Positions 1 through 64,000 of a stretch of 64,000 nucleotides of DNA are shown here, piece by piece. Below the pieces are notes generated by a model, which saw nothing but the letters and a program-made list of their open reading frames with translations, did no database searches and was not told where the DNA came from. A program made the position numbers and the translations under genes. The stretch is taken from contig NZ_NSET01000068.1 in assembly GCF_009192945.1 (NCBI RefSeq), forward strand, positions 1-64,000. Direction: 5' to 3'. Origin of the DNA: Xanthomonas maliensis (GTDB lineage Bacteria; Pseudomonadota; Gammaproteobacteria; Xanthomonadales; Xanthomonadaceae). How positions within the stretch are numbered: the first letter of the stretch is position 1; each line of letters opens with the position of its first letter.

Positions 1-30
1 GGCTGGCAGGACGGCGGCTAGCGCGCGCAT
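1..30 (-). CDS. Start of a gene running off the left edge (partial)
   Basis: Reading leftwards, an ATG at 30-28 opens a frame that stays open to the window edge and encodes MRALAAVLPA. This resembles the beginning of a signal peptide. Only ten codons are visible, so no function can be given, and the start itself is a guess. The gene would be transcribed in the same direction as the lipoprotein gene to its right. Confidence 0.35.
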   Translation of the reverse strand, partial: MRALAAVLPA

Positions 31-189
31 GATCCGCACCGCAGCGCCCGGCGTCAACGAGTGTGCGCCTGTGGATGTTAGCAATCTCTGGAGACCGGCC
101 GGCATGCCATTCGCGGGCTGCCGTGCTCAGCTTGATGCGCGCGCTCGACCGCGGCAACGCACCTGTGCAGACTCCATCGCGGCCTGCAG

Positions 190-214
190 GCCGGCGGGCG
201 ATGCACCCGCCGGC
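190..214 (-). terminator. Strong hairpin downstream of the DUF3829 lipoprotein gene
   Basis: A perfect 9-bp GC-rich inverted repeat (GCCGGCGGG / CCCGCCGGC) with a 7-nt loop lies about 110 bp past the stop of the lipoprotein gene, in the 292-bp gap before the leftmost gene. It could end transcription or stabilise the 3' end of the message. There is no T-run, so intrinsic termination is uncertain. I see nothing else of note in 31-322. Confidence 0.35.
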
Positions 215-322
215 GGGATCGATCGAACAACGCCGCGCGCGGCACCGACGATGCGGTGAGGCGTCGTCGGTCCGCGCCTCGCGGCGACGGGCGGCAGCAC
301 CGTTCGCCGCCGCCGATCGCGA

Positions 323-1315
323 TTACTGACGATTGCTCTGGAACACCAGGTCGTTGTAACGACGCAGCAGCCGCCCCGGCGAGCCCTCGGGCGCCAACGT
401 CGGGTTGTCCATCCAGCCGCGCTCCATGTCGCTATACGGCGTCTTGTCGACCACCCGCTTGATGCGTGCCTTGGCTTCCTTGCGGAAGTTCTCCGCAGCG
501 ACCTCGAAGTTGTTCCAATCCATCTTGCCCGGATCCTGGTTGGCGACCTTGGCGTGCGCTTCGTCGGACACGGCATTGAACTGGGCGACCAGGGCATTGG
601 CCTTGGCGACATCGAACTGGTCTTCCTGCAACAAGCCGACGATGTCCTTGGCCTCGATCATCATCGACAGCCGGTAGTACTCGCGCGTGCGGCCATCGGC
701 TTTCTCCATCGCCTTCAACTGCTCGCGCTGCGCGGCGTCGTTCTGCACGTCCAGTTCGTGACTGAAGGCCTGGCTGGCCGCGTCGAACTCGGACAGCGCA
801 GCCATCAGCGGCGCGTGCAGTTGCTTGCCCTTGGCGAACTGGTCGTCCTGGTAATCCTCACGCTCGTAGTAGTCGCGCACCTGATTAGCGAGCGGCTGCA
901 GCGTCTTCAAAGCAGTCAGATAACGCTTGGCCGCAGCATCCAAGGACTGCAATGCCGGCTTGGCCGCAATTGCCTCCGACATTGGCTTGTCGCACACCTT
1001 CATATCGTAGTCGTCGATGTCCGCAGGCCCATAGACGCGGGTTTCCTGGCCCGTCGGGCCGGTCGCAGGGTCCTTCATCCAGCCCACATACCCCTCGGCA
1101 CCCTGGTGGATCTGGGCATCGACGCGGTTGAAACACTCGATATAGGCATTGAGCTTCTGGGTCAGCGCCTGGCTCGGGTCAGCGGTAGCGGACTCGGCAG
1201 GCGTCTGGTTGCCGGCAGTGCCGGACGACGACTCGACTTGCGGCTTGTTACCACAGGCGGACAGAAAAACGGACACAGCAACGGTCAGCGCCGCTAGACG
1301 CACAGCAGATTTCAT
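323..1315 (-). CDS. DUF3829 family (YiiG-like) lipoprotein
   Basis: A 330-residue lipoprotein precursor. Residues 1-21 form a signal peptide ending in a lipobox (VFLSAC, Cys21), so the mature protein should be lipid-anchored, probably facing the periplasm. After a Ser/Thr/Ala-rich linker (about 22-50) the rest is a helical domain of the type seen in E. coli YiiG (DUF3829), with a repeated pattern of charged helices and an AYIECFNRVD stretch near residue 58. The family has no established biochemical role. The ATG at 1315 is preceded by AGGGA about 10 nt upstream. It stands alone on the minus strand, divergent from the CBS-domain gene. Family assignment is from sequence character and length. 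Confidence 0.75.
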   Translation of the reverse strand: MKSAVRLAALTVAVSVFLSACGNKPQVESSSGTAGNQTPAESATADPSQALTQKLNAYIECFNRVDAQIHQGAEGYVGWMKDPATGPTGQETRVYGPADIDDYDMKVCDKPMSEAIAAKPALQSLDAAAKRYLTALKTLQPLANQVRDYYEREDYQDDQFAKGKQLHAPLMAALSEFDAASQAFSHELDVQNDAAQREQLKAMEKADGRTREYYRLSMMIEAKDIVGLLQEDQFDVAKANALVAQFNAVSDEAHAKVANQDPGKMDWNNFEVAAENFRKEAKARIKRVVDKTPYSDMERGWMDNPTLAPEGSPGRLLRRYNDLVFQSNRQ

Positions 1316-1751
1316 GCGGGAACATCCCTGTTGAAAACGATTACAAAAATTCTAGCAGACGCGACGATGTCGATGACGTGATGACCCCGCATGCGTATCG
1401 CGCATCCCTGCACGCGCCGCGCTACCGACCACAGCCGCGGTCGACTGCACGGGCCGATGACGGTCGCAGCACGCGTGATCGGTTGTGTCGTCTGCGCGCG
1501 ATTGTGATCGACTCCGCGGAGCGCGATCTCCACGCACAGCTGCAATGCACCGCGATGGGCTAGACTGCGACGAGGCATCACTGACGGAACCACCACGCCG
1601 CCATGGGCGACGATTCAGACAGTAGACGCCGGCGCACGATGCGCCGGCCCGCGCACCGCGCCGCTTCCCTCTTTCCCGCCTCGCACTCGTGCGCGGCTGC
1701 GGATCTCCCGCACGCAGCCTGCTCGCCCGCGGCACCATCGGGAGCGGCCGC
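1316..1751. other. Divergent intergenic region, 436 bp
   Basis: No convincing gene; the short open frames here lack ribosome binding sites and recognisable content. On the minus strand, TAGAAT at 1354-1349 matches the -10 consensus at five of six positions and would suit the lipoprotein gene, but no good -35 lies 16-18 nt upstream. No promoter could be picked out for the plus-strand gene. Confidence 0.4.
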
Positions 1752-3074
1752 ATGATCGGCAATCTCCTGCTGTTGGCGCTGGCAATGCTGCTGGTGCTAT
1801 TGAACGGCTTCTTCGTCGCTGCCGAATTCGCCCTGGTCAAGTTGCGTCACACCCAGGCGATGGGCTTGGCCGAGCGCAACGGCTGGCGTGGCCGGCTGTT
1901 GCTTGGCGTACACGCCCATCTGGATGCCTACCTGTCGGCCTGCCAACTGGGCATCACCCTGGCCTCGCTCGGCCTGGGCTGGGTTGGCGAGCCCGCATTC
2001 GCACACCTGCTGCAGCCGCTGTTCGACCTGATCGGACTCTCGCCGGAGGCCTCGCAGGTCACCGCGTTGTTCATCGCCTTCAGCCTGATTTCCTTCCTGC
2101 ACATCGTGCTGGGCGAACTGGCCCCCAAGTCGATGGCGATCCGCCGCCCCGAGCGCATGTCGCTGTGGACGGCGGCACCGCTGTATCTGTTCTATTGGGC
2201 CATGTATCCGGCGATCTGGCTGCTCAACACCAGCGCCAACCGCCTGCTCCGTCTGCTCGGCTGGGGCGAGGTGGAACACACCTCGCATCGCTACTCGCGC
2301 GAGGAACTGAAGCTGATCGTCGGCCGCCAGGATCCGAGCGCAGCGACGGCCGACCATGGCCTGGCGTTGATGAGCCATGCACTGGAGCTGCCGGACCTGG
2401 TCGCTGGCGACCTGATGCGCCCGCGCGAGCATCTGCGCTCGCTGCGCGAAGGCATGTCGTTGCAAACGGTGCTGGCCGAATTCCGCGAATCGCGCTACAG
2501 CCGTTATCCGTGGTTCGATGCCGACGGCGAACAGGTGCTGGGTATCCTCCATACCAAGGACCTGCTGGTGGCGATGGCCGACGGCCAACCGCCGACGGAG
2601 TTGCGCCCGCTGCTGCGACCGGCAACCTTGTTGACGCTGGAAGCGCCCATTCCCAGCGCCCTGGAGCAATTCCGTAGCGGCGCCACCCACCTGGCGCTGT
2701 GCGTCGAAGAACATGGCCGCATCCTGGGGTTCTTCACCCTGGAAGACCTGCTCGAAGTGGTGGTCGGCGAGATCGAAGACGAGCATCGGCACGTGGTACG
2801 CGACGCACCGGTCCGCAGCCAGGACGGTTCGTTGCTGGTAGCCGGCAGCACCTCGATCTTCCGCCTGGAACGCCTGCTCGGGCAGGATCTGAGCGCGCCG
2901 GACCATGTCAATTCGGTGGGCGGATTGATCGTGCACCAGCTACGGCGTTTGCCCACCGAAGGCGAGACGCTGCGCCTGGACGGCCATGCACTGACCGTGC
3001 GGCGGATGGCGGGTCATCGCATCCAGGCGGTGACGGTGCGACCGGTGGAAGAAGCCGACACCGCGACCAGCTGA
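1752..3074 (+). CDS. DUF21/CBS/CorC_HlyC-domain membrane protein (hemolysin-C/CNNM family)
   Basis: A 440-residue inner-membrane protein. Order of domains: N-terminal DUF21 membrane region with about four hydrophobic segments (residues 1-180, including the NGFFVAAEFALVK signature), a pair of CBS domains (about 215-340, nucleotide-binding type), and a C-terminal CorC_HlyC domain (about 350-430). Proteins of this architecture are linked to magnesium/cobalt or sodium efflux in related bacteria, and the name hemolysin is historical. I chose the ATG at 1752 rather than the in-frame ATG at 1689: GGAG lies 7 nt upstream and the membrane segment starts directly after it. Monocistronic as far as visible. 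Confidence 0.88.
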   Translation: MIGNLLLLALAMLLVLLNGFFVAAEFALVKLRHTQAMGLAERNGWRGRLLLGVHAHLDAYLSACQLGITLASLGLGWVGEPAFAHLLQPLFDLIGLSPEASQVTALFIAFSLISFLHIVLGELAPKSMAIRRPERMSLWTAAPLYLFYWAMYPAIWLLNTSANRLLRLLGWGEVEHTSHRYSREELKLIVGRQDPSAATADHGLALMSHALELPDLVAGDLMRPREHLRSLREGMSLQTVLAEFRESRYSRYPWFDADGEQVLGILHTKDLLVAMADGQPPTELRPLLRPATLLTLEAPIPSALEQFRSGATHLALCVEEHGRILGFFTLEDLLEVVVGEIEDEHRHVVRDAPVRSQDGSLLVAGSTSIFRLERLLGQDLSAPDHVNSVGGLIVHQLRRLPTEGETLRLDGHALTVRRMAGHRIQAVTVRPVEEADTATS

Positions 3075-3084
3075 CGCGGTGGAT

Positions 3085-4035
3085 TCATTCGGCCAACGCG
3101 CGCGGCGATTGGCCGATGCGAAACCAGTAGCGGTAATCGCGCGACTGTCCGCCGAAGCGCACCCCGCGGATGGTGACGTCGTAGATCGCCCCCGGCTGCA
3201 AGCGCGGCACCCGGAATTGCAGGCTGTTGGGCACTCCGAATCCTTCGTGGTCTTCGCTGAGGTTGCGCACCTGCAACTGACGCCCGCCGCGCTCGCTGAT
3301 CTGCACCTGCGCATCGGCATAATCGACTTCGCGATTGGCGAACTTCCGGTTGCGGTCCGGTAACGCAGTGAACGACAACAGCGCATCGTCGACATAGTAG
3401 CGGCGCGGATACTCGCCGATCGGCCAGGCGACGAAATCGTCGCGTGTGCGCGCGGCGATGCCGGCGGCAGGAACGATGCGCAGCGCGGCGCCGCTGCTGA
3501 ACGCAGGGCCATCGCGACCGGCCACCATGCCGAAGGCGACACGCTGCAGAAACGGATCCAGCAGCCAGCGGCGATGCCCCAGTCCACCGGCACTGACATT
3601 GTTGGCGTCGGTCAGCCACTCGATCACGATTTCATCGACGCTGGAAAAGCGCAGCAGCGGCGAGCTGACTCCGCCGTAGATCAGGCTTCGGCGCGCGCCC
3701 TTGGCCGCGCTGGCCGAATAGCAGCGCCAGTCCGGCGTCGGCGTATGACTCAGGCGGCCGTTGGCGGCAATGACCAGCGCCGCCTGGGTGGCTTCGGGCT
3801 CGGCCGCCGGGTCATAGTCGACTGGCTCGAGTCCGTGCAGGCGACGGATATCGTTGATCAGCGCCAGCACGCGCTGTCGCTGCGCCGGTTGCAGCTCGCC
3901 GGCACGGCAGCCAGCGATCGCTGGCGGGGTGCGATACAACGCCGCCGCCTTTGCGGCGAAGTCCGCATCCTGCGCAGCGACCGGAAGCGCGGCAGGCAGG
4001 ATCGCGATGGCGAGGCGAGCGAAGATCGGGCGCAT
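3085..4035 (-). CDS. Secreted CAP (SCP/PR-1) domain protein
   Basis: A 316-residue predicted secreted protein. The start at 4035 gives a signal peptide (MRPIFARLAIAILPAA.., cleavage near AAQ-DAD); two in-frame ATGs upstream (4107, 4068) would bury it. A cysteine-rich-secretory/CAP-type domain follows: ALINDIRRLHGLEPVDYD near residue 55, an NGRLSHTP segment, and GHRRWLLDP, the conserved block of bacterial CAP proteins. The C-terminal part (about 200-316) resembles a beta-rich accessory domain. Function is unknown; bacterial CAP proteins are extracytoplasmic. It converges with the CBS-domain gene, 10 bp from its stop. Confidence 0.72.
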   Translation of the reverse strand: MRPIFARLAIAILPAALPVAAQDADFAAKAAALYRTPPAIAGCRAGELQPAQRQRVLALINDIRRLHGLEPVDYDPAAEPEATQAALVIAANGRLSHTPTPDWRCYSASAAKGARRSLIYGGVSSPLLRFSSVDEIVIEWLTDANNVSAGGLGHRRWLLDPFLQRVAFGMVAGRDGPAFSSGAALRIVPAAGIAARTRDDFVAWPIGEYPRRYYVDDALLSFTALPDRNRKFANREVDYADAQVQISERGGRQLQVRNLSEDHEGFGVPNSLQFRVPRLQPGAIYDVTIRGVRFGGQSRDYRYWFRIGQSPRALAE

Positions 4036-4194
4036 GGCAGGCCGGAACAGCGCAGGGGGCTCTACCATAAGGGGCAAGCCCCGCTGTGTCGGGCTTTTCT
4101 GCTGCACAGGTCGCCCGCCGTTCAGCCCACTCCGGCGCGGCTAGGCGGCCGACCTTGCGGCCCACTGGGCCTGACCGCAGCGCCGGCGGCGTAG

Positions 4195-5598
<1,404 letters not shown>

Positions 5599-5666
5599 CC
5601 GACACCGCGGGCCAGCCGCCTCGCGTGGCCCGGACCATCGCCGACGCGACCACGGGAAGGCTTGCC

Positions 5667-6065
5667 ATGCAGATGCTGGTCAATCTCGATGTCCCCGACC
5701 TGGCGGCGGCCGAGGCGCTGTATGGCGCCGCCTTCGGATGGACGGCCGGGCGCCGTTTCGGCGCCGGCGCGCTCGAACTGCTGGGCGCGCCGGTGCCGAT
5801 CTACCTGCTGGCCGAGCCGACAGGGAGCATGGGCGCGGCAGCATCCCCGCGCGACTATGCGCGCCACTGGACGCCGCTGCACCTGGACATCGTGGTCGAC
5901 CAGCTGGAACCGGCGCTGCAACGCGCCGTGGAGGCCGGCCTGCGCCAGGAGACCCCGATTCGCGAAAAACGCTGGGGCCGCATCGTCGGATTGGCCGACC
6001 CGTGGGGGCACGGCTGGTGCCTGCTGCAGTTCGTTGGCCGCGGCTACGACGAGATCGCGACCTGA
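5667..6065 (+). CDS. VOC (glyoxalase/bleomycin-resistance) family protein
   Basis: A 132-residue single-domain member of the vicinal-oxygen-chelate superfamily: beta-alpha-beta-beta-beta modules with NLDVPDLAAAEALYGAAFGW at the N-terminus and GLADPWGHGWCLLQF at the C-terminus. Members bind a divalent metal and act in many reactions (isomerases, dioxygenases, resistance proteins), so the substrate cannot be predicted. I took the ATG at 5667 (GGGAAGG 6 nt upstream) over the one at 5625, which would add 14 unrelated residues. Confidence 0.78.
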   Translation: MQMLVNLDVPDLAAAEALYGAAFGWTAGRRFGAGALELLGAPVPIYLLAEPTGSMGAAASPRDYARHWTPLHLDIVVDQLEPALQRAVEAGLRQETPIREKRWGRIVGLADPWGHGWCLLQFVGRGYDEIAT

Positions 6066-6237
6066 GCGCCGCCCGGCGTGCTGCGCTGACTGCATGCAAG
6101 CCGCACGCGCGCGCCTCGCGCCTGGTGCGACCTGCGGACGGGACCGCAACAGATGCAACGACGCGGCGGTCGGCGGACAATAGCGCGAACGCGCCGCCAT
6201 CCGTGCGCGCCCCGACGCTCTCTGCAAGGAATTCGCA

Positions 6238-7617
6238 ATGGCCGCACGCAAGCCTGCCCCTCCCCTGTTCGAAGTCCAGGCACGCCCGGGCCTGCCCTTG
6301 GGTATGCCGCCCGAACGGTTTCTGCGCACCTACTGGCACAAACATCCGCTGCTGATCCGCAACGCCTTCTCCGACTTCCAGTCGCCGCTGCAGCCGGAGG
6401 ACCTGGCCGGCCTGGCTTGCGAAGATGGCGTACTGGCGCGACTGATCCGCCACGACCGCACGCGCGACGACTGGCAGGTGCGGACCGGCCCGTTCCAGGA
6501 GAGCGATTTCCCCGGCCTGCCTGACCACGACTGGACCCTGCTGGTGCAGGACGTGGACAAGTGGGATCCGGATGTGCGCGCCCTGCTGGAAAAGTTCCGC
6601 TTCCTGCCGCGCTGGCGGATCGACGACATCATGATCAGCTTCGCCGCCACCGGCGGCTCGGTCGGCGCGCACGTCGATCACTACGATGTGTTCCTGCTGC
6701 AAGGCCAGGGCCATCGTCGCTGGCAGATCGATGCCCGCACTGCGCTGGGCCGCAAGGCACCGGCACTGGACTTCCGTGACGATGTCGACCTCAAGCTGCT
6801 GCGCCAGTTCACCCCGACCCACGAGTGGGTACTGGCGCCCGGCGACATGCTCTACCTGCCGCCGCTGGTGCCGCACCATGGCGTGGCCGAAGATCCCTGC
6901 CTGACCTTTTCGATCGGCATGCGCGCGCCCTCGTCGGCCGAGCTGATTGGCGACTACCTGGACACCTTGATCGCCGATGCCGACGAAGCGGTTCGCTACC
7001 ACGACGAGGATCTCAGCGTCCCCGCCGACCCGTACGAGATCGACGCCACGGCGATGAACCGCGTGGTCGCCGCGCTCAACGCGCTGCGGATGAACGATCC
7101 GGACCGGCTCGGCGACTGGTTCGGCCGCTTCATGACCACCTACCGCGCCGCTGGCGAGGTGGTGCCGCCGCCGGAGCCGATCCCGCGCGCATCGGTGGAA
7201 CAGGCGCTGGCCGAGGGCGTGGTGCTGCATCGGCATCCTTGGTCGCGACTGGCCTGGCGGCGCGCCAAGCGCGGCGCCACGTTGTTCTGCAGCGGCCTGG
7301 AATTTGCGGTCCCTTTGAAGGACGCCGCTCGCCTGGCGGCTGCCGAACACATCGACGGCACCGGCTATGCGCAACTGTCCGTACGCGGACGCGAGGTGGT
7401 GCTGGACCTGCTTGCCCACGGCCATTACCAACAGGCCCATGACGGCGCGGACGACGCAGAGGACGATGCGATGGAAGACGTGCTGGAACGCCCAGCGGCG
7501 GCCAGCACCAATGGTCGGCACGAGCCCAGCGCCGACCTGCATCGCGACGATCCGGACCACGACGACGACGCGGAGCACGACGGCGAGGAGGACACTGACG
7601 AGGACACGGACGCGTGA
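6238..7617 (+). CDS. roxA: Ribosomal protein-arginine oxygenase, RoxA/YcfD-like (JmjC/cupin fold)
   Basis: A 459-residue Fe(II)/2-oxoglutarate oxygenase. Iron ligands are visible as His145-x-Asp147 (GAHVDHYD) and His213 or His214 (PLVPHHG). In E. coli the homologue hydroxylates an arginine of ribosomal protein L16. The protein is about 85 residues longer than E. coli YcfD (373): after the winged-helix-like region it ends in a very acidic tail (from about residue 400, long Asp/Glu/His runs). AAGGA lies 6 nt before the ATG. Its stop overlaps the start of the next gene (GTGA), so the two are translationally coupled. Confidence 0.88.
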   Translation: MAARKPAPPLFEVQARPGLPLGMPPERFLRTYWHKHPLLIRNAFSDFQSPLQPEDLAGLACEDGVLARLIRHDRTRDDWQVRTGPFQESDFPGLPDHDWTLLVQDVDKWDPDVRALLEKFRFLPRWRIDDIMISFAATGGSVGAHVDHYDVFLLQGQGHRRWQIDARTALGRKAPALDFRDDVDLKLLRQFTPTHEWVLAPGDMLYLPPLVPHHGVAEDPCLTFSIGMRAPSSAELIGDYLDTLIADADEAVRYHDEDLSVPADPYEIDATAMNRVVAALNALRMNDPDRLGDWFGRFMTTYRAAGEVVPPPEPIPRASVEQALAEGVVLHRHPWSRLAWRRAKRGATLFCSGLEFAVPLKDAARLAAAEHIDGTGYAQLSVRGREVVLDLLAHGHYQQAHDGADDAEDDAMEDVLERPAAASTNGRHEPSADLHRDDPDHDDDAEHDGEEDTDEDTDA

Positions 7618-8507
7618 GCTCCTCCAGCTGGCCGATGGTGACCTTGCTGGACCCGGCCCAGGCCACCGCCGCGGTGCCGGCGCTGCGCCGGGCCAGCCAC
7701 CTGGCTCCCAGCGAGGCGCAATGGGATGCAGTGGACGCACTCGGTCGCCATCTGGGCGCCTGCGACGACACCGGCGCCCTGATGGCAGCGGTGTGCCTGA
7801 CGCCGGATCGGCGAGTGGAGCGACTGACCGTGTTGCCGGCCTGGCGTCGCCGCGGCCTGTCTGACCATGTCCTGGCAGCCGCGGCCGAGCAGGCGCATCA
7901 GTGGGGGTGGCCGCGGCTGCTGGCGCTGGCGCCAACCGCCGCGCAACCGGTGTTCGCGCGGGCAGGCTTCCTGCCCGTGCCCGATGCCGCTCACGACCCT
8001 GCCGGCGTGCTGCTGCAACGCCGGCTGGACGGGCCGATGGCGGTCACCGACCTGCCCGCCGCCGTCGCCGCGGTCACCGGCCTGGTCAGTGCCGCACGCC
8101 GCCAGCTGCTGATCTATACCCGCGCTCTCGACCCACCGCTGCTGGACGATGCCGGCGTGCTGGCCGCGACGCGCCGCTTCGCGACGGCACGCCACGACAA
8201 GCAGGTGCGCGTCCTCGTGCAGGATGGCAATGCCGCGCTGGCCAGCGGCAGCGGACTGCTACGGTTGGCGCAACGGCTCCCCAGCGTGTTCCGCTTCCGC
8301 AGCATCACCGATCCGATCGACACCACCTATCCCTCGGCCTATCTGGTCGCCGACGATGCCTACTACTTTCGTCCAAGCGGTCACCGCTACGACGATGGCG
8401 AAACCTGGATGAGTGGGCCGGCACGCAGTCGCCAACTGGAGCGCGAATTCGCCCAGATCTGGGAGCGCAGTGCACTCTGGAACGAGCCGCGCGCGCTTGG
8501 CTTGTAA
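7614..8507 (+). CDS. GNAT acetyltransferase with a C-terminal second domain
   Basis: A 297-residue protein starting at a GTG that overlaps the roxA stop by 4 nt. Residues about 50-140 form a GNAT fold with the acetyl-CoA loop WRRRGLSDHV and the GF..P strand near residue 120. The remaining 150 residues hold a separate domain resembling the phospholipase-D-like fold (VRVLVQDGNAAL, YLVADDAYYFRP), but without an HKD motif. Coupling to roxA suggests a related job, perhaps in modifying translation components; that is inference. The substrate is unknown. Confidence 0.75.
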   Translation: MSSSSWPMVTLLDPAQATAAVPALRRASHLAPSEAQWDAVDALGRHLGACDDTGALMAAVCLTPDRRVERLTVLPAWRRRGLSDHVLAAAAEQAHQWGWPRLLALAPTAAQPVFARAGFLPVPDAAHDPAGVLLQRRLDGPMAVTDLPAAVAAVTGLVSAARRQLLIYTRALDPPLLDDAGVLAATRRFATARHDKQVRVLVQDGNAALASGSGLLRLAQRLPSVFRFRSITDPIDTTYPSAYLVADDAYYFRPSGHRYDDGETWMSGPARSRQLEREFAQIWERSALWNEPRALGL

Positions 8508-8595
8508 CGGCCGATAAGGCCCGCAGGCAGCGTCCATCGCCCGCCCAGGGCGCCCCCGGTCAGCTGGCAAACGCCCCCTCGCTGTCGCAAGGGGG

Positions 8596-8601
8596 TATAA
8601 T
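8596..8601 (+). promoter_or_regulatory. sucA: Candidate -10 element for sucA
   Basis: A perfect TATAAT lies 82 bp before the chosen sucA start, inside an A/T-rich patch in an otherwise GC-rich 175-bp gap. No good -35 hexamer is seen 16-18 nt upstream, so this is a suggestion only. Confidence 0.4.
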
Positions 8602-8682
8602 TTTTTGCGATTGATACCGCCGTCAGGGCCATGTGCCCCGCCACTCCGCCAGTCATCCCCACAGCAGACCCGACTTACCATC

Positions 8683-11511
8683 GTGGATAATCTCCTAAAG
8701 CAGTTTGCGCAGTCATCGCAACTCGCCGGCGGCAATGCCGCCTACATCGAGGACCTGTACGAGCAGTACCTGGTCGCTCCCGACAGCGTCGATCCCAAGT
8801 GGAAAAGCTATTTCGACGGCTTCAATGGCCGCGACGCCGGTGACGTGCCGCACTCGGCCGCCATCGCCCACATCACCAGCGCGGCCAAGCAGGCCGCCAA
8901 TGCCGGTGTCGGTGGTGGGACCAGCGACGAGCGCGAACGCAATGTCGGTCGCCTGATCACGGCCTATCGCTCGCGCGGCCACCTGGGCGCGCAGCTGGAT
9001 CCGCTGGGTCTGACCCCGGCCGTGAATCCGCCGGATCTGGATCTGCCGTTCCATAGCCTGTCGCAGTCCGACCTGGACAGCGAGTTCAGCACCGGCGGTG
9101 TCGGCGGCCAGCCGCGCATGAAACTCAAGGACCTGCTGGCACGCCTGAAGGCGACCTACGCCAGCACCATCGGCGCCGAGTTCATGCACATCCCCGAATT
9201 CGAGCAGCGCCAGTGGATCTACAAGCGCCTGGAAGACGCCGGCGGCCGCATCGCCGCCGATGCCGACAGCCGCAAGCGCACGCTGGAGCGGCTCACCGCC
9301 GCCGAGGGCCTGGAGCGCTATCTGCACACCAAGTATGTCGGCCAGAAGCGCTTCTCGCTGGAAGGCGGCGACTCGTTGATCCCGATGATGGACACCATCA
9401 TCCGCCAGGCCGGCAACGACCAGGTCAAGGACATCGTGATCGGCATGGCCCACCGCGGCCGCCTCAATGTGCTGGTCAACACCCTCGGCAAGAACCCGCG
9501 CAAGCTGTTCGACGAATTCGAGGGCAAGTTCGAGCACGCCCATGACGACCGTGCGCACACCGGCGACGTGAAGTACCACATGGGCTTCTCCGCCGACATC
9601 GCGGTCGGCGGCGACAAGCAAGTGCATCTGGCACTGGCCTTCAATCCGTCGCACCTGGAAATCGTCGACCCGGTCGTGGTCGGCAGCGTGCGCTCGCGCC
9701 AGGAGCGCTTCGGCGACGCCGAGCGCAAGGCCGTGCTGCCCATCCTGATCCACGGCGACGCCGCCTTTGCCGGCCAGGGCGTGGTGATGGAGCTGTTCCA
9801 GATGTCGCAGGCCCGCGGTTTCGCGGTCGGCGGCACCGTCCACATCGTGGTCAACAACCAGATCGGCTTCACCACCAGCGCGCGCGATGACGCCCGCTCC
9901 ACGCTGTACTGCACCGACGCGGCCAAGATGATCGCCGCGCCGGTCTTCCACGTGAACGGCGACGACCCGGACGCGGTCATCTTCATCACCAAGCTGGCTT
10001 ACGAGTTCCGCCAGACCTTCAAGAAGGACGTGGTGATCGATCTGGTGTGCTACCGCCGCTGGGGTCACAACGAGGCCGACGAGCCCGCCGCGACCCAGCC
10101 GGTGATGTACCAGACCATCCGCAAGCACAAGACCACGCGTGAACTGTATGCCGCCAAGCTGGAAGCCGAGGGCGTGCTCAGCGCCGACGCTGCCAAGGCG
10201 CTGGTGGACGGCTACCGCGGCAAGCTGGACTCGGGCGAATACACCACCGAGCTTGCCAAGCGCAAGCCGGACGAATTCGCCATCGATTGGTCCAAGTACC
10301 TGTCCGGCAAGCTCGCCGACAACGTCGACACCCGCGTCAAGCGTGCCGAGCTCGACCGTCTGGCCAAGCTGATCACCACCATCCCGGCCGGGGTGGAGTT
10401 GCATGCACGCGTGGCCAAGATCTACGAAGACCGCGTCAAGATGGCCGCCGGCGAGCAGCTCGGCGACTGGGGCTTTGCCGAAAACCTCGCCTACGCGACC
10501 TTGCTGGCCGAAGGCCACAAGCTCCGCCTGGTCGGCCAGGACGCAGGTCGCGGGACGTTCTTCCACCGTCACGCGATCCTGCATGACCAGAAGACCGACA
10601 GCTATTACCTGCCGCTGCGCCAGCTGGTGCAAAACCCCGAAGACGCCACCGTCATCGACTCGCTGCTGAGCGAAGAAGCGGTGATGGGCTTCGAATACGG
10701 CTACTCCACCACCGACCCCAATGCGCTGTGCATCTGGGAAGCGCAGTTCGGCGACTTCGCCAACGGCGCGCAGGTGGTGATCGACCAGTTCATCGCTGCC
10801 GGCGAGGCCAAGTGGGGCCGGATCGCAGGGCTGTCGCTGTTCCTGCCGCACGGCTACGAGGGCCAGGGTCCGGAGCATAGCTCCGCGCGTCTGGAGCGCT
10901 TCCTGCAGCTGTGCGCGCTGGAGAACATGCTGGTCTGCGTGCCGACCACCCCGGCGCAGGCGTTCCACATGATCCGCCGGCAGATGCGCATGACCACCCG
11001 CAAGCCGCTGGTGGTGATGACGCCCAAGTCGCTGCTGCGCCACAAGCTGGCGGTGTCGAGCCTGGAAGAACTCGCCGATGGCGAATTCCAGCACCTGATC
11101 CCGGACGCCAAGGCCGATGCGAAGAAGGTCAAGCGCGTGGTGCTGTGCTCGGGCAAGGTCTATTACGACCTGCTCGAAGACCAGACCAAGCGCGGCCAGG
11201 ACGACGTCGCCATCCTGCGCGTGGAACAGCTGTATCCGTTCCCGCGTGCGCAGCTGGCCGCCGAGCTCAAGCGTTATGCCAATGCCACCGACGTGGTGTG
11301 GTGCCAGGAAGAGCCGCAGAACCAGGGGGCGTGGTACCAGATCCGCCACCACCTCAACTTCTGCCTGGGCAATGGCCAGACCCTGCATTACGCCGGTCGC
11401 GCCCGCTCGCCGTCGCCGGCCGCCGGCCACATGGCCGACCACATCGCCGAACAGCAGAAGCTGGTCGCCGATGCGCTACTCAATCCGTTCAACGACCAAG
11501 TCGCTGAATAA
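8683..11511 (+). CDS. sucA: 2-oxoglutarate dehydrogenase E1 component
   Basis: A 942-residue thiamine-diphosphate decarboxylase, first enzyme of the 2-oxoglutarate dehydrogenase complex of the TCA cycle. Seen: the E1o N-terminal peptide with [45 protein letters not shown], the TPP/Mg region [21 protein letters not shown], and [20 protein letters not shown] near the C-terminal third. Length matches the family (about 930-945). I place the start at the GTG of 8683, giving MDNLLKQF, rather than a TTG at 8605; there is no clear Shine-Dalgarno. sucB follows after 41 bp. Confidence 0.96.
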
Positions 11512-11552
11512 CTCTCTACCCTCAAAGAACGAAAACCCTAGGACGCTCCCGA

Positions 11553-12758
<1,206 letters not shown>

Positions 12759-12767
12759 GCCATCGCT

Positions 12768-12791
12768 CCCTCTCCCGCCTGCGGGAGAGGG
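12768..12791. repeat. Perfect 11-bp hairpin after sucB
   Basis: CCCTCTCCCGC is followed after 2 nt by its exact reverse complement, starting 10 bp past the sucB stop. There is no T-run, so it looks more like a REP-type or message-stabilising element than an intrinsic terminator. Confidence 0.6.
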
Positions 12792-12931
12792 TTGGGGCGC
12801 CAGGCACCTGTGTCCGGCGCAACAACGAGGAACGAGCCGCCACGAGCCACGAAGGCGAACTGCTGGCTGTTCAAGCCCTCCATTTCGCAGTGGCTCGCTT
12901 GAAATTGGGAATGCCGTAAAAGCGGTCATAG

Positions 12932-12989
12932 CCCTCCCTCATCCGGCGCTTCGCGCCACCTTCTCCCGCTTCTGGGAGGAGGAGAACGC
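12932..12989. repeat. Dispersed-repeat-like element between sucB and lpd
   Basis: The stretch contains CCCTCATCCGGCGCTTCGCG directly followed by CCACCTTCTCCCGC, with two small hairpins (GGCGC-TTC-GCGCC and CTCCC-GCTTCT-GGGAG). Elements of this wording recur between genes in proteobacterial genomes of this type (from memory). It ends about 17 bp before the lpd start. Between it and the hairpin at 12768 I see no gene. Confidence 0.5.
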
Positions 12990-13006
12990 ATCAAGGAATT
13001 GCTGAA

Positions 13007-14443
13007 ATGGCTGAAAACTACGACGTCGTCGTCATCGGTGCCGGCCCGGCCGGTTATCACGCGGCCATCCGTGCCGCGCAGCTGGGCATGAAGGTCGCCT
13101 GCATCGACGCGGCACTGGGCAAGGACGGCAAGCCGGCGTTGGGCGGCACCTGCCTGCGCGTGGGCTGCATTCCGTCCAAGGCGCTGCTGGATTCCTCGCG
13201 CCAGTTCTGGAACATGGGCCACCTATTCGGCGACCACGGCATCAGCTTCAACGACGCCAAGATGGACGTGCCCACGATGATTGGCCGCAAGGACAAGATC
13301 GTGAAGCAGTTCACCGGCGGCATCGCGATGCTGTTCAAGGCCAACAAGATCACCCCGTACTACGGCTTCGGTCAATTGCAGCCGGGCAATATCGTCAAGG
13401 TCACCCAGCATGAGGGCGGCGAGATCGAGCTCAAGGGCACCAACGTGATTCTGGCAGCCGGTTCGGAATCGATCGAACTGCCGTTCGCCAAGTTCGACGG
13501 CGACACCATCGTCGACAACGTCGGCGGACTGGACTTCACCGCCGTGCCCAAGCGTCTGGCCGTCATCGGCGCCGGCGTGATCGGCCTGGAGCTGGGCAGC
13601 GTGTGGAAGCGCCTGGGCGCCGAGGTCACCATCCTTGAAGCGCTGCCCGATTTCCTGGCGCTGGCCGATGCCGAAGTGTCCAAGGCTGCGCTGAAGGAAT
13701 TCAAGAAGCAGGGCCTGGACATCAAGCTGGGCGCCAAGGTCAGCAAGACCGAGATCACCGGCAGCGGCGACGCCAAGCAGGTGGTGCTCAGCTACACCGA
13801 CGCTGCTGGCGAGCAGACCCTGACCGTGGACAAGCTGCTGGTGGCCGTGGGCCGCAAGGCCGCGACCAAGAACCTGCTGGCCGAGGGCACTGGCGTCAAG
13901 GTCACCGACCGTGGCCAGATCGAGGTCGACGGGCATTGCCATACCGGCGTGGATGGCGTGTGGGCGATCGGCGACTGCGTGCGCGGCCCGATGCTGGCGC
14001 ACAAGGGTTTCGAAGAAGGCATTGCGGTGGCTGAGCTGATCGCCGGCCTGCCGGGTCACGTCAACTTCGACACCATTCCATGGGTCATCTACACCGAGCC
14101 GGAGATTGCCTGGGTCGGCAAGACCGAGCAGCAGCTCAAGGCCGAAGGCGTTGCCTACAAGGCCGGCAGCTTCCCGTTCGCAGCGATTGGCCGCGCGGTG
14201 GCGATGGGCGAGCCGGCCGGCTTCGTCAAGGTGATCGCCGATGCCGAAACCGACCGCGTGCTGGGTATGCACCTGGTGGGCGTGGGCGTATCCGAGCTGG
14301 TGCACGAAGGCGTGCTGACGATGGAGTTCAACGGCTCGGCCGACGACCTGGCGCGTATCTGCCACGCTCACCCGACCCTGTCGGAGGCGATCCACGACGC
14401 GGCCATGGCGGTGAGCAAGCGAGCGATCCACAAGGCGAACTGA
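13007..14443 (+). CDS. lpd: Dihydrolipoyl dehydrogenase (E3)
   Basis: A 478-residue FAD disulfide oxidoreductase that re-oxidises lipoamide of 2-oxo-acid dehydrogenase complexes with NAD. FAD-binding VVVIGAGPAGYHAAI is at residues 8-22, the redox disulfide is in GGTCLRVGCIPSK, the NAD-binding motif is VIGAGVIGLELG, the second FAD motif is VWAIGDCVRGPML, and the interface His-Glu pair is in HAHPTLSEAIHDA. It follows sucB after 248 bp of repeat-like sequence, so it may have its own expression level. A strong terminator follows. Confidence 0.96.
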   Translation: MAENYDVVVIGAGPAGYHAAIRAAQLGMKVACIDAALGKDGKPALGGTCLRVGCIPSKALLDSSRQFWNMGHLFGDHGISFNDAKMDVPTMIGRKDKIVKQFTGGIAMLFKANKITPYYGFGQLQPGNIVKVTQHEGGEIELKGTNVILAAGSESIELPFAKFDGDTIVDNVGGLDFTAVPKRLAVIGAGVIGLELGSVWKRLGAEVTILEALPDFLALADAEVSKAALKEFKKQGLDIKLGAKVSKTEITGSGDAKQVVLSYTDAAGEQTLTVDKLLVAVGRKAATKNLLAEGTGVKVTDRGQIEVDGHCHTGVDGVWAIGDCVRGPMLAHKGFEEGIAVAELIAGLPGHVNFDTIPWVIYTEPEIAWVGKTEQQLKAEGVAYKAGSFPFAAIGRAVAMGEPAGFVKVIADAETDRVLGMHLVGVGVSELVHEGVLTMEFNGSADDLARICHAHPTLSEAIHDAAMAVSKRAIHKAN

Positions 14444-14468
14444 GCCACTTCGGTGCTCGATTGCCGCG

Positions 14469-14500
14469 GAAGGCTTCGTCTCACGACGAAGCCTTCTTCG
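14469..14500 (+). terminator. Intrinsic-type terminator after lpd
   Basis: A perfect 12-bp inverted repeat GAAGGCTTCGTC / GACGAAGCCTTC with a 4-nt loop, followed by TTCGTT, starts 26 bp after the lpd stop. It is the clearest hairpin terminator at the end of the suc-lpd cluster, although the T-tract is imperfect. Confidence 0.75.
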
Positions 14501-14521
14501 TTCCCAGTCAAGGAACCCGTT

Positions 14522-14713
14522 GTGGCAGTTCCACCCCGCAGCTCGCTGAGCGGCATCCTGTTCGTCGCCGCTGGCCTGATGTTCTTCGTCGCGGCCGTGA
14601 TCGGCCAGCAACTGGCGTTTGCCGGCTGCGGCCTGATGTTCGTCGCGATCGGCGCATCATGGTTGCTAAGCGCCAAGATCCAAAGAAGAAAAGAACGGAC
14701 ACCAACTGAGTGA
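14522..14713 (+). CDS. Small membrane protein, 63 residues
   Basis: A short gene starting at GTG 14522 with AAGGA 7 nt upstream, just beyond the lpd terminator. The product has two hydrophobic stretches (about residues 10-27 and 30-47, GILFVAAGLMFFVAAVIG and FAGCGLMFVAIGASWLL) and a basic tail rich in Lys/Arg (KIQRRKERTPTE). It is most likely a two-helix inner-membrane protein of unknown role. It ends 34 bp before the LOG gene, so the two may share a transcript. Confidence 0.6.
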   Translation: MAVPPRSSLSGILFVAAGLMFFVAAVIGQQLAFAGCGLMFVAIGASWLLSAKIQRRKERTPTE

Positions 14714-14747
14714 CCGACTTGTCGGTCGTATCGATGGAAAACGTACA

Positions 14748-15347
14748 ATGAAATCACTCTGCGTCTATTGCGGTTCCAACGCCGGTAACAAACCGGTCTA
14801 TGCCGAACGCGCGACTGCCTTGGGCACGCGCATCGCCGAACAAGGCCTGCGACTGGTCTACGGCGGCGGCAACGTCGGCCTGATGGGCACGGTCGCCAAT
14901 GCCGTCCTCGCTGCCGGCGGCCAGGTCACGGGCGTCATCCCCAAGCAACTGGCGGACTGGGAAGTGGCGCACCGCGGCCTGACTGAGCTTGAGATTGTCG
15001 GCTCGATGCATGAGCGCAAGATGCGCATGTTCGAACTGTCCGACGCCTTCGTTGCCCTGCCTGGCGGCTTCGGCACCATGGAAGAGATCTTCGAGATGTT
15101 GACCTGGCGCCAGCTGGGCATCGGCAACAAGCCCTGCGCATTCCTGGATATCGCAGGCTTCTACGCGCCGTTGATCGGCATGATCGATCGCATGGTGGAA
15201 GAGCGCTTCCTGCATCCGGACCAGCGCGCCGACCTGTGGTACGGCGCCGATATCGAACAGATGCTGGGGTGGATGCAGGAGTACACGCCCGCGCGAGCCT
15301 CCAAGTGGATCGACGAGAAACGCGGCGCCGTGCAGGTCGCGCCCTAG
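14748..15347 (+). CDS. LOG-family cytokinin riboside 5'-monophosphate phosphoribohydrolase
   Basis: A 199-residue Rossmann-fold protein of the TIGR00730/LOG family. Diagnostic motifs are YGGGNVGLMG near residue 45 and PGGFGTMEE near residue 103, which bind the ribose-phosphate and carry the catalytic Glu. Characterised members release free cytokinin bases (or act on AMP) by cleaving the N-glycosidic bond. In a plant-associated bacterium this could contribute to cytokinin release, but many bacteria carry it, so housekeeping purine or cofactor clean-up is equally possible. Confidence 0.85.
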   Translation: MKSLCVYCGSNAGNKPVYAERATALGTRIAEQGLRLVYGGGNVGLMGTVANAVLAAGGQVTGVIPKQLADWEVAHRGLTELEIVGSMHERKMRMFELSDAFVALPGGFGTMEEIFEMLTWRQLGIGNKPCAFLDIAGFYAPLIGMIDRMVEERFLHPDQRADLWYGADIEQMLGWMQEYTPARASKWIDEKRGAVQVAP

Positions 15348-15534
15348 CGCTCGTCGCAGGGATCGTCGTCCCGCTGCATGCTGGACGCCGACGCCGCAGC
15401 CACGCCGCTGCGGGCCTACCGCAGCGGTGGCGCCGACGGTTGCGGGCACCGGCGCCAGGGTCCTGGCCCCAATTGGCGTGTGTTCCATACCAGCCAGAAC
15501 AGCGTCCCCGGCAGCCACGCGTACAATGCCGGCG

Positions 15535-16128
15535 ATGCCTGACACCCTCGCCGCTGACGCCCACCACAGCTTGGACATCAAGCACAGCCGCTTTCTTGCC
15601 CATGCCTGCGCGCTGAACCACCCGGCACAGGCCTTGGAGGCGGTGCAGCGGCTGGCCGTCGCCGAGGCTACCCATAACTGTTGGGCCTATCGCTTTGGCC
15701 AGGACTATCGCTCCAGCGACGACGGCGAACCCGCCGGCACCGCGGGTCGCCCGATCCTGGCGGCCATCGACGGCCAGGGCTACGACCGCATCGTGGTGGT
15801 GGTGACGCGCTGGTACGGCGGCGTCAAGCTCGGCGCCGGCGGCTTGGTACGCGCCTATGGCGGTGCGGCGGCGGAGTGCCTGCGGCTGGCCCAGCGGCGA
15901 CCGCTGCTTGCGCTGGCGTCGCTGCAGCTACGCTGTCGCTTCGACGACTTGGGCGCGGTGCATGCTGCCCTGCTAGCCTTCGATGCCGAAAAGCTGCACG
16001 AATCCTTCGATGCCGACGGCGCCAGCCTGCAGCTGCGCCTGCCTGCCGACCGCCTCGATGGCTTGAAAACCCGCCTGTGCGACGCAACTCGCAACCGTAT
16101 CCATCTCTCCCCTGCGGAAGCTGCATGA
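15535..16128 (+). CDS. YigZ/IMPACT family protein
   Basis: A 197-residue member of the UPF0029/Impact family. The N-terminal domain carries the family blocks HNCWAYRFG, SSDDGEPAGTAGRPIL and RWYGGVKLGAGGLVRAY; a smaller C-terminal ferredoxin-like domain (DUF1949 type) covers about 135-195. In E. coli YigZ is a ribosome-associated or peptidase-linked protein of uncertain role. The start at 15535 is preferred because the upstream in-frame sequence (from 15427) is low-complexity. Its stop overlaps the ATG of the next gene by 4 nt, so the two are translationally coupled. Confidence 0.85.
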   Translation: MPDTLAADAHHSLDIKHSRFLAHACALNHPAQALEAVQRLAVAEATHNCWAYRFGQDYRSSDDGEPAGTAGRPILAAIDGQGYDRIVVVVTRWYGGVKLGAGGLVRAYGGAAAECLRLAQRRPLLALASLQLRCRFDDLGAVHAALLAFDAEKLHESFDADGASLQLRLPADRLDGLKTRLCDATRNRIHLSPAEAA

Positions 16129-17891
16129 ACCAGAGCACCAATCGGACCAATCCGTTGCGCAAGCTCGGCCAGTTGCGCACCCTGTGGCCCTTCGTGCAGC
16201 GGCAACGCAATCTGTTCGTGGCCTGGTTGGTCGCGTTGGCGGTGTCGTCGGCCGCCACCTTGAGCATGCCGGCGGCGGTCAAGCAGATGATCGACCACGG
16301 CTTCAGTGGTGGCGCACAGATCAACCAGGCCTTCGTCCTGCTGTTCGCGGTCGCGGTGGTGCTCGCGCTGGCCACCGCCGCGCGGTTCTATTTCGTCGCC
16401 TTGCTGGGCGAAAAAGTCGTGGCCGATCTGCGCGAGCGCCTGTATGCCCATCTGATTAGCCTGGATCCCGGCTTCCACGACCGCAGCCGCAGCGGCGAAC
16501 TGGTCTCGCGGTTGTCGGCCGACAGCGAACTGCTGCGCGGGGTCATCGGCTCGACCATGTCGGTGGCCGTCCGCAGCTCGGTGACCGTGGTCGGCAGCCT
16601 GGTGATGCTGTTCGTCACCAGCCCACGTCTGGCCGGATTCACCCTGATCGGCATTCCGTTGGCGGTGCTGCCGATCGTGCTCGGCGCGCGGCGATTGCAG
16701 AAGATCTCCCGCGCCAGCCAGGACCGCGTCGCCGATGCCAATACGCTGGCGGCCGAAACCCTGGGCGCCGTGCGCACGGTGCAGGCGCATGGACGCGAGG
16801 GCTATGAGAGCGGTCGCTTCGGGCAGGCGCTGGCGGCGGCGGTCAAGACCGCGCGCAGGCGCATCCGCACCCAGGCGGCGGTGACCGCGGTGGCGATCAT
16901 GCTGGTGTTCGGCGCGATCGTGGCGGTGCTGTGGCTGGGCGCGCACGATGTGATCGACGGACGCATGACGCCAGGCACGCTGGGCCAGTTCGTGCTGTAC
17001 GCGTTGATCGGTGGCGGGTCGGTCGGCGCGCTGGCCGAAGTGTGGAACGAGCTGCAACGCGCGGGCGGCGGCATGGGCCGGATCAGCGAGCTGCTGGAGG
17101 AACGCTCGGCCATCGTCGCCCCAGCCCAGCCGCAATCGCTGCCGATCCCCGTGCGTGGCGAGATCCACTTCGACCAGGTCAGCTTCCATTATCCGCAGCG
17201 TCCGGGAACGCCCGCGCTGGATCGCTTCGACCTGCATGTGCAGCCTGGCGAAACCGTGGCGCTGGTCGGCCCGTCGGGAGCCGGCAAGAGCACGGTGCTG
17301 TCGCTGCTGTTGCGCTTTCACGATCCGCAGAGTGGCAGCGTCCGCATCGATGCGGCGGATCTGCGCACGCTCGACCCACCGCAATTGCGTGAGCACATTG
17401 CGCTGGTACCGCAGCAGCCGACCCTGTTCGCCGCCACCGCCGCCGACAACATCCGCTACGGCCGGCTGGATGCAAGCGACGCGCAGGTCGTGGCCGCAGC
17501 CACGGCCGCCGAGGCCGATGGATTCATTCGCGCACTGCCGGAGAGCTATGCCAGCGAACTGGGCGAACGCGGTGCGCGTCTGTCCGGCGGACAGCAGCAA
17601 CGGGTGGCGATCGCCCGCGCCCTGCTCAAGGATGCGCCGATCCTGTTGCTGGACGAGGCCACGAGCGCACTCGATGCACAGAGCGAGCGCGCGGTCCAGC
17701 AGGCGCTGGACCGGCTGGTCCAGGGACGCACCACCTTGGTCATCGCCCATCGCCTGGCCACCGTGCTCAAGGCCGACCGCATCGTGGTGATGGACGCGGG
17801 TCGTATCGTCGCGCAAGGCACGCATGCGCAGTTGCTCGCCGAGGGCGGCCTGTACGCCGAGCTCGCACGCCTGCAGTTCATCGACCAATGA
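16125..17891 (+). CDS. MsbA-like ABC exporter (fused membrane and ATPase domains)
   Basis: A 588-residue ABC half-transporter. Residues 1-320 hold the type-1 exporter membrane domain with six helices; residues 335-588 hold a complete nucleotide-binding domain: Walker A GPSGAGKST, Q-loop VPQQPTL, signature LSGGQQQRVAIARAL, Walker B ILLLDEATSALD and H-loop IAHRLAT. It probably works as a homodimer exporting lipids or hydrophobic compounds. The ATG overlaps the yigZ-like stop (ATGA). A longer in-frame reading back to 15681 overlaps the yigZ-like gene and is a shadow. Its intact ATPase motifs contrast with the exporter gene 1 kb downstream. Confidence 0.9.
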   Translation: MNQSTNRTNPLRKLGQLRTLWPFVQRQRNLFVAWLVALAVSSAATLSMPAAVKQMIDHGFSGGAQINQAFVLLFAVAVVLALATAARFYFVALLGEKVVADLRERLYAHLISLDPGFHDRSRSGELVSRLSADSELLRGVIGSTMSVAVRSSVTVVGSLVMLFVTSPRLAGFTLIGIPLAVLPIVLGARRLQKISRASQDRVADANTLAAETLGAVRTVQAHGREGYESGRFGQALAAAVKTARRRIRTQAAVTAVAIMLVFGAIVAVLWLGAHDVIDGRMTPGTLGQFVLYALIGGGSVGALAEVWNELQRAGGGMGRISELLEERSAIVAPAQPQSLPIPVRGEIHFDQVSFHYPQRPGTPALDRFDLHVQPGETVALVGPSGAGKSTVLSLLLRFHDPQSGSVRIDAADLRTLDPPQLREHIALVPQQPTLFAATAADNIRYGRLDASDAQVVAAATAAEADGFIRALPESYASELGERGARLSGGQQQRVAIARALLKDAPILLLDEATSALDAQSERAVQQALDRLVQGRTTLVIAHRLATVLKADRIVVMDAGRIVAQGTHAQLLAEGGLYAELARLQFIDQ

Positions 17892-17982
17892 ACCGCGACT
17901 GCGCGCTGCGCCAGTGCCCATGCCGGCCTCGCCGTAGGGTGTGCTTCGCGCTGCCCAGACACCACGACGAGCGCTGACCAGC

Positions 17983-18882
17983 ATGGCCCGGCCGCGCACC
18001 ACCCTGCGTCAGCTCAGCTATTTCATCGCCCTGGCCGACAGCGGCAGCTTCACCCGTGCCGCCGAGCAGATGGGCGTGTCGCAACCCTCGCTGTCGCAAC
18101 AGATCCGCGCGCTGGAGGCGATCATCGGCGCCCCATTGCTCGAGCGCGGCGGCCCGGTCGTATTGACGCCGCTGGGGCGCGACCTGCTGGAGCGCGCACG
18201 ACGCATCCTGCTGGAGGTCCGCGACCTCGAAGACCTACGCGCTACTGCCGCCGACACCCTGGTCGGCACGATCCGGCTCGGGGTCTCGCCAACCCTGGGC
18301 GCCTATCTGCTGCCCAGCCTGGTCGCACGCCTGCACCGCGATCACCCGGCACTGCGCGTGCATGTCCGCGAAGGCCTGCCCACCGCACTGAGCGCTGGCC
18401 TGGTCGACGGCGTGCACGATCTGATCCTGGCGCAATTGCCGATCAGCGGGCGCAACCTGCACAGCGAGCGCCTGTTCCGCGAACCGCTGTACGTGACCAT
18501 GGCCAGCGACCACCCCTTGCGCGATAGGACCGTGCTGACGCCGGCCGACCTGCACGGCGCCAACCTGCTGACCCTGATGCCGGAATACCGTCTGGCCGAA
18601 CAGGTCGCGGCAATCTCCGCCGAGGTGGGTGCCAGCGTGCTGCGTGATTACGAAGGCACCAGTCTGGATGCGATCCGGCAGATGGCCGGCATGGGCATGG
18701 GACTGGCGCTGCTGCCGGAGCTTTACGTCCGCCAGGAGATCCGCGCCGGTGACGACGTGGTGGCGCGGCCGGTCCAGGGAGGCCCCTACTATCGCGAGAT
18801 AGGACTGGTCTGGCGGCAGGGCGCCGGCCGCGCTCCCGCCTTCCAGCTAATCGCCGCCTTGCTGCGGGATGCGGCTGCATAG
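17983..18882 (+). CDS. LysR-family transcriptional regulator, OxyR-like subgroup
   Basis: A 299-residue regulator with an N-terminal winged helix-turn-helix (FTRAAEQMGVSQPSLSQQIR, about 22-41) and a C-terminal effector-binding domain (about 90-299). The wording around the helix-turn-helix resembles the OxyR/CynR branch. It has no cysteine at all, so it cannot be a thiol peroxide sensor like OxyR. It lies on the same strand, 90 bp before the exporter operon, with an OxyR-like operator overlapping its stop codon, so that operon is the likely target. Confidence 0.85.
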   Translation: MARPRTTLRQLSYFIALADSGSFTRAAEQMGVSQPSLSQQIRALEAIIGAPLLERGGPVVLTPLGRDLLERARRILLEVRDLEDLRATAADTLVGTIRLGVSPTLGAYLLPSLVARLHRDHPALRVHVREGLPTALSAGLVDGVHDLILAQLPISGRNLHSERLFREPLYVTMASDHPLRDRTVLTPADLHGANLLTLMPEYRLAEQVAAISAEVGASVLRDYEGTSLDAIRQMAGMGMGLALLPELYVRQEIRAGDDVVARPVQGGPYYREIGLVWRQGAGRAPAFQLIAALLRDAAA

Positions 18883-18893
18883 GTAAATCCTAT
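18879..18893 (+). promoter_or_regulatory. Candidate LysR/OxyR-type operator (ATAG-N7-CTAT)
   Basis: The 15-mer ATAGGTAAATCCTAT has the ATAG-N7-CTAT form of OxyR half-sites and includes a T-N11-A LysR box (18880-18892). Seven nt further, in the register expected for a second half-site, is ATAAGCATCGCTCGC, which keeps only the ATA part. It lies between the LysR gene and the exporter operon. Confidence 0.4.
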
Positions 18894-18972
18894 CGGCTGA
18901 ATAAGCATCGCTCGCTTGTTCCTGCTCCATCCGCAGGCACAATGCGCATTCAGGCTCATCGGTGGGAAGGCA

Positions 18973-20664
18973 ATGGCAGGACAGCGAATCGGTTGGCGCG
19001 AGGCCGCGGGATGGTTGGCCGAGATCATCGGCCCGGATATTCCCTATGTGCGGTTAGCCATCGTCTATGGCGTCGCCGTCAGCCTGCTGTCGCTGGCGAC
19101 GCCGATCTCGGTGCAACTGCTGATCAACAGCGTCACCAATACCGCCCTGCCGGCACCGCTGTGGACGCTGTCGGCTCTGCTGCTGGGATTGCTGCTGCTG
19201 GTGGCCGGGCTGAGCGCCATGCGCTTCTGGATGATGGCGTTGTTCGAGCGGCGGCTGTTCGCGCGCGTAGTCGCCGAGATCACCGTGCGCGCCGTGCACG
19301 CGCAGAACCCGTTCTTCGCCGACCATAGCCGCGGCGACCTGTTCAACCGCTACTTCGATGTGGTGGTGGTGCAGAAAGCGGTGCCCAGTCTGAGCATCGG
19401 TGCCTTTACCATCCTGCTGCAGTCGGCTGTCGGCCTGATCGTCACCAGCTTCTATCACCCGTTCTTCCTGGGCTTCAATGCCTTGCTGCTGCTGACCATC
19501 TTCGCGATCTGGATGATCTGGTCGCGTGGATCGATTCGCGCGGCGGTGGGCCTGAGCCAGGCCAAGCACGAGGCGGCGCACTGGCTGGAAAGCGTCGGCG
19601 GCTCGAATGGCTTCTACAAGTCCAGCCGCCATCTCGCGTTCGCCATGCAGCGCTCGGAAGCGGTCACCGCGACTTACGTCGAGCGGCATCGGCGCTATTT
19701 TCGCTACAGCTTCACCCAGACGGTCGCCTTCCTGTTGCTGTACGCCATCGCCAGTGCGGCGCTGCTGGCACTGGGCGGCAATTTGATCCTGCGCGGCGAG
19801 TTGTCGATCGGCCAGCTGGTCGCCGCCGAACTGATCCTCAGCGCGGTGTTCTACGGCATCTCGCAGCTGGGCTGGTATCTGGACACGCTCTACGACCTGA
19901 TCGCCAGTTGCGAGGAGTTGTCCGGCCTGTTCGCGATTCCGCAGGAACGCAGCGTCAACGCGCCCGGCCAGGCGCCACGCTCCAGCGAAGTGCGACTGGA
20001 AGGGGTGGAAATCGAAGGCGCGCGCTTCGACTTCGCCTTGGAGGCCGGCGAGCAGTTGGTCACCCTGGCCGATGGCGGCGCCGAGCGCCTGCTGGCGATG
20101 GTGCTCAAGCGCCACGTCATGCCCGAGCGTGGCCTGGTGATGGTTGGCGGCGCGGACCTGGCCACCTTCGACATGTACCTGCTGCGCTCGGAGGTCATGG
20201 TGCTCGACCGCCCCTCCATCGTGGAGGTGAGCATCCGCCAGTACCTGGCCATGGCCTCCTCGGAGGTGAACTCCGGTGCCATGCTCGGTGCGTTGGAAGC
20301 CGTCGGCCTGCGCGAACGCGTGGCCAGCCTGCCGCAGACGCTGGACACCCGCCTGGCCGCCTCGGGTTATCCGCTCTCGATCGGCGAAGTGATGGCGCTG
20401 AAGCTGGCCAATGCCTTGCTGGTCCGCCCGCGCGTGTTGATGCTTTCGCAGCTCTACGATCTGATCCCGACCGATCGCCTGGTCGCTGTCCTGCAGCGCC
20501 TCAAGCACGCAGGCACCACCACCTTGCTCTGCACCGGCAGACCCGAGGACATCACCCTGGACGGCTGGTTCCGCCTGGCACCGCAGCAACAACAGCGCTT
20601 CGCCTCGCGCGACGCGCTGGTCACCCTCACCCAGCAGGAGGCCGGTCATGCCGCACGCGACTGA
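18973..20664 (+). CDS. ABC-type half-exporter with a catalytically dead nucleotide-binding domain
   Basis: A 563-residue protein with the layout of a type-1 secretion ABC exporter: six predicted membrane helices (about 26-54, 63-90, 138-160, 162-183, 248-272, 280-303) and a C-terminal domain (335-563) that aligns with an ABC ATPase. Every catalytic motif is altered. Walker A is LADGGAERL (365-373) with no Gly-Lys-Ser/Thr, the Q-loop is LDRPS, the signature is LSIGE (469-472 region) instead of LSGGQ, Walker B is RVLMLSQ (D and E lost), and the H-loop His is absent (LLCTGRP). It overlaps the HlyD-type gene by 17 nt. ATG at 18973 follows GGAAGG closely. It should not hydrolyse ATP on its own. 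Confidence 0.85.
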   Translation: MAGQRIGWREAAGWLAEIIGPDIPYVRLAIVYGVAVSLLSLATPISVQLLINSVTNTALPAPLWTLSALLLGLLLLVAGLSAMRFWMMALFERRLFARVVAEITVRAVHAQNPFFADHSRGDLFNRYFDVVVVQKAVPSLSIGAFTILLQSAVGLIVTSFYHPFFLGFNALLLLTIFAIWMIWSRGSIRAAVGLSQAKHEAAHWLESVGGSNGFYKSSRHLAFAMQRSEAVTATYVERHRRYFRYSFTQTVAFLLLYAIASAALLALGGNLILRGELSIGQLVAAELILSAVFYGISQLGWYLDTLYDLIASCEELSGLFAIPQERSVNAPGQAPRSSEVRLEGVEIEGARFDFALEAGEQLVTLADGGAERLLAMVLKRHVMPERGLVMVGGADLATFDMYLLRSEVMVLDRPSIVEVSIRQYLAMASSEVNSGAMLGALEAVGLRERVASLPQTLDTRLAASGYPLSIGEVMALKLANALLVRPRVLMLSQLYDLIPTDRLVAVLQRLKHAGTTTLLCTGRPEDITLDGWFRLAPQQQQRFASRDALVTLTQQEAGHAARD

Positions 20665-21727
20665 TCGCCTGGCGCAGTTCCCGACGCTGGCGGCGATGCG
20701 CGTACCCAGCGCCGCCCGGGTGCTGGCCTGGATGCTCGCCATCGGCGTGCTCATTGCCGGTGCGATCCTTGCCTTCGTGCCCTGGGTGCAGACTGCCAGC
20801 GGCAAGGGCCAGGTCATCGCCCTGGATCCGGACGATCGTCAGCAGCAGGTGACTGCGCTGGTGCCGGGGCGGGTGGAGCGCTGGTATGTGCACGATGGTC
20901 AGCACGTGGAGGCGGGCGCACCAATCGCACGCGTCACCGATCTCGATCCGGATTTGCTGTCGCGTCTTGCCAGCGAACGCGCCCAGGTCGAAGCCGAGAT
21001 TGCCGCCATCCGTCAGTCCCGCACCGTTGCCGCCATCGATGTCGAGCGCACCCGCCAGTTGCTGGCCGAGGGTCTGGCCGGACGGCGTGACTTCGAGCTC
21101 ACCCAGATCAAGGTTGCCGAAGCCGATGCCAAGCTGGCCGAATCGCGCGCCAAGCTGACCCGTATCGACGTGCAGTTGAATCGGCAGTCCGCGCAGGTGG
21201 TGCGCGCCCCGCGCGATGGCCGGGTGCAGCAATTGAACACCACCGGCGGCAGCGCGCTGGTATCGCCCGGCACCGTGCTGGCAGTGATCGCACCGGAGCG
21301 TGTGGAGCGTGCGGTGGAGCTCTACATCGACGGCCGCGACGTGCCGTTGATCCGTGCCGGCCGTCCGGTGCGGCTGGAATTCGAGGGCTGGCCGGCGATC
21401 CAGTTCAGCGGCTGGCCGTCGGTGGCGCATGGCATGTTCGATGGCCGCGTGCGCATGATCGACCCCAACGGCGCGCCCGACGGCTTGTTCCGCATCCTGG
21501 TCGAACCGCAGCCGGGCAAGCCGTCCTGGCCGGGTCGTGAATTCGTCCGCCCTGGCGGTCGGGTCCGCGGCTGGGTACAGGGCGAGACGGTGCGCGTCGG
21601 CTATGAGTTGTGGCGCCAGTTGAACAACTTCCCGCTGGAGTTCGGCCAACGGCCGGCGGCGACCACGACGCCGGACAGCAAGGCCAAACCCGTCAAGACC
21701 GACGAAGACGAGACGAGCAAGAAATGA
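20648..21727 (+). CDS. HlyD-family membrane-fusion (adaptor) protein
   Basis: A 359-residue periplasmic adaptor: short cytoplasmic N-terminus, one membrane helix (about 24-46, VLAWMLAIGVLIAGAILAF), split lipoyl/barrel-sandwich domain (TALVPGRVERWYVHDGQHV near 70-90 and VVRAPRDGRVQQLNTTGG near 180-197), a coiled-coil hairpin between them (about 103-175), a beta-barrel (from about 215) and a Lys/Asp-rich tail. It would bridge the ABC-like inner-membrane protein and the TolC channel. Its ATG lies inside the end of the ABC-like gene and its stop overlaps the TolC gene start (ATGA), so all three are coupled. Confidence 0.88.
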   Translation: MPHATDRLAQFPTLAAMRVPSAARVLAWMLAIGVLIAGAILAFVPWVQTASGKGQVIALDPDDRQQQVTALVPGRVERWYVHDGQHVEAGAPIARVTDLDPDLLSRLASERAQVEAEIAAIRQSRTVAAIDVERTRQLLAEGLAGRRDFELTQIKVAEADAKLAESRAKLTRIDVQLNRQSAQVVRAPRDGRVQQLNTTGGSALVSPGTVLAVIAPERVERAVELYIDGRDVPLIRAGRPVRLEFEGWPAIQFSGWPSVAHGMFDGRVRMIDPNGAPDGLFRILVEPQPGKPSWPGREFVRPGGRVRGWVQGETVRVGYELWRQLNNFPLEFGQRPAATTTPDSKAKPVKTDEDETSKK

Positions 21728-23184
21728 TTCGCTGCACCGTGCTGGCGCTGTTGGCGCTCTGCCCTGCCCTGCTGCATGCCCAGGCCATGCCGGCCGCGGC
21801 ACGGCCGTCGTCGACGCAGCAGCCGCCCGGCGCGGTCGCTGCGGCACCGTTGACGCTGGAAGAAGTGCTGCAGGCATCGGCGCGTTCGGCCCCGCAGATC
21901 ATCGAAGCACTGGCCAAGGTCCGCCAGGCCGAGGGCAAGGGCCTGCAAGCCGATGGCGCGTTCGATACCGTGTTCGACGTCGATGGGCGCTCGCGGGCGG
22001 CCGGTTATTACGATGGCAGCGTGATCGACAGTCGTGCGACCCGACCGTTCGAAAACAACGGCGGCTATTTCTATGGTGCCTACCGCAATTCGCGCGGTGG
22101 CTTCCCGGTCTACGAGGACCAGGCCTACACCGACCGCGGCGGCGAAGTGAAAGTCGGCGCGCTGTTCGCCTTGTTGCGCGATCGCGTGGTGGACGAGCGC
22201 CGTACCCGCCGCAGCGTGGCCAGCGACGACATCGACGTGGCCCGCTACGAAGCGCAGATGGTCGCGGTCGGCGTGCAGCGGCGCGCCATCGATGCCTATC
22301 AGGCCTGGGTGGCCGCCGGTCTGCGCTATCGCGCCTACCAGGAGCTGTTGCAACTGGCCGAGCGCCGTCGCAGCGCCATCACCCGCCAGGTCTCCCTGGG
22401 CGCGCGACCGACCATCCTGCTGACCGAGAACGAGCAGAACCTGGTCCGTCGCCGGGCGCTGGTGGTGCGCGCCGAACAGGAGCTCGCCAGCGCCGCCAAT
22501 ACGCTCTCGCTGTATCTGCGCGATGCCGACGGCGCACCACTGATGGTGTCGGCCGAACGCTTGCCCGCCGACGCATCGGCGCTCGATGGACTGGCAGGCG
22601 CTGCCAGGATCGCCACCACGCCGGTACAGCGACCGGATTACCGCGCGGTACTGTCGCGCATCGACCAGGCCACTGCCCGTCTGATGCTGGCGCAGAACGA
22701 CTTGTCGCCGCGGCTGGATCTGCGCTTCGAGGTCAGCAAGGATCTTGGCCCACCGGGCGTGGGTGGACCCAACCGCTCGCAGACCGACGCGATCATCGGC
22801 TTTCGCTTCAGCGTGCCGCTGGAAAATCGCGCCGCCAAAGGGCGCGTTGCCGAGGCGCGTGCCGAAGTCGAAGCGCTGAACGAGCGCAGCCGCTACCTCC
22901 GCGACCAGATCGCGGTGGAGGTGGAATCGGTAGTCATCGCGATCAATGCCGCCGAGCGCCTGGCGAGCATTGCGCAGGAAGAGCGCGACCTGGCCGATCG
23001 TCTGGCAACCGCAGAGCGGCGCCGCTTCGAACTGGGGTCGGGCGATTTCTTCCTGGTCAACCAACGCGAAGAGACTGCCAACGATGCACGAGTGCGACTG
23101 ATCGATGCGCAGGCGCGCATCGCCTCGGCACGTGCCGAACTCGCCGCCGCCACTGCCGATCGCGATGCCTTGCGGCTGCAGTAA
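21724..23184 (+). CDS. TolC-family outer-membrane channel protein
   Basis: A 486-residue outer-membrane efflux protein. The signal peptide is at residues 1-19 (MIRCTVLALLALCPALLHAQ). Two OEP repeats follow with long helical segments; LTLEEVLQASARSAPQIIEA near 40 marks the first, and alternating Ala/Arg/Glu-rich helices around 175-260 and 365-470 form the tunnel. The region at 75-130 is unusually rich in Tyr, Arg and Asn (YFYGAYRNSRGGFPVYED). The ATG overlaps the adaptor gene stop by 4 nt. It completes a three-part export machine spanning both membranes. Confidence 0.86.
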   Translation: MIRCTVLALLALCPALLHAQAMPAAARPSSTQQPPGAVAAAPLTLEEVLQASARSAPQIIEALAKVRQAEGKGLQADGAFDTVFDVDGRSRAAGYYDGSVIDSRATRPFENNGGYFYGAYRNSRGGFPVYEDQAYTDRGGEVKVGALFALLRDRVVDERRTRRSVASDDIDVARYEAQMVAVGVQRRAIDAYQAWVAAGLRYRAYQELLQLAERRRSAITRQVSLGARPTILLTENEQNLVRRRALVVRAEQELASAANTLSLYLRDADGAPLMVSAERLPADASALDGLAGAARIATTPVQRPDYRAVLSRIDQATARLMLAQNDLSPRLDLRFEVSKDLGPPGVGGPNRSQTDAIIGFRFSVPLENRAAKGRVAEARAEVEALNERSRYLRDQIAVEVESVVIAINAAERLASIAQEERDLADRLATAERRRFELGSGDFFLVNQREETANDARVRLIDAQARIASARAELAAATADRDALRLQ

Positions 23185-23350
23185 GGTCGCGCCTGCTGTG
23201 TAGATCCGGCCACTGCGGCCCGAGCGCAGGGCGCACGGGCGCACGATGACACCCTGGTAACACCACGCTGCGCATGCTCGCCCTGCCGGTGCAAGCCGGC
23301 GGCGCGCTCCAGACAGACGCGACCGCAATCTTGAGACTCGGAGGTGCACG

Positions 23351-23545
23351 ATGTCATTTCGTCAGTTCCCGGCGGTCGACGCCGACGGTGAGTCCTACGT
23401 CATCATCGAATTCCGCGATAGCGCAGGACGCCAGGCCGATACCGAGGCCACCCCGCGTTACGAGTTGCCGGATGGACGCCATCTGCGACGACAGGGGCAG
23501 CGTTTCGTCACCGAAGGCGGCGAACTGACCTTGTCCATGCCGTAG
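23351..23545 (+). CDS. Small hypothetical protein, 64 residues
   Basis: A short gene with a strong ribosome binding site (GGAGGTG, 7 nt before ATG 23351). The product is soluble, polar, and predicted to be beta-rich (SYVIIEFRDSAGRQ, YELPDGRHLRRQGQRF, GELTLSMP), with no signal peptide and no cysteine. I do not recognise a family. It lies 166 bp after the TolC-family gene on the same strand, so it may or may not belong to that operon. Confidence 0.6.
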   Translation: MSFRQFPAVDADGESYVIIEFRDSAGRQADTEATPRYELPDGRHLRRQGQRFVTEGGELTLSMP

Positions 23546-23609
23546 CAGCGGCCTGGCGGTTTTTTCACCAAGGCGCCGTGCGTGCTTGCACCGCAAGGGC
23601 TGCGCTCAG

Positions 23610-23657
23610 TTATCCACGTGATTGTGCAGCGTTCATCCACACCCGGTGTGGATGAAC
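23610..23657. promoter_or_regulatory. Cluster of three DnaA-box-like 9-mers, two in a perfect dyad
   Basis: In the 281-bp gap between two gene ends, TTATCCACG (23610-23618) is followed by a perfect 12-bp inverted repeat, GTTCATCCACAC-CCG-GTGTGGATGAAC (23631-23657). Each arm holds TCATCCACA. All three 9-mers differ from the DnaA consensus TTATCCACA at one position. It could bind DnaA or another dyad-binding protein. The gap has no convincing gene. Confidence 0.45.
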
Positions 23658-23826
23658 TGCCTCGGCGTGTGGCGCTTGTTGCGTTCGCTCATCTGTGCAA
23701 GGTGCGCGCTAGCAAGCATGCTCAGCGCTCTCAGGCCGACGGCCGATGGAAGGGGTCTAGCTGATCCTCACAGCATCGACCATGCGCTGCTCGGATAACG
23801 CAGGCATCGTACTGGCCAATAGCAGG

Positions 23827-24954
23827 CTACTGGCGTCGATCGCTGCGCTCCAGCACCCGCCCTATTCCGAGTGCGTCGATCTCCAGGGCAGCACGCTGCA
23901 ACGCCTCGGTCGCGCTATTGGCATCGAAGCCAATACGGAAATGCAGTTCGCCGCCTGGCGTGCGTGATGAATGGATCGAGGCCAGATTGACCTGGTACTG
24001 CTCGAACACATGCAACAGCGCACGCAACGAACCAGGCTGATCCTCCGGCAGATAGACGCTCAGGTTCACCGGTTCGGTCAAATCGGCCAACAGGTAACCC
24101 ACCCGCTCGTAGGTGTAATTGCCCTCGGCCAGCGCCTCCGACCGCAAGGCCTGTGCGTTGTCGTGCAGGAACCGCGCACGAAACTGCGCGCGCGCGGCAT
24201 CGTCCCCCCTGGCCACCAGGCCGCGCAGTTCCTGCAGCTGCGCCAGCACCCGATCGAGCATCTCGCCAACATAGGGATTGCCGAACTGGATATCTTCGTA
24301 AATCGCGGGGTTGAGCGACAGGATGCGCGCGATCACCGCGGTATCCAACTCGAACGACGCCGACCGATAAGGCATCAAGGCACGCAGGTCGCCCAGCAGC
24401 GGCGCGTAATCGCGCAGGGTGCCGGCCTGCGCCAGGTGGGTCGCGTGCACCATCGCCTGCACCAATGCCATGACCCGGTCATGATGCTCGGGGGTGGCGT
24501 GCACGCATTCGGCCTGCAGAGCAGCGCACAGCGCATCGACCCAGCCGCTCCAACGTTGCAGACGCGCGCGGCACACCACCAGCACGCGCCCCTTCAAGGT
24601 CGGTGCCTTCGGCGGTGCGGTCATCGGGTGCAGGCCGACCACCTCCGCCGACGAAGCCAGCATCGCCGCCACCGGCGCCTGCTTGATCGAGGTGATGTCC
24701 AACCATAACTGGCTGGCGGCACGTGCGCCGGTCAGGCTGACGTAGCGTTCGATCAAGGCCGCGGTGTGGCGGATCGGCGCGGCGAAGATCAACACGTCGG
24801 CCTGCTGGGCCACGCTGGCCTCCTCGAGCGTATCGGGCAGTGCCGGATCGTGGCCGATCACCTGCAACCCCATGCGCGCACGCAGGAACTGCGCCAGCCA
24901 ACGGCCGTAGGCGCCGCCGATGCCGACGATCCCGACCACCGGCTGCACGATCAT
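23827..24954 (-). CDS. tyrA: Prephenate dehydrogenase with C-terminal ACT domain
   Basis: A 375-residue enzyme of tyrosine biosynthesis that oxidatively decarboxylates prephenate to 4-hydroxyphenylpyruvate with NAD(P). The Rossmann motif GIVGIGGAYGRWLA is at residues 8-21, followed by the prephenate dehydrogenase domain (LWLDITSIKQAPV, VGLHPMTAPPKAP, and the helical dimerisation part to about 285). A regulatory ACT domain (NLSVYLPEDQPGSLRALLHV, about 295-370) may bind tyrosine. No chorismate-mutase domain is fused. The start overlaps the pdxY stop (ATGA), so translation is coupled. Confidence 0.9.
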   Translation of the reverse strand: MIVQPVVGIVGIGGAYGRWLAQFLRARMGLQVIGHDPALPDTLEEASVAQQADVLIFAAPIRHTAALIERYVSLTGARAASQLWLDITSIKQAPVAAMLASSAEVVGLHPMTAPPKAPTLKGRVLVVCRARLQRWSGWVDALCAALQAECVHATPEHHDRVMALVQAMVHATHLAQAGTLRDYAPLLGDLRALMPYRSASFELDTAVIARILSLNPAIYEDIQFGNPYVGEMLDRVLAQLQELRGLVARGDDAARAQFRARFLHDNAQALRSEALAEGNYTYERVGYLLADLTEPVNLSVYLPEDQPGSLRALLHVFEQYQVNLASIHSSRTPGGELHFRIGFDANSATEALQRAALEIDALGIGRVLERSDRRQ

Positions 24955-25859
24955 GCCAGCCGCTCGAACGCAAAGCGCGGGACGGCCGCCAATGCAGCCG
25001 GTGCCGCCGCCAGCACGTCGAATTCCTCGACGCCCGCCTGCAAGGTCGCTTCCAGCGCGCCGTGCACGCCTGCCAAGGCTTGGCCGACCGCCTGCTCGAA
25101 CGGCACATCGCGCAACAACAGGCCGACCAGCAAGGCCATCAGCACGTCGCCAGTGCCGGCGACGTCCACCGGCAGATGCGGGGTGGACCAGCGGTAGACC
25201 GCCTCGGCGCTGACTGCCAAGGTCACCAACTCGCCGTTACCGCCGGCCACGCTATGGGCAAGCACCCAGTGCGGGCCACGGGCCAGCAAAGCCTGTGCAG
25301 CGACGATGGCATCGTCCTGCGCCAGGCTCGGCAACCCAGTCAGACGCTCCAGCTCGAAGGCATTGGGGGTCACCAGCCAGGCATGCGGCAGCAAGCGTTC
25401 GGCAAACACGCGTTCCAGGCCGGGCTCGACGTAGGGGCCGGTATGGGTGTCGCCGATCACCGGGTCCAGGCAGTAGCGCAGTTGCGGCGCCTGCGGCAGT
25501 GTTTGCGCCAGCCAGTCGGCAAAGGCCTCGCCGTTGGCCAGGCTGCCGAGATAACCAGAGATCAGCATGCGGGCGCGCTGCGGCAAGCCTCGCTCGCTCG
25601 CCCCCAGCAACAGATCGGCCAGCCAGTCGGCCGGCAGGATGCGCCCACGCAAGCTGGGATAGAACGGCGCATTGCTCAGCAGCGTGGTCGGCACCTCGGC
25701 CACCCGCACTCCCAGCGCGCGCAGTGGCGGAATCGCGGCGCTGTTGCCGGCATGGCCATAGACCAACTGCGACTGCACCGAGATCACATCCACCGGCGCG
25801 GGCCCATCGGGACGCTGACGGCGTCCGTGGACGAGATGGCTGTCGGCTGTATCGCTCAT
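24951..25859 (-). CDS. pdxY: Pyridoxal kinase
   Basis: A 302-residue ribokinase-family enzyme that phosphorylates pyridoxal in B6 salvage. Seen: VDVISVQSQLVYGHAGNSAA at about 23-42, typical of PdxY/PdxK, the ISGYLGS segment, LDPVIGDTHTGPYV, VTPNAFELERLTG and the catalytic anion-hole GTGDVLMALLVG near residue 242. It is upstream of and coupled to tyrA; aromatic aminotransferases need PLP, which may explain the pairing (inference). Confidence 0.9.
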   Translation of the reverse strand: MSDTADSHLVHGRRQRPDGPAPVDVISVQSQLVYGHAGNSAAIPPLRALGVRVAEVPTTLLSNAPFYPSLRGRILPADWLADLLLGASERGLPQRARMLISGYLGSLANGEAFADWLAQTLPQAPQLRYCLDPVIGDTHTGPYVEPGLERVFAERLLPHAWLVTPNAFELERLTGLPSLAQDDAIVAAQALLARGPHWVLAHSVAGGNGELVTLAVSAEAVYRWSTPHLPVDVAGTGDVLMALLVGLLLRDVPFEQAVGQALAGVHGALEATLQAGVEEFDVLAAAPAALAAVPRFAFERLA

Positions 25860-26007
25860 GCGCGTTCGTCTGCGAAGGGAAAGACGTCATTATCCGCGCA
25901 AGCGACCGATGCGACGGCCAGAGAGTACGCATCGATGCGTTGCAGCACCCGCGCGTTGCTCTCCGCTGCGTGGCGACGCCGCGACGGCATCGCCACCTAA
26001 CCCTCCC

Positions 26008-27132
26008 TCAGGAGGTCATGCGATCCCAGAAACCCTTGACGCCGTCGATGAAGGTCGCTGACTTGGGCGAATGCTTGCGCGCATCTTCGCCGGTGAACGT
26101 GGCCTCGAACTGCTGAAGCAGTTCGCGCTGTTCGGCGGTGAGATTCACGGGCGTTTCCACCACCACGCGGCAATACAAATCCCCTTCGCTGCGGCTGCGT
26201 ACCGAACGCACGCCCTTGCCGCGCAAACGGAACAGCTTGCCGGTCTGGGTCTCGGCCGGGATGCGGATCTCCGCTTCGCCGCCCAGGGTGGCAACCCGCA
26301 CGGTATCGCCGAGCGCCGCCTGCGAGATGCGAATCGGCACTTCGCAGTGTAGGTCGTCGCCGTCGCGCTGGAAGATCGCGTGCTCGCGCACCCGCACTTC
26401 CACATACAAGTCGCCCGGAGGCGTGCCCGCCGGCCCAGCCTCGCCCTCGCCCGCCAGGCGGATGCGGTCGCCGGTATCCACGCCTGCGGGTACCTTGATC
26501 GACAGGACCTTGTCCTCTTCCACCCGACCAGCACCGTGGCAGGTCTTGCAGGGATTCTTGATCAGCGTGCCGCGACCGTCGCAATGCGGGCAGCTCTGCT
26601 GCATGGCGAAGATGCCGCGCTGGATGCGCACCTGGCCGCGACCATGGCAGGTGCCACAGACGTCCACCTTGCCGTCTTCCGATCCGCTGCCGTTGCAGGG
26701 ACCGCATTCGACCAGGGTGGGGATCTCGATGCGCCGCTCGATGCCGGCGACGGCTTCTTCCAGATCCAGTTCCAACACGTAGCCGACGTCGGCGCCACGC
26801 CGCGCCGCGCGCGGACCGGCGGCGCCGCCGCCGAAGATATTTCCGAAAATGTCGCCGAAGATGTCCCCCATGTCGGGGCCACCGGGACCGCCGCCGCCCA
26901 TGCCGTGTTCGAAGGCGGCATGGCCGTGTGCATCGTAGGCGCGGCGTTTGTTGCCGTCCGACAGCACCTCGTAAGCTTCCTTGCATTCCTTGAACGACGC
27001 TTCGGCCGCGGCATCACCTGGGTTGCGGTCCGGGTGGTACTTCATGGCACAGCGGCGGTAAGCCTTCTTCAGCTCTTCATCGCTGGCGCCACGGGCCACG
27101 CCCAGGACTTCGTAGTAATCGCGTTTGCTCAT
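26008..27132 (-). CDS. dnaJ: Chaperone DnaJ (Hsp40)
   Basis: A 374-residue type-I J-protein, co-chaperone that stimulates DnaK ATPase. J domain 1-70 with HPD in [11 protein letters not shown]; Gly/Phe-rich linker about 75-110 ([23 protein letters not shown]); zinc domain with four CxxCxGxG repeats ([32 protein letters not shown]); C-terminal substrate-binding domains to residue 374. It lies 165 bp downstream of dnaK, separated from it by a repeat and hairpin element that may set the DnaK:DnaJ ratio. Confidence 0.97.
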
Positions 27133-27136
27133 CGAT

Positions 27137-27167
27137 CGGGACTCGGGACTCGGGACTCGGGACCCGG
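27137..27167. repeat. Tandem heptamer repeat CGGGACT x3 plus CGGGACC
   Basis: Four consecutive 7-mers (27137-27143, -27150, -27157, -27164), the last changed to CGGGACC and followed by CGG. It begins just 4 bp upstream of the dnaJ start and therefore sits in the dnaJ leader. Its inverse form appears again at 27271-27291. Confidence 0.8.
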
Positions 27168-27235
27168 CATGGCGGAAAGGGAATTCAAGGTGGTCGCTCC
27201 AGACACGTTTGCGGGAATGTGGGGCGAGACAACAT

Positions 27236-27267
27236 CGGGACCCGGCAAGTCGCTTTGCCGGGTCCCG
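27236..27267 (-). promoter_or_regulatory. 13-bp perfect hairpin between dnaK and dnaJ
   Basis: CGGGACCCGGCAA is followed after 6 nt by TTGCCGGGTCCCG. The stem is built from the same GGGACCC words as the flanking heptamers. It lies about 30 bp past the dnaK stop in the direction of transcription and could act as an attenuator, an mRNA 3' stabiliser or a processing site. There is no clear T-run. Confidence 0.6.
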
Positions 27268-27270
27268 AGA

Positions 27271-27291
27271 GTCCCGGGTCCCGGGTCCCGG
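27271..27291. repeat. Tandem heptamer repeat GTCCCGG x3
   Basis: Three exact 7-mers directly after the dnaK stop region, in inverted orientation to the CGGGACY repeats at 27137-27167. Together they bracket the 13-bp hairpin, so larger alternative stems are possible. Confidence 0.75.
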
Positions 27292-27297
27292 TTCTAC

Positions 27298-29220
27298 TTA
27301 CTTCTTGTCGTCCTTGACCTCGGTGAACTCGGCGTCGACCACATCGTCGGCTGCCTTGGAGGCCTGCGCGCTGCCGCTGGCGTCGGCCGCACCGCCCTGC
27401 TCGGCGGCGGCTGCCGCTGCGTACAGCGACTGACCAGCTTCTTCCAGCGTCTTGGTGCGTGCCTCGATCTGGGCCTTGTCATCGCCCTTCATCGCGGTCT
27501 CCAAGTCGGACAGCGCCGCTTCGACCTTGCCGATCACATCGCCACCGACCTTGCTGCCATGCTCGGTGATCGCGCTGCGGGTCGCATGGATCAGGCCATC
27601 AGCCTGGTTGCGCGCCTGCACCAGCTCCTGGAACTTCTTGTCTTCCTCGCGGTTGGCTTCCGCGTCGGCGACCATCCGCTGGATCTCTTCGTCCGACAGA
27701 CCCGAACCGGCCTTGATCTCGACCTTCTGTTCCTTGTTGGTCTTCTTGTCCTTGGCCGAGACGTGCAGGATGCCGTTGGCGTCGATGTCGAAGGACACCT
27801 CCACCTGCGGCATGCCGCGCGGCGCCGGCTCGATGCCGGACAGGTCGAACTTGGCCAGCGACTTGTTGAAGCGGGCCTGCTCGCGCTCACCCTGCAACAC
27901 GTGCACCGTCACGGCCGACTGGTTGTCCTCGGCAGTGGAGAAGGTCTGCGAGGCCTTGGTCGGGATCGTGGTGTTCTTCTCGATGATCTTGGTGAACACG
28001 CCGCCCATGGTTTCGATACCCAGCGACAGCGGGGTCACGTCCAGCAGCAGCACGTCCTTGACGTCGCCAGCCAGCACGCCGCCCTGGATCGCCGCACCCA
28101 GCGCCACTGCCTCGTCGGGATTGACGTCCTTGCGCGGATCCTTGCCGAAGAACTCGGCCACCGCCTGCTGCACCTTCGGCATGCGGGTCTGGCCGCCGAC
28201 CAGGATCACCTCGTTGATGTCGCTGGCACGCAGGCCGGCGTCATTGAGCGCGGTGCGGCACGGCTCGATCGACTTCTTGACCAAGTCTTCCACCAGCGCC
28301 TCGAGCTTGGCCCGGGTCAGCTTGATGTTCAGATGCTTCGGACCGGACGCATCAGCAGTGACGTACGGCAGGTTCACTTCGGTCTGCTGCGAAGACGACA
28401 GCTCGATCTTGGCGCGCTCTGCGGCGTCCTTCAGGCGCTGCAGCGCCAGCGGATCCTTGCGCAGGTCGATGCCCTGATCCTTGTTGAACTCGTCGACCAA
28501 ATACTCGATGACGCGGTTGTCGAAGTCTTCGCCGCCCAGGAAGGTGTCACCGTTGGTGGCCAGCACCTCGAACTGCTTCTCGCCGTCCACTTCGGCGATC
28601 TCGATGATCGAGACGTCGAAGGTACCGCCGCCGAGGTCGTACACGGCAATCTTGCGGTCGCCGCCGTTCTTGTCCAGGCCATAGGCCAGCGCTGCGGCGG
28701 TCGGCTCGTTGATGATGCGCTTGACGTCCAGACCGGCGATTCGGCCAGCGTCCTTTGTGGCCTGGCGCTGGCTGTCGTTGAAGTACGCCGGCACGGTGAT
28801 CACCGCCTCGGTGACCTTCTCGCCCAGGAAGTCCTCGGCGGTCTTCTTCATCTTTTCCAGCACGCGCGCGGAGATTTCCTGCGGCGCCATCTTCTTGCTG
28901 TCGCTGGTCTGCACCCAGGCGTCGCCGTTGTCGTGCGCCAGGATGCCGTACGGCACGTGGGAGATATCCTTCTGCACCTCGCCATCGGTGAACTTACGGC
29001 CGATCAGGCGCTTCACCGCGTAGAAGGTGTTCTTCGGGTTGGTGACGGCCTGGCGCTTGGCCGAGGCGCCCACCAGCACTTCGCCGTCCTTGGTGTAGGC
29101 GACGATCGAAGGCGTGGTGCGGTCGCCCTCGGAATTTTCGATGACGCGGGCCTTGCCGCCGTCCATGATCGCCACGCACGAGTTCGTGGTGCCGAGGTCA
29201 ATACCAATGATCTTGCCCAT
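27298..29220 (-). CDS. dnaK: Chaperone DnaK (Hsp70)
   Basis: A 640-residue Hsp70. ATPase domain 1-385 begins with [13 protein letters not shown] and has [13 protein letters not shown] and the [10 protein letters not shown] block; substrate-binding beta domain about 390-505 ([17 protein letters not shown]); helical lid to the C-terminal [13 protein letters not shown]. It folds and protects proteins with DnaJ and GrpE. Length is standard. A sigma-32-like promoter sits 56 bp before the ATG, and AGGAG is close to the start. Confidence 0.98.
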
Positions 29221-29275
29221 GGAGATGCTCCTGCTGAGTCTTTAGCTGTGTCCGGCTGCGCCGGGTCTGGCTGAA

Positions 29276-29303
29276 ATGTGGGGATGCTGCGGGCGCGTTC
29301 AAG
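29276..29303 (-). promoter_or_regulatory. dnaK: Sigma-32-like heat-shock promoter before dnaK
   Basis: On the minus strand CTTGAA (29303-29298), 14 nt, then CCCCACAT (29283-29276) resembles the E. coli RpoH consensus CTTGAA-N13-17-CCCCATNT. The -10 ends 55 nt before the dnaK ATG. Confidence 0.55.
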
Positions 29304-29362
29304 CCGCCCATGCGAATCTGTGTTCCGTGGCTGCGCCGGCATGTTCAGCCGCCGGCGAGCCC

Positions 29363-29881
29363 TCAATCGTGCTTGGCGACCACCACCAAGGCCGGACGCA
29401 GCAGGCGGTCATTGAGCAGATAGCCCTTCTGGAAGACCTGCACCACGTGGCCCGGGGCCACGTCCGCGGCTTCGGCCTGGCTGATCGCCTGGTGCTGGTC
29501 GGGATTGAACGGCTGGCCGACCGGGTCCAGCAAGGTCAGGCCATTGTCGGCAGCCACCTTCAGCAACTGCTTGTAGGTCAGATCCAGACCATCGCGCAGC
29601 GGGCTCGGCTCGCTGCCGGCCGCCGTCAGACCCGCATCCAGACTGTCGAACACCGGCAGCAGCTCGCCCAGCAACTTTTCGTTGGCGAACTTGCGCGCAT
29701 TCTCCACATCGCGCGCGATCCGCTTGCGCTGGTTTTCCAGGTCGGCGCGCTCGCGCAGGGCGTCGGCCTTGACCAGGGCGATCTCGCTGCGCAACGCCTC
29801 GATCTCGGCCTTCAGCGGATCGGTCTCGGGCGGGTTCTGGGACAGGTCTTCGGAGTCGAATTCGGGGTGGTCTTGGTTCAT
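29363..29881 (-). CDS. grpE: Nucleotide exchange factor GrpE
   Basis: A 172-residue homodimeric co-chaperone that releases ADP from DnaK. Acidic disordered N-terminus ([20 protein letters not shown]), long coiled-coil helix (about 20-75), four-helix region and C-terminal beta wing with the family block [22 protein letters not shown] chose the ATG at 29881 (GGGA 8 nt upstream) over 29923, which would add 14 residues and lie over the putative heat-shock promoter. Confidence 0.95.
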
Positions 29882-29927
29882 GTGCAGTTCCCGGGCAAGC
29901 GGAACGCCCGCCCCAACGTCCACCCGT

Positions 29928-29953
29928 ATGTGGGCGTCGCTGCCGGTTTCAAG
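29928..29953 (-). promoter_or_regulatory. grpE: Sigma-32-like heat-shock promoter before grpE
   Basis: Minus-strand CTTGAAA (29953-29947), 12 nt, CCCACAT (29934-29928) closely fits the RpoH consensus and lies 47 nt before the grpE ATG, inside the 98-bp hrcA-grpE gap. Confidence 0.6.
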
Positions 29954-29979
29954 CAGTCGATCGCACGGATCGAGCCAGC

Positions 29980-31032
29980 TTATCGCCCGCCAGGCGGCTC
30001 CATCGCCGCACCCAGCACCTGGGCGGCGGTCTGCACCAACGGGATCACCCGCTCGTAGGCCATTCGCTTGGGACCGATCACTCCCAGTACCCCCAGTACC
30101 TGCCCATTGGCCGCGTACGGGGCGGTGACCAGCGAGACATCCTCCAGCGACACCATGCCGGTCTCCTCGCCAATGAAGATGCGCACCCCAGGCGCCTGGA
30201 TCGTACGTTCGAGCAACTGCAGGATCTCGCGCTTGCTGGCGAAGGCCTCGAACAGCTCGCGCAGGCGGTCCAGGTCCGAGAGGTCCTGCACCCCCATCAG
30301 GCGGGTCTGCCCCGCCACGACCATGTCCTCGGGCTCCACCGGCACCAGCGCCTCGCTGGCCAGGTCCACGCTATGCGCCAGCAGCTGCTCCATTGCATCC
30401 TTGGCCAGGCGCATCTCGCGCAGCAGGGCGCTGCGGATCTCCGCCAGCGGACGCCCGGCAAACTGGCTATTGAGGTAGTTGGCCACCCGCTCCAGCTCGG
30501 CCGGCTCGTAGACGCGGCGCGGCTCGATCACCCGGTTCTGCACTTCGTTGTCGGCGAACACCAGGATCGCCAGCACCCGCCGCGCGTCCAGTGGGACGAA
30601 GTCGATATGGCGAAAGGCGAACTGCGCGCGCCGCGGCGCGCTGACCACGCCGACGAAGTGGCTCATCGCCGACAGCATCTGCGAGGCGCTCCCCAGCAAT
30701 GACTGGGTGCCGTTGCCGCTGGCCAGCTCGGCGCGCAGGCGGCGCACCTCCTCCTCGCCGGGCGGCTGCATCTGCACCAGGCTGTCGACGAACACCCGGT
30801 AGCCATGTGCGGTCGGCACCCGGCCGGCCGATGTGTGCGGAGAGCTGAGCAGACCGATGTCCTCCAGGTCGGCCAGGATGTTACGGATGGTGGCCGGACT
30901 GACGTCCAGGCCAGCGTGCTGGGCCAACGTCTTGGACCCGACCGGCTCGCCGTCGCGGATGTAGCGCGCGATCAGCGTCCGCAGCAACTGGCGCGCACGG
31001 GGATCGAGCGTGGGAGACTGAGACGCGCGCAT
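29980..31032 (-). CDS. hrcA: Heat-inducible transcription repressor HrcA
   Basis: A 350-residue repressor with an N-terminal winged helix ([40 protein letters not shown]) and a GAF-like and dimerisation core ending in [19 protein letters not shown]. HrcA normally binds CIRCE inverted repeats (TTAGCACTC-N9-GAGTGCTAA), such as before groESL. I found no CIRCE element in this cluster. It is the first gene of hrcA-grpE-dnaK-dnaJ and is divergent from recN. Confidence 0.95.
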
Positions 31033-31056
31033 GGGATCATCCGGTGAGACTGGCCA

Positions 31057-31085
31057 TAGATAATGTCTGGCCCCCGGGTTGGCAA
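31057..31085 (-). promoter_or_regulatory. hrcA: Weak candidate promoter for hrcA
   Basis: Minus-strand TTGCCA (31085-31080), 17 nt, TATCTA (31062-31057), 24 nt before the hrcA ATG. The -35 matches at four of six positions and the -10 at three, so this is tentative. It does not resemble the RpoH consensus. Confidence 0.25.
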
Positions 31086-31148
31086 GCGTCTGATTCCCGG
31101 CCGGTCTCCTCCACCCTACGCTTCCCCAAACGCATTCACTTTCTGCCC

Positions 31149-32813
31149 ATGCTCAGACACCTGTCCATCAAGGATTTCGCCGTCGTCCGCGCCACCGAGC
31201 TCGAATTCGGGCCCGGCATGACCGTCGTCTCGGGCGAGACCGGCGCCGGCAAGTCACTGATGGTCGATGCGCTCGGCTTCCTGTCGGGCCTGCGCGCCGA
31301 TAGCGGCGTGGTCCGCCATGGCGCCGAGCGCGCCGAACTGTCGGCCGAATTTCAGCTGCCGGCCGGTCACCCCGGCCTGACCTGGCTGGCCGACAACGAG
31401 CTGGACGACGAGGCGCAATGCCAGCTGCGACGCATCATCCGCGCCGATGGCGGGTCGCGCGCCTGGATCAACGGCCGCCCGGTCACCTCCTCGCAACTGG
31501 CCGAGCTGGCCGCGCGGCTGGTGGAGATCCACGGCCAGCACGAGCACCAGGCCCTGATGGCCCGCCACAGCCAGCTGGCGCTGCTGGACGCCTACGCACG
31601 CAACCAGGCCGAGCGCGAGCAGGTGCGCCAGGCCAGCCAGCGCTGGCAGGCGCTGCTGGACGAGCGCGACGCCCTCTCGGCCCAGGGCGATGTTTCCGAC
31701 CGCATCGGTTTTCTGGAACACCAGCTCGCCGAGCTGGAACGCGAGGACCTGGACCCGACGGCGATCGCCGCGCTCGACGCCAGCCATCGCCGCCAGGCGC
31801 ATGCCACTGCGCTGATCGGCGCCTGCGACGGCAGCGCGCACCAACTCAACGGCGAGGACGGCACCAGCGCGCTAGGCCTGTTGCAGGACAGTCGCCACCT
31901 GCTGGCGCGGGTGGCCGAGCACGAACCGCGCCTGGGTGAGGTGGATGCCTTGCTCGACAGCGCCGCCATCCAGATCGAGGAAGCCTTGGCCGTACTGGAC
32001 CGCATCCGCGACGACCTGGACGCCGATCCAGCCCAGTTCGAGGCGATGGAACGGCGGCTCGGTCGCCTGCACGACCTGGCGCGCAAGCACCGGGTGGCGC
32101 CGGACGAATTGGCCGGCCATCGCGACCGCCTGGCCGCCGAGGTCGATAGCCTGCGCGGCGCCGATGAGCGGCTACAGCAGCTGGACAAGCACATCGCCAC
32201 CGCCGCGACCGCCTGGCGCGAGGCGGCAGACACCCTCACTGCCAGCCGCCAGGCCGCCGCCGAGGCGCTGTCCAGCGCCACCACCGCGCTGATCGGCGAA
32301 CTGGGCATGGGCGGCGGGCAGTTCCTGATCCAGCTGCAGCCGCACGAAAGCGCCCGCCCGGATCCCAATGGCGCTGAGCGGGTCGAGTTTCTGGTCGCCG
32401 CCAACGCCGGCCAGCCGCCGCGTGCGCTGCGCAAGGTCGCCTCCGGTGGCGAGCTATCGCGCATTTCGCTGGCCATCGAGGTGGCCGCGCTTGGCCTGGA
32501 CAGCGTACCGACCATGGTGTTCGACGAAGTGGATTCAGGAATCGGCGGCGCGGTGGCCGACATCGTTGGGCAGAAACTGCGCGCGCTCGGCGAGGAACGC
32601 CAGGTGCTCTGCGTGACCCACCTACCGCAGGTCGCCGCCAAGGGCCATGCGCATTACCGGGTCAGCAAGGCGCCGGTGGACGGCATGACCCAAAGCGCGG
32701 TCGAACTGCTGGGACCGCAGGCACGCCAGGAAGAGCTGGCACGCATGCTGGGCGGAGTGGAAGTCAGCAAGGAGGCACGCGCCGCCGCCCGCAAGCTGTT
32801 GCAGAGCGCCTAG
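31149..32813 (+). CDS. recN: DNA repair protein RecN
   Basis: A 554-residue SMC-like ATPase that acts in double-strand-break repair. Starts MLRHLSIKDFAVV; Walker A is GETGAGKSLMVDALGFL near residue 30; a long coiled coil spans about 155-370; the ABC signature LRKVASGGELSRISLAIE and Walker B TMVFDEVDSGIGG are near 430-465; H-loop VTHLPQVAA near 490. ATG 31149 was chosen over 31044 since the extra 35 residues are not part of the family. No LexA-type box could be seen in the 116 bp shared with hrcA. Confidence 0.95.
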   Translation: MLRHLSIKDFAVVRATELEFGPGMTVVSGETGAGKSLMVDALGFLSGLRADSGVVRHGAERAELSAEFQLPAGHPGLTWLADNELDDEAQCQLRRIIRADGGSRAWINGRPVTSSQLAELAARLVEIHGQHEHQALMARHSQLALLDAYARNQAEREQVRQASQRWQALLDERDALSAQGDVSDRIGFLEHQLAELEREDLDPTAIAALDASHRRQAHATALIGACDGSAHQLNGEDGTSALGLLQDSRHLLARVAEHEPRLGEVDALLDSAAIQIEEALAVLDRIRDDLDADPAQFEAMERRLGRLHDLARKHRVAPDELAGHRDRLAAEVDSLRGADERLQQLDKHIATAATAWREAADTLTASRQAAAEALSSATTALIGELGMGGGQFLIQLQPHESARPDPNGAERVEFLVAANAGQPPRALRKVASGGELSRISLAIEVAALGLDSVPTMVFDEVDSGIGGAVADIVGQKLRALGEERQVLCVTHLPQVAAKGHAHYRVSKAPVDGMTQSAVELLGPQARQEELARMLGGVEVSKEARAAARKLLQSA

Positions 32814-32915
32814 CGCCTGGAGCGCGCAGGGCCCGGAGATCAGGCAGCGCCGGCGCCGTGTGCGCAGGCCAGCGGCGTGACGGAGCGGGACCTGCCAGCG
32901 AGACCTGCCTGCGCC

Positions 32916-33029
32916 ATGCAGATCGGCGGCACCGCCACCTACACGCTGGACTGGAAGGACAAGACGGCCAAGCAGCTGGTGCTGGGCACCCGTCCGCGAG
33001 CGCATGATGGCTGCGTCGGCTCGTCGTGA
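32916..33029 (+). pseudogene. Possible gene remnant between recN and fur
   Basis: An ATG-led frame of 37 codons reads MQIGGTATYTLDWKDKTAKQ and continues to a stop at 33029. The wording looks like real protein (a beta-strand-rich piece) rather than random GC-rich sequence, and the frame is open further upstream. It lacks a ribosome binding site and is too short to identify. It may be a leftover of a deleted gene in the 257-bp gap. Confidence 0.25.
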
Positions 33030-33070
33030 CAGCAGCACCGCCGCCAAGGCGGACACCGTCCGCGGGGGAC

Positions 33071-33481
33071 TCAGCGGCTGCGCTTCTTGCGCACGTACAA
33101 CACCAGCGAATGCTCTTCTAGTTCGTAGCCGTGCTTGGCGGCGATCTGGCGCTGCAGCGCTTCGATCTCCTCGCTCTCGAACTCGATGACCTGACCGGTA
33201 TCCACATCGACCATATGGTCATGGTGGCCGCCACGGTCCAGCTCGTAGACGGCCTGGCCGCCTTCAAAGTTGTGCTTGAGCACCAGGCCAGCGGCTTCGA
33301 ACTGGGTCAGCACGCGGTAAACCGTGGCCAGGCCGATCTCGTCACCGTGTTCGAGCAACTGGCGATAGATGTCTTCGGCGCTGAGATGATGCTGGTTGCT
33401 CTTCTGCTCGAGCAGCTCGAGGATCCGCATACGCGGATGGGTCACCTTGAGCCCGACTTTGCGCAGGTCGTGGGTTTCCAT
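33071..33481 (-). CDS. fur: Ferric uptake regulator Fur
   Basis: A 136-residue Fe(II)-dependent repressor. N-terminal winged helix (residues about 10-80, with LSAEDIYRQLLEH and GLATVYRVLTQFEAAGL), then the metal and dimer domain with the HHDHMVDVD core. The CxxC pair of many Fur proteins (E. coli Cys93/Cys96) is absent: MVDVDTGQVIEF stands where ICLDCGKVIEF is usual. Start at 33481 (METHDLRKVGL) matches the family; the in-frame ATG at 33496 adds five residues. Divergent from bamE/omlA, the arrangement described for Xanthomonas. Confidence 0.95.
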   Translation of the reverse strand: METHDLRKVGLKVTHPRMRILELLEQKSNQHHLSAEDIYRQLLEHGDEIGLATVYRVLTQFEAAGLVLKHNFEGGQAVYELDRGGHHDHMVDVDTGQVIEFESEEIEALQRQIAAKHGYELEEHSLVLYVRKKRSR

Positions 33482-33586
33482 TCGTACTCCGTTCATAGGC
33501 GATTTAGCGCCAGCTGCCTGAGACGGGTCGCGGCGACCGCCGGGAGTGTATCATCGGCGTGATTTCCCCTCAGCACTGACTAACCG

Positions 33587-33982
33587 ATGCGCAATCTCCT
33601 GCTGGTCGCCGCCGTTGCCGTTTCCACTGCCGGCTGCGGCATCATCTACAAGCAGCCGATCTACCAAGGCAATCTGATCAAGCAGAGCGCCGTAGAGCAA
33701 CTGCAAGTAGGCCAGAGCAAGCAGCAGGTCAATGCGTTGCTGGGAACACCGTCCATTCCCGATCCGTTCCACGCCCAGCGCTGGGACTATACCTCTACCG
33801 AGCGGGTGGACCGCCTGGCGCGTACGGAAATCAAGAACTTCACCGTGTTCTTCGAAAATGACCAAGTGGTGCGCTGGGAAGGCGACTATTTTCCGTCGCA
33901 GGACGAGCAGCTCGCCAAGTCGGCTCCCAAGCAGTTCGGCCGCAATCTGGCACGCGACAAGAAGAAGCAGCGCGGTCGCTAA
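33587..33982 (+). CDS. bamE: Outer-membrane assembly lipoprotein BamE (OmlA/SmpA)
   Basis: A 131-residue lipoprotein, component of the BAM complex that inserts outer-membrane proteins; known as OmlA in Xanthomonas. The lipobox is STAGC (Cys17); the BamE fold follows with QGNLIKQSAVEQLQVGQSK and the DPFHAQRWDYTS block. The C-terminus is basic (RDKKKQRGR). It shares a 105-bp divergent control region with fur. Confidence 0.92.
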   Translation: MRNLLLVAAVAVSTAGCGIIYKQPIYQGNLIKQSAVEQLQVGQSKQQVNALLGTPSIPDPFHAQRWDYTSTERVDRLARTEIKNFTVFFENDQVVRWEGDYFPSQDEQLAKSAPKQFGRNLARDKKKQRGR

Positions 33983-34064
33983 GCCGCTGCACATTCGTCA
34001 TCGGATGGCTGGTGCCGCGATGGCCGCACGCCACGTCGGCGCATCCGCTCCGGCGCGAACGATC

Positions 34065-34334
34065 CTAGCGCCTGGTCGCGCCAGGCTGTCCGGCACGGCG
34101 GCGCCGTGCCTGCTTGGGATCGATCAATAACGGCCTGAGCAACTCGACCCGGTCGCCCTCGTGCAACACCTGCTCCGGCGCGGCCAGTACGCCAAAAACC
34201 GCCTGTGCCGCCGGTTGTGGCTGCGTCAGACCAGAACGGGCGATCGCCTCACCCACCGTGGCGCCCTGCGCCAGCTCCAACTGGACCGAGGTGTACCGAT
34301 CCGGCCAGGCCAGCACCACCTCCACCCGTGGCAT
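34065..34334 (-). CDS. rnfH: RnfH family protein (UPF0125)
   Basis: An 89-residue ubiquitin-fold protein of the RnfH/RatB family: VEVVLAWPDRYTSVQLELAQ at the N-terminus, ATVGEAIARSGL, and EGDRVELLRPLLIDPKQARR at the C-terminus. Its role is unresolved; in E. coli the same pair is called RatA-RatB. The ATG at 34334 overlaps the ratA stop (ATGA), which fixes the start and shows coupling. Confidence 0.88.
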   Translation of the reverse strand: MPRVEVVLAWPDRYTSVQLELAQGATVGEAIARSGLTQPQPAAQAVFGVLAAPEQVLHEGDRVELLRPLLIDPKQARRRRAGQPGATRR

Positions 34335-34765
34335 CAATCCTCTCCGCGCTCGGCCACCCGCACGAAGTCGTTGACCATGCGGTCGGCCAGCCCCTGGAAC
34401 CCCAGCGCCAGCGCAGGACCAAGCAGGCGCGAGCTGGTTTCGAACTCCAGCGTCAGGCTGACCTTGCAGGCGTTTTCGCCCAGCGCCTGGAACTCCCACC
34501 GCCCTTCCAGCCGGCGGAACGGGCCATCGCGCAGGTGCATGGCAATACTGTCCGGCCGCGACAGCACGTTTTCGGTGGTAAACCAAGTGCGGAACGACCC
34601 CAACCCCAGGTCCAGCCGTGCAACGATGCGCTCAGGCTCCTGTTCGAGCACTTGGGCGGCATCGCACCAGCTGAAGCGGCGCGGATAGGCGGCAACATCA
34701 TTGACCAGATCGAACATGCGGGTCGCGCTGTGTTCGACCAGGGCGCTGCGGCGGATGGTAGGCAT
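34334..34765 (-). CDS. ratA: RatA/COQ10-like START-domain protein
   Basis: A 143-residue START/polyketide-cyclase fold protein: [40 protein letters not shown], and a C-terminal helix ([16 protein letters not shown]). E. coli RatA was reported to inhibit 70S assembly, while the eukaryotic homologue COQ10 binds ubiquinone, so either ribosome or quinone function is possible. ATG 34765 is chosen by family fit; the longer frame to 34894 runs into smpB. Divergent from smpB, a widely conserved order. Confidence 0.88.
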
Positions 34766-34826
34766 TCGTTGTGGCTGTGAAAGACGGACGATCGTGTGGC
34801 GACGCCGAATCGGCGACAATAGCGGG

Positions 34827-35330
34827 ATGAGCAAGAAACCGGTCAAGGATAAAGCAAACGGCGCGACGGCCACGAAAACCATCGCCCTGAACAAGCGCGC
34901 GCGCCACGAGTACCAGCTCGAGGACCGCTACGAGGCCGGCCTGGCGCTGCAGGGCTGGGAGGTCAAGGCGATCCGCGCCGGCCGCGCCAACATCATCGAT
35001 GGCTATGCCTACGTCCGCTCGGGGGAAATCTTCCTGATCGGCGCCCAGATCACCCCATTGATCCAGGCCTCCAGCCATGTCGTGGCCGAGGAGCGGCGCA
35101 CTCGCAAGCTGCTGCTGCACCGAAGCGAGATCGACAAGATGCTGGGCCGCGTCGAACGCGACGGCTATACGCTGGTACCCACCGCGCTGTACTGGAAGAA
35201 CAACAAGGTCAAGCTGGAGATCGCGCTGGCCAAGGGCAAGAAGACCCACGACAAGCGCGAGGCCGCCAAGGACCGCGATTGGCAACGCGACAAACAACGG
35301 GTCATGCGTCGGCACAACCGCGACGCCTGA
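34827..35330 (+). CDS. smpB: SsrA-binding protein SmpB
   Basis: A 167-residue partner of tmRNA in trans-translation. OB-fold core with [38 protein letters not shown] and [16 protein letters not shown]; basic C-terminal tail ([20 protein letters not shown]) that enters the mRNA channel. ATG 34827 follows GCGGG; the longer frame to 34701 overlaps ratA. Its RNA partner ssrA lies 2.7 kb away on the same strand. Confidence 0.96.
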
Positions 35331-35430
35331 CGTCGCTGGGCTACGCACTGTCATTAGAAACGCAATCGGCCTCCATGCGACCGCGATCATCGATGGACTG
35401 CAGCGCATCGTCGCCGATGCGCTGCAGCGA

Positions 35431-37878
35431 TCAGGTGGCTCCCAGCATGCGCATCAAGTTGGGTACCCCCCTGCCCTGCACGTAGCGATCGCGCTGCAGA
35501 TCGGTGCAGGTCTCCATCAACAGCTGCTTGACCCGATCCGGCGCGCCGATGAACTCGCGCCGCATCGACAGGAACCCGGCCAGCACTCCGGACACATGCG
35601 GAGCCGCCATGCTGGTCCCGCTCATTTCCACCATTAGACTGGCTGGATCGCGCGGATCGTAGTCGTAGTATGCCGACAGGATCTTTTCGCCCGGCGCGAC
35701 CACATCCGGCTTGTGGCGGCCATCGGCGGTGGGCCCGCGCGATGAAAAGTACGAGACGCCATAGCTATGCGGGCTGCTCTTGTGCACCGAGCCGACCACG
35801 ATCGCCTCCTCCAGATTGCCGGGATCGCTGATCGACAGATCCATGTTGGTCGGATACGCATCGCCATCGTTGCGCATCAACCACGCCAGGCCTTCATTGC
35901 CCGCGGCGATCACCACCAGCACTCCCTGACGCCACAGGCGCCGCAGTTCATTGCACAGCGGCGTGAAGCCGCAGCCGTAGCTTTCCGGATCGAAACAGCC
36001 CCCCAGGCTCAGATTGACTCCATGGATTACCAGTTCGCCAGCGCGCTCGTTGATCTCGGCGACGTGCTGGATCGCCTTGATCATCCATGAGTCGCGACCG
36101 TTGCCGTCATCATCAAGCACCTTGAAGCCATACAGACGCGTCTCCGGCGCCATCCCGGAAAAGTCGAGCAGGGGTCCGCGGGCCCCGCTAATGTCGGGCA
36201 TCGCGGCCTGGCAGTGGCCGGCAATGATGCCGGCAATATGGGTGCCGTGGCCGTGTCGGTCGAGCCGCGCAAATGCCTCCCCATCCTTGCGCGTCAGCTT
36301 CTTTGCAGGACCGCGCCGCGTGCAATCCCATTGCGCCGCCACCGTGTCACGTTCGCCCGGCACATGGAAATGCGGATGGTCAGCGGCGATGCCGGTATCC
36401 AGTACCGCCCAGCCGATCTGCTGCCCGCGTGCGCGGTAGGCGATGCGTGCCGCATCCACATGCATGACGGTGCCGGACACATGGATCAAGGCGCGCTTGC
36501 CCGCATCGCGCCAGACGCGGCGGAAGCCCGAACTGCGATAACGATCCTGCAGCGACTCCAGCTCAAAACGCGTCAACCGCGCCGAAATGAAGCGTTGCAG
36601 GCTGTCCTCCAGCTCGATCGCCGCGTCCAATGCATCTCCACTCAGGCCAGTGCTGCGGCCAGCGATCTCGCGCAGCTGCGCCAGCAGCAATGCCCGCGCA
36701 GCGACCGGATCGCTGCCGAGCAGACGCCGATCCAGCTCGATCAGCACCTCATGCCGATGGGCTGCATCGTGTGCTTCCAACTGCTCGCTGAGATCCTTGA
36801 CCAGAACGGCGTCGGCCACCGGTTGATCGAAGCCCACCCCCACCGCTTGTCGCACCTCCGCCCGCACCTGCGGGATCGACAGGTAACCGGATGCAGAGTG
36901 CGGGTTGTCGCGCCAATCGGCATTCAACCGTGCCGCCGCCACATTGGCGAAGCGCCCCTTGGCATTGGCGATGTCGTCACTGAGATCGGCATCCAGCGCG
37001 ACCGGGTCGCCAGTGTCGGCGACGTTGACCCAACGCCGCACGCAGGCCGGAAACGGCAGCTTGCGGGTACCGGTCCAGCGCTTGAACATGCTGCGGACCT
37101 GCGGCAGCCCCAGCGGCGAGCCCAGCGTCAGGAACAGGCTGACCTCGCAGCCATCGGCAGACAATTGCCGCAAGACGTCGTAGGCGATCATCGACCCCTG
37201 GCTGTGGGCGACCACCACGAACGGACCTCCTCCCGCGCTGATGCGCTGTGCCAGGCTCTCGCGCATCAGCGCAGCGCGCTCAGGCACGAAGAAAAAATCA
37301 TGCGCGTCCTGCAGGAACGCGGCCGACACCAGGCGCAGCAGCACGCGGTTGATCGCATCGATCGGGCCCATCGCATGCAGGCCATCGACCGCAGCGCCAG
37401 CCTGCAGTTGATCAAGCAGCCGGTGCAGATCCTCGCGTTCCTGCGCGTTCTGCGCCAGCGCATCGGCCAGCAGACGCAGGTCCTGCCCCCCGGTGGTCAT
37501 GCCGAGCGTGCTCAATGCACGTTGCACCCCCGGCGCCAACGCCGGCCCGATGTCTTGCCCATCGCAGGTCCCCGGCTCGGGGACCGGATAGCGATCGCGA
37601 TTGACCCAGTAGGCCAGCCGCGTGCGCTCTCCCATCGGCCGTCCAAACAAGGCCTTGTCCCACTGGCAGCGCAGCACATCCGCCGGCGGCTTGTTGCCGA
37701 TGCCATGGATGTAGATCACCGTGCGCGCCCTGCCTTGCGCCCGCGCCAGCACGCCGGATGATTCCTGGCCGGAAGCCGTGGCGGGCGCGCTTGCCGCCGC
37801 CGGACGCGCCTTGGCCACCCGCCGCGCCGGCGGTGCCGATCGTCCTCGCCGTGGACGGGGGGGCTTGCTCGTCGCCAT
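35431..37878 (-). CDS. Fusion of an alpha/beta-hydrolase domain and an S8 subtilisin-like protease
   Basis: An 815-residue protein. Residues 1-50 are basic and Ala/Pro-rich with no signal peptide. Residues 52-335 form an alpha/beta hydrolase: IYIHGIGNKP oxyanion loop, nucleophile elbow VVVAHSQGSM (Ser226), VADTGDPV (Asp288 or 291) and NPHSASGYL (His327) as likely acid and His. A helical linker (about 355-465) follows. Residues 485-800 are a subtilase with Asp494 (AVLDTGIAADH), His544 (GHGTHIAG), oxyanion Asn661 (AAGNEG) and Ser756 (SGTSMAAPH). Both triads look intact. The lack of a signal suggests cytoplasmic action or an unusual export route. Substrate unknown. It sits alone between smpB and ssrA. 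Confidence 0.85.
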   Translation of the reverse strand: MATSKPPRPRRGRSAPPARRVAKARPAAASAPATASGQESSGVLARAQGRARTVIYIHGIGNKPPADVLRCQWDKALFGRPMGERTRLAYWVNRDRYPVPEPGTCDGQDIGPALAPGVQRALSTLGMTTGGQDLRLLADALAQNAQEREDLHRLLDQLQAGAAVDGLHAMGPIDAINRVLLRLVSAAFLQDAHDFFFVPERAALMRESLAQRISAGGGPFVVVAHSQGSMIAYDVLRQLSADGCEVSLFLTLGSPLGLPQVRSMFKRWTGTRKLPFPACVRRWVNVADTGDPVALDADLSDDIANAKGRFANVAAARLNADWRDNPHSASGYLSIPQVRAEVRQAVGVGFDQPVADAVLVKDLSEQLEAHDAAHRHEVLIELDRRLLGSDPVAARALLLAQLREIAGRSTGLSGDALDAAIELEDSLQRFISARLTRFELESLQDRYRSSGFRRVWRDAGKRALIHVSGTVMHVDAARIAYRARGQQIGWAVLDTGIAADHPHFHVPGERDTVAAQWDCTRRGPAKKLTRKDGEAFARLDRHGHGTHIAGIIAGHCQAAMPDISGARGPLLDFSGMAPETRLYGFKVLDDDGNGRDSWMIKAIQHVAEINERAGELVIHGVNLSLGGCFDPESYGCGFTPLCNELRRLWRQGVLVVIAAGNEGLAWLMRNDGDAYPTNMDLSISDPGNLEEAIVVGSVHKSSPHSYGVSYFSSRGPTADGRHKPDVVAPGEKILSAYYDYDPRDPASLMVEMSGTSMAAPHVSGVLAGFLSMRREFIGAPDRVKQLLMETCTDLQRDRYVQGRGVPNLMRMLGAT

Positions 37879-37960
37879 CGCTACGCTCCTTCGTGATCGA
37901 ATTATTCTGTTGCGTTCGGTACCGGACTGAAGCCACTGTAAGCGCTGCAGGTCTCAGCAC

Positions 37961-37989
37961 TTGTGACAGCCCGCGCTGATCCCTACACT
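37961..37989 (+). promoter_or_regulatory. ssrA: Candidate sigma-70 promoter of ssrA
   Basis: TTGTGA (37961-37966), exactly 17 nt, TACACT (37984-37989). Transcription would start near 37996, giving a precursor about 20 nt longer than mature tmRNA, consistent with RNase P trimming. Confidence 0.6.
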
Positions 37990-38017
37990 GGTTGGGTCAG
38001 CGTGTGATGCTTTCCCC

Positions 38018-38370
38018 GGGGGTGCACTGGTTTCGACGGGGGTCGCGAAGTCGCTTGGCGCATGCCGAGGGGGCAGCTTTCCTCGTTAATCCAGCCGCAA
38101 AACTCTAGTTGCCAACGACGACAACTACGCACTGGCCGCTTAAGGCCTAAGCCCCGAAATCGCTTGTGTCCGTGCTCGCGACGTAGGGTCATCATCACGG
38201 AACCGCCGATGGTGGCTGCCTGTCAGCCGTCGGTTAAATCAAGCAGGCTGGTTTCCAGGTGCGCTTTGCCCGCCGTGCTGCCTGGGAACGAGATCTAACG
38301 GAGGGATAAGCATGTAGTGCTGGGGATGGAGTGCTTCCGGACGGCGGTTCGATTCCGCCCACCTCCACCA
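38018..38370 (+). ncRNA. ssrA: Transfer-messenger RNA (tmRNA)
   Basis: A 353-nt one-piece tmRNA that rescues stalled ribosomes with SmpB. The 5' GGGGGTG pairs with 3' CACCTCC to form the 7-bp acceptor stem, followed by encoded ACCA. The conserved 5' block GGTTTCGACGGGGGTCGCG and the T-arm GGCGGTTCGATTCCGCC are present. The tag frame at 38111-38143 (resume codon GCC) encodes ANDDNYALAA then TAA; the AA end targets ClpXP/ClpAP. No permutation. Confidence 0.97.
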
Positions 38371-38395
38371 ATGACCGGACCGAGCAGGTCCACAG

Positions 38396-38437
38396 AAGGC
38401 CGGGAATCCCCGTAAAACCAGGGTTCTCGGCCTTTTT
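38396..38437 (+). terminator. Intrinsic terminator after ssrA
   Basis: AAGGCCG pairs with CGGCCTT, continuing inward through GAA/TTC and CCC/GGG with small mismatches; the right arm runs into TTTTT. It starts 26 nt past the tmRNA 3' end. Confidence 0.85.
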
Positions 38438-38903
38438 CATGTGCAACGCAGTGCGTAGGTGAACGTATCAAGCCATGCGACGTCGGGGTACTACTAGGGC
38501 ACCAATGCCCCCTCGCGCTGAGTTGCTGCCGGGCGCAGGGCTGTCGATAGATTGAAGAATGAACGCGCCGAACGTGGGCTGGACGAACGTCATCACCTCT
38601 ACTCGCACCCATCACTACTAAGGGTCTAAGCGTCCCACGGGCGCCATGGCCAGACTGGCAATCGGAGTAAACGCTACGATCGCAACGTCATTGATCTGCA
38701 TTTGCAGACCAACGCCCAAGGCCTGGCACAACAAACCCGGGCACAGCGCCTCATGCACTGAAACCCATCTGCGAAACAACTATCGGCCACACCGCGATGG
38801 AGGTTCCGGCCACGATTTCGTTAGGTCATGCTTCATCGCTTCACCACCGAAAATTTAGATCGGTGCAGGCAACTTGAGGCGCCCTGCAATCAACAGGTAC
38901 CCC
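38438..38903. other. Gene-poor stretch after ssrA
   Basis: 466 bp without a believable gene; open frames are short, without ribosome binding sites. Base composition is lower in GC than the flanking core genes. I found no integrase fragment and no repeat of the ssrA 3' end here. It is the left part of a probable decayed island. Confidence 0.4.
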
Positions 38904-39305
38904 ATGTCTACGTCTTCCATCGCCATTGTCCAAGAATTTTTACACCGCATCGGCACCGGCGAATCTGCCGAGAAAATTGCAGAGCTGGTCAGCGATCAGG
39001 TCGATTGGTTCGTTGCGGGCGATACCCGCACTGTTCCCTGGATCGGACGCAAGGTGGGCAAGGCCGGTGCAGCGTCATTCTATGCGCAACTCAGGGAGCA
39101 GACCGCAGCCGAGTCGCTGACCGTCGACGACATTCTTGCGCAAGGTAATCGCGTTGTCGCTCTCGGGAGACTGAAGTCACGCGTCATCCGTACCGGCAAG
39201 CTGATCGAGTCCGAGTTCTGCCTGGACTTCACCGTTGAAGACAACGAAATCACCCGTTTTCGTATGTTAGAAGACAGCTTCGCAGTAGCTCAAGCTGTTG
39301 CCTGA
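38904..39305 (+). CDS. NTF2-like/SnoaL-type small protein
   Basis: A 133-residue protein of the NTF2/ketosteroid-isomerase-like fold: IVQEFLHRIGTGESAEKIAELV at residues 7-28 (helix), VDWFVAGDTRTVPWIGRKVG, then alternating beta strands (VVALGRLKSRVIRTGKLI, EFCLDFTVEDNEITRF) ending in a short helix. This fold binds small hydrophobic ligands or acts as an isomerase or hydrolase; the substrate cannot be told. Start at 38904 gives the usual N-terminus. Its codon use is less GC-rich than the core genes, consistent with transfer. Confidence 0.7.
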   Translation: MSTSSIAIVQEFLHRIGTGESAEKIAELVSDQVDWFVAGDTRTVPWIGRKVGKAGAASFYAQLREQTAAESLTVDDILAQGNRVVALGRLKSRVIRTGKLIESEFCLDFTVEDNEITRFRMLEDSFAVAQAVA

Positions 39306-39364
39306 TGCGTGACACGTGCTGTAGCCAATGGAACCTCCTGGCTTTGGAACAATGCCAGAAAGAT

Positions 39365-40047
39365 CTACCTATGCGGCGTCTGCGGATAGGGGGAGCTTAC
39401 GCTTGGCTCTCTGCCAGCGAAAGGCCCAACACTTCTTCTTCTCCGCGGCAAATTCACTGCCAGCACCACATGTGCCGATGTGTTGAAGACCCGCTTGTTC
39501 CGCTGCACCTTCACCACGATCCCATCCAGACACATCAGCGGATAGATCGCTTCCAATGGCCGGCTCTGGCAAGTGCGGGCTTGGTCCAACACCGCATCGG
39601 TCACCCGCGTGATTAACGTGTGCGAGATCGTCAGACCGTACAAGTCCACCAGTACCGACTCGATGTCCCAGGTGGTCATGCCCTTGGCGTACAAGGCCAA
39701 GATCTTCGGCTCCGTCCCGCCCAGGCGCACTTGCCGTTTCTGGACCAGTTGCGGCTCAAAGGTGCCCTCACCATCCCGCGGCGTCTCCACCTGCAGTTCG
39801 CCAGTTCGCCCATCTAGCTCTGCACCGCCGCGCAGGTCTCGCCATGGCGAACGTTGCCTGCCACGTTGCGTCCATGCCGTTCGTGTCCCAGATGCGCCGG
39901 CATCTCCGCTTCCAGCGAGCGGTTGATCATGTGCTGGAGCATCTGCGAATACAGCACGACTCCATTTGCTCCAGCGTCGTACAAACCTGCGGTCACTCGT
40001 CCAAGCGCTCTTTCGATAACTTCATGCGACAGCTCCTCCCGGCTCAA
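39365..40047 (-). pseudogene. Broken IS256-family transposase
   Basis: Pieces of one IS256/Mutator-type transposase in different frames. 40047-39814 holds the N-terminal part (RSLEAEMPAHLGHERHGRNVAGN). After a frameshift near 39800, 39790-39440 reads EGTFEPQLVQKRQ, KILALYAKGMTTWDIESVL, LDGIVVKVQR with the first catalytic Asp. A further shift near 39440 leads into EKKKCWAF. The C-terminal third with the remaining DDE residues is missing. No terminal inverted repeats were identified. Not functional. Confidence 0.8.
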
Positions 40048-40222
40048 CGCCGCATCTTCTCAAAGGGCCGTTACACGGTTCAATTTGCAGACTCTCGATC
40101 GGCGACGTCCCGCCGACCAAGTTTGCCGCCCAATTCACTCACCCACCCGAAGCCGAATTTTCCAGTTCTGCCAGAGCCTAACGCGAGAAGGAGGTCACAA
40201 TCCTCGTCTTCTCGGCGCCCTC

Positions 40223-40666
40223 TCACTGCGAGGCCTCTCTAAAAACATAACGCTTATCGAGATTATATTTGGTGATATAGCCTACCGCTAGGCCAATCAC
40301 CCCGCCCAGGTAACGCATTTCTCGTGTTCCAAATACCTGCTGGAATCCAAATTCAATACCCCAAAAGATGGCCGTTGTCACCACCCCCATGATCGCGTAA
40401 AGCGCGAACGTCTGAGCATCGTGAACAGTATTTTTAGCGATGAATCTGAAAATATACCGCTTGTCAAGAAGATATTTAACAACCAGTCCGACTCCGGTCC
40501 CGATGATGACAGATACCGGAATTGCAAATGATCCAGCGTATGCACGGACCAGCATGTCCTGCGCACCTATGTTTGCAACTGTCGCGATTAATGCAAAAAT
40601 GGCATATTTTATCGCTACTTTAGTCGAGGCAAACATTGCGATAAAGGTTCCAGAGTCCGAATACAT
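40223..40666 (-). CDS. GtrA-like membrane protein
   Basis: A 147-residue protein with four predicted membrane helices (about 16-36, 46-66, 87-110, 118-138) and the GtrA-family spacing, including two KYxLDKRYxF repeats (KYLLDKRYIF, KYNLDKRYVF) after helices 2 and 4. GtrA proteins are proposed to flip undecaprenyl-phosphate-linked sugars in O-antigen or wall-polymer decoration. No GtrB-type glycosyltransferase is nearby, so it is an orphan. AAGGT precedes ATG 40666. It is clearly richer in A+T than flanking core genes, which suggests horizontal origin. Confidence 0.8.
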   Translation of the reverse strand: MYSDSGTFIAMFASTKVAIKYAIFALIATVANIGAQDMLVRAYAGSFAIPVSVIIGTGVGLVVKYLLDKRYIFRFIAKNTVHDAQTFALYAIMGVVTTAIFWGIEFGFQQVFGTREMRYLGGVIGLAVGYITKYNLDKRYVFREASQ

Positions 40667-41581
40667 GATACCTTAACGCCGCAAAACCTGCGACACACTT
40701 GCGACTTAATTAAGCGGATGCGGCCAAAACACTGATCGAGAATGGACTCCTGTTCATACCGTGGATCTCCGCTAACGCCTTTGTGCATAGAGGGCAATTC
40801 TTGACACGCACTTGGTGCTATGTTGCGTGACGCCATCGCGACGCGCGCCGTCAACGATACCCCATTTCTTTCAGCGGGATCGACATAGCTTCAAGAACGC
40901 CAAGGCAAGACGGCCGGCAGCCGGCATGGCATCCATTTCTTCTGCGCCATTCTTTATATTCGCCCTTCATAACCTAGCCATGTGCGAGATGGCTGTTGCA
41001 CAGCGCGGGGATGATATTACCTGCACATCCGCACTTACGCATGAGTCCGCGACCGACAAATTCACTCCAGCAGTAGCGCCCACTTCGTATTACGCCGACA
41101 TGCGAATGTAAAACGGCACCAAGAATCGAGCCAGGGAAACGGCTAGGCGAAAGACCCCAAAGAGTAACGGACGGATTTTAGTCGGAGCTTTTGTAGTTAC
41201 GCCCCTTATCATCAACCGAACCAGAGCTGGCAATCACCACCGTCACTTATGTTCGAGCCACTTTCTTAAGTGTCAGATGCTACATGCGTGGACAGGTGGG
41301 CTGAAGTCGCAATCTTGACTCGATCCCCAGATGCTACCTGAGCAAGCGTTTCTCCGCTCGTTCGGGCCATGGGGGTGATTCATTCGAGCTATTGAACACG
41401 CGATTCACGACGACTCACTAGGCATCGAGCCAACGCAAGCAAGCTTGGTGAGCGCGGCATCAGATCAATAACGTTGTGAGGCAAGCATCAATCTAATTGG
41501 GGCCGATCGCCGGACTCGGTCTCAAACAAACCAACCAAGCAAATGCAACCAGGAGGTGATACAAGCCGCCCCTGTCGGGGC
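40667..41581. other. Gene-poor, A+T-richer stretch
   Basis: 915 bp with no supported gene. It contains AGGAGGTGAT (41551-41560), a full complement of the 16S rRNA 3' end, but no start codon at a useful distance follows. A small hairpin GCCCC-TGTC-GGGGC lies at 41568-41581. It is part of the decayed island. Confidence 0.4.
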
Positions 41582-42213
41582 CTAGGCCTTTCCATGGCAT
41601 TCACGTCTAAGACCCCCCATTCGAGTCAAGTTGTGACGCTTCTGGTCCATCAAGGTCGGCAACAGCCCTGGGCAATAGAGCGCCTCCGCTAGCCCACGCG
41701 GCAACATCGCAGTCACTGCGCAAGCGGTCGAACATGGCCCGTAAGGCGGTCGCTTCCTGGCGCAAGGTGGTGAAGGCCTGCAGTGTGGCGTGTTCCATGG
41801 CGTCCTCGGGGATGGCACTCCTGGTGCCTTAGCCCGGTAAGCAGCATATCGCGTGCCATTGACGGCCTGGACATGATCCTGCGCCAAGTCCGCATCGGCA
41901 GCGGTGGGCGCGAGATCGACAGGCACACCAGCCGCCAGCCTCCAATGCGCTTGGGCTTTGGCCAGCGGCCAAGCCGCGAGATCCCGATCTCGACCTCGGT
42001 CTCTCGCTGACGCTAGGTCTTGGCATGCATCGCTTCCAGTACCGGCATGCCGGCAGCCCGCGCGCCGGCGATCGCCGCTCGATGGTCGCCGAAATCGACC
42101 GCCACATGACCGCGCGCCACCTCACACTCACGAGTCGGACCGACCTGCTGGATGCTCCAGCCACCCACCCAACCCCGGCCGGGCGGCGTTGCCAAGCTGG
42201 TCTTACCGATCAA
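41582..42213 (-). pseudogene. Eroded reading frames of unknown origin
   Basis: Several minus-strand frames carry protein-like sequence that seems to hop frames: 42213-42013 (WVGGWSIQQVGPTRECEVAR, then HVAVDFGDHRAAIAGARAAG), about 41940-41830 (PVDLAPTAADADLAQDHVQA) and 41798-41607 (LQAFTTLRQEATALRAMFDR). This suggests one or two genes broken by frameshifts. I do not recognise the family. GC is higher than in 40667-41581. Confidence 0.35.
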
Positions 42214-42354
42214 TTGATAACCCCCGAGGAGATGACCTCAGGCGCTTGCTCGGCGACGTGTCGTGAGAATACCGACGGCTGACGCAGTAGCGAGCCCATC
42301 CTAGGCACGCCACTTGCATCGAGCTCGACCATAACAGTGAGTTGGGAGACCTCG

Positions 42355-44037
42355 ATGCCGCGTACCAATGCCAAGCGCCAGGCGGCCAGCGCCCTGCTGC
42401 TGGGGTGCCTGATCTTCGTGCTGATCGGCGTCGGCAGCTACGCGGCGACGCAGCGATCGCTGTCCGCGGCCGCGTGGGTGAGCCATACCCAGCAAGTGAT
42501 TGCCAGCATCGACGAGATCCAGGCCACGGTGTTGTCGGCCGAGTCGTCCGCACGCGGCTACGTGCTGAGCGACGATGAGGCATTCCTGGGGGTCTACACC
42601 GACGCGATCGGCGGTCTTCCCGAGCGGCTGACCCGGCTGAACCTGCTGGTGCAGGACAATCCGCTGCAACAGCGCAACGTGGCGACGCTACAACAGCTCA
42701 TCGAACAGCGCAGGCTCCAGCTGGACGATTTGCTGGGCAGCTACCGCAGCACAGGTATCGACGGCGCACGCACCTCGATCGCCAAGGGCGTCTTCAAGGC
42801 ATCGACGGCGCTACGCCGCCAGGTTCAGACGATGACCGCGCTGGAGCGCAGCATGCTGGTGACCCGGGCTCAGGCCAACCAAACCAGCGCGCAATGGGTG
42901 GCGCGGATCACGGTGATCGGGATCATCAGCGGCCTGCTGGTGATGGCACTGGCCTACCGGCTGCTCTCGCGCGAATTGGCGCGCCGTCTGCGTGCCGAGG
43001 GCGAGGCCAGCCGCAGCAACGACCGCCTGATCGACTCGTTCTCCACCCTCGAACGCACCTCGGCCGGACTGGAGGCGCTGTCTCGCTATTCCGGGCTGCT
43101 GCAGAACTGCCGCGATGCCGAGGAAGCGCTGAAAATCACCGCACGCACCATTGCCCCGCTCATCCCTGGTGCCTCCGGCGCGGTGTATCTGCTGCGGGCA
43201 TCGCGCGACCGGGCCGAGCAGGTCGTCAGCTGGGGGGAACTGGCCGATGGCGGCACCGATGGCATCACCCCGGAACAGTGCTGGGCGCTACGGCGCGATC
43301 GCACCTACGTGGTGGACGACGCCAGTCGCTCGGTGCTCTGCGAGCACGCGACCGTCAATCTTCCGCCGCACGGCAGCACCGCCTGCATCCCGCTCTCGGC
43401 CCAGGGAATCCAGCTGGGCATGCTGACCCTGCGCGGCGAACATCCGCATGCCCCCGATGTCATAAGGATCGCCGAAGCCGCCGCCGAGCAACTCTCGCTG
43501 GCCTTGCATAACCTGCGCCTGCGCGAGACGTTGCGCCAGCAGTCGATCCGCGACCCCCTCACCGGTCTGTACAACCGCCGCTACCTCGAGGAGGCGCTCA
43601 ATCACGAACTGGCACGCTGCACGCGACGCCAGCTGCCGCTGTCGGTGCTGATGCTGGATGTGGATCACTTCAAATGCTTCAACGACCTGCACGGCCATGG
43701 CGGTGGCGATCGCGTGCTCGCCGCAATCGGCGAACTGCTGTTGGCACAAACACGCGGTGAGGATATCTGCTGTCGCTACGGCGGCGAGGAACTGACGGTG
43801 ATTCTGCCGGAGGCCGATCTGGAGACCGCGTGCACGATGGCCGAGAAGCTGCGGGCGTCCATCGAGGCGCTGCAGGTCTCCGCCGATGGAGCATCGTTAC
43901 CCAAGGTCACCGCCTCGTTCGGCGTCGCCACCTTCCCGACCCAGGCCGGTACCGTCCCGGAGCTGCTGCGGCACGCCGACCAGGCGCTCTACCGGGCCAA
44001 GCAGGCCGGGCGCAACCGGGTCGTGGCCGCAGAGTGA
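42355..44037 (+). CDS. Membrane diguanylate cyclase: CHASE3-like sensor, GAF, GGDEF
   Basis: A 560-residue signalling protein. Membrane helix about 10-30, a helical CHASE3-like periplasmic domain (about 35-180; SAESSARGYVLSDDEAFL), second helix about 187-207, GAF domain (about 240-385) and GGDEF domain (about 390-560). The active-site motif is GGEEL, and RGED nine residues upstream is a canonical RxxD inhibitory site. It should make cyclic di-GMP under feedback control, with input from outside the cell. ATG 42355 has GGGAG 6 nt upstream; a GTG at 42337 is less likely. Confidence 0.88.
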   Translation: MPRTNAKRQAASALLLGCLIFVLIGVGSYAATQRSLSAAAWVSHTQQVIASIDEIQATVLSAESSARGYVLSDDEAFLGVYTDAIGGLPERLTRLNLLVQDNPLQQRNVATLQQLIEQRRLQLDDLLGSYRSTGIDGARTSIAKGVFKASTALRRQVQTMTALERSMLVTRAQANQTSAQWVARITVIGIISGLLVMALAYRLLSRELARRLRAEGEASRSNDRLIDSFSTLERTSAGLEALSRYSGLLQNCRDAEEALKITARTIAPLIPGASGAVYLLRASRDRAEQVVSWGELADGGTDGITPEQCWALRRDRTYVVDDASRSVLCEHATVNLPPHGSTACIPLSAQGIQLGMLTLRGEHPHAPDVIRIAEAAAEQLSLALHNLRLRETLRQQSIRDPLTGLYNRRYLEEALNHELARCTRRQLPLSVLMLDVDHFKCFNDLHGHGGGDRVLAAIGELLLAQTRGEDICCRYGGEELTVILPEADLETACTMAEKLRASIEALQVSADGASLPKVTASFGVATFPTQAGTVPELLRHADQALYRAKQAGRNRVVAAE

Positions 44038-44212
44038 ATGCTTGTGTTCTCAGGCTGGGACCGGCGGTAAGCGAACACGTGAAGCGGGCGCTTCAGGCAG
44101 CCCTCCCAGGCTGCGAACCGCGCTGTCGGGACATCCTGGCGCAACGTGCCGCTCCGGTCGCCAGCGCCGATCGGCGGCACGACGTCGCCTTAGCTGCTCT
44201 TAGGTCACGGCA

Positions 44213-44437
44213 TCAGCGCTGCCGAGGAACCCCGGGCACCAACCCGGCCGCGTTCAGCATGCCGTCGACCCGGGCGCGGACATGCTCCTGGTCGGCCGAC
44301 GTGGCGCAATGCAGCAGCGCCTCCGCGCGGGCCTGGAAATCCAGATAGTCGAAATCGGCATCTTCATCGGTGGCCAGCTGCGGCAATGCCTCCTGCAAGG
44401 CGTCCAGCTGCGCATCGAGTTCTTGGCGCGTGGGCAT
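44213..44437 (-). CDS. Small acidic hypothetical protein, 74 residues
   Basis: A short gene with a strong GGAGGA 8 nt before ATG 44437. The product is helical and acidic (RQELDAQLDALQEALPQLAT, DEDADFDYLDFQARAEALL), with no signal or membrane segment. No family recognised. It sits between two diguanylate cyclase genes, on the opposite strand to both. Confidence 0.6.
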   Translation of the reverse strand: MPTRQELDAQLDALQEALPQLATDEDADFDYLDFQARAEALLHCATSADQEHVRARVDGMLNAAGLVPGVPRQR

Positions 44438-44602
44438 GGTTGGGGTCCTCCGAGGCCTGCCCCACCGTGGGCCAGCCACCGTCAAGTCCATGCGAAGCCG
44501 ACAACCTGACTGCGCGTCGCGGGCGTTGCCCATGCTGCCGTTCGCTCAACTTGTACGGCCAATGGCCGATACTGCTTCCGATCCTTCGAGTGTCTCACTA
44601 TC

Positions 44603-45577
44603 GTGATTCTCCATTTGCGGCGGGATTTCCGCCTTGGCATCGTCAAGATGTTGGGGCCGATCACTGCGCTGTTGTTGTGCCTCTATGCGCTTTACCTGGC
44701 CGTGATTGGTGACGAACGCGCCTGTCTGCTCGCCGCGCCGCTCGGTGCGCTGGCAGTCTGGCGCGGCTGGCGCATGCGCGGGGCCGAGCAGACCGGCCGA
44801 GGCGGTTTCTGGCTGGCGGCCATCAACGTGGCGGGCTGCCTGCTGGCTTGCTGGGCCGGCGGCGACAGCGCCCTGCCGTGGCTGTTTCCGGTATTGGCGA
44901 CCAACTATTTGTTGTGCGATCCGCAGCGCGCCGTGCTGTTGAGCCTGCCCTTGCTGGCGGCGTTGTTGTTTCTGCCCTTCCTGACCGTCAGTCCCGGCCA
45001 GGGCATCTCCACGGTAGTCGTCAGCCTGGTCACGCTGGCGGTGGGCTATGCGTTCTCGTTGCGGCTGCAGGACGACCGTGTGCATCTGGAGGAACTGGCC
45101 TCGCTCGACGCGCTCACCGGCTTGCCGAACCGGCGCATGCTTGAGCGCGCGCTCACCCAGCAGATCGACCACCGGCATCCGCACGAGCGGCTCAACAGCC
45201 TGATCATCCTGGATCTGGACCATTTCAAGGAGGTCAACGACCTCTACGGGCATGCCGCCGGCGATGCCGCGCTGGCCGACTTGGCCACCATCCTGCGCTT
45301 CGAGGTCCGCGACCCGCACCAGGTCTTCCGCTTTGGCGGCGAGGAATTCGTCGTGCTGCTGCGCGCCGGCTCTTCGCCTGAACTGGAAGCGGCCACCGAA
45401 CGCCTGCGCAAGGTGATCCGCAACAGCCTGCGTGGCCCCGGCGGACGCATCACCGTTTCGCTGGGTGCCGCGCGCCACGCTGGCGAAACCCACTGGCAGG
45501 ATTGGTTCTCGCGTGCCGACGCTGCCCTCTATCTGGCCAAGAACGGTGGCCGCGACAGCGCGCGGATCGCCGAGTGA
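44603..45577 (+). CDS. Membrane-anchored diguanylate cyclase (GGDEF)
   Basis: A 324-residue protein: several hydrophobic helices within residues about 16-155 (MASE-like membrane sensor) and a GGDEF domain (about 165-324) with LASLDALTGLPNRRMLERA, DLDHFKEVNDLYGHAAGD and GGEEF. The site nine residues before GGEEF reads RDPH rather than RxxD, so product inhibition by cyclic di-GMP is probably lost. The start may be GTG 44603 or ATG 44648; neither has a strong ribosome binding site. Confidence 0.85.
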   Translation: MILHLRRDFRLGIVKMLGPITALLLCLYALYLAVIGDERACLLAAPLGALAVWRGWRMRGAEQTGRGGFWLAAINVAGCLLACWAGGDSALPWLFPVLATNYLLCDPQRAVLLSLPLLAALLFLPFLTVSPGQGISTVVVSLVTLAVGYAFSLRLQDDRVHLEELASLDALTGLPNRRMLERALTQQIDHRHPHERLNSLIILDLDHFKEVNDLYGHAAGDAALADLATILRFEVRDPHQVFRFGGEEFVVLLRAGSSPELEAATERLRKVIRNSLRGPGGRITVSLGAARHAGETHWQDWFSRADAALYLAKNGGRDSARIAE

Positions 45578-45632
45578 TCCGCGCGCTCGGCCTGCCGCCG
45601 CGAGGCGATGGTCGGTCGATCCACCACAGAGG

Positions 45633-47060
45633 TCAGCGCTGCACCACCGCCACCGGGGTCTCGGCCGTGGTCGGCTCCTGCTTCCAACCGCCCAGCGCCT
45701 TGTAGACCCCGACCACGCCCACGTTGACGGCCGCCTCGGCCTGGGCCAGCGCATCGTCGGCCGCCAGCTGAGTGCGCTGGGCATCGAGCAGGGTCAAAAA
45801 GTCCTGCGACCCTTCGCGATAACGGATCTGCGCCAGCTCCTCGGCACGCCGGGCGGCGCTGGCCTGTTCGACCACGATCGCCAACCGCGCCTGTTGCCGG
45901 CCGTAGCTGGTCAACGCGTTTTCGGTGTCCTCCAGCGCCAGCAACACGCTCTGCTGGTACTGCGCCAGCGCGCCCTCGGCTTCGGCCTGGCTGGCGCGCA
46001 AGCGCGCCCGCACGCTACCGAAGTCAAACGCGGCCCAGCTGATCGACGGGGTGATCGACCAGGCCTTGCTTCCGCTATTGGTCAACCGCGCCGCATCGCC
46101 GGACAGAAAGCCGACGAAGCCACTCACGCTGATGCGCGGAAACAGATCGGCCGTGGCAACGCCGACCTGGGCGGTGGCCGCAGCCAGCCGGCGCTCGGCG
46201 CTGCGCACGTCCGGACGTTGCCGCAACAAGCCGGCGGTGTCGCCCAGCGGCAATGCACGCGCGAACGGTGGCATCGGGCGCGGCGCCAGCGTCGCGTCCA
46301 GTGCCGTGGGCGGCTGCCCGAGCAGCACCGCCAGGCGATGACGATACTGCGCCTGCACCGCTTCCAGTTGCGGAATATCCGCCTCGATCGCCTTCAGTCG
46401 CGCCAGGCTGCTCTGCACGTCCAGCTCGCTGCCGGCGCCCAAGTCCAGGCGGGCTTGGGTCAACCGCTGCGTCTCGCGCAGATTCACCAGGGTGCGCTGC
46501 GCCACCTCCACCTGCTTCTGGGTACCACGCAATTGAAAATAGTTGCGCGCCACCTCGGCGGCGACGGTGACCTGTACGTCCTGCAGGCCCGCCTGCTCGG
46601 CCTCCAGGTCGGCACGCGCGGCTTCGGCGGCGCGTCGCTGCCGACCGAACAGATCCAGTTCCCAGGCCGCGTCCAGTCCCAGCGTGGTGGTTTCGGTCAG
46701 AAAACGCTGGTTGCCGGCGATCACCTGTTGCTGCTCGCGGCGATCGAAGCTGCCCTGCGCGGTGACATGCGGCGCCTGGTCGAGCCGGCGTTCGACAAAC
46801 ACTGCGCGGGCCTGCTTGACACGCGCCACGGCGATGCGCAGATCGTGATTGGCGAACAAGGCATCGCGCACCAGCTGCTCCAGCACCGGGTCGTCGAACT
46901 GCGACCACCAGTTGCCGATCGGTGCCGCCGCGCTGAAGGCGGCATCCTGCGCGCCCTGCAACTGCACCGACGCCGGCGGCTCGGGCCGGTAGTCCGGCCC
47001 GACCGCGCAACCACTCAGCACCACCGCGGCCAGCGCGCCGGCAAGGATGGACTTCACCAT
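45633..47060 (-). CDS. RND efflux outer-membrane factor (OprM/NodT family lipoprotein)
   Basis: A 475-residue outer-membrane channel. Lipobox VVLSGC (Cys18) and CAVGPDYRPE typical of NodT/OprM proteins, then two repeats with long tunnel helices (VARVKQARAVFVERRLDQ; ARLKAIEADIPQLEAVQAQY) and the RPDVRSAERRLAAATAQVG motif. It is the last gene of the efflux operon; its ATG overlaps the end of the upstream dehydrogenase gene by 7 nt. Confidence 0.9.
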   Translation of the reverse strand: MVKSILAGALAAVVLSGCAVGPDYRPEPPASVQLQGAQDAAFSAAAPIGNWWSQFDDPVLEQLVRDALFANHDLRIAVARVKQARAVFVERRLDQAPHVTAQGSFDRREQQQVIAGNQRFLTETTTLGLDAAWELDLFGRQRRAAEAARADLEAEQAGLQDVQVTVAAEVARNYFQLRGTQKQVEVAQRTLVNLRETQRLTQARLDLGAGSELDVQSSLARLKAIEADIPQLEAVQAQYRHRLAVLLGQPPTALDATLAPRPMPPFARALPLGDTAGLLRQRPDVRSAERRLAAATAQVGVATADLFPRISVSGFVGFLSGDAARLTNSGSKAWSITPSISWAAFDFGSVRARLRASQAEAEGALAQYQQSVLLALEDTENALTSYGRQQARLAIVVEQASAARRAEELAQIRYREGSQDFLTLLDAQRTQLAADDALAQAEAAVNVGVVGVYKALGGWKQEPTTAETPVAVVQR

Positions 47061-47785
47061 GGCAGCACCTCCCCCAGGTGGGTGAAGCTGCCGCTGGCGC
47101 CATGCGCATCCAGCAATGCCATCAGCACACTGCTGCGCGCGCCGTCGGCGATCTCCAGTTCGCCCACGCCGTTGTTCATGTCGGTTTTCACGTAGCCCGG
47201 ATGCACGGTATTGACCTTGATGGCGGTGTCGCGCAGTTCGTGGGCCAAGTGCACGGTCCAGCTATTGAGCGCGCTCTTGGACGCGTCGTAGGCCGCCAGT
47301 TTGAAGTCGTAAATCGGCGAACCGGGCTGGCTGTGCAGGGTCAGCGAACCGAGGATGCTCGACACATTGACGATGCGCCCAGCCAGCGAACGCCGCAGCA
47401 GCGGCAACAAGGCCTTGGTCACCGCCACCACCGCAAACAGGTTGGTGTCGAAGGTCCGCTCCCAGGTCGCCATGCTCTGCTCGGACGGCTTGCGTTGGAC
47501 ATCGTCGATCATGATGCCGGCGTTGTTGACCAGGATGTCGAGGTGGCCGTGGCGCTGTTCCACCGTACCGACCGCCGCGGCGATGCTGATGTCATCGGTG
47601 ACGTCGAGCTGGATAGCTTCCACCGGCAGGCCTTCGACCTGCAGTTTGAGCGCAGCGGCAATGGCATCGTCGCGCCTGCGGCCGGCCAGCAGCGTATGCA
47701 CGCCGGCCTCGGCCAGTTGTCGAACGGTCTCCAGGCCGATCCCGCGAGTGGCGCCGGTGACCAGGGCGATTTTGGTCGTGCTCAT
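47054..47785 (-). CDS. Short-chain dehydrogenase/reductase (active type)
   Basis: A 243-residue classical SDR. NAD(P) motif TGATRGIG (10-17), NNAG (87-90), and catalytic Ser142/143, Tyr166 and Lys170 (NVSSILGS, YDASK) are all present. It probably reduces or oxidises a small carbonyl compound. It is embedded between the RND pump gene (33 bp gap) and the outer-membrane factor (overlap), so its substrate may be linked to that of the pump. Confidence 0.88.
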   Translation of the reverse strand: MSTTKIALVTGATRGIGLETVRQLAEAGVHTLLAGRRRDDAIAAALKLQVEGLPVEAIQLDVTDDISIAAAVGTVEQRHGHLDILVNNAGIMIDDVQRKPSEQSMATWERTFDTNLFAVVAVTKALLPLLRRSLAGRIVNVSSILGSLTLHSQPGSPIYDFKLAAYDASKSALNSWTVHLAHELRDTAIKVNTVHPGYVKTDMNNGVGELEIADGARSSVLMALLDAHGASGSFTHLGEVLPW

Positions 47786-47818
47786 GTGTCAGTCCTTCAA
47801 GATGGGGGATGGATGGCA

Positions 47819-50800
47819 TCACGCCTTGACGGCGTCATGCGGAACGGCCGCCTGTGCAGCGGGCCCACGACGGGTCACCCACTTGCGCAGCGCCACGTAG
47901 AACACAGGGGTCAGGAACAGGCCGAACAGGGTGACGCCCAACATGCCGGCGAACACCGTAATGCCGGTGACCGAGCGCACCTCGGCGCCAGCCCCCTGGC
48001 CCAGCACCAACGGCACGGTGCCGGCGATGAAGGCGATGGAGGTCATCACGATCGGGCGCAGACGCAGGCGACAAGCCTCCAGCGCTGCCTCGACGATGCC
48101 GCGGCCATGCATTTCCAGCTCACGGGCGAACTCCACGATCAGGATGGCGTTCTTGCAGGCCAATCCCATCAACACCACCAGGCCGACCTGCACGAATACG
48201 TTGTTGTCGCCACCGGTCAACCAGACTCCGAACAGCGCCGACAGCAGCGTCATCGGCACGATCAGGATCACAGCCAATGGCAGCGTCCAGCTCTCGTACA
48301 ACGCCGCCAGCACCAGGAAGGCCAATAGCACCGCCATCGGAAACACGATCAGCGCCGAATTGCCCTGCGTGGACTGCTGATAGCTGAGATCGGTCCATTC
48401 GATGTTCATGCCGTTGGGCAACACCTTGGGTGCCATGCCGGACAGCGTCTGCATTGCTTCGGTGGAGGACAGCACGCGCGGATCGGCCTCGCCGATCAGA
48501 TCGGCAGCCGGGTAGCCGTTGTAGCGGATCACCGGATCCGGTCCATAGGTCTGGCCCAGGGTGATCATGCTGCCGATCGGCACCATCTCGCCGCGCTCGT
48601 TGCGGGTCCGCAGGTTGGCGATGTCTTCCACGCTGTCGCGGAACGGGCCATCGGCCTGGGCGATCACTTGGTAGGTGCGACCGAAGCGATTGAAGTCGTT
48701 GACATACGACGAGCCCAGATAGGTCTGCAGCGTATCGAACAGGTTGGTCAACGGCACGCCTTGCGCCTTGGCCTTCTCGCGATCGACCTTGGCATCGAGC
48801 TGCGGCACATTGGCCTGATAGGTGCCGATCGGGAACTGCATGCCCGGCGTCTGCGAGATCGCCCCGGACATCGCCGTCACCGCCTGCTGCAGCTGGCCAT
48901 AGCCCAGGCCCGCACGGTCCTGGATGTACAACGAATAGCCCGAGCCCTGCCCCAGACCCAGGATCGGCGGCGGCATGAACGCGAACGCGAAGCCCTGCTG
49001 GATCTGCCCGATGCGTGCGTTGATTTCCGCGTTGATCTCCGCCGCACTGCGCTTACGTTCGCCGAACGGCTTGAGAGTCAGGAACACCGTGCCGGTATTG
49101 GGCGTGTTGGTGAACTGAAGCGGATTCAGTCCCGGGAAGGCGATCGCATGATCGACGCCCTCGGTCTGCAGCGCAATCTGGGTGATCTGCCGGATCACCG
49201 CGTTGGTGCGCTCCAGCGAGGCACCTTCCGGCAACTTGGTACCGGCGATCAGGTAGAGCTTGTCCTGGGTCGGGATGAAGCCGCCCGGTACCGCCTTGAA
49301 CATCAAGCCGGTGCCGACCAACAGCAACAGATAGACCACGAACACCACACCACGCTTGCCCAGCGTGCGCGACACCGCCCGCTGATACTTGTCCGAGCTG
49401 GTATGGAAGAAGCGATTGAACGGACGGAACAGCCAGCCGAACAGACGATCGATCAGACGCGACGGGCCGTCCTTGGGCGCGTCGTGCGACTTCAGCAGCA
49501 TCGCCGCCAACGCCGGCGACAGCGTCAGTGAGTTGATCGCCGAGATCACCGTGGAAATGGCGATGGTCACCGCGAACTGCTTATAGAACTGCCCGGTCAC
49601 GCCCGACAGAAATGCCATCGGTACGAACACCGCGCACAGCACCAGGGCAATCGCAATGATCGGCCCGGACACCTCGCGCATGGCCTGGTGGGCCGCCGCG
49701 AGCGGAGTCAGGCCTTCTTCGATATTGCGCTCGACGTTTTCCACCACCACGATGGCGTCGTCGACCACGATGCCGATGGCCAACACCAGGCCGAACAGGC
49801 TCAGCGTATTGATCGAAAAGCCCAGCAGGTACAGCGCCGCGAAAGTCCCCACCACCGACACCGGCACCGCCAGCAACGGGATGATCGACGCACGCCAGGT
49901 CTGCAGGAACAGGATCACCACCAACACCACCAGCAGCACCGCTTCCAGCAGGGTGTGCACTACCGCGCTGATCGAGTCGCGCACGAACACCGTCGGGTCA
50001 TACGCGGCCGACCAGGCCACGTCCTGCGGGAACTGCTTTTCCAGCTCCGCCATCTTGGCGCGCACTGCGTCCGACAATTCGATCGCATTGGCGCCTGGCG
50101 CCTGGAACACGCCCATGCCGACCGCGTTCTGGTTGTCCAGCTGCGAGCGCAGTGTGTAGTTGCCCGCGCCCAGTTCCAGCCGCGCCACGTCCGACAGGTG
50201 CACGATCTCGCCGGCACCGCCGCTGCGGATGACGATCTTGCCGAACTCCTCTTCGGTGGTCAGCCGGCCCTGCGCATTGATCGACAGCAGAAAATCGCTG
50301 GCGTTGGGCATCGGCTCGGCGCCCAGTTGGCCGGCAGACACCTGCACGTTCTGCTCGCGGATCGCCGCCACCACGTCGCTGGCGGTCAAGCCGCGCGCAG
50401 CCACCTTGTCCGGATCCAGCCAGATCCGCATGGCGTAGTCGCCGGCACCGAAGATCTGGATCTGGCCAACGCCAGGCAGGCGCGACAACTCGTCCTTGAC
50501 CTTCAAAGTGGCGTAGTTGCTCAGGTACAAGGAGTCGTACTTGCCCTTGGGCGAGGTCAGGTGCACGACCATCGTCAGCGTCGGTGACTGCTTCTGGGTC
50601 GTCACACCTTGTCGGCGCACGTCCTCGGGCAGGCGCGCCTGTGCCTGGCTGACGCGGTTCTGCACCTGCACCTGGGCCTGATCCGGATCGGTGCCCGGCT
50701 TGAAGGTCACGGTGACCACCAGCACGCCATCGGAGCCGGCGACAGACTTCATGTACATCATGTTTTCCACGCCGTTGATGGCTTCTTCCAGCGGCGTGGC

Positions 50801-50989
50801 GACGGTTTCGGCGATGACCTTGGGATTGGCGCCGGGGTACACCGCGCGCACCTGCACGCTCGGCGGTACCACTTCCGGATATTCGCTGATCGGCAACAAC
50901 GGCATGGCGATCAGGCCGGCAGCGAAGATGATGATCGACAGCACCGCCGCGAAGATCGGTCGGTCGATGAAAAAACGGGAAAAGTCCAT
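47819..50989 (-). CDS. RND multidrug efflux pump (HAE-1, AcrB/MexB-like)
   Basis: A 1056-residue proton-driven inner-membrane pump, working as a trimer. N-terminus MDFSRFFIDRPIFAAVLSII, twelve membrane helices, proton-relay Asp pair in TM4 (LAIGIVVDDAIVVVENVE, about 406-407) and the TM10 Lys (GLACKNAILIVEFA). Large periplasmic pore and porter loops are complete. Length is typical (1030-1060). Substrates cannot be predicted; the layout resembles LysR-controlled systems such as MexEF-OprN. Confidence 0.94.
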   Translation of the reverse strand: MDFSRFFIDRPIFAAVLSIIIFAAGLIAMPLLPISEYPEVVPPSVQVRAVYPGANPKVIAETVATPLEEAINGVENMMYMKSVAGSDGVLVVTVTFKPGTDPDQAQVQVQNRVSQAQARLPEDVRRQGVTTQKQSPTLTMVVHLTSPKGKYDSLYLSNYATLKVKDELSRLPGVGQIQIFGAGDYAMRIWLDPDKVAARGLTASDVVAAIREQNVQVSAGQLGAEPMPNASDFLLSINAQGRLTTEEEFGKIVIRSGGAGEIVHLSDVARLELGAGNYTLRSQLDNQNAVGMGVFQAPGANAIELSDAVRAKMAELEKQFPQDVAWSAAYDPTVFVRDSISAVVHTLLEAVLLVVLVVILFLQTWRASIIPLLAVPVSVVGTFAALYLLGFSINTLSLFGLVLAIGIVVDDAIVVVENVERNIEEGLTPLAAAHQAMREVSGPIIAIALVLCAVFVPMAFLSGVTGQFYKQFAVTIAISTVISAINSLTLSPALAAMLLKSHDAPKDGPSRLIDRLFGWLFRPFNRFFHTSSDKYQRAVSRTLGKRGVVFVVYLLLLVGTGLMFKAVPGGFIPTQDKLYLIAGTKLPEGASLERTNAVIRQITQIALQTEGVDHAIAFPGLNPLQFTNTPNTGTVFLTLKPFGERKRSAAEINAEINARIGQIQQGFAFAFMPPPILGLGQGSGYSLYIQDRAGLGYGQLQQAVTAMSGAISQTPGMQFPIGTYQANVPQLDAKVDREKAKAQGVPLTNLFDTLQTYLGSSYVNDFNRFGRTYQVIAQADGPFRDSVEDIANLRTRNERGEMVPIGSMITLGQTYGPDPVIRYNGYPAADLIGEADPRVLSSTEAMQTLSGMAPKVLPNGMNIEWTDLSYQQSTQGNSALIVFPMAVLLAFLVLAALYESWTLPLAVILIVPMTLLSALFGVWLTGGDNNVFVQVGLVVLMGLACKNAILIVEFARELEMHGRGIVEAALEACRLRLRPIVMTSIAFIAGTVPLVLGQGAGAEVRSVTGITVFAGMLGVTLFGLFLTPVFYVALRKWVTRRGPAAQAAVPHDAVKA

Positions 50990-51091
50990 GGGGAATGGTC
51001 CTGTGTAAGTACCGCCAGTGGCGGTGCGGCATCACTCGCCCGTGCCGGTCCGCCAATGCGAACCGGTCACGGAGAGCGCTGCGGCGATGGA

Positions 51092-52279
51092 TCAGTTCGC
51101 GGCGGTGCGCTTGTCGACGGGTCGCGCCATGGCCACGGCCTTGGCATCGACCGGCATACCGGGCATGAAGATCTTCTGCACGCCATCGACCACCACGCGG
51201 TCGCCGGCTTCAAGGCCCTTATGCACGATGCGCAAGCCCTCGGCAGTGCGTCCAAGCTCCACATCGCGACGCTGCGCCTTGCCCAGCTTGTCGACGACAT
51301 AGACGTACTTGCGGTCCTGGTCGGTCAACACGGCTTTGTCGTCGATCAACATGGCCTGGAACTGGCCGCTACCAAGCAACTGCACATGGGCGTAGAGCCC
51401 GGGAGTGAACTGCCGCTGCGCGTTATCCAGCACCGCGCGTACGCGGATGGTGCCGGTGCTGCGCGCAAGCTGGTTGTCGAGGAAATCGACCCGGCCGGCA
51501 TGCGGGAATCCCTGCTCACCGACCAGACCGATGCGCACCGGCAACTCACCGTTACGCCCGTCCGGACGTTCGCCGTTGCGGGCCATCTGCGAATAGCGCA
51601 GGAAGGTGGCCTCGTCGGCATCGAAATACACGAACACCTTGTCCAGCGACACCAGCGTGGTCAGCACGCTGGCGCTGTCGCCAGCGCTCACCAGATTGCC
51701 GGCGGTCACCATCGCACGTCCGGCACGGCCGTCGATCGGCGCACGCACGCGTGTCCAGTCCAGGTTGAGCTTTGCGGTGTCCACCGCCGCCTGGGCGGCC
51801 AACACCTCGGCATCGGCTTGTTCGGCGGCCGCGCGACGCTGCTCCCAGGCCTCGGTGGAGATGGCCTGTTGCTCGGACAGCTTGCGTGCGCGCGCCGCCT
51901 CGCTACGGGCCAAGGTCGCCTGGGTGCGGGCACGGGCCAGGCTGGCATTGGCGCGTGCCAGTTCGGCACGATAGCTGCGGTCGTCGATGCTGAAGAGCAC
52001 ATCGCCCTTCTTCACTTCCTGACCTTCATCGTAATTGACCTGGTCGATGTAGCCGGATACGCGCGGGCGCAATTCGACGCTTTCCACCGGCTCGATGCGG
52101 CCGCTGAATTCGTCCCACTGGCTGACCTGCTTCAGCAATACCGGCGCGGCACTGACGCTGGGCGGCGGCGGCGCAGCGGTTTCGGCAGCCTGACTGCCGC
52201 AACCGGCCAGCACGATCGCCAGCACGGCGCCGGCCACGGCAGTACGCAAGGAAATAGGGAACGGGGTGGCGTTCGTCAT
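51092..52279 (-). CDS. RND efflux periplasmic adaptor (membrane-fusion protein)
   Basis: A 395-residue adaptor lipoprotein: lipobox VLAGC near residue 28, lipoyl halves (RPRVSGYIDQVNYDEGQEV and RAPIDGRAGRAMVTAGNLVS), an alpha hairpin about 100-170, beta-barrel and membrane-proximal domains. It couples the RND pump to the outer-membrane factor. The ATG at 52279 overlaps the preceding gene stop (ATGA), settling the start; a longer in-frame reading to 52597 is a shadow of that gene. Confidence 0.92.
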   Translation of the reverse strand: MTNATPFPISLRTAVAGAVLAIVLAGCGSQAAETAAPPPPSVSAAPVLLKQVSQWDEFSGRIEPVESVELRPRVSGYIDQVNYDEGQEVKKGDVLFSIDDRSYRAELARANASLARARTQATLARSEAARARKLSEQQAISTEAWEQRRAAAEQADAEVLAAQAAVDTAKLNLDWTRVRAPIDGRAGRAMVTAGNLVSAGDSASVLTTLVSLDKVFVYFDADEATFLRYSQMARNGERPDGRNGELPVRIGLVGEQGFPHAGRVDFLDNQLARSTGTIRVRAVLDNAQRQFTPGLYAHVQLLGSGQFQAMLIDDKAVLTDQDRKYVYVVDKLGKAQRRDVELGRTAEGLRIVHKGLEAGDRVVVDGVQKIFMPGMPVDAKAVAMARPVDKRTAAN

Positions 52280-53043
52280 GGGGAGATCTCTCGGGTGGTG
52301 AGGGGGAATTGCAGACCGGCAAGACGGCCGGCCGAAGGTGCGGAGGCCGAAGGCCGGCTGACGGTCACGATGGCTTGTCCGGGCTGGCCAGTCCCGGTGA
52401 GCAGCGACACCGCGGCGCGACCGACGTCCACTGCGCGGATCCATTCCGGGCAGGCGTCCTGGCTCGTCGTACACACTGGCTGCTCGACCGACAGCAGGTG
52501 CAGACGCACGCCCAGCGGCTTGGCTTCTTCGTGCAGCACCTGCGCAAGCATGCGGGTGGCCGCAGCGGCGACCGACACGTCGCCCAATGCCGACCATGCC
52601 CGCAGCGCGCAGGGGTTGCCGACCAGCAGGTAGCGCCCGCCACGATCGGCCTCGGCCAGCAACGGCATCAGATGGCGAGCAGCGGCCAGGTGCGGCAGCA
52701 GATCGCGCTCCAGGCGACGACGCAGGGCGGCGACCGGCCGATCGAGCACGCGCCCCGGGGTGCGTGGGCTCCCCAGGCTGGCGACCACCGCTCCCAGCGG
52801 GCGCGCGCGCTGAGCCAGCGCGGCGGCCAACGCCTGCGCGCGAACATCATCGGCGACCGATGCCTGCAATGTGTCCAGCAGCGGCGAGTCGCCATGCCGG
52901 GTACGCAAGGCTTCCAGCCTGGCCGCATCGCGACCGACGGCCAGCACCGGCAGCTGCGCCTCCAGTAACGCAGCGACCACGCCGGCACCAACGCGACCAC
53001 TGCCGCCGATGACGACCGTCTCGGATTGGACCATCCCGCTCAT
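52276..53043 (-). CDS. SDR-fold NAD(P)-binding protein lacking catalytic residues
   Basis: A 255-residue Rossmann-fold protein of short-chain-dehydrogenase type. The dinucleotide motif is GGSGRVG (13-19) and the SDR core order is kept (VVASLGSP, LVGNPCALR), but where Tyr-x-x-x-Lys is expected (about 150-165) the sequence is WSALGDVSVAAAATRML, with no Tyr or Lys. It may bind NAD(P) without classical catalysis and act as a redox sensor or regulator. It is the first gene of the efflux operon, coupled to the adaptor gene. Confidence 0.75.
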   Translation of the reverse strand: MSGMVQSETVVIGGSGRVGAGVVAALLEAQLPVLAVGRDAARLEALRTRHGDSPLLDTLQASVADDVRAQALAAALAQRARPLGAVVASLGSPRTPGRVLDRPVAALRRRLERDLLPHLAAARHLMPLLAEADRGGRYLLVGNPCALRAWSALGDVSVAAAATRMLAQVLHEEAKPLGVRLHLLSVEQPVCTTSQDACPEWIRAVDVGRAAVSLLTGTGQPGQAIVTVSRPSASAPSAGRLAGLQFPLTTREISP

Positions 53044-53395
53044 GGGACTTTTCCTCCCAAGATCGGGACAATGCCACTCTGCAGCAGCCGTGCGGACAGT
53101 CCAGTCCGTTTTGTCGGCGCCCCGCCGATCTGGGAGCGGCGGGGCGCGGCGTAGCCGCCCCGAGGACGGCTATGTGTTTGATTATTAGGCGAAACGACCG
53201 GGTCGAATGCACTTTCGAGCGCGCTACGATCGCTGATCGGACAACCAAAAAGTCGGCGCAACCACATGGCGGCGCTCCTGCATCAAGGGGATGCCGCATA
53301 AGTTAAGCCGCAAAGCCGCACTTGATTAGTCCGGATTTAGGGGAATAATCGTCCCGCAAGCGGTCCAATCCCTCCAGCCCCCGGAAGGTACTCCC
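53044..53395. other. Divergent control region of the efflux operon and lysR
   Basis: 352 bp between divergent genes. It is richer in A+T than its surroundings in two places: GTTTGATTATTAGGCG (53173-53188) and around 53310-53350. The first could hold the efflux promoter on the minus strand (AATAAT-like), but no fitting -35 was found. No gene seen. Confidence 0.45.
53322..53349 (+). promoter_or_regulatory. Candidate sigma-70 promoter of the divergent lysR gene
   Basis: TTGATT (53322-53327), 16 nt, AATAAT (53344-53349), ending 46 bp before the ATG. Both hexamers are close to consensus. Confidence 0.5.
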
Positions 53396-54430
53396 ATGAC
53401 CCACGATCTCAACGACACCCTGATCTTCGTCAAGGTGGTCGAGCAAGGCAGCTTCATCGCCGCGGCCAATGCGCTTGGCTTGCCCAAGACCACCGTCAGC
53501 CGCAAGGTGCAGGAACTGGAAACACGGCTCGGCGCGCGCCTGCTGCACCGGACGACGCGGCGCATCGGTCTGACCGAAGCCGGTTCGGTCTATCACGAAC
53601 ACTGCCAGCGGATCGCGCGCGAGCTGGAAGAAGCCGAAAGCGCAGTCGGACAACTGCAATCCGGCCCGCGTGGCTGGTTGCGCTTCACCGTGCCCTATTC
53701 GCTGGGCATCACCTGGATCGCACCGTTGCTGGGCGAGTTCCACGCGCAGTACCCGGAGATCCAGTTGGACATGCATCTGGGTAACGAGAAGCTCGACTTG
53801 ATCGGCGGCGAAGCCGATCTGGCGCTACGTGTCGGTACCCTGCCCGATTCGAATCTGGTTGCGCGCAAGCTGGGCAGCCTGCGCACCCAGGTGTTCGCCA
53901 GTCCGTCTTACATCGAACGCTATGGCGAACCGCTGCATCCGGATGAACTGCAGTTCCACCGCACGCTGGCGCTGCGCAAGAACCGCAACGTGCACAACAA
54001 TCGCTTCTTCTGGTCGCTCAGCGACGGCAGCGAAGTGCGCGAATTCCCGGTCAATCCACTGATGGTGGCCAACGACCCCGCAGCGCTCAACGGCGCGGTA
54101 CTGTGCGGCGAAGGCTTGTTGCTGACCGGCGATGTGATGGCCAAGCCGTTTGTGCAATCGGGCATGGTGCGGCGCGTCCTCGCCGGCTGGACCGGGCCGG
54201 AAGTGGATTTCAACGCGGTGTTTGCCGGCGGACGCCTGGTCTCGCCCAAGGTACGCGCCTTTGTCGATTTCCTGGTGACGCGATTGAACTTCGACGCCGA
54301 CTACATGATGGCGCAGTGCCCGGCACGGCTGGCAGCGCAAAAAGCCGGTCAGGAGGCGGAGCTGGAAGTGGAAGCCGATGCGGAACTGCGTGCCGAAGGC
54401 AAACGCATCCTGGAACACGCGACAGCTTGA
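53396..54430 (+). CDS. LysR-family regulator divergent from the RND operon
   Basis: A 344-residue regulator: winged helix-turn-helix at the N-terminus (FIAAANALGLPKTTVSRKVQ, about 20-39) and effector domain about 90-295 (GWLRFTVPYSLGITW, ADLALRVGTLPDSNLVARKL). It carries about 40 extra residues at the C-terminus, rich in Ala, Glu and Lys (QKAGQEAELEVEADAELRAE). The wording places it in the branch with aromatic-compound or quinone-responsive regulators. Its position suggests control of the efflux operon. Confidence 0.88.
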   Translation: MTHDLNDTLIFVKVVEQGSFIAAANALGLPKTTVSRKVQELETRLGARLLHRTTRRIGLTEAGSVYHEHCQRIARELEEAESAVGQLQSGPRGWLRFTVPYSLGITWIAPLLGEFHAQYPEIQLDMHLGNEKLDLIGGEADLALRVGTLPDSNLVARKLGSLRTQVFASPSYIERYGEPLHPDELQFHRTLALRKNRNVHNNRFFWSLSDGSEVREFPVNPLMVANDPAALNGAVLCGEGLLLTGDVMAKPFVQSGMVRRVLAGWTGPEVDFNAVFAGGRLVSPKVRAFVDFLVTRLNFDADYMMAQCPARLAAQKAGQEAELEVEADAELRAEGKRILEHATA

Positions 54431-54666
54431 GCTTAAACGTTGGCGGATCGCCGTTACGCAATCCGCTCGCGTGTCGCACCTCCAACAACACGCCGGGCGG
54501 TGAGCGTGGCGATTGCCGCTCGGCCAGCAACGCCGCCGTGAGATAGCCGTGGTCGGCACCGGCCGCAGACCAGCCGCATCGCCGTCGTAGGGACTCGGCT
54601 CTCGCGCAGCGACAGGCCACGCCGCACGCCGGACCGCCGTGGCGGCCGGCGTGCGGTGGTTGCAGA

Positions 54667-55392
54667 TCAGCGCATGCCGGTGCTGCTAGTCGTCCGATCC
54701 TCGCGCAACGGAATCAGGCGGATCTCAACGCGGCGATTCTGCGCGCGGCCTGCCTCGGTGCCGTTGTCGGCGATCGGGTAGCGCTTGCCTGCCCCCATTG
54801 TCTCCATGCGTTCGCGCTGCACGCCTTGCGCGGTAAGGTATTGCGCCACGGCGCCGGCGCGCTCTTCCGACAGGCGCTGGTTGACCGCATCGCTGCCGAC
54901 GCTATCGGTGTGGCCGACCACTTCCACCATCGTCTGGTTGTACTCGCGCAGGGTCGAGGCGACGCCGTTGAGGGCGGTATAGAACTGCGGCTTGAGCGCA
55001 GACTTACCGAAGTCGAAGGTGATGCCGTCCGGCAGGTTCAAGGTGATGTTATCGCCCTGCCGCTGCACGTCGATGCCGGTATTGGCGGTGCGCTCGCGCA
55101 ACGCACGCTCCTGGCGATCCTGGTACTGACCCACTGCCGCACCACTGAGCGCGCCGATACCGGCGCCGATCATCGCGTGCTGGCGGCGCTCGGTAGCGCT
55201 GTCGCCGGTCAACAGGCCGGCAGCCACGCCAATCGCAGTCCCGATCAGAGCGTTGCGCCCGGTACGGTTCTGCTGTTGGGTCTGGTCACCGTATTGGTCG
55301 CGTTGAACGTACGACCCACCGGTAGCGCAGGCGGACAGCGCAATTGCGCTGACCAGCGCGACGGCAAGGCTCTTGCTGGCTGCTGGGGACAT
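54667..55392 (-). CDS. OmpA-family lipoprotein with glycine-zipper region (YiaD-like)
   Basis: A 241-residue lipoprotein: signal peptide with lipobox ALSAC (about Cys21), a Gly-rich zipper-like segment (about 45-95; LIGTAIGVAAGLLTG, MIGAGIGALSGAAVG) and a C-terminal OmpA peptidoglycan-binding domain (about 120-230; TFDFGKSALKP, VEVVGHTDSVGSDAVNQRLS, NRRVEIRLIP). It probably ties the outer membrane to the wall. GGAGGA precedes ATG 55392. The 236 bp after the lysR gene hold nothing recognisable. Confidence 0.88.
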   Translation of the reverse strand: MSPAASKSLAVALVSAIALSACATGGSYVQRDQYGDQTQQQNRTGRNALIGTAIGVAAGLLTGDSATERRQHAMIGAGIGALSGAAVGQYQDRQERALRERTANTGIDVQRQGDNITLNLPDGITFDFGKSALKPQFYTALNGVASTLREYNQTMVEVVGHTDSVGSDAVNQRLSEERAGAVAQYLTAQGVQRERMETMGAGKRYPIADNGTEAGRAQNRRVEIRLIPLREDRTTSSTGMR

Positions 55393-55527
55393 GGCGTTTT
55401 CCTCCGGCCGGACCATCCGGCGCTCAATCGTGTCGCGCAGGATAAACAGCGCAACGCGACTGCCACATGATGAAACCCCGCGCCATGCGCTCGCGACGGG
55501 TCTTTCATTCAGCAATACCGCGCCTGC

Positions 55528-56946
55528 TTAGCCGCGCGTCTTGGCATAGGCGGCCAATGCGCCGTCCCGGCCCTGCGCCAGATCCACGATGGGAACGCGC
55601 GGATAGTGCGGCGCACACCGCGCCAGCGCCTGCGGCGACTGCCAGGGCGCGAAGCGTTGCTTGAGCGGCAAGCCCTCCAACTCCGGAACCCAGCGGGTGA
55701 TGTAGCGCGCCTGCGGATCGAATTTCTCTGCCTGCGTTACCGGATTGAACACGCGGAAATACGGCGCAGCATCGGCGCCGGTCCCGGCCACCCATTGCCA
55801 GCCCAAGGTGTTGTTGGCCAGGTCCGCGTCGACCAGCGTGTCCCAGAACCAACGCGCACCTTCGCTCCAGTGCACGCGCAGATGCTTGCACAACAGGCTG
55901 GCCACCAGCATGCGCACACGGTTGTGCATCCAGCCGGTGTGCCAGAGCTGACGCATGCCTGCATCGATGATCGGGATGCCGGTACGTCCGCGCTGCCACG
56001 CTGCCAGCGCCTGCGGCTCGACCTGGGCCCAATCGAACTGATCGAAGCGCGGATTGAGATTGTGCTGGGGCGTCTCGGGGAAATGGTGCAGCAGGTGATA
56101 GGCGAAATCGCGCCAGCCCAGCTGGCGGATATAGGCATCGACATCGGCTCCGTTGCTGGCGCTGCGCTGCGACTGCAGCGTGGCCGCAATGCGCCAGGGC
56201 GCGATCTCGCCAAAATGCAGGTACGGCGACAGCTGCGAGGTACCGACGCGATCGGGGCGGTCGCGACCCTCGCGGTAACCGCCCAGGGCGCCCTCGACGA
56301 ACACCTCCAGCGCCTCGTGCGCGCCCGCCTCGCCCGGCTGCCACTGGCCCCAGAACCCGGCGTCCCAGGCCAATGCCGGCTGCAAGCCCAGCGTGTCGAG
56401 CGGACCGGTCGCCAGCCCTGTCGGCAACGGCGGCAGCTGTGTCGGCGCGGACACCGGCGCGGGCAGGTGCAACTGCGTCAGCGCATTGCGCCAGAACGGG
56501 GTGAACACCTTGTACGGCCCACCCTGCTGGGTCGCCAGGTCCCAGGGCTCGAACAGCAGGCTGGCATTGCAGCTGAGCACCTCCAACCCCTGTTCGCGCA
56601 GGGCGCGTTTGATGCGCGCATCGCGCGGCTGGGTGGCCGGCTCATACTTGCGGTTCCAATACACCGCGACTGCGCCGGTCTCGGCGATGAGCTGCTGCAA
56701 GACCTGTTCGCTATCGCCCGCGCGGATCACCAGGGCGCTGCCGCGTTCGCGCAGCGAGGCGTCCAGGGCGGCCAGCGAGCGATGCCGCCAGGCCCGCGAG
56801 GCGGCCCCCGGCGCCCAGGCGCCCTCTTCGTGCGGGGCATCGATATACAGCGGGATCGGGCGATGGCCCGCGTCCAACGCAGCACGCAGCGCCGGATTGT
56901 CTTGCAGGCGCAGATCACGACGGAACCAGACGATGGCGACACTCAT
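55528..56946 (-). CDS. phrB: Deoxyribodipyrimidine photolyase
   Basis: A 472-residue class-I photolyase that repairs UV pyrimidine dimers with light. N-terminal antenna domain starts IVWFRRDLRLQDNPAL; the FAD domain has TSQLSPYLHFGEIAPWRI, LGWRDFAYHLLHHFPETPQ, RTGIPIIDAGMRQLWHTGWM, HNRVRMLVASLLCKHLRVHW and NNTLGWQWVAGTGADAAPYF. The Trp residues needed for electron transfer are in place. ATG 56946 gives the family N-terminus; 56982 is too long. Confidence 0.95.
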   Translation of the reverse strand: MSVAIVWFRRDLRLQDNPALRAALDAGHRPIPLYIDAPHEEGAWAPGAASRAWRHRSLAALDASLRERGSALVIRAGDSEQVLQQLIAETGAVAVYWNRKYEPATQPRDARIKRALREQGLEVLSCNASLLFEPWDLATQQGGPYKVFTPFWRNALTQLHLPAPVSAPTQLPPLPTGLATGPLDTLGLQPALAWDAGFWGQWQPGEAGAHEALEVFVEGALGGYREGRDRPDRVGTSQLSPYLHFGEIAPWRIAATLQSQRSASNGADVDAYIRQLGWRDFAYHLLHHFPETPQHNLNPRFDQFDWAQVEPQALAAWQRGRTGIPIIDAGMRQLWHTGWMHNRVRMLVASLLCKHLRVHWSEGARWFWDTLVDADLANNTLGWQWVAGTGADAAPYFRVFNPVTQAEKFDPQARYITRWVPELEGLPLKQRFAPWQSPQALARCAPHYPRVPIVDLAQGRDGALAAYAKTRG

Positions 56947-57230
56947 GCGGACTCGGCAACGGCGAGGAAGGCGGCGCAGCATACGCCAGCCGATGCGATG
57001 GCCGCGCGAGCCGGCTCCTGTTTGCCGTCAGATCGGTGCTTGGCGCTGCCCGCGCCCGGCGGCCTGCAAGGCGCTATCACCCGTGCACCGCCTGCCACCG
57101 CTCTCGTTCGCTGGTGGCATCAATCCGCTCCGCAGTCCGCCAGGCATCTTGTTCTTGTAAGCCTGAGTTGTCCGCTGCAACGGCAGCGCTCATGACATGG
57201 AAATGGGGGCGGTCAGCAAGAAGCTACTCA

Positions 57231-57692
57231 TCAGCCTGGATCGGCCTGCATCAACTCCAAAGTGATATGGTCCGGCCCGGTTACATACACAACCAGAGTA
57301 CCTTTGCGCGGTCCTGCGGGAATCGGTTGGGGCTCACCTCTTGCTTGCCAGCCCGCTTGCTCAATGCGTCCAAGTACGGCGTGCATGTCTTGCACTCTCA
57401 ATGCCAAATGCGCTGAGCCAATCGCCGATGCCGTAGCTGGGGTGATGCCGTGGCGGTCGCCCTGCGAATATTCCAGCAACTCGATTCGACTGCCATCTGG
57501 ACCTTTGACTATCGCCGTTCGCACGCTCGGATCGGCGGTGCCGGTGACTTGCAGAAGGAACTTCCCGCCCATTTCCGACTGACGTTCAAGAGTGAACCCA
57601 AGTCCGATTGTCCAGAAGCGAATGGCTTCTTCCAATGAGCTGACCGCAAAGCCAATATGATCGACGGCATGCACCATGTGGTTAGATTCCAT
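57231..57692 (-). CDS. VOC-family protein (glyoxalase-I/epimerase-like)
   Basis: A 153-residue VOC protein: VDHIGFAVSSLEEAIRFWTI near 14-33, GPDGSRIELLEYSQG, AHLALRVQDMHAVLGRIEQA and GPDHITLELMQ with metal-binding His and Glu positions. It resembles methylmalonyl-CoA epimerase/glyoxalase-type members, but the substrate is unknown. AAAGGAG lies 8 nt before ATG 57692. Its codon use is somewhat less GC-rich than the flanking genes. Confidence 0.75.
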   Translation of the reverse strand: MESNHMVHAVDHIGFAVSSLEEAIRFWTIGLGFTLERQSEMGGKFLLQVTGTADPSVRTAIVKGPDGSRIELLEYSQGDRHGITPATASAIGSAHLALRVQDMHAVLGRIEQAGWQARGEPQPIPAGPRKGTLVVYVTGPDHITLELMQADPG

Positions 57693-58048
57693 CGAATGCT
57701 CCTTTAAGGGTTGACGGTCCAAATAGGGTTAAGCGTGCGCAGCACGGCTCATGCCCCTGCAGGGAAGCGGACATGTGATGCCTCCCGTCCTCGGTCAACT
57801 CATGCCTTAGAGCGGCTAACAAAACGTAGGGAGCAGCCGTCAGGTGGGCGCGGACGGCGCGCAGGAACCGCAGTGTACGAGTGGTCCATGAGGATTCCGA
57901 GCACCGGCCGCGCCAGCCTGGCGGCTGCGCAGTAGTTTTGTCAGCTGCTCTTAATCGGCACCTCTGACCGCTTGTCCCAGCACCAGGCCAGCGCGCGGGC
58001 ACTGGTAGCGGCGAGCGCGTGCTCGCCAGCACCGACCGCAGCGCCGCG
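57693..58048. other. Intergenic stretch between the VOC gene and dnaB
   Basis: 356 bp with no supported gene, repeat or clear terminator. It must hold the promoter of the VOC gene and the 3' end of dnaB. Confidence 0.4.
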
Positions 58049-59479
58049 TTATTCGAAACTGCCGACCGCGTCGTGGGCCAGGTTGTCGAAGCGGGTGTAT
58101 TCGCCGAAGAACTTGAGCTTGCACGAACCGGTGGGACCACCGCGGTGCTTGCCGATGATGATCTCGGCCAAGCCCTTGTCCGGCGAATTTTCCTTGTTGT
58201 AGTAGTCGTCGCGGTAGATGAACACGATCATGTCCGCGTCCTGCTCGATTGCGCCCGATTCGCGCAGGTCGGCCATCACCGGGCGCTTGTCGGTACGCGT
58301 TTCCAGCGAACGGTTGAGCTGCGACAACGCAATCACCGGTACGTTGAGTTCCTTGGCCAGGCCCTTCAGCGAGCGCGAGATCTCCGAAATTTCGGTCGCG
58401 CGGTTTTCGCTGTTGCCCGGCACCGACATCAGCTGCAGGTAGTCGATCACGATCAGGCCCAGATCGTGTTCGCGCTTGAGCCGGCGGCATTTGGAGCGCA
58501 GCACCTCCGGCGACACGCCCGGGGTGTCGTCGATGAAGATCTTGGTCTCCTTGAGCATCTTGATCGCGCCGGTGACCCGCGCCCAGTCCTCGTCTTCCAG
58601 CTGACCGGTGCGCAGCCGCTGCGCATTGATGCGGCCATTGGACGAGATCAGGCGCATGGCCAACTGCGAGGCGGACATTTCCATCGAAAACACCGCCACG
58701 CCCTTCTTGGACTTGATTGCGGCGTATTCGGCGATGTTCAGCGCGAAGGTGGTCTTGCCCATCGCCGGACGCGCGGCGAGGATGATCAGGTCGGTGGGTT
58801 GCAGACCGGCCGTCATCGCGTCGAAATCGTTATAGCCGGTCGGCAGACCGGTGATGTTGCCGCCGTTCTCGAAGCGATTGCGCAACTCCTCGAAGGCATC
58901 CTTCAGCGCGCCTGGCATGGCGACGAAGTCGGTCCGCCCACGCGCGCCGGCTTCGGCGATCTTGAATACCGCCTTTTCGGCCGAGGACAGCAACTCGACG
59001 CTGTCGCGCCCTTCCGGCTGGAAGCCATCGTTGACGATGGTGGTGCCGACCTCGATCAATTGCCGCAGCACCGCCTTGTCGCGCACGATCTCGGCATAGG
59101 CGGCGATATTGGCCGCCGACGGCGTGGTGCTGGCCAGTTCGATCAGGTAGGCACCATCGCCGACCTGTTCGAGTTTGCCCTGCGACTCGAACCACTCGCC
59201 CAAGGTCACCGCATCGAACGGCCGGTCCTTTTCCGCCAGCTCGCGGATGGCGCGATAGATCAGCCGGTGGTCACGGCGATAGAAGTCGTTTTCGGTGAGC
59301 TGGTCATTGACCCGATCGAAGGCTTCCGGCGCCAGCATCAGGCCGCCGAGCACCGCCTGCTCGGCCTCGACCGAATGCGGCGGGACCCGTAACTGGTCCA
59401 GCCGCGGCTCGGGACGGTCATAATCGTCGCCGTCGCGATCGCGATTGCGGTTGGAACGGAAGCCGGGACGAGCGGACAT
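58049..59479 (-). CDS. dnaB: Replicative DNA helicase DnaB
   Basis: A 476-residue hexameric helicase. Basic Arg/Asp-rich N-terminus (RSNRNRDRDGDDYDR), N-terminal domain (RVPPHSVEAEQAVLGGLML) and RecA-type motor with Walker A ARPAMGKTTFALNIAEYAA, GVAVFSMEMSASQL, Walker B LIVIDYLQLM, LNVPVIALSQLNRSLE and the DLRESGAIEQDADMIVFIYR arginine-finger region. No intein. ATG 59479 is chosen; the longer frame to 59581 has no family match. Confidence 0.97.
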   Translation of the reverse strand: MSARPGFRSNRNRDRDGDDYDRPEPRLDQLRVPPHSVEAEQAVLGGLMLAPEAFDRVNDQLTENDFYRRDHRLIYRAIRELAEKDRPFDAVTLGEWFESQGKLEQVGDGAYLIELASTTPSAANIAAYAEIVRDKAVLRQLIEVGTTIVNDGFQPEGRDSVELLSSAEKAVFKIAEAGARGRTDFVAMPGALKDAFEELRNRFENGGNITGLPTGYNDFDAMTAGLQPTDLIILAARPAMGKTTFALNIAEYAAIKSKKGVAVFSMEMSASQLAMRLISSNGRINAQRLRTGQLEDEDWARVTGAIKMLKETKIFIDDTPGVSPEVLRSKCRRLKREHDLGLIVIDYLQLMSVPGNSENRATEISEISRSLKGLAKELNVPVIALSQLNRSLETRTDKRPVMADLRESGAIEQDADMIVFIYRDDYYNKENSPDKGLAEIIIGKHRGGPTGSCKLKFFGEYTRFDNLAHDAVGSFE

Positions 59480-59555
59480 GGACGAACAGCCTGACGCAGA
59501 AGAGACGGGGGCAGGAAGCATAGTCATCGCCGGCGGCGAGGACCATGCACAAGTC

Positions 59556-59564
59556 TGTGGATAA
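59556..59564 (-). promoter_or_regulatory. Consensus DnaA box upstream of dnaB
   Basis: TGTGGATAA on the plus strand is the exact reverse complement of TTATCCACA. It lies 77 bp before the dnaB ATG in the 175-bp gap to the FMN reductase gene. Confidence 0.55.
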
Positions 59565-59654
59565 CCGGTGCACAGCCACACTGCGTAGGCTCGCCGCGCA
59601 CCGTCTCAGCAGCCGCGACCAGCCGACCGCCCTGTCGCGCCTCTGTCGCCCGCG

Positions 59655-60209
59655 TCAGCGGCGGTGACGCGGAATCCAGTCCAGGAAGGCGTCGACGAAG
59701 CCTTGCAGGAACTTGCGGGTGTCGGCATCGGTGAGCGCATCGTCGGCACCGAACATGCCCTCCTTGTACTGCAGAAAGACCTCCGGCTGACCAAGCACAG
59801 GCGCGTTCAGGTACGCCAGCACATTGCGCAGATGCTGCTGCGCCAGCGCCGTGCCGATCGCACCGACCGAAATGCCAGCCACTGCAGCCGGCTTGCCGGC
59901 CAGCGCATTTTCTCCGTACGGACGCGACGCAGTATCCAGCGCATTCTTGAGCACGCCGGGAATCGAACGGTTGTACTCCGGGCTGACGAACAGGACCGCA
60001 TCGGCAGCGCGCAGGCGCTCTTTCAGTCGGCGGCCCGCCGCTGGGAAGTCCTGATCGCGATCCTGGTTGTACAACGGGATGTCGTCGATCTGCAGGTATT
60101 CGAACACGGCCTTGTCGCCGGCCAGATGCTCCAGTGCACGCGCCAGCTGGCGGTTGTAGGACTGGGCGCGCAGGCTGCCGACCAATACGGCGATGGTGAG
60201 CTTGCTCAT
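59655..60209 (-). CDS. NADPH-dependent FMN reductase family protein
   Basis: A 184-residue flavodoxin-fold reductase. The FMN phosphate loop is VGSLRAQSYNRQLARAL (9-25), the second FMN contact is FVSPEYNRSIPGVLKNALD, and AVAGISVGAIGTALAQQHLR follows. Members reduce quinones, chromate or azo compounds with NAD(P)H. The ATG at 60209 gives the standard N-terminus (MSKLTIAVLVGSLR). Confidence 0.88.
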   Translation of the reverse strand: MSKLTIAVLVGSLRAQSYNRQLARALEHLAGDKAVFEYLQIDDIPLYNQDRDQDFPAAGRRLKERLRAADAVLFVSPEYNRSIPGVLKNALDTASRPYGENALAGKPAAVAGISVGAIGTALAQQHLRNVLAYLNAPVLGQPEVFLQYKEGMFGADDALTDADTRKFLQGFVDAFLDWIPRHRR

Positions 60210-60285
60210 GGAATGGCTCCGTGGAAGACCACGCGACTGTAGCCAGGCCTGCGCGCACACACGGTGAAGCAGCCGCTGCCGCCAG

Positions 60286-62226
60286 TCACCGCCCGATGCT
60301 GGCGCGCTGGCCGCGCCAATGCGCTTGCCAAGCCTGGAACATCAACACCGTCCACAGATGCGTATGCCATTTGCGCTCGCCGGCATTGAAGTCGCGCCAA
60401 AGCGTGGCCACGGTGTCGGCAGCGAACACCCCTTCGCGTTCGAGCCTGCCATGGGCGAGCAGATCGTCGGCCCAGCCGTGCAATTCGCCACGCAACCAGG
60501 CACTGACCGGCGCACCGAAACCGCGCTTGCCGCGGTGGACCATGCCCTCAGGCAGATAGCGCCCCAGTACGCGCTTGAGCAGATACTTGCTGACCCCATC
60601 GCGGAACTTGAGCGACAGCGGCAGCGACCAGGCGAATTCAGCCACGCGCCAGTCCAGCAACGGCGCGCGCGCCTCCAGCCCGACCGCCATCGTGGTGCGA
60701 TCCACCTTGCACAGCAGATCGTCCGGCAAATAGGCGGCGAAATCGGCCAGCATCATCGCGTCGGCCGGCGTTCCCGAGCCATGCAGCGGATCGGCCAGGC
60801 TGTAGAAACTGTCCGGTTCGCGCGCACCCAACACGACCGCAGCGGGATTGCGCCAGCGCGAGATGCGGTTGCGGTAGATATCGCCGATGCCACGTGCGCC
60901 GGCCTCGGCCACCAACGCAGCCAGCCCGCCGGTGCGCGAGGACTCGCCATGATGGCGGGCGGCGGCCGCCATCAGTCGACGCAACGGCGCCGGCACCAGC
61001 CCATGCATGCGCCAGTTGCGCAGGGCGCGCTGGTAGCGGCCATAACCGAAGAACAGCTCGTCGCCACCGTCGCCGGACAGCGCCACCGTCACCCCGCCGC
61101 GCGCCAGCCGTGCGACCAGCGCAGTAGGGACCTGCGAGGCATCGGCGAAGGGTTCGTCGAACATGTCCGGCAGGGTCGGCACCACCGCCAACGCGTCGGC
61201 GCCGCTGACATACAGTTCGGTGTGATCGGTGCGCAGGTGCTCGGCCACTTCGCGCGCCAGCGGCGCTTCGTCGTGATGCGAGCCCTCGAAGCCGATGCTG
61301 AAGGTGTGCACCGGCTGGCTGCTCTGCGCCTGCATCATCGCCGTCACCACCGACGAGTCGGTCCCGCCGGACAGGAACACCCCGACCGGCACATCGGCCA
61401 CCATGCGCAACGCCACCGCATCACGCAGCACTGCATCCAGCTGCTCTTCTGCCTGCGCGTCGCTGCCGGCGAACGGCGCGGCCAAGGCCCGCTGCATCGC
61501 TTCGCGCGCGTTCCAGAACGGCTGCTGGGCCTGATCGGGACGATGTGCGGCCGCGCCGGCGGCGACGGTCTGCGCATCCAGCCGCAGCACGCGCCCGGGC
61601 ATCAGCTTGAAGGTCCGCTCATGGATGCAGGCCGGTGCCGGGATGTAGCCCAGCCGCAGCAACAGCGTCAGCGCATCGCGATCGACGCCGTTGTCGAACT
61701 CCGGATGCTGCCACAAGGCCTTCAGCTCGGAGCCGAACACCAGGCTGTCGCCGGCCCAGCCGTAATACAGCGGCTTCTTGCCGACCCGATCGCGGGCCAG
61801 CCACAGACAGTGATCGCGCGCATCCCACAGGGCCAGCGCGAACATGCCGTTGCAGCGCGCCAAGGTGTCCTCCAGCCCCCATTCCACGACCGCGGCCAGC
61901 AGCACCTCGGTATCGGAATGCCCGCGGAAGCGATGTCCCAGCGCGGCCAACGCGGCGCGCAGTTGGGCGAAGTTGTAGATCTCGCCGTTATAGGCCAGCA
62001 CGTAGCGCTCATCGGCCGAGCGCATCGGCTGGTGCCCAAGCGGCGACAGATCGAGAATGCTCAGGCGCTGATGCGCCAGCGCGATGCCGGCCTGGGCATC
62101 GCACCAACTGCCGGCATCGTCCGGGCCGCGATGGGCCAGGGCCGCGCCCATCGGCCGCACCAGCCCCTCGAGTTGATCGCCATGCAAACGCGGCGATGCG
62201 AGCAGCACCCCTGCCAATCCACACAT
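60286..62226 (-). CDS. asnB: Glutamine-hydrolysing asparagine synthetase
   Basis: A 646-residue two-domain enzyme converting aspartate, glutamine and ATP to asparagine. The class-II amidotransferase domain starts with the catalytic Cys2 (MCGLAGVLLA) and includes LAHRGPDDAGSW, SILDLSPLGHQPM and YNGEIYNFAQLR; the synthetase domain has the PP-loop FLSGGTDSSVV, ALSGDGGDELFFGYGRY and CKVDRTTMAVGLEARAPLLD. The start is fixed by Cys2. The GST gene ends 23 bp upstream. Related paralogues act in polysaccharide clusters, but no such cluster is near. Confidence 0.92.
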   Translation of the reverse strand: MCGLAGVLLASPRLHGDQLEGLVRPMGAALAHRGPDDAGSWCDAQAGIALAHQRLSILDLSPLGHQPMRSADERYVLAYNGEIYNFAQLRAALAALGHRFRGHSDTEVLLAAVVEWGLEDTLARCNGMFALALWDARDHCLWLARDRVGKKPLYYGWAGDSLVFGSELKALWQHPEFDNGVDRDALTLLLRLGYIPAPACIHERTFKLMPGRVLRLDAQTVAAGAAAHRPDQAQQPFWNAREAMQRALAAPFAGSDAQAEEQLDAVLRDAVALRMVADVPVGVFLSGGTDSSVVTAMMQAQSSQPVHTFSIGFEGSHHDEAPLAREVAEHLRTDHTELYVSGADALAVVPTLPDMFDEPFADASQVPTALVARLARGGVTVALSGDGGDELFFGYGRYQRALRNWRMHGLVPAPLRRLMAAAARHHGESSRTGGLAALVAEAGARGIGDIYRNRISRWRNPAAVVLGAREPDSFYSLADPLHGSGTPADAMMLADFAAYLPDDLLCKVDRTTMAVGLEARAPLLDWRVAEFAWSLPLSLKFRDGVSKYLLKRVLGRYLPEGMVHRGKRGFGAPVSAWLRGELHGWADDLLAHGRLEREGVFAADTVATLWRDFNAGERKWHTHLWTVLMFQAWQAHWRGQRASIGR

Positions 62227-62248
62227 GCTCAGCCCTCCTTGCGGCCGT

Positions 62249-62887
62249 TCATGCCGACACCGTGCCCGCTGCCGGCATCGGCACATGCCCCGGGACGGCG
62301 CGGACGCGCGCCAGCCAGTCGACCACGGCTGGCCAGCGCTGCAGATCGAAACCACCGTCCTGCGCGCAATGGGTGTAGGCGAACAGGGCGATGTCGGCGA
62401 TGCCGTAATCGGCGCCGGTGAACCATGGCTGCGCCTGCAAGTGCTGCTGCATGACAGCCAGCGCTTGCGCGCCGCGCGCCTGTAGCGCGCCCAGCTCGGC
62501 TTGGCGCGGACTGTCCTGCGGCTCCCACAGGCGAATGAAGCGCGCTACCGCCACGTAGGGTTCGTGGCTGTATTGCTCGAAAAACATCCAACGCAACGCC
62601 TGGGCGCGCTGCCAGGGGTCGGCCGGCAGATAAGAAGTGCCTTCGGCCAGCCAGAACAGGATGGCGTTGGATTCGGTCAGCACGCGCCCATCATCGCGCT
62701 CGACCATCGGCACCTTACCATTGGGGTTCTTGGCCAGGAATTCCGGCGTCCGCGTCTGCCCGGCGACACTGTCGACCTCCACCCAGTGGTAGCGGCTGCC
62801 CAATTGCTCCAGCAGCAAGCGCACCTTGTAGCAATTGCCCGAGCGGGACATGCCATGCACGGTCAACGGGGGACGCACACTCGACAT
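62249..62887 (-). CDS. Glutathione S-transferase family protein
   Basis: A 212-residue GST. Thioredoxin-like N-terminal domain (LTVHGMSRSGNCYKVRLLLE, KNPNGKVPMVERDDGRVLTE, SNAILFWLAEG) with a likely catalytic Ser or Cys at SRSGNC, and a helical C-terminal domain (WFTGADYGIADIALFAYTH). It conjugates or binds electrophiles. Start at 62887 is preferred over 62929. Probably cotranscribed with asnB (23-bp gap). Confidence 0.9.
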   Translation of the reverse strand: MSSVRPPLTVHGMSRSGNCYKVRLLLEQLGSRYHWVEVDSVAGQTRTPEFLAKNPNGKVPMVERDDGRVLTESNAILFWLAEGTSYLPADPWQRAQALRWMFFEQYSHEPYVAVARFIRLWEPQDSPRQAELGALQARGAQALAVMQQHLQAQPWFTGADYGIADIALFAYTHCAQDGGFDLQRWPAVVDWLARVRAVPGHVPMPAAGTVSA

Positions 62888-62996
62888 CAACGGGCTCCGC
62901 AACAGCGCGACAAGGGTGGGCAGTGTCACAGCCCGCTGCAGCTTTGCAAAGCCCCGGCACGCTGGACGCCGTGGCGGATCGGGGCGCGCGGTATGC

Positions 62997-64000
62997 TCAC
63001 CCGGTCCCGCCGAACTGCATCCATAGCAGGCCGAGCGGCACCCCGACCAGCACCGTCAGGATCGCCAGCGCGGTCACGCCCAGCGCCACGGCGCCCAGCG
63101 CGCGTGCGCGGCCGCAGCCGGTCGCTCCCGCCAATGCCTGCACCGCGCAGACCGCCCACCAGAGCGTTCCCAGCAAGGTGAGCAGCAGGTACATCGCCAG
63201 GCGCACCAATTCGGTTGCGTTGCTCGCAGGCCGCCCGAGCAACTCAACCTCCCATCCCAGGGCGACCAACGCCGCCAGCGCGCAGATCAAGCCTGGCAGC
63301 TGCGCACCCAGTAGCACCGATAACGGTGGCGTCGGCACCACTGCCCCCATCCAGCGCAGCACCCGCGGCAGCAGGGCACTGAACGCTACGCTCAGGCCCA
63401 ACAGCACCACCGCGCAGAGCGCCACCAGCCACCACGGACGCGGATGCAGCAACGTCCAGCTGCTGAGGCCGGCCTCCAGCATCGCCACCGCCCACGCGCT
63501 GCGGCCCAGCCACACCTGCTGCGGCATGCGCGCGGCCAGCCCATAGGGATCGAACAGCATGGCCCCCAACCCGCCGAACCGTCCCCACGCCAGGCACGAC
63601 AGCACCAGCGCCACCAACGCGCCCAGACCGGTCAGCAACGGCACGAAGGCCTGCCCGGACATCTGTGGGGCACGAGGCTGCGCGACCGCCGACACGTCCT
63701 GGTTGAAATAGATCAGATCGCGCGCGCGTTCCATGTCCGCCGCCGCCTTCTTAAGTTCCTCCGGCGGTATTCGGTCGGACAGGCGTTGCCATTCGCCAAC
63801 GATGACGACACGGCCGTCCTGCATACCGATGGTCCGCGAGAAGCGGAACCAGGGATTGGCCACCACCGTGCGCTGCGGCGCTACCCACACCTGTGGATCT
63901 GTCTGCACGCGCACGGTCTGGCGCGCCAGCCGCGGGCCCCCCAGGGCCAACGGCAGGCGACGCGGCGCGGTCGGCAGTTCGTCCATCCAATCGCTGAGTT
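62997..64000 (-). CDS. C-terminal part of a membrane protein with a DUF3857-like region (partial)
   Basis: The frame is open through the window edge (LSDW precedes the first in-window Met at 63986). The visible N-terminal portion, about 120 residues, resembles the C-terminal beta domain of DUF3857/transglutaminase-like proteins (VVANPWFRFSRTIGMQDGRV, LSDRIPPEELKKAAADMERA). Then come five or six membrane helices (about 110-330; VPLLTGLGALVALVLSCLAW, LVALCAVVLLGLSVAFSALL, LLLTLLGTLWWAVCAVQAL), similar in character to YIP1-type membrane domains. Function unknown. It is upstream of and in line with the GST gene. Confidence 0.6.
   Translation of the reverse strand, partial: LSDWMDELPTAPRRLPLALGGPRLARQTVRVQTDPQVWVAPQRTVVANPWFRFSRTIGMQDGRVVIVGEWQRLSDRIPPEELKKAAADMERARDLIYFNQDVSAVAQPRAPQMSGQAFVPLLTGLGALVALVLSCLAWGRFGGLGAMLFDPYGLAARMPQQVWLGRSAWAVAMLEAGLSSWTLLHPRPWWLVALCAVVLLGLSVAFSALLPRVLRWMGAVVPTPPLSVLLGAQLPGLICALAALVALGWEVELLGRPASNATELVRLAMYLLLTLLGTLWWAVCAVQALAGATGCGRARALGAVALGVTALAILTVLVGVPLGLLWMQFGGTG

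What the first reader, a model, noticed from the sequence alone, without database searches (positions are those of the whole stretch)
18973..20664. ABC exporter subunit with every ATPase motif destroyed, kept as an intact gene in a coupled export operon
The membrane domain and overall ABC domain length are preserved, but Walker A (LADGGAERL), Q-loop, signature (LSIGE), Walker B (RVLMLSQ) and H-loop are all lost. The frame is intact and translationally coupled to HlyD- and TolC-type genes, so it is not a pseudogene. It must be powered in another way: a heterodimer with an active half-transporter elsewhere, a proton- or substrate-driven mechanism, or a role as a membrane scaffold. The intact MsbA-like gene 1 kb upstream is a possible partner.
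Basis: partly seen in the sequence, partly recalled or inferred. Interest (0 to 1): 0.78.

Follow-up and report, generated by a model that had tools for sequence, protein, structure and literature searches.

The report
Dead-ATPase ABC exporter family, tripartite operon
A bacterial membrane pump that looks like an ATP-burning exporter has lost every part needed to use ATP, yet the gene is kept intact beside its export partners in many bacteria, which suggests that it is driven by something other than ATP.

Summary
The 563-aa protein at 18973-20664 keeps a full ABC-exporter fold in prediction (AF2 pLDDT 87.8; first Foldseek matches TmrAB and HlyB), but Walker A, Q-loop, Walker B and H-loop are gone. 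It overlaps the HlyD-like gene by 17 nt, and that gene overlaps the TolC-like gene by 4 nt. It is not a local accident. It belongs to a family found in Xanthomonas, sphingomonads, Caulobacter, other Proteobacteria and one Bacteroidota plasmid, with HlyD directly downstream in 188 of 189 loci. In a 52-sequence main clade Walker A Lys, Q-loop Gln and Walker B Asp are absent in 52 of 52. Of 145 distinct family proteins only 2 keep Walker A Lys, signature Ser, Walker B Asp/Glu and H-loop His together. Eight columns are invariant in all 145, all in the membrane domain, among them a TM6 glutamate, E286. The MsbA-like neighbour as partner is not supported. Best reading: a tripartite exporter with an ABC fold and no ATPase, most likely proton-coupled like SbmA. 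Energy source and substrate are inferred. The paper library searched gave no description of such a family.

The parts
18973..20664 (+). ABC-exporter-fold protein with ATPase motifs lost (563 aa)
18994..19932 (+). membrane domain, residues 8-320, six long helices; holds all eight invariant columns of 145 family proteins
   Evidence: AF2 secondary structure; conservation
19828..19830 (+). codon of E286 in TM6 (QLVAAE), invariant in 145 of 145 family members
19990..20601 (+). NBD-like domain, residues 340-543, ABC ATPase fold without catalytic motifs
20065..20091 (+). former Walker A (LADGGAERL)
20203..20220 (+). former Q-loop (LDRPSI)
20371..20388 (+). former signature motif (PLSIGE)
20434..20451 (+). 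former Walker B (VLMLSQ)
20524..20541 (+). former H-loop (LLCTGR)
20648..21727 (+). HlyD-like periplasmic adaptor (359 aa), overlaps the ABC gene by 17 nt
21724..23184 (+). TolC-like outer membrane efflux protein, ATGA overlap with the HlyD gene
17941..18882 (+). LysR-type regulator directly upstream; 71-79% identical to a LysR upstream of the operon in 15 Sphingomonas loci

Best explanation
The operon encodes a tripartite trans-envelope exporter whose inner-membrane core is an ABC-exporter-fold homodimer that does not hydrolyse, and probably does not bind, ATP. The NBD-like domains are kept as a folded, selected cytoplasmic module (dimer clamp or gate), while the membrane domain does the transport together with the HlyD adaptor and the TolC duct. 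The most likely drive is the proton gradient, through protonatable residues of the membrane domain, E286 of TM6 first among them, as in the ABC-fold secondary transporter SbmA; the substrate is probably a small molecule that acts on the LysR regulator. Shown here by sequence: the family, the motif loss, its breadth, the operon, the selection. Predicted: the fold of both domains. Inferred: homodimer, export direction, proton drive, substrate class.
For: Motif loss is general: in the 52-sequence main clade Walker A Lys 0 of 52, Walker B Asp 0 of 52, Q-loop Gln 0 of 52, H-loop His 1 of 52, against 23 of 23 for each in canonical controls. Of 145 distinct family proteins only 2 keep K, S, D, E and H together; the Q-loop Gln is present in 1, a different protein that lacks the Walker A Lys. 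Eight columns are invariant in 145 of 145 (P44, Y161, W204, G280, Q281, A284, E286, Y307), all in the membrane domain and none in the NBD; at the E286 place 78% of 23 canonical ABC proteins have Asn. Conservation is reversed: mean top-residue frequency TMD 0.70 over NBD 0.57 in 57 family rows, 0.61 under 0.71 in 23 canonical ABCs. The NBD is not a plain relic: dN/dS 0.095 across Xanthomonas pairs, ten-residue pLDDT means of 89-96 from residue 341 to 550, and its own conserved residues (Glu for signature Gln 49 of 52, Pro for D-loop Asp 45 of 52). HlyD directly downstream in 188 of 189 loci, TolC in 95 of 97 with enough sequence (loci partly redundant). Precedent for proton-driven transport on an ABC fold: SbmA, with a glutamate ladder (PMC13316013: abstract, section 6 and passages seen).
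Against: No experiment shows transport or proton coupling. E286 is also present in the two near-intact members L223 and L224, so it is a family hallmark, not a replacement that arose when ATPase was lost. It is the only fully invariant acid; in the membrane domain D129 (137 of 145), E206 (134) and E325 (141) are high but not invariant, and E325 is also Glu in canonical ABCs, so no ladder like the six glutamates listed for SbmA is visible. SbmA-type transporters lost the NBD and coupling helices; here the NBD stays. SbmA imports; an exporter would need antiport. 25 of 145 relatives keep the Walker A Lys and may still bind ATP. In the distant lineage L145/L146 no TolC gene follows HlyD. Partner ABC halves elsewhere cannot be excluded in carriers with many of them. 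The AF2 model was built from the family alignment and is a monomer.
Confidence: 0.5

Rival explanations
1. Heterodimer: the dead subunit pairs with an active ABC half-transporter encoded elsewhere (or the MsbA-like neighbour), which supplies ATP hydrolysis.
For: Heterodimeric ABC exporters with one degenerate site are well known, and TmrAB is the first structural match. The window's genome has 13 other ABC_membrane matches, one of them under the cut-off; G248, of the same genus as G353, has 6 matches.
Against: No ABC gene is conserved beside the operon outside Xanthomonas; other ABC genes lie nearby only in single loci (L073, L101, L129, L139, L143). The MsbA-like gene is conserved in 8 of 8 same-family genomes without the system. 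Of 13 carriers counted, 3 were typed: in G353 (single contig, 2.1 Mb, distant subgroup) the only other ABC_membrane matches are MsbA, CydD and CydC; in G054 MsbA and two MsbA_rel types; in G445 three other types. The dead subunit offers no Walker A Lys and no intact signature to either composite site, whereas degenerate sites in known heterodimers usually hold ATP (PMC7756269, passages).
Confidence: 0.13
2. Scaffold, gate or sensor: the dead ABC protein does not pump but anchors HlyD and TolC, or opens the channel for substrates pushed by another transporter.
For: Loss of the ATPase motifs with adaptor and duct kept; tight linkage to HlyD.
Against: The membrane domain is the most conserved part and holds all eight invariant columns; a pure anchor would hardly need this. 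No other transporter gene is conserved beside it.
Confidence: 0.17
3. Facilitated, gradient-driven efflux: the membrane domain cycles without any energy coupling and lets a substrate run down its own gradient into the HlyD-TolC duct.
For: No energy source is visible in the operon; LysR adjacency suggests control by a metabolite.
Against: The invariant TM6 glutamate has no obvious need in a passive carrier. No substrate known.
Confidence: 0.15
4. Decaying relic on the way to loss.
For: 3 of 35 same-genus genomes have split frames, one of them with in-frame stops; draft errors not excluded.
Against: Unsplit in 32 of 35; dN/dS near 0.1 in both domains; motif loss shared across classes.
Confidence: 0.03

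Closest known systems
Type 1 secretion ABC transporters of the LssB/HlyB type (TIGR03375, TIGR01846)
   Same: Best curated profile matches (84.2 and 83.5 bits), same predicted fold (HlyB 8dck), same kind of operon partners, HlyD and TolC.
   Different: Far under the curated cut-offs (693.1 and 725.55), no ATPase motifs, no N-terminal extension of the LssB/HlyB kind in the window protein, no conserved substrate gene beside the operon.
SbmA/BacA (SLiPT), proton-driven transporters on an ABC fold
   Same: ABC-exporter membrane fold without ATPase; acidic residue in the membrane domain.
   Different: SLiPTs lost the NBD and coupling helices, and SbmA imports peptides (PMC13316013); here the NBD fold is kept and the partners are those of an exporter. 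No Pfam match other than ABC_membrane and ABC_tran.
[quoted passage not shown]
   Same: Among the nearest structural matches; degenerate NBD kept under selection.
   Different: There one site stays catalytic (PMC7756269, passages); here all motifs are lost and no partner is encoded in the operon.
EmrAB-TolC type tripartite pumps (recalled, no call)
   Same: Adaptor plus TolC around a proton-driven inner-membrane transporter.
   Different: Core is an MFS protein there, an ABC fold here.

Membership tests
ABC exporter fold (type IV) | six-helix membrane domain followed by an NBD fold | tested here: met
Functional ABC transporter | Walker A, Q-loop, signature, Walker B, H-loop | tested here: not met
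Type 1 secretion system | ABC, HlyD-type adaptor and TolC-type duct encoded together | tested here: met
   window; HlyD 188 of 189, TolC 95 of 97 loci
Type 1 secretion system | curated T1SS ABC profile above cut-off | tested here: not met
   84.2 bits against 693.1
Type 1 secretion system | secreted polypeptide substrate | not testable with these tools
   no conserved substrate gene next to the operon
Heterodimeric degenerate-site ABC exporter | partner half with a consensus site encoded in the same operon | tested here: not met
   further partner tests
SLiPT (SbmA/BacA) | profile match to the SbmA/BacA family in Pfam | tested here: not met
   only ABC_membrane and ABC_tran listed at E <= 1
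SLiPT (SbmA/BacA) | proton coupling through membrane glutamates | tested here: inconclusive
   one invariant TM6 glutamate, E286; no transport data

The most novel reading that the evidence does not exclude
A widespread family in which an ABC exporter became a secondary (proton-coupled) transporter while keeping its NBD as an ATP-free structural clamp and keeping its HlyD and TolC partners: a tripartite exporter with an ABC-fold core that runs without ATP, with living intermediates of the conversion (near-intact ATPase, Walker A only, fully dead) preserved in related bacteria.
Probability: 0.4. Interest if true: 0.88.

Novelty: new variant of a known kind. Interest (0 to 1): 0.76.

Why it matters
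ABC exporters are regarded as ATP-driven by definition, and a survey abstract lists ABC, RND and MFS cores for tripartite pumps (PMC8277102, search listing). A clade with the ABC fold, the export partners and no ATPase motifs offers a natural experiment on what the NBD is for besides ATP hydrolysis, and on how a primary pump might turn into a secondary one: unlike in SbmA the NBD is still present, so stages of loss can be compared. In the plasmid collection 8 of 16 matching records carry an annotation for the gene: 5 say 'ABC transporter ATP-binding protein' and 3 say 'ABC transporter transmembrane domain-containing protein', so the commoner label is misleading.

Tried and rejected
Sphingan-cluster AtrB/AtrD as a named relative (recalled): paper search only (listing); not compared by sequence, left as a lead. 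MsbA-like neighbour as partner: tested and not supported. Common orphan active ABC half as partner: 3 of 13 carriers counted were typed (G353, G054, G445), no shared dedicated partner seen; G502's other ABC exporters were fetched and scanned for motifs but not typed; the other 9 were not looked at further. Bicarbonate transporter DabAB, next to the operon in three related Sphingomonas loci (L120, L128, L132) and in the distant L144: DabA is in only 4 of 16 carriers searched, so not a general partner. Promoter and terminator scan of 18800-23400: nothing above chance. Sphingomonad/Caulobacter dN/dS (0.21 TMD, 0.38 NBD) is not relied on, as many synonymous sites are near saturation. Tree support for the whole family clade is moderate (UFBoot 76), and the members found later are not in that tree. 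Broken or partial loci L038, L039, L040 and L093 (three same-genus genomes) were left out of the motif, dN/dS and tree sets but are among the 189 loci. Paper searches that gave no description of such a family: (searches returned nothing); open-licence PubMed Central papers only, so absence from print is not shown. A survey of secretion systems in X. arboricola (PMC12448352, passages only) says its pv. juglandis strains harbour no T1SS of the studied classes, while a pv. juglandis genome here carries this operon (L057). Members of the family could not be ruled in or out by a structural link to SbmA: it is not among the rows shown.

Full report
What is there. The ORF at 18973-20664 is real and open, 563 aa. 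It is the first gene of a coupled set: its end overlaps the HlyD-like gene by 17 nt, and that gene overlaps the TolC-like gene in ATGA. A LysR-type gene ends 90 nt upstream, and an MsbA-like gene with intact motifs lies beyond it. Curated profiles put the protein nearest to type 1 secretion ABC transporters, but at 84.2 bits against a cut-off of 693.1; Pfam's ABC_tran is below its cut-off. In the window's genome it is a single copy; the five other matches are 20-29% identical over parts of the protein.

The loss is broad. Orthologues occur in 37 of 61 genomes of the relatives search: in all 35 same-genus genomes, own included, and in 2 of 26 others. Three of the 35 have split frames. A scan of named genomes kept the best 80 of 167 confirmed relatives: Xanthomonas, Sphingomonas, Sphingobium, Novosphingobium, Caulobacter and unnamed sphingomonads, 58-84% identical. 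Class-wide 13 of 369 genomes, own included, match at E <= 1e-45. Phylum-wide 31 of 398 pass E <= 1e-40: 11, own included, score above 450 bits, and 20 score 141-159 bits; the 19 of these low-scoring ones fetched as loci have the canonical motifs. In the main clade (52 sequences, thinned) the Walker A Lys place holds Glu in 34, Gln in 10, Asp in 5 and never Lys; Walker B Asp 0 of 52; Q-loop Gln 0 of 52; H-loop His 1 of 52; signature Gln is Glu in 49, the first signature Gly is absent in 52, and the D-loop Asp is Pro in 45. The 23 canonical controls keep these Lys, Gln, Asp and His in every case.

A graded series. In the order of G309, 42 of 121 genomes carry the family, and in the order of G767 4 of 120. 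Among the proteins aligned some keep Walker A only, some Walker A and the Walker B Asp, and two (L223, L224) keep Walker A, an LSLGE signature, LDE and an H-loop His. Of all 145 distinct family proteins, 25 have the Walker A Lys, 2 have K, S, D, E and H together, the Q-loop Gln is in 1 (which lacks the Lys), and 106 have none of the six residues or only the signature Ser. The 145 are distinct but not thinned, so close species weigh more. A relative with Walker A is on a plasmid of Persicobacter, a Bacteroidota. A TMD-only tree of 59 family rows and 23 canonical ones makes the family one clade (UFBoot 76), with forms that keep Walker A near its base, the fully dead main clade, and a second lineage (L051-L054) with motifs partly or wholly lost; this suggests, but does not prove, repeated loss.

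What is kept. Eight columns are identical in 145 of 145: P44, Y161, W204, G280, Q281, A284, E286, Y307, all in the membrane domain; P44 is also invariant in the canonical controls. H162 is in 141. E286 lies eight residues into the last membrane helix, in GQLVAAELI; canonical ABC proteins mostly have Asn there. The usual pattern, NBD more conserved than TMD, is reversed. Both domains are under purifying selection in Xanthomonas (median dN/dS 0.081 and 0.095 over 1,460 pairs; the 55 loci include some genomes twice, from two collections).

The operon. HlyD follows directly in 188 of 189 family loci (the exception is a frameshifted fragment) and TolC in 95 of 97 with room; the two without are L145 and L146, a distant lineage. 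The loci are partly redundant. No fourth gene is universal. A LysR gene precedes the operon in 21 of 24 Xanthomonas loci by my reading, and in 15 Sphingomonas loci it is 71-79% identical to the window's. ABC identity of about 80% between the window protein and some Sphingomonas, and no match in the other same-family genomes sampled, suggest transfer of a LysR-ABC-HlyD-TolC cassette between these groups; the direction is not known.

Partner test. The MsbA-like gene is 76-82% conserved in 8 of 8 same-family genomes in which the dead ABC was not found. Of 13 carriers counted for ABC_membrane (3 to 14 matches each) three were typed: in G353, a single-contig carrier of the distant lineage, the only other matches are MsbA, CydD and CydC; in G054, MsbA and two MsbA_rel types; in G445, types nearest MsbA_rel, MsbA and HepA, below their cut-offs. 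No shared dedicated partner appears, but carriers with more ABC exporters (G248 of G353's own genus has 6, the window's genome 14) leave room for one. The dead subunit cannot complete either composite site.

How it may work. An ABC fold can run on protons: SbmA does, with a glutamate ladder, and is thought to descend from an ABC transporter that lost its NBD (PMC13316013). HlyD-type and TolC-type partners also serve proton-driven cores in other tripartite pumps (recalled; RND and MFS cores are named in the abstract of PMC8277102, listing only). I therefore favour a proton-coupled exporter with the NBD as an ATP-free clamp, at 0.5 for the statement as a whole and about 0.85 for the narrower claim that the protein itself does not use ATP. 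Against it: E286 is present in near-intact members too, no ladder is visible beyond it, and nothing is known of the substrate.

Known or new. In the library searched no description of this family was found. I call it a new variant of a known kind: an ABC-fold, T1SS-like tripartite system whose core has lost its ATPase motifs across a clade.

Noticed in passing
L120:2709-6684, L144:5933-8166, also L128, L132: DabB/DabA inorganic carbon transporter genes stand next to the dead-ABC operon in three related Sphingomonas loci and one distant locus; DabA is in only 4 of 16 carrier genomes searched.
   Followed up: yes
L095:3487-5135, also L098, L108, L124: A sigma-70-type factor and a FecR-like gene recur near the operon in Caulobacter and sphingomonad loci.
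   Followed up: partly
L038, L039, L040/L093: Three Xanthomonas genomes carry split copies of the dead-ABC gene; one also has in-frame stops. Draft errors were not excluded.
   Followed up: no
window:20371-20388: The window's protein keeps Ser in the former signature motif where the other 54 of 55 tallied Xanthomonas-group loci have Trp.
   Followed up: no
L223, L224: Near-intact ATPase members of the same family with an LSLGE signature and an H-loop His but no Q-loop Gln; candidates for a state near the ancestral one.
   Followed up: partly
L177 (ORF from about 5467): A Bacteroidota plasmid (Persicobacter psychrovividus) carries a family member with Walker A kept.
   Followed up: partly
L145, L146: A distant lineage has the dead ABC and HlyD genes but no TolC gene after them.
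   Followed up: no
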